A DNA stretch of 12,008 bases, from NCBI GenBank assembly GCA_016209155.1, contig JACQWU010000127.1, forward strand, positions 1 to 12,008, written 5' to 3'. Position 1 is the stretch's first letter. Each line of letters starts with the position of its first letter. The DNA is from Candidatus Desantisiibacteriota bacterium. GTDB lineage: Bacteria > JACRDZ01. This document shows, piece after piece, positions 1 to 12,008 of the stretch. The position numbers were made by a program, and so were the translations under genes. The notes under the pieces are model-generated. The model was not told the origin of the DNA and searched no databases. It saw nothing but the letters and a program-made list of their open reading frames with translations.

Positions 1-262
1 ATAACTTTTTAATGAGTTTAACTCTGCCTATGGAAAGAGTGGCAACTATTGTTAAATCAGATTCCTTATCACATAATGAAATATTTTCTAAAAAATCAAT
101 TTTCACATTATCATGCAAAACAGGAGCGATTCTTTCTTTTGCTTTGGTTACAGCGTCCTTATTCGGTTCAATTACCTGCACATTTATTGTTTTTTTAGAA
201 TTAACTATACCGTATAAATGAAAACTCCCTAATAATCCGCATCCAACTAAAGTTATTTTCAC
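1..262 (-). CDS. Rossmann-fold (Gfo/Idh/MocA-like) oxidoreductase, N-terminal part, cut by window start
   Basis: An open frame begins with GTG at 262 and runs off the window without a stop, giving 87 codons. The protein begins (M)KITLVGCGLLGSFHLYGI, a first beta strand plus a glycine-rich GxGxxG-type dinucleotide-binding loop, as in NAD(P)-dependent Gfo/Idh/MocA oxidoreductases. An acidic residue at the end of the second strand (VQVIEPNK) and a later DLTIVATL strand fit the same fold. A strong GAGGAG Shine-Dalgarno lies 8 bases before the GTG. The ATG further upstream (in CATATG) is in another frame. The gene follows the class III aminotransferase by 24 bases on the same strand and probably belongs to the same operon. 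The C-terminal substrate domain is outside the window, so substrate and exact family are open. Confidence 0.75.
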   Translation of the reverse strand, partial: MKITLVGCGLLGSFHLYGIVNSKKTINVQVIEPNKDAVTKAKERIAPVLHDNVKIDFLENISLCDKESDLTIVATLSIGRVKLIKKL

Positions 263-270
263 CGAATTCA

Positions 271-276
271 CTCCTC
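271..276 (-). promoter_or_regulatory. Shine-Dalgarno GAGGAG deciding a GTG start
   Basis: On the minus strand GAGGAG lies 8 bases before the GTG at 262. It supports that codon as the start of the truncated oxidoreductase, which has no in-frame ATG near its N-terminal glycine loop. Confidence 0.65.
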
Positions 277-286
277 ATATGTAAAT

Positions 287-1600
287 TTACGTTAATCTTT
301 TAAATCCGCCGTGCTTTACATCACCTTTTAAATATTTTTTAATATTATTACTATCTATTGCTTCTTTAATTATTGCAAAAACTTCATCAGAATCTTTAAT
401 GAATTTATCTATTATTTCATCAGTATATGAATAGGTTGTATATACTGCGGCTCCAAGTAAATATCCTTTTTTTAGCATTTCTTGAGTATACAATGTTTGA
501 ACTTCCAATGGATTTTTAACGAAAGAAATATGAGTTAGAGGAGGGATCCCATCGATTTTTATTTTAATATCATGCTTATCTGCAATTGTTTTCCATCCTT
601 TATTAATACGTTCGCCATAATGGATTAAGTGTTTTTGAACGTTATTTTTTTCCATTTTTTTTATTGTTGCAAGCGCAGCAGCAGGACCGATTCTTTCTGT
701 CCAAAAAGTTGAACTGACAAATGTTGCTTGAGCATTCTCCATTACTTCTTTTCGTCCGATTATGGCAGAAATAGGAAAACCATTTCCCAGCGCTTTACCA
801 AAAACAGCAACATCAGGTTCTACTCCAAGTTTTAAATGTATACCGCCAAAATTCACCCTGAACCCGGATGTAACTTCATCGAAAATTAACACCGCTCCTA
901 TTTTTGCGGCTATTTTTCTAACCCCTTCGAGAAACCCATCAACAGGAGGATTTCCTCTTTGCGGCTCCATAATAATAACACCGATTTCATTACCATATTG
1001 TTCAATAAGTTTTTCTAATTCATCAAGTTTATTATAGTTAAATGCCAGTGCTGTATTTTTCAATTCTCTTGGAACACCGAGAGGCTGCAGCCCGGGTAAT
1101 AATTGACCGTCAAGATGACTGGAGTCCCCAATATTTGCCGAGATATACCAATCATGCCATCCATGGTAACCGCAAAACGCAATTTTACTTTTTTTAGTAG
1201 TTGCCCTTGCAATCCTGATTGCAACTGCGCAAGCTTCTCCGCCTGTTCTTGCAAATCTAACCATTTCAGCCCATGGATGTATTTCTATAAGTTTTTCTGC
1301 TAATTCAACTTCTTCCGGTGAATTAAGCGAAGACATTGAACCATTTTTATCTTTTTTTATTACTGCTTCATTAATATCATCATCAGCATAACCAATAATG
1401 CAGGAACCTACACCCATTTGAGCAAAATCATAATAATGATTTCCATCAATATCCCAAACCTCACATCCTTTTGCTTTATTGTAATAAGCGGGCCATTGAT
1501 CGGGTAAAAACATTTCGGGACGCTTTGAAAGTAATTGCGTACCGCCCGGAATTATTTTTTTTGCTTTTTTATATAATTCTATACCTTTTGGACAATCCAT
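287..1600 (-). CDS. Class III PLP aminotransferase, glutamate-1-semialdehyde aminomutase-like, in sugar cluster
   Basis: A 437-residue fold-type I PLP enzyme of aminotransferase class III, about the length of HemL. Visible motifs are PGG at 18-20, RTGGEACAVAIRIAR (118-132, phosphate-binding region), GYHGWHD (144-150, PLP-ring contact), FDEVTSGFR (240-248, with D241 for the pyridine nitrogen) and FGKALGNGFP (267-276), where K269 is the predicted Schiff-base lysine. HemL has an asparagine/serine-rich loop (NSGTEA) where this protein has RTGGEA. No tetrapyrrole gene is nearby, so a role in heme synthesis is unlikely. It sits 26 bases after a Gfo/Idh/MocA-like oxidoreductase and 24 bases before a second one. 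AGGAG precedes the ATG by 6 bases. Inference: it transaminates a keto or aldehyde sugar, or a side-chain precursor, made by the neighbouring dehydrogenase. The substrate is unknown. Confidence 0.85.
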   Translation of the reverse strand: MDCPKGIELYKKAKKIIPGGTQLLSKRPEMFLPDQWPAYYNKAKGCEVWDIDGNHYYDFAQMGVGSCIIGYADDDINEAVIKKDKNGSMSSLNSPEEVELAEKLIEIHPWAEMVRFARTGGEACAVAIRIARATTKKSKIAFCGYHGWHDWYISANIGDSSHLDGQLLPGLQPLGVPRELKNTALAFNYNKLDELEKLIEQYGNEIGVIIMEPQRGNPPVDGFLEGVRKIAAKIGAVLIFDEVTSGFRVNFGGIHLKLGVEPDVAVFGKALGNGFPISAIIGRKEVMENAQATFVSSTFWTERIGPAAALATIKKMEKNNVQKHLIHYGERINKGWKTIADKHDIKIKIDGIPPLTHISFVKNPLEVQTLYTQEMLKKGYLLGAAVYTTYSYTDEIIDKFIKDSDEVFAIIKEAIDSNNIKKYLKGDVKHGGFKRLT

Positions 1601-1626
1601 ATATTCTCCTATCTCAAATATTTCAA

Positions 1627-2619
1627 TTAAATTTTATTCCCTTTATTTGTCTGTTCGGATTTTTCAAGTATGGTTAATATTTTTATATCTTCATCTAAAG
1701 TATTTGGAAAAGGTTTTTTATTTTTTACTGAATCAAGGAAAGCATTTATTTCCTGCACATACATTTCTTCGACAATATTTTTATTATACCCTGACTCTGC
1801 CTGACCTTCCGGCTCAAAATAATGAATCCATCTTTTGCTGTCAGCTTCATAAAGTTTTATTATTCGGTCTTCCCAATTCCATCGAATTTGAGCCTTTTCA
1901 AGATTTAAAGTTAAACTTCTTGTTGCAAAACGTGAAACAACGTCAACAATAAGCGTTCCTAAAAAATCTTTATATCTCAAATTAACACTATATACATCAT
2001 CAATATCAACACCTAAATTAAATGTTTTACCATAAAATGCTGAAACTTCCTGAGGTATTCCGGTTATATCTAAAATCCATGTTAATTCAAAAGGTATCAT
2101 TTCTCTTGTTGCGCTGGTTTCTTTTTTTGATACATAAAAATCTCTAATATCTTCCCATGGATGCCAATCAGGAAGATATTGTCCCATATGATAAACAAAA
2201 TTGCATATTTTACCGTATTTTTTACTTTGAACAATTTCTTTAATTGTTTTTATCGGAGGAAAAAATCTAAAAGTGCAGGAAGGCGCGATAAGAACATTTT
2301 TTTCTTTTGCCTCTTTTGAAACAGCTTCCAGTCCCTGTTTAAGAACACTGGCTTCAACAAATGCAGGTTTTTTATTTTTAACCGCGGTTTGTATATATTC
2401 AAGATGATGATTCGGCGGTGTTGAAATAATATAAACATCACGTTCTGATAATAATTCATCTGTTAACTTATCTGTTGTTTTAATACCGTATTTATCTTTT
2501 GCTTCGTTTCTTCTATCTTCTCTAAAATCAAAACCAATTATATCCTTAGCTCCTAATGCTAAACAATTTCTTACTCTGCGTTTACCCATTGACCCTAATC
2601 CAATTTGTAGTACTTTCAT
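1627..2619 (-). CDS. Gfo/Idh/MocA-like oxidoreductase with altered catalytic motifs
   Basis: A 330-residue protein with an N-terminal Rossmann domain: GLGSMGKRR (7-15) is the dinucleotide loop and STPPNHH (66-72) the strand-4 motif. The C-terminal half, from about residue 120, resembles the Gfo/Idh/MocA substrate domain, with WHPW at 152-155 and PFELTW at 176-181. The family's usual EKP motif reads EAS (89-91), so the catalytic lysine is missing. The usual D...H signature reads PFELTWILD, without the histidine. Family members normally oxidise or reduce a sugar hydroxyl with NAD(P). Either this branch uses other residues or it does something other than simple dehydrogenation. It starts 2 bases after the CMP-sugar synthetase stop, with GGAAAGGA inside that gene's end. 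The downstream class III aminotransferase suggests an oxidise-then-aminate pair, which is inference. Confidence 0.8.
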   Translation of the reverse strand: MKVLQIGLGSMGKRRVRNCLALGAKDIIGFDFREDRRNEAKDKYGIKTTDKLTDELLSERDVYIISTPPNHHLEYIQTAVKNKKPAFVEASVLKQGLEAVSKEAKEKNVLIAPSCTFRFFPPIKTIKEIVQSKKYGKICNFVYHMGQYLPDWHPWEDIRDFYVSKKETSATREMIPFELTWILDITGIPQEVSAFYGKTFNLGVDIDDVYSVNLRYKDFLGTLIVDVVSRFATRSLTLNLEKAQIRWNWEDRIIKLYEADSKRWIHYFEPEGQAESGYNKNIVEEMYVQEINAFLDSVKNKKPFPNTLDEDIKILTILEKSEQTNKGNKI

Positions 2620-2621
2620 TT

Positions 2622-3338
2622 TTATTTCCTTTCCTTAATTTTTTCTTTTAATATTGCTTCAATACAATAAAAATCCCATTTATCATCTATTTCGTAATTC
2701 TGCCATCTTTCAATTTCGTAATATGCAGTATTAGTATTATAGAAAGTTTTAGTTTCTTTATATACATCAATCTTACATATATATGCAACCCCGTATGGGA
2801 AATAGGCTTTATTCAATTGTTGTCTTTGTGTGATCTGAGTTTTAACCTCCAAATAAGGTTTTATGAAATCTCCTTCAATTTTTTTAATAATATCCGGATG
2901 TTCAAGATGAACTTCGCCTAAAGATACAAGGGAATCCGCGTTATTTGTATCAATGAGTTTTTTAATAGCAGAATCTAAATCGCTTTCTTTTCTTAACGGT
3001 GAAGTTGGTTCTAAAAGACATATATAATCATAATAATCATTTTGTTTTTCAAGAAAATCAATCGCATGCAAAATAACACCTGAAGACGGAGCTTTGTCGG
3101 TGGCTAAGTCATCAGGTCTTTTAAATGGAACCTCTGCACCATATTTTTTTGAAATTTCCATTATTTCAGAATCATCTGTACTTACAATAATTTTATCTAT
3201 ATATTTACTCTGCTTTGCATTTTCAATTGTCCAGGCTATCAAAGGTTTACCTGCAAGCTGTAAAATATTTTTTCTCGGCAAACCTTTTGACCCGCCTCTA
3301 GCCGGAATAATTGCTAATATTTTTTTATTTTTATACAT
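2622..3338 (-). CDS. legF: CMP-nonulosonic acid synthetase (CMP-legionaminate synthase type)
   Basis: A 238-residue cytidylyltransferase of the NeuA/LegF/PtmB family, a normal length for a single-domain member. It transfers CMP from CTP to the anomeric hydroxyl of a nonulosonic acid in the cytoplasm. Visible motifs are IPARGGSKGLPRKN (11-24, nucleotide and metal-binding loop), KPLIAWTIE (31-39), VSTDD, RPDDLATD, LEPTSPLR, a TQRQQ segment and YEIDDKWDF near the end, which carries the acidic metal ligands. The ATG directly abuts the TAG of the preceding gene, and its GGAGGT site lies inside that gene's last codons, so translation is probably coupled. Choosing legionaminate rather than Neu5Ac or pseudaminate rests on the linked legB, legC and neuC-type genes, because NeuA homologues cannot be told apart by motif alone. 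Confidence 0.9.
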   Translation of the reverse strand: MYKNKKILAIIPARGGSKGLPRKNILQLAGKPLIAWTIENAKQSKYIDKIIVSTDDSEIMEISKKYGAEVPFKRPDDLATDKAPSSGVILHAIDFLEKQNDYYDYICLLEPTSPLRKESDLDSAIKKLIDTNNADSLVSLGEVHLEHPDIIKKIEGDFIKPYLEVKTQITQRQQLNKAYFPYGVAYICKIDVYKETKTFYNTNTAYYEIERWQNYEIDDKWDFYCIEAILKEKIKERK

Positions 3339-4415
3339 CTATATACCTCCTAATATTTCAAGACTTTTCTTATACTCTTCCCATTGTCCAATATCAAGCC
3401 ATCCTGAATAAATTGGATAAACGGTTATTTTTTCTTTTTCTCCGACTAAATCAATTAAAGTATTCATATCTATATGTTTCCCTTTGGTTATATATGAAAT
3501 CACATGCGGTTCCATAACATAAATACCTGTATTAATAATTATATCGTGTACTGGTTTTTCTAATATTTTTTTAAGCTTTCCACCGGATAATTCAAGAACT
3601 CCAAATGGAATTTTAACTTCATTATGACTGCCGATAATTGTTATTGCTGACTTATGTTCCTTATGCCATTTAAGAACATCATGAAAATTTACATCCAATA
3701 AAGAATCACAATTAGCAACAAAAAATGTATCTTTTATTTTACCTTCCAATAATGAAATACTTCCGGCTGTTCCAAGAAAATCATTCTCCTCAATCCAATC
3801 AATAGAATATGGGAAATTACTTTCTTTTAAGAAAATTTTTATATATTCTTTTTTATAATTCAGTGTATAAATAAATTTATTAAATCCATTATTGTTAAAT
3901 CTTTCCATTATTAATTCTATTATTGTTTTATTCCCGATTGGAATTAAAGGTTTTGGTAATATTTTTGTAAAAGGATCCAATCTTGTGCCTTTTCCGCCTG
4001 CCATAATTACCACTTTGTTAGAAAGCATTTTAACTTTAGCCGGTTTCTGCTCTTTTTCCCCTTCCAGAACATCAGTCCAGAAAATAGCATCCACAATTTT
4101 CCCTTGATCATCCAATACAGGGATCTGTTCAATCTTATTATCAAGCATTAATTTTTCAGAATATTTTTTTATATCTGGCATAATAGATTTAGCTGAAATA
4201 AATTTTTTATTCATAATAAGCTCAATTTTACTATTAAATCCCAAACCCATAATAATTCCTCTTCTAATATCACCATCTGAAACTGTACCAAGAAGCTTAT
4301 TCTCTTTATCAATAACAAAAAGAATTTTTTCTGCGGTTTCATTAAGTTTTTGCATGGCAAGCTTAATGCTGATATTCGATGAAACTAAAAATGTTTTCAA
4401 TTTACTTTTATCCAT
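3339..4415 (-). CDS. ptmE: PtmE-like sugar-1-phosphate nucleotidyltransferase with N-terminal CBS pair
   Basis: A 358-residue two-part protein. Residues 1-120 hold two CBS motifs (LLGTVSDGDIRRGI at 41-54; IEQIPVLDDQGKIVDAI at 95-111). Residues 133-358 are a nucleotidyltransferase domain with AGGKGTRLDPFTKILPKPL (139-157), followed by NCDSLL and a late GWLDIGQWEEY segment. The Campylobacter protein of this architecture, PtmE, is a glucosamine-1-phosphate guanylyltransferase that starts the GDP-linked route to CMP-legionaminate; GDP specificity here is inferred. CBS pairs often bind adenosine nucleotides, so energy or feedback sensing is possible. It starts 4 bases after the neuC-type stop, and its TAG touches the ATG of the CMP-sugar synthetase. 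The order neuB, neuC, ptmE, neuA recalls the Campylobacter ptm region. Confidence 0.85.
   Translation of the reverse strand: MDKSKLKTFLVSSNISIKLAMQKLNETAEKILFVIDKENKLLGTVSDGDIRRGIIMGLGFNSKIELIMNKKFISAKSIMPDIKKYSEKLMLDNKIEQIPVLDDQGKIVDAIFWTDVLEGEKEQKPAKVKMLSNKVVIMAGGKGTRLDPFTKILPKPLIPIGNKTIIELIMERFNNNGFNKFIYTLNYKKEYIKIFLKESNFPYSIDWIEENDFLGTAGSISLLEGKIKDTFFVANCDSLLDVNFHDVLKWHKEHKSAITIIGSHNEVKIPFGVLELSGGKLKKILEKPVHDIIINTGIYVMEPHVISYITKGKHIDMNTLIDLVGEKEKITVYPIYSGWLDIGQWEEYKKSLEILGGI
3345..3350 (-). promoter_or_regulatory. Shine-Dalgarno GGAGGT inside the end of the upstream gene
   Basis: GGAGGT encodes part of the last residues (GGI) of the PtmE-like protein and lies 6 bases before the ATG at 3338. 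The stop TAG and this ATG are adjacent, which favours translational coupling of the two enzymes. Confidence 0.6.
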
Positions 4416-4419
4416 AAAA

Positions 4420-5598
4420 TTACCTGTTTCCTTCTATTTCATAAAAATGTTTTTTTAATTTATCGGTTAAAGATATCTTTTTAAGTACTTTTATTATTTT
4501 ATCACTTGTATTACCGTCTCCATATGGATTTTTTAATCCTTTTATGGAATTTTCAAATTCCGGCATAATAGCTTTTTTTATGGCATTTACGATATTATCC
4601 TTTTTACAATATGCAACATCTATAACATTTCCGGCTCTAATTCTTCCTTTCTGCCTGTCACCGATATTCACTACCGGTAAACAAAAAGACGGAGCTTCAA
4701 TTATACCTGATGATGAGTTTCCAAGCATTAAATCAGAATATTTTAATAATGAAAGATATCTTAACTGTCCTAAAGAACTGAAAGCTTTCCCATTGTCAGG
4801 ATTGTCTTTCACAAAATAATTTATCATTTTTATTATTATCCGTCCGCCGGTATCGGCATTAGGTAAAGTAAAAATCCAAAAGATATTTTTAAAACTTTTA
4901 ATTGCTTCCAGTAATTCCCTTATTTGAGACTCAGCAGTGTTATTTTCAAGAGTTACCGGATGATATGTGATAACTCCTATTTTTTTATTCCTTGGTATAT
5001 CTAATTCTTTTAGCAATTTCTCTTTATTTAAAAGAGGCAATTTTTTAATATTATCCATTCCCGGCGCGCCAAAACAAAATACATTTTCAGGTTGTTCTCC
5101 CATTTGTATTATTCTTTTTGCATAAATTTGAGTTGAAGGGAAATGAATATGACTCATCTTTGTTATTGCATGTCTGAAAAGTTCATCCATTGCTCCTTCT
5201 GTAATTTCCCCTCCATGAATATGCGCTATTGGGATCCTAAATGGCGCGGCAGCAGCAACTGCTGATAATATTTCAAATCTATCACCTAAAACAATTACAA
5301 TATCGGGCTTCAATCTTTCATATGTTTTTGAAAAACCAATCATCCCCAGTCCCATTGAAATCGCTATAGATGTTTCTGTATCCGAAGAAAGAAGTGTCTC
5401 AACTTTATCACTTATAGGAAATCCATCTTTTTCTATTTCTCTGATTGTCAATCCAAATTCAGGTGATAAATGCATATTGGTTACAATTAATTGCAATTCA
5501 AGAGCCGGATCATCATGTATTTTTTTTATGATCCAATAAAGCAAACCATATTCGGCTCTGGTTCCGGTTATTACTGCAATTTTTCGTTTATTTTTCAT
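4420..5598 (-). CDS. legG: NeuC/LegG-type hydrolysing NDP-sugar 2-epimerase
   Basis: A 392-residue enzyme of the hydrolysing UDP/GDP-GlcNAc 2-epimerase family. It would invert C2 and remove the nucleotide from the NDP-2,4-diacetamido sugar, giving the free 2,4-diacetamido-2,4,6-trideoxymannose used by the synthase. Visible motifs are TGTRAEYGLL (11-20), VLGDRFE (103-109), HIHGGE (126-131), GNSSSG (293-298) and GDRQKGR (313-319), all typical of NeuC/NnaA/LegG. The start is taken at the ATG at 5598, which has AGAGG 8 bases upstream and the usual short N-terminus before ITGTRAEYG. The frame also opens with a TTG at 5637 that overlaps the acyltransferase stop, but that codon lacks a good ribosome site and adds 13 atypical residues. 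It follows the acyltransferase by 28 bases. A NeuC-type epimerase argues for legionaminate over pseudaminate, whose hydrolase PseG is different. Confidence 0.9.
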   Translation of the reverse strand: MKNKRKIAVITGTRAEYGLLYWIIKKIHDDPALELQLIVTNMHLSPEFGLTIREIEKDGFPISDKVETLLSSDTETSIAISMGLGMIGFSKTYERLKPDIVIVLGDRFEILSAVAAAAPFRIPIAHIHGGEITEGAMDELFRHAITKMSHIHFPSTQIYAKRIIQMGEQPENVFCFGAPGMDNIKKLPLLNKEKLLKELDIPRNKKIGVITYHPVTLENNTAESQIRELLEAIKSFKNIFWIFTLPNADTGGRIIIKMINYFVKDNPDNGKAFSSLGQLRYLSLLKYSDLMLGNSSSGIIEAPSFCLPVVNIGDRQKGRIRAGNVIDVAYCKKDNIVNAIKKAIMPEFENSIKGLKNPYGDGNTSDKIIKVLKKISLTDKLKKHFYEIEGNR

Positions 5599-5606
5599 TT
5601 TATCTG

Positions 5607-5611
5607 CCTCT
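5607..5611 (-). promoter_or_regulatory. Shine-Dalgarno AGAGG fixing the neuC-type start
   Basis: AGAGG lies 8 bases before the ATG at 5598, in the 28-base gap after the acyltransferase stop. It makes the ATG a better start than the in-frame TTG at 5637. Confidence 0.55.
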
Positions 5612-5626
5612 AAATAACCATAGATC

Positions 5627-6724
5627 TTATATCGCAATTAATTTTAATGTAAGCTTTTTACCTATCCGGATAAAATTTTTTTCAATTTTATTGTAAACCA
5701 AAAAACTTAATATCAGTGTTAAAGGCAAAGATATTATAAATATATGTAATTTTGTAAAATCAAAAAACTTTGGTTTATTTAAATCAACAGTATAATATAC
5801 TATTGGATGTAATAAATAAATTGAATAAGATGCTTCTCCTAAAAATACACAAAATTTATTAAACAATTGATTCAAATTATAATTATCCAAATATACACAA
5901 GTACTGATAATAAAACATAAAGTCACATAAACAATTCTGTTCCAACCTGTTACAATATATATTTGGTCACCAAATACGTGATAAAAAATAAAAAATAAGA
6001 TTGAAATTACCAATAAAGACCGTATTAAAATAATTTTGTTATTATTTTGTTTTTCCTTAAAAATATAACCAATCAAAATCCCGCCTATAAAAAGAAAAAA
6101 CTGATTGAATGGATTTATATAATCCGCCCATTGATTTCCCAATGTGTCTTTAGTAGTGAAAACATAAAATGAAAAATACAAACCAATTAAAAAAACAAAT
6201 GAACAAAAAAAATAAAATAAATATTTATTCTCTTTTGCAATCAGGATAAATAAAGGAAATAATGAATAAAAAACCAATTCATTCCCAATAGACCAAACAC
6301 CAGTACCAATATACGCAGTTGGTTTAAAAAAAGCAAACAATCCGCTTAAATTAAGCATAATAGTTTTATAATCAGGTACTTTAAAACCCATTTTGTGATT
6401 AAGTACTACTTGTAAAATAGTTGCTATCCACAATAATGGAAGAATTCGAAATATCCGTCTGATACCAAATGAAAGTATAGATTTGTAATTGGTTGTCATG
6501 GATTTACTATAAACTAAATATAATGTTAAACCGCTTATTATATAAAACATTGAAACTGCATATATACCAAGCTTCCCAAGAATACTTGTAGCATTTATAG
6601 CACCGAATGTCCAGCCGGAATAATGATAAATCATTATTGAAACAGCCATAAAGCCTTTAAGATAATCCAACGAACTAACACGATTTTGTTCTATCTTAGC
6701 TTCAATTACATTAATTTTTTCCAA
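5627..6724 (-). CDS. Acyltransferase-3 family membrane O-acyltransferase
   Basis: A 365-residue, strongly hydrophobic protein with about ten predicted membrane segments, typical of acyltransferase-3 (OafA/NolL/WecH-like) enzymes, which O-acetylate glycans at the inner membrane. The N-terminal signature SLDYLKGFMAVSIMIYHYSG (18-37) holds the conserved histidine H34; lysine 23 replaces the more usual arginine. RRIFRILPLLW (89-99) and WSIGNELVFYSLFP (144-157, with E149) are further family motifs. There is no C-terminal SGNH domain at this length. The start is a TTG at 6724 with AAGGA 7 bases upstream; the next in-frame ATG would cut into the first motif. It sits between the synthase and epimerase genes (14 and 28 base gaps), suggesting it modifies the nonulosonate-containing glycan. 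The acyl donor and target position are unknown. Confidence 0.85.
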   Translation of the reverse strand: MEKINVIEAKIEQNRVSSLDYLKGFMAVSIMIYHYSGWTFGAINATSILGKLGIYAVSMFYIISGLTLYLVYSKSMTTNYKSILSFGIRRIFRILPLLWIATILQVVLNHKMGFKVPDYKTIMLNLSGLFAFFKPTAYIGTGVWSIGNELVFYSLFPLFILIAKENKYLFYFFCSFVFLIGLYFSFYVFTTKDTLGNQWADYINPFNQFFLFIGGILIGYIFKEKQNNNKIILIRSLLVISILFFIFYHVFGDQIYIVTGWNRIVYVTLCFIISTCVYLDNYNLNQLFNKFCVFLGEASYSIYLLHPIVYYTVDLNKPKFFDFTKLHIFIISLPLTLILSFLVYNKIEKNFIRIGKKLTLKLIAI

Positions 6725-6731
6725 TATAAAA

Positions 6732-6736
6732 TCCTT
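6732..6736 (-). promoter_or_regulatory. Shine-Dalgarno AAGGA deciding a TTG start
   Basis: AAGGA lies 7 bases before TTG at 6724, between the synthase stop and the acyltransferase. No in-frame ATG exists before the conserved first membrane segment, so the TTG start is well supported. Confidence 0.5.
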
Positions 6737-6738
6737 GT

Positions 6739-7764
6739 TTATTCTAAAAAATCATCCCATTTAAATAATGAATCCTTTTTTATATCTGCGCGGGCTTTTC
6801 TGTTAATAATTACTTCAATATATTCCGGGGAAATTCCCTCTCCCGGTCTTTTTATTTGAATATCATCTAAGGAAACGACCGCACCCGCTTTTATATTTTT
6901 TGCTGCGACCAGGCTTCTTCTGGCGACTTTCTTTATATTTTCTTCATTTTTTACAGGTCTTTTTATTCCATTCCCCATTGCTTTTTCAATATTTCTAATT
7001 GCCTTAATCATTGCTTCTAATTCATAAGGTTCAAGTGAAGCTTTATGATCAGGGCCTTCCATTTTTCTATCAATAGTAAAATGTTTTTCAATAATCTTTG
7101 CGCCGATTGCGACTGCTGCTATTGGTACTTCTATTCCCATAGTATGATCGGAATATCCCACTGTTAGACCAAAGGCATTCTCCATTGTTTTCATTGCCAA
7201 TAAATTAGTATCTTCAACTTTTGCAGGATAGTTTGAGACACAATGCAAAAGAGATAATTGAGGTTTAATATTTATTTTTTCCCATTCCTCATTAATCCAG
7301 TTTATTGCTTTTTCTATTTCACCTAAATAAGACATTCCAGTTGAAAGAATAATTGATTTATTTTTTTTAGCGATATGTTTAATAAGCGGCATATTTGTTA
7401 TTTCACCGGATGGAATTTTAAAAATATTCATGCCAAAATCATTCAACATATCTGCGCTGTTTTCATCAAAAGGTGTAGACATAAAAGTAATATTTTTCCC
7501 CAGGCAATATGAAAGAAGTTCTTTATGTCCATCAATGGATAATTCCAGTTTTTTTAACATATCAAATTGAGATTCAGCCCGTTTAGTATTTTTAATCTGA
7601 TAATTCGCGCATGAAGCAGTAGTTGTTACTATTTTTTCAGCTTTAAAAGTCTGAAACTTAATTGCATCAGCACCGGCATCTGCTGCAATATCAACTAATT
7701 TCTTTGCAATATCAATATGTCCGTTATGATTAACTCCGGCTTCAGCAATTATAAATGTTTTCAT
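6739..7764 (-). CDS. legI: NeuB/LegI-type nonulosonic acid synthase
   Basis: A 341-residue PEP-dependent condensing enzyme of the NeuB family. It joins phosphoenolpyruvate to a six-carbon 2-acetamido sugar to form the nine-carbon acid. The TIM-barrel part shows AEAGVNHNG (7-15), KFQTFKAEKIV (36-46), STPFD (96-100), KIPSGEITN (116-124), STGM (141-144), HCVSNYP (174-180), GYSDHT (203-208) and EKHFTID...GPDH (226-240), which contain the metal and PEP-binding residues. Residues from about 282 to the end form the C-terminal SAF/antifreeze-like domain (RRSLVAAKNIKAG). The length is normal and the start ATG is part of an ATGA overlap with the acyltransferase stop upstream, indicating coupled translation. 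Legionaminate rather than sialate is inferred from the linked legB and legC genes. Confidence 0.93.
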   Translation of the reverse strand: MKTFIIAEAGVNHNGHIDIAKKLVDIAADAGADAIKFQTFKAEKIVTTTASCANYQIKNTKRAESQFDMLKKLELSIDGHKELLSYCLGKNITFMSTPFDENSADMLNDFGMNIFKIPSGEITNMPLIKHIAKKNKSIILSTGMSYLGEIEKAINWINEEWEKINIKPQLSLLHCVSNYPAKVEDTNLLAMKTMENAFGLTVGYSDHTMGIEVPIAAVAIGAKIIEKHFTIDRKMEGPDHKASLEPYELEAMIKAIRNIEKAMGNGIKRPVKNEENIKKVARRSLVAAKNIKAGAVVSLDDIQIKRPGEGISPEYIEVIINRKARADIKKDSLFKWDDFLE

Positions 7765-8399
7765 TTTGCAGGTACTCCTATTACTGTTGTATTATCCGGG
7801 ACATCTTTAATTACAACTGCTCCGGCAGCAACTATGGAATTTTTTCCGATTTTCTTTAATTGTATAATTGTTGTCCCCGCACCGATAAATGCACCATCAT
7901 CTATAGTACATCCTCCGGAAATAATTGATCCGGGGCATATATGAACATGATTACCTATTTTACAATCATGTTCTATTATTGCACCTGTATTAATAATTGA
8001 ATTTTCACCTATAAAATTCCCGGGACGAATTACGGCGCCTGCCATTATTTGCACCCCTTCGGAAATTTGAACTTCTTCAGAGACAATCGTTTGAGGATGG
8101 ATTAAAAGCGGAAAATTAAAACCGATTTTTTTTAACTTATCATATAATTCTTTTCTTTTGGTATTATCTCTGACACTCCCGATTCCTAAACATATTTTTT
8201 TAATATTATTTTTATATAATTCGGGCAGTAAACCATCATTCCCGATAACAGAAATTCCTGATACCTGCATCCCGGATTTAAGTTGAGGGTCTATTATCCC
8301 TGTTATTTCATATAATTTAGACAGTTTAATCAAATCTATTAAAACTTTGGCATGTCCGCCGCCGCCTAAAATTATAATTTTTTCTTTATTTTTTTTCAT
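7761..8399 (-). CDS. legH: NeuD/LegH/PglD-type sugar N-acyltransferase
   Basis: A 212-residue protein counted from the ATG at 8399. The N-terminal alpha/beta nucleotide-sugar-binding part has IIILGGGGHAKVLIDL (8-23). From about residue 105 it has a left-handed beta-helix of hexapeptide repeats, ending with the characteristic GVPAK. H144 in IIEHDC is the expected catalytic base of PglD-like enzymes, which transfer acetyl from acetyl-CoA to the 4-amino group of the NDP-4-amino-6-deoxy sugar made by LegC. It overlaps the legC end by 14 bases and the synthase start by 4 (ATGA). A TTG at 8408 could add three residues (MKN); neither start has a clear Shine-Dalgarno, so translation probably depends on ribosomes finishing legC. 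It could instead O-acetylate sialate as classical NeuD does, but the context favours N-acylation. Confidence 0.88.
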   Translation of the reverse strand: MKKNKEKIIILGGGGHAKVLIDLIKLSKLYEITGIIDPQLKSGMQVSGISVIGNDGLLPELYKNNIKKICLGIGSVRDNTKRKELYDKLKKIGFNFPLLIHPQTIVSEEVQISEGVQIMAGAVIRPGNFIGENSIINTGAIIEHDCKIGNHVHICPGSIISGGCTIDDGAFIGAGTTIIQLKKIGKNSIVAAGAVVIKDVPDNTTVIGVPAK

Positions 8400-9558
8400 G
8401 TTTTTCAAAATAATTTTTTATCTGTTTCACAATATATTTTATATTTTCCTGTTTAATACCAACACTGCATGGGATATTAAAACAGCGATCATAAACCTCA
8501 ATCGCTTTATCTATTTTATAAGTTTGAAAATTTTTATACATAGGTAATGTATGAATCAATTTCCAGATCGGTCTTACTTGTATATCTTTAGATAAAAGGT
8601 ATTGCATAAGTTGATTTTTATTTATACTTTTTGTTTTAATTGTATAAAACCAGAAATTACTTTTTGCCCAGGATTTTTCCCATAAAAATTCTATTTCATT
8701 AATATTTGATAATAATTTTTTATATATAGCCGCATTCTTTCTTTTTATCTCTATGAACTCATTAAGCTTTTCCATTTGCGCAACTCCAATGGCAGCTTGT
8801 ATATTCGTAAGACGATAATTATAACCAATTTCATCATGGTCATATTCAAAAGGATCTTTTTTGGCTTGAGTAGTGAGATGTCTTATTTTTTTAGCAAAAC
8901 TTTCATCATCAGTAACCACCATACCGCCGCCGCCTGTTGTGATAAGCTTATTACCATTGAAGGAAAAACAACCTGCTTTGCTTAACGAGCCTGTTTTTTT
9001 TCCTTTATATTCAGAACCAAGACTTTCAGTTGCATCCTCAATAATATCAATGTTATATTCTTTACATATTTCTAAGAGCGGATCCATATCAACCGGATGA
9101 CCAAAAATATGTACAGGAATGATCGCTTTTATTCTTCTTTTTGTTTTTTTATTATAAGTAAATCCGTCTTTCCCAAAAGTACTCTCATTTCTTAAAAAAT
9201 CAATCACTTTCTGAGTATCTATACATAAAGTTTCTAAATCACAGTCGATAAATACTGGATAAGCATTGCAATATCTTACTGCATTAACAGGTGCGATAAA
9301 AGTAAGAGGAGGAACAATAACTTCATCCTCAGCTTTAACCCCGCAGGCTATGAGACTCACATGAAGTGCTGATGTACCATTTACAACAGCGACAGCATAT
9401 TTTGCCCCGACATGTTCAGCAAGCATACTCTCAAAAAGATTTACATAATTACCAACAGAAGAAACCCAGCCGGTATCAAGACATTCTTTTACATATTTCC
9501 ATTCATTTCCCGAAATTTCCGGTTCTGACAAGGGAATTACTTTTTTTATATTAGACAT
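8386..9558 (-). CDS. legC: LegC-type DegT/DnrJ/EryC1 sugar aminotransferase
   Basis: A 390-residue PLP enzyme of the DegT/DnrJ/EryC1/StrS family. It would aminate C4 of the NDP-4-keto-6-deoxy-GlcNAc made by LegB, with glutamate as amino donor. Visible motifs are NGTSALHVSL (60-69, phosphate site), PPLTFIAPVNAV (83-94), IPVHIFGHPVD (147-157), EDATESLGSEYKG (174-186, with D175 facing the PLP nitrogen) and CFSFNGNKLITTGGGG (197-212), where K204 is the predicted PLP lysine. The NGNK version of the lysine motif and the insertion at about 122-143 resemble Campylobacter LegC as I remember it. The start ATG overlaps the legB stop by 8 bases. The next gene overlaps its end, placing dehydratase, aminotransferase and acyltransferase in pathway order. 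Confidence 0.92.
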   Translation of the reverse strand: MSNIKKVIPLSEPEISGNEWKYVKECLDTGWVSSVGNYVNLFESMLAEHVGAKYAVAVVNGTSALHVSLIACGVKAEDEVIVPPLTFIAPVNAVRYCNAYPVFIDCDLETLCIDTQKVIDFLRNESTFGKDGFTYNKKTKRRIKAIIPVHIFGHPVDMDPLLEICKEYNIDIIEDATESLGSEYKGKKTGSLSKAGCFSFNGNKLITTGGGGMVVTDDESFAKKIRHLTTQAKKDPFEYDHDEIGYNYRLTNIQAAIGVAQMEKLNEFIEIKRKNAAIYKKLLSNINEIEFLWEKSWAKSNFWFYTIKTKSINKNQLMQYLLSKDIQVRPIWKLIHTLPMYKNFQTYKIDKAIEVYDRCFNIPCSVGIKQENIKYIVKQIKNYFEKHEKK

Positions 9559-10549
9559 TATATATATCCCATTTATATTTATTTAGATTTTCTTTATTTT
9601 TAAACCATTCTATTGTTTCTTTTAATCCATCAATAAAAGTATATTTTTGTTCCCAGTTTGTTATTTTTGTTATTTTTTCATTACTTCCAAATAGTCTTTC
9701 CACTTCACTCTTTTCAGGTCTTAGCCTGATATCTTCTGTTATTATTTTTGCTTCAGGATTTATAATATTTATTATTTTTTGCGCTAATTCTCCAATCGTT
9801 ATTTCACTTTGAGTAGCTATATTTATCTCTTCGCCTATAGTTTTATCAGACTTTGCTATTTCAATAAATCCTTTTACTGTATCTTTAACATATACCATAT
9901 CTCGTGTCGGATTTAATGAACCGAGTTTTATTTCTTTTTCACCTGATAAAAGCTGAGTTATTATTGTAGGAATTACTGCTCGCGCGGATTGACGGGGACC
10001 AAATGTATTAAATGGTCTGACAATTGCCACCGGTAAATTAAAACTTCTAAAAAAAGACTCTGCAATAAAATCCGCGCCTATTTTAGTTGCAGAATATGGA
10101 GACTGCCCTTGACGCGGATGCTTTTCATCTATAGGAACATATAAAGCAGTTCCATAAACTTCAGATGTTGATGTCACTAAAATTTTTTCAACATTTAAAT
10201 CTCTGGATGCCTGAAGTATATTTAATGTCCCTTTTATGTTTGTATCAATATAATTATCGGGCGAATGATAGCTATAAGGAATGCCTATTAATGCGGCTAA
10301 ATGAAAAACGATATTAATATCTTTTAGCGCTGTTCTTACACCATTTGGATCTCTTATATCACCGCTAAAAATTTCCAGTTTTTTTAATTTTGACTTTGGA
10401 AATGTGTCCAGCCATCCCCAATTATTAAACGAATTGTAATATACAAATGCTTTTACCTGATAATCTTCTTCAATAAGTTTTTCTACTAAATGACTGCCTA
10501 TAAAACCATCTGCTCCTGTAACTAAAATTTTTTTATTTTTTAAATCCAC
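9551..10549 (-). CDS. legB: LegB-type NAD-dependent nucleotide-sugar 4,6-dehydratase
   Basis: A 332-residue extended short-chain dehydrogenase/reductase. TGADGFIGSHLVEKL (11-25) is the NAD loop, LAALIGIPYSY (84-94) and TSTSEVYGT (126-134) hold active-site residues, and PYSATK (151-156) carries the Y152-K156 catalytic pair. TRDMVYVKDTVKGF follows in the C-terminal half. This set matches retaining NDP-GlcNAc 4,6-dehydratases of the LegB/PglF-analogue class, which make the 4-keto-6-deoxy intermediate. The start is GTG at 10549 with AGAGGTG 7 bases upstream; no in-frame ATG precedes the glycine loop. It is the first gene after the long intergenic region and so the likely first gene of the operon. 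A GDP-linked rather than UDP-linked substrate is suggested only by the PtmE-like gene downstream. Confidence 0.9.
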   Translation of the reverse strand: MDLKNKKILVTGADGFIGSHLVEKLIEEDYQVKAFVYYNSFNNWGWLDTFPKSKLKKLEIFSGDIRDPNGVRTALKDINIVFHLAALIGIPYSYHSPDNYIDTNIKGTLNILQASRDLNVEKILVTSTSEVYGTALYVPIDEKHPRQGQSPYSATKIGADFIAESFFRSFNLPVAIVRPFNTFGPRQSARAVIPTIITQLLSGEKEIKLGSLNPTRDMVYVKDTVKGFIEIAKSDKTIGEEINIATQSEITIGELAQKIINIINPEAKIITEDIRLRPEKSEVERLFGSNEKITKITNWEQKYTFIDGLKETIEWFKNKENLNKYKWDIYNV

Positions 10550-10556
10550 TTTTATT

Positions 10557-10563
10557 CACCTCT
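10557..10563 (-). promoter_or_regulatory. Shine-Dalgarno AGAGGTG before the GTG start of legB
   Basis: AGAGGTG ends 7 bases before the GTG at 10549. It supports that codon as the start of the dehydratase. Confidence 0.6.
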
Positions 10564-10614
10564 AATTTTCTTATTTTGAATATAACATCCAATAAAAAAT
10601 TGCTATATATATTA

Positions 10615-10646
10615 TTACCTGAATCTTGCACTTCAGATTCAGGTAA
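10615..10646. repeat. Perfect 12-bp hairpin upstream of legB
   Basis: TTACCTGAATCT (10615-10626) and its exact reverse complement AGATTCAGGTAA (10635-10646) enclose an 8-base loop. The structure lies 66 bases upstream of the legB GTG. On the minus strand it is followed by a T-rich but interrupted tract, so it could be a terminator for the preceding gene, a leader structure or part of a repeat. No anti-terminator or leader peptide is evident. Confidence 0.6.
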
Positions 10647-10647
10647 A

Positions 10648-10684
10648 ATCGCCAAGACGCAGGATTTCGGGATGTATTGGCGAT
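10648..10684. repeat. 8-bp inverted repeat with 21-base loop
   Basis: ATCGCCAA (10648-10655) pairs with TTGGCGAT (10677-10684). The loop (GACGCAGGATTTCGGG and following) is G+C-richer than its surroundings. It abuts the MITE-like element and may be another dispersed repeat module rather than host regulatory DNA. Confidence 0.45.
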
Positions 10685-10818
10685 TGGGGCTGTCCAAAAA
10701 GGTGCTAAATACCACTTTTGGTCATTCCCGCGAAGGCGGGAATCCAGTATTTAAGCCATTGTTCAAAAACATGGATTCCGCATCAAGTGCGGAATGACAC
10801 CTTTTTGGACAGCCCAAT
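10683..10818. mobile_element. MITE-like element with terminal inverted repeats and two REP-type hairpins
   Basis: About 136 bases bounded by near-perfect inverted repeats. The left arm at 10683-10704 contains GGGCTGTCCAAAAAGGTG, and the right arm at 10798-10818 is its reverse complement, differing by one extra G. Inside are two hairpins: ATTCCCGC/GCGGGAAT with loop GAAG (10724-10743) and ATTCCGCA/TGCGGAAT with loop TCAAG (10775-10795). The first lies within GTCATTCCCGCGAAGGCGGG, a widespread REP-type motif; the second is a related copy in the opposite orientation. No transposase is encoded, so movement would need one supplied in trans. No clear target-site duplication is visible. It lies between two operon segments and may isolate or terminate transcription from the membrane-protein gene. 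Confidence 0.75.
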
Positions 10819-10839
10819 AAAATATTTGATTTTGGGAAT

Positions 10840-10905
10840 TTACAAATTCAGTATTTCAATATAATATCAAACTTAGCTCTGAGTGTCAATTTTAAGAATT
10901 TGTAA
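10840..10905. repeat. Spaced 10-bp inverted repeat
   Basis: TTACAAATTC (10840-10849) and GAATTTGTAA (10896-10905) are exact reverse complements separated by 46 bases. The sequence is AT-rich, so chance is possible. It could be a protein-binding pair or the ends of a small degraded element. Confidence 0.3.
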
Positions 10906-10919
10906 TGCTATTGAAGAAT

Positions 10920-10937
10920 TAAAAGTGGACACTTTTA
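10920..10937. promoter_or_regulatory. 18-base palindrome just downstream of the membrane-protein gene
   Basis: TAAAAGTG-GA-CACTTTTA is a perfect dyad of 8-base arms beginning 22 bases beyond the stop at 10959. It could be an operator or a weak terminator; the stem is AT-rich and is followed on the minus strand by AATTCTT, not by a long T run. The TGGACACTTTT core also resembles some insertion-sequence ends, but no partner end was found. Confidence 0.3.
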
Positions 10938-10958
10938 CAATAAAATTATTTCATAGTA

Positions 10959-12008
10959 TTACTCCTTTAAATAATGTTTTTGACCAATAAATAAAAGTCC
11001 CATTAAAAACCAGAACAAGGTTATTGATACATCATTTTTGATACTATAATCAACAATACCTGAAACCAAAAATGATATTAATCCCGCAAAACACCCTATG
11101 TTTATATTTTTTAAATAAGGATCATCTAAATTATTTTTTATAGAACCATACCCTTTATTTAGCAAATTATAAATTATCCATAAAAATGCTGCCAATCCTA
11201 ATATCCCGGCATTTACTCCCTGCTGAATATAATTATTATGCGAATGAGGATGAACTTCAAACTTACCTTTTTTATCCGCGGCAAGCTCATAATTTTCCAT
11301 ACCTACGCCTAACAAAGGATTATCTTTAATGATTTTTATCCCTTTTTCCCATATCTCAATTCTACTATAGTCTGAAGTTGATTTAAAATTTTGTATTTTT
11401 TTCGCTCTTTCTTTAAAACTGGAACTTAAATAAATAGATAAACTTATAAATAATAAAACGGGGATAATAATTCTTTTATCTTTTAAAAAACAAATAACTA
11501 AAACACCTGATATTAATCCTAACCATGCTCCTCTTGTATATGTTAATATTAATGCTATAGACATGATTAGAATTGCGCTAACTAAAAATATTTTTTCGTA
11601 TAAATTATTCATTTTCAATGAAAAAACAGAGATACTAAGTAAAATCATGTACATTAAGAACCATGCAAAATCAAATATGCTTCCTAAATTTCCTCTAATT
11701 CTTATGGAATTTACATTTATAAAACCTTTATTAATTTTTATATATTGATAAATCCCGATTAAAGCAAAAACAATTGAGCATGCAATAAGTAATGTTACTA
11801 AAAATTTAATTTCCTTTTTTTTTACTAAATTCACAGTTATAAAAAAAACAATTACAAGAAAAAGTCCCCAAAACTCATGTATTCCTCTTTGAGGATTAAG
11901 ACCAAATATAATTGCGATTAAATTTATAAAAATATATGCAACGACAGGTATAAAAATGGAGGTTTCCATAAATTTATATTCTTTGGTAAAAATCATTTTC
12001 CCCATCCA
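10959..12008 (-). CDS. O-antigen ligase/polymerase (Wzy_C) family membrane protein, 5' end cut by window
   Basis: At least 348 residues, open to the window edge. The ATG at 12005 is preceded in frame by TGG and no stop, and family members are usually about 400 residues or more, so the true start is probably outside. It has many hydrophobic segments and the Wzy_C/WaaL hallmarks: TYTRGAWLGL (155-164, with R158), the large periplasmic loop with SRIEIWEKG (214-222) and NPLLGVGMENYE (229-240), and HPHSHNNYIQQGVNAGILGL (252-271, with H256). Such proteins polymerise repeat units or join a glycan to lipid A, core or protein on the periplasmic side. Sequence alone does not separate polymerase, lipopolysaccharide ligase and protein O-oligosaccharyltransferase. 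It is co-oriented with the leg genes but separated from them by 409 bases. Confidence 0.85.
   Translation of the reverse strand, partial: WMGKMIFTKEYKFMETSIFIPVVAYIFINLIAIIFGLNPQRGIHEFWGLFLVIVFFITVNLVKKKEIKFLVTLLIACSIVFALIGIYQYIKINKGFINVNSIRIRGNLGSIFDFAWFLMYMILLSISVFSLKMNNLYEKIFLVSAILIMSIALILTYTRGAWLGLISGVLVICFLKDKRIIIPVLLFISLSIYLSSSFKERAKKIQNFKSTSDYSRIEIWEKGIKIIKDNPLLGVGMENYELAADKKGKFEVHPHSHNNYIQQGVNAGILGLAAFLWIIYNLLNKGYGSIKNNLDDPYLKNINIGCFAGLISFLVSGIVDYSIKNDVSITLFWFLMGLLFIGQKHYLKE

Follow-up and report, generated by a model that had tools for sequence, protein, structure and literature searches.

Why a legionaminate operon that is already complete should continue past legF with an oxidoreductase, an aminotransferase and a third gene is the question raised by this locus. 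The window, which is the whole stretch of DNA analyzed (12,008 bp), is an entire contig whose end cuts the third of these appended genes. On its minus strand we found, in this order, a LegB 4,6-dehydratase (9551..10549), a LegC aminotransferase for the C7 nitrogen (8386..9558), a LegH N-acetyltransferase (7761..8408), a LegI nonulosonate synthase (6739..7764), an acyltransferase, a LegG hydrolysing 2-epimerase (4420..5637), PtmE/LegX of the GDP-sugar branch (3339..4415; CBS and nucleotidyltransferase domain matches), a LegF/PtmB-type CMP-nonulosonate synthetase (2622..3338; CTP_transf_3, 8.2e-27), a Gfo/Idh/MocA oxidoreductase (1627..2619), a class III aminotransferase (287..1600) and a third ORF (1..262). 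LegB, LegC, LegH, LegI and LegG scored above the cut-offs of TIGR04180, TIGR04181, TIGR03570, TIGR03569 and TIGR03568, respectively. The initial annotation had described the legionaminate set as complete without the appended genes and had placed gaps of 2, 26 and 24 bases downstream of legF. Both points were borne out, as LegB-C-H-I-G-PtmE-LegF are all in the window and the ORF calls, with a GTG start for the third gene, gave the same spacing. The acyltransferase between LegG and LegI (5627-6724) is an Acyl_transf_3 membrane protein that could O-acylate the glycan. Also, a Wzy_C/O-antigen ligase-like protein is encoded upstream of LegB (10959-12005), and the operon therefore probably serves a surface polysaccharide.

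The appended aminotransferase (437 aa; Pfam Aminotran_3, 1.5e-49) belongs to class III, with the PLP lysine K269 and the cofactor-binding D241 conserved. The named families closest to it in sequence are HemL-like, and this similarity is what would favor a displaced HemL making 5-aminolevulinate. However, the protein scored 245 bits against the HemL model TIGR00713, the cut-off of which is 527 bits, and it fell below the cut-off of every other NCBIfam model shown. A tree of 96 sequences split HemL from the window family at a branch with support 100. The C-terminal Glu (E406 in Synechococcus numbering) was present in 6 of 6 HemL sequences and deleted in all 94 aligned relatives of the window protein; besides, the family carries LLSKR where HemL has the SPVRA arginine motif (NSPVRA), and the GSG gating loop of HemL is replaced. 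The same genome encodes its own, separate HemL (627 bits); relatives of the window protein also occur in several genomes where nothing scored above the HemL cut-off. A HemL identity was thus ruled out by score, tree, the missing Glu and the separate genomic HemL, and a displaced HemL is extremely improbable. A position inside true HemL, which the initial annotation had considered fatal to its reading, is contradicted by both tree and residues. The comparison of structures that it had proposed was closer: the AlphaFold2 model (pLDDT 86.3) best matched FumI (Z 42.3, rmsd 2.1, 401 aligned residues), with a HemL structure close behind (Z 41.0). FumI acts on a CH3-CH(NH2) center.

A scan of genome contigs identified 80 loci with relatives of this aminotransferase (51–68% identity) in many phyla, and an archaeal plasmid carried a copy that was 51% identical. 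The order that recurred in these loci, as judged by ORF clustering, was PseB-PseC-[AKR or Gfo]-SpsF-type CTP transferase-aminotransferase-PseG-NeuB. Fifty loci had 3 kb or more of flanking sequence on each side; in 39 of them a nonulosonate gene lay within 6 kb, where neighbors were labeled by ORF similarity clusters with some errors (for example, a 463-aa gene of locus L007 was mislabeled PseB/LegB and looks different). Flavobacteriaceae, which were drawn irrespective of context, contained the aminotransferase in 11 of 397 genomes; all 11 copies were in nonulosonate clusters, 10 of them with an aldo-keto reductase (AKR) and SpsF. These frequencies go against an occurrence mostly away from nonulosonate genes, the other finding that the initial annotation had regarded as decisive against it. 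In 35 loci, synthase, PseC/LegC-type and PseB/LegB-type genes were present besides the aminotransferase, and in 16 loci the aminotransferase was fused to the SpsF-type CMP-sugar synthetase (CTP transferase). A Chlorobium locus (L066) combines such a fusion with an AKR. Close relatives were also seen in settings other than nonulosonate synthesis, fused to an Amidohydro_2 domain (L034 and L065) or adjacent to genes for a Gfo protein and an aldolase-like protein (L040).

Three unrelated dehydrogenase families were found beside the aminotransferase: AKR, Gfo/Idh/MocA and PtmA-type SDR. AKR was the only partner in 37 loci, Gfo in 12 and the PtmA-type SDR in 5, while 6 loci had SDR plus one other partner and 21, many on short contigs, had none. 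AKR and Gfo never occurred together within 4.5 kb of the aminotransferase; when the radius was extended to 6 kb, one locus had both. The Fisher p for this avoidance was 3e-5, a value that serves only as a guide since the loci are non-independent and the sequences related. On the tree, the partner label changed at least 11 times, and at least 4 of these changes were forced by supported branches. Oxidise-then-aminate chemistry predicts just this pattern, in which unrelated dehydrogenases occupy one slot next to a single aminotransferase.

We propose that the module downstream of legF tailors the nonulosonate late in its synthesis by oxidizing and then transaminating it, which would install a third amino group, with C8 the most likely site; we give this reading a probability of about 0.57. 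An NAD(P)-dependent dehydrogenase would turn one hydroxyl of (CMP-)legionaminic acid, most probably that at C8, into a ketone and so give an 8-keto-9-methyl side chain, and the class III aminotransferase would transaminate the resulting methyl ketone to yield the third amino group. The predicted product is a CMP-5,7,8-triamino-3,5,7,8,9-pentadeoxynonulosonate of the legionaminate type, either free or later acylated; no extra dedicated N-acyltransferase was seen in the window. We infer the nonulosonate substrate, the C8 position and the step order. The N-acetylglucosamine precursor provides the nitrogen at C5, and the LegC or PseC step that at C7. As these two nitrogens are already supplied, a further aminotransferase implies a third one, and the fusions to CMP synthetases suggest that it enters late. 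Methyl ketones are a substrate type accepted by class III enzymes, and a methyl-ketone substrate is consistent with the aminotransferase model matching FumI best, though HemL was close behind.

The initial annotation had left three options for the module: an additional amino group on a nonulosonate, a second amino sugar, or an amino-acyl side chain. The first is well supported by the nonulosonate neighborhoods, the SpsF-type fusions, the interchangeable dehydrogenases and the otherwise complete 5-/7-amino pathways; the other two fit worse. A separate amino sugar, or an amino-acyl substituent of the same glycan, as the product of the module would agree with operon neighbors often making different sugars of one polysaccharide and with the existence of aminotransferase relatives outside nonulosonate clusters. 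Such a product is nevertheless unlikely, given that relatives are fused to CMP-sugar synthetases and that the window has neither a ligase nor a second gene for nucleotide-sugar activation next to the module.

The choice of C8 for the amine leans on what is known of nonulosonate chemistry. In Acinetobacter prophages, EpaA (a CTP-transferase/AKR fusion) and the SDR EpaB make 8-epipseudaminic acid (PMC12053666). The likeness to the loci described here lies in the CTP-transferase-linked aldo-keto reductase and in oxidoreduction at nonulosonate C8; the difference is that the second enzyme of the prophage pair is an SDR that would re-reduce the ketone, whereas here the aminotransferase would take it. 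Also, an 8-amino-3,5,7,8,9-pentadeoxynonulosonate of the pseudaminic type is known from Flexibacter (Tenacibaculum) maritimum (PMC3210612). Together with the fact that an 8-keto group would be a methyl ketone, these two precedents are why C8 is preferred. The same logic could operate at another position, for example with oxidation of the C4 hydroxyl to make a 4-amino sugar; any free hydroxyl fits all of the context evidence, and the C4 configuration varies in nature, as in 4-epilegionaminic acid (PMC3210612). Yet the oxidoreductase pair experimentally tied to a nonulosonate acts at C8, and a natural 8-amino sugar is known while the literature searched yielded no 4-amino nonulosonate, which makes a position other than C8 rather improbable.

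Amination at C8 raises the question of which protein would be the oxidase. The window Gfo protein (330 aa; Pfam GFO_IDH_MocA_C3, 3.5e-9, and GFO_IDH_MocA, 7.7e-7) has the two-domain fold with a dinucleotide-binding Rossmann domain by both Pfam and its AlphaFold2 model (pLDDT 90.7). The nearest folds of the model were PDB sugar dehydrogenases, and oxidoreductases of the Gfo/Idh/MocA fold matched it with Z values reaching 32.6. However, EAS replaces the EKP motif, and REMIPFE (REMxPFE in the subtype) replaces the usual DxxH/His region, such that both the usual catalytic Lys and the downstream His of the family are missing from the window protein and its subtype. All seven members of this EAS type that were found (in the window and in loci L010, L011, L063, L163, L179 and L180) were directly followed by a class III aminotransferase, and because these are in unrelated phyla, the arrangement is not due to chance. 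A scan of 297 + 239 genomes for more of this type added only one case. With these residues missing, the window protein cannot safely be assigned as the oxidase; the oxidation may instead fall to the truncated third gene or to an SDR of the PtmA type encoded past the end of the contig.

For the third gene, the most likely start codon is the GTG at position 262, with GAGGAG seven bases upstream as ribosome-binding site. Its 87-aa N-terminal fragment looks, from sequence, like a Rossmann N-terminus, although no Pfam family was above the cut-off (best 3HCDH_N, E 0.006, and GFO, E 0.075). The description of the aminotransferase as flanked by two Rossmann oxidoreductases thus stands for the first gene, by Pfam, and is only likely for the third, by sub-threshold Rossmann matches. 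No relatives of the third gene were found in plasmids or in the fetched aminotransferase loci. The idea of a conserved trio was abandoned: the Gfo-aminotransferase pair is conserved, and the third gene is so far unique to the window.

The pair was also found in other legionaminate operons. In a Nitrospirae genome (loci L180 and L012, which are overlapping ends of two contigs), the genes run LegG-PtmE-(one further gene)-LegF-Gfo(EAS)-aminotransferase, as in the window order, and the window LegF showed 49–58% identity to the LegF proteins adjoining the same module in L179 and L180. The further gene encodes a protein of 462-463 aa between PtmE and LegF, seen in two legionaminate operons that carry the window-type aminotransferase, L007 (6363-7751) and L180 (1910-3295), the two copies being 64% identical to each other. 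The ordinary Campylobacterales operon has the order PtmE-Gfo(EKP)-LegF-SDR, matching PtmE-PtmF-LegF-PtmA. It resembles the window in having a Gfo/Idh/MocA protein adjoining LegF, with a PtmA-type SDR after LegF, and differs in that it has no aminotransferase and its PtmF-like proteins retain the EKP motif. The window Gfo is therefore not a PtmF, that is, an EKP-type Gfo between PtmE and LegF, since it follows LegF and is of the EAS type. The word "appended" in the initial annotation should be qualified: the genes do lie beyond the legionaminate set, but legionaminate operons ordinarily have a PtmF-type oxidoreductase next to LegF, so that part of the apparent addition is usual.

One Campylobacterales genome (L163) has the order LegF-Gfo(EAS)-aminotransferase-nitrilase-like gene-PtmA, and a gammaproteobacterium has LegF-Gfo(EAS)-aminotransferase-PtmA. 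The Campylobacterales aminotransferase (L163:8252-9541) belongs to a second subfamily (NF004856, 712 bits) and is 31% identical to that of the window; the gammaproteobacterial enzyme has the same N-terminal motif as this subfamily. The name of NF004856, glutamate-1-semialdehyde 2,1-aminomutase, is probably wrong. The nitrilase/omega-amidase-like gene that separates the aminotransferase from PtmA in L163 (9544-10323) could be in keeping with a transaminase that depends on glutamine. These operons bear on the possibility that, in legionaminate operons, the module is a substitute for PtmF and contributes to the formation of GlcN for the GDP-GlcNAc branch: in L163 the EAS-type Gfo and the aminotransferase stand in for PtmF of the usual PtmE-PtmF-LegF-PtmA arrangement, and the literature places PtmA in the GDP-GlcNAc segment (PMC4481668). 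However, the aminotransferase has an equally strong link to Pse clusters. Pse synthesis begins with UDP-GlcNAc and has no use for such a supply, and in those clusters the aminotransferase is fused to the CMP synthetase of the last step. A role in precursor supply is therefore improbable.

Several known enzyme pairs follow a logic similar to the tailoring we propose. Gfo/Idh/MocA proteins are paired with aminotransferases in GnnA/GnnB, GenD2/GenS2 and KanD2/KanS2, which share the oxidise-then-aminate logic, and GnnA, GenD2 and KanD2 were among the nearest solved folds of the window Gfo model. In contrast to the class III enzyme of the window, GnnB, GenS2 and KanS2 are DegT-type aminotransferases with hexose rings as substrates. 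KdnB and KdnA, which form 8-amino-Kdo in Shewanella, are likewise a dehydrogenase and an aminotransferase working on an ulosonic acid, but they act on the terminal primary alcohol of an octulosonate and belong to unrelated enzyme families. Class III aminotransferases have also been noted near nonulosonate genes. For example, the Aeromonas group I flagellin glycosylation islands have them between pseF and pseG, with function not assigned (PMC7874193). These islands, likened here by gene content, are pseudaminate clusters with a reductase partner, whereas in the window a Gfo/Idh/MocA protein is the partner and the operon is for legionaminate. In Legionella, such an enzyme is beside a CMP-sugar synthetase and PseG, with no function given (PMC3694923).

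In a search aimed at comparison with EpaA, no phage record matched the AKR. Among IMG/VR viral contigs, PseB-AKR-SpsF-class III aminotransferase was seen in L121 and L123, AKR-SpsF-aminotransferase-GNAT-NeuB-PseB adjoining a terminase-like gene in L125, and versions of the module with SDR and with Gfo in L088 and L089, respectively. Apparently, phage-borne nonulosonate-modifying modules exist with all three partner types. A broader proposition is that the window makes CMP-8-amino-8-deoxylegionaminic acid and, at the same time, that the aminotransferase marks a pan-phylum 8-amination branch in bacteria, archaea and phage contigs, drawing its ketone from any of three unrelated dehydrogenases; we advance this tentatively, at somewhat less than even odds. 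The literature searched held no description of this triamino nonulosonate, and no paper assigning genes to the 8-amino nonulosonate was found in the open-licence literature searched. The earlier view that the gene combination has no assigned product should thus be narrowed: it agrees with the lack of a paper assigning genes, but a likely product class is already known chemically from the Tenacibaculum maritimum 8-amino nonulosonate.

Nonulosonic acids of flagella, capsules and LPS shape host and phage recognition, and the aminotransferase family described here provides a concrete gene candidate for an 8-amino nonulosonate known chemically. If the proposed role is true, widespread annotations as glutamate-1-semialdehyde aminomutase would be corrected, and nonulosonates with an extra amine would become predictable from genomes.
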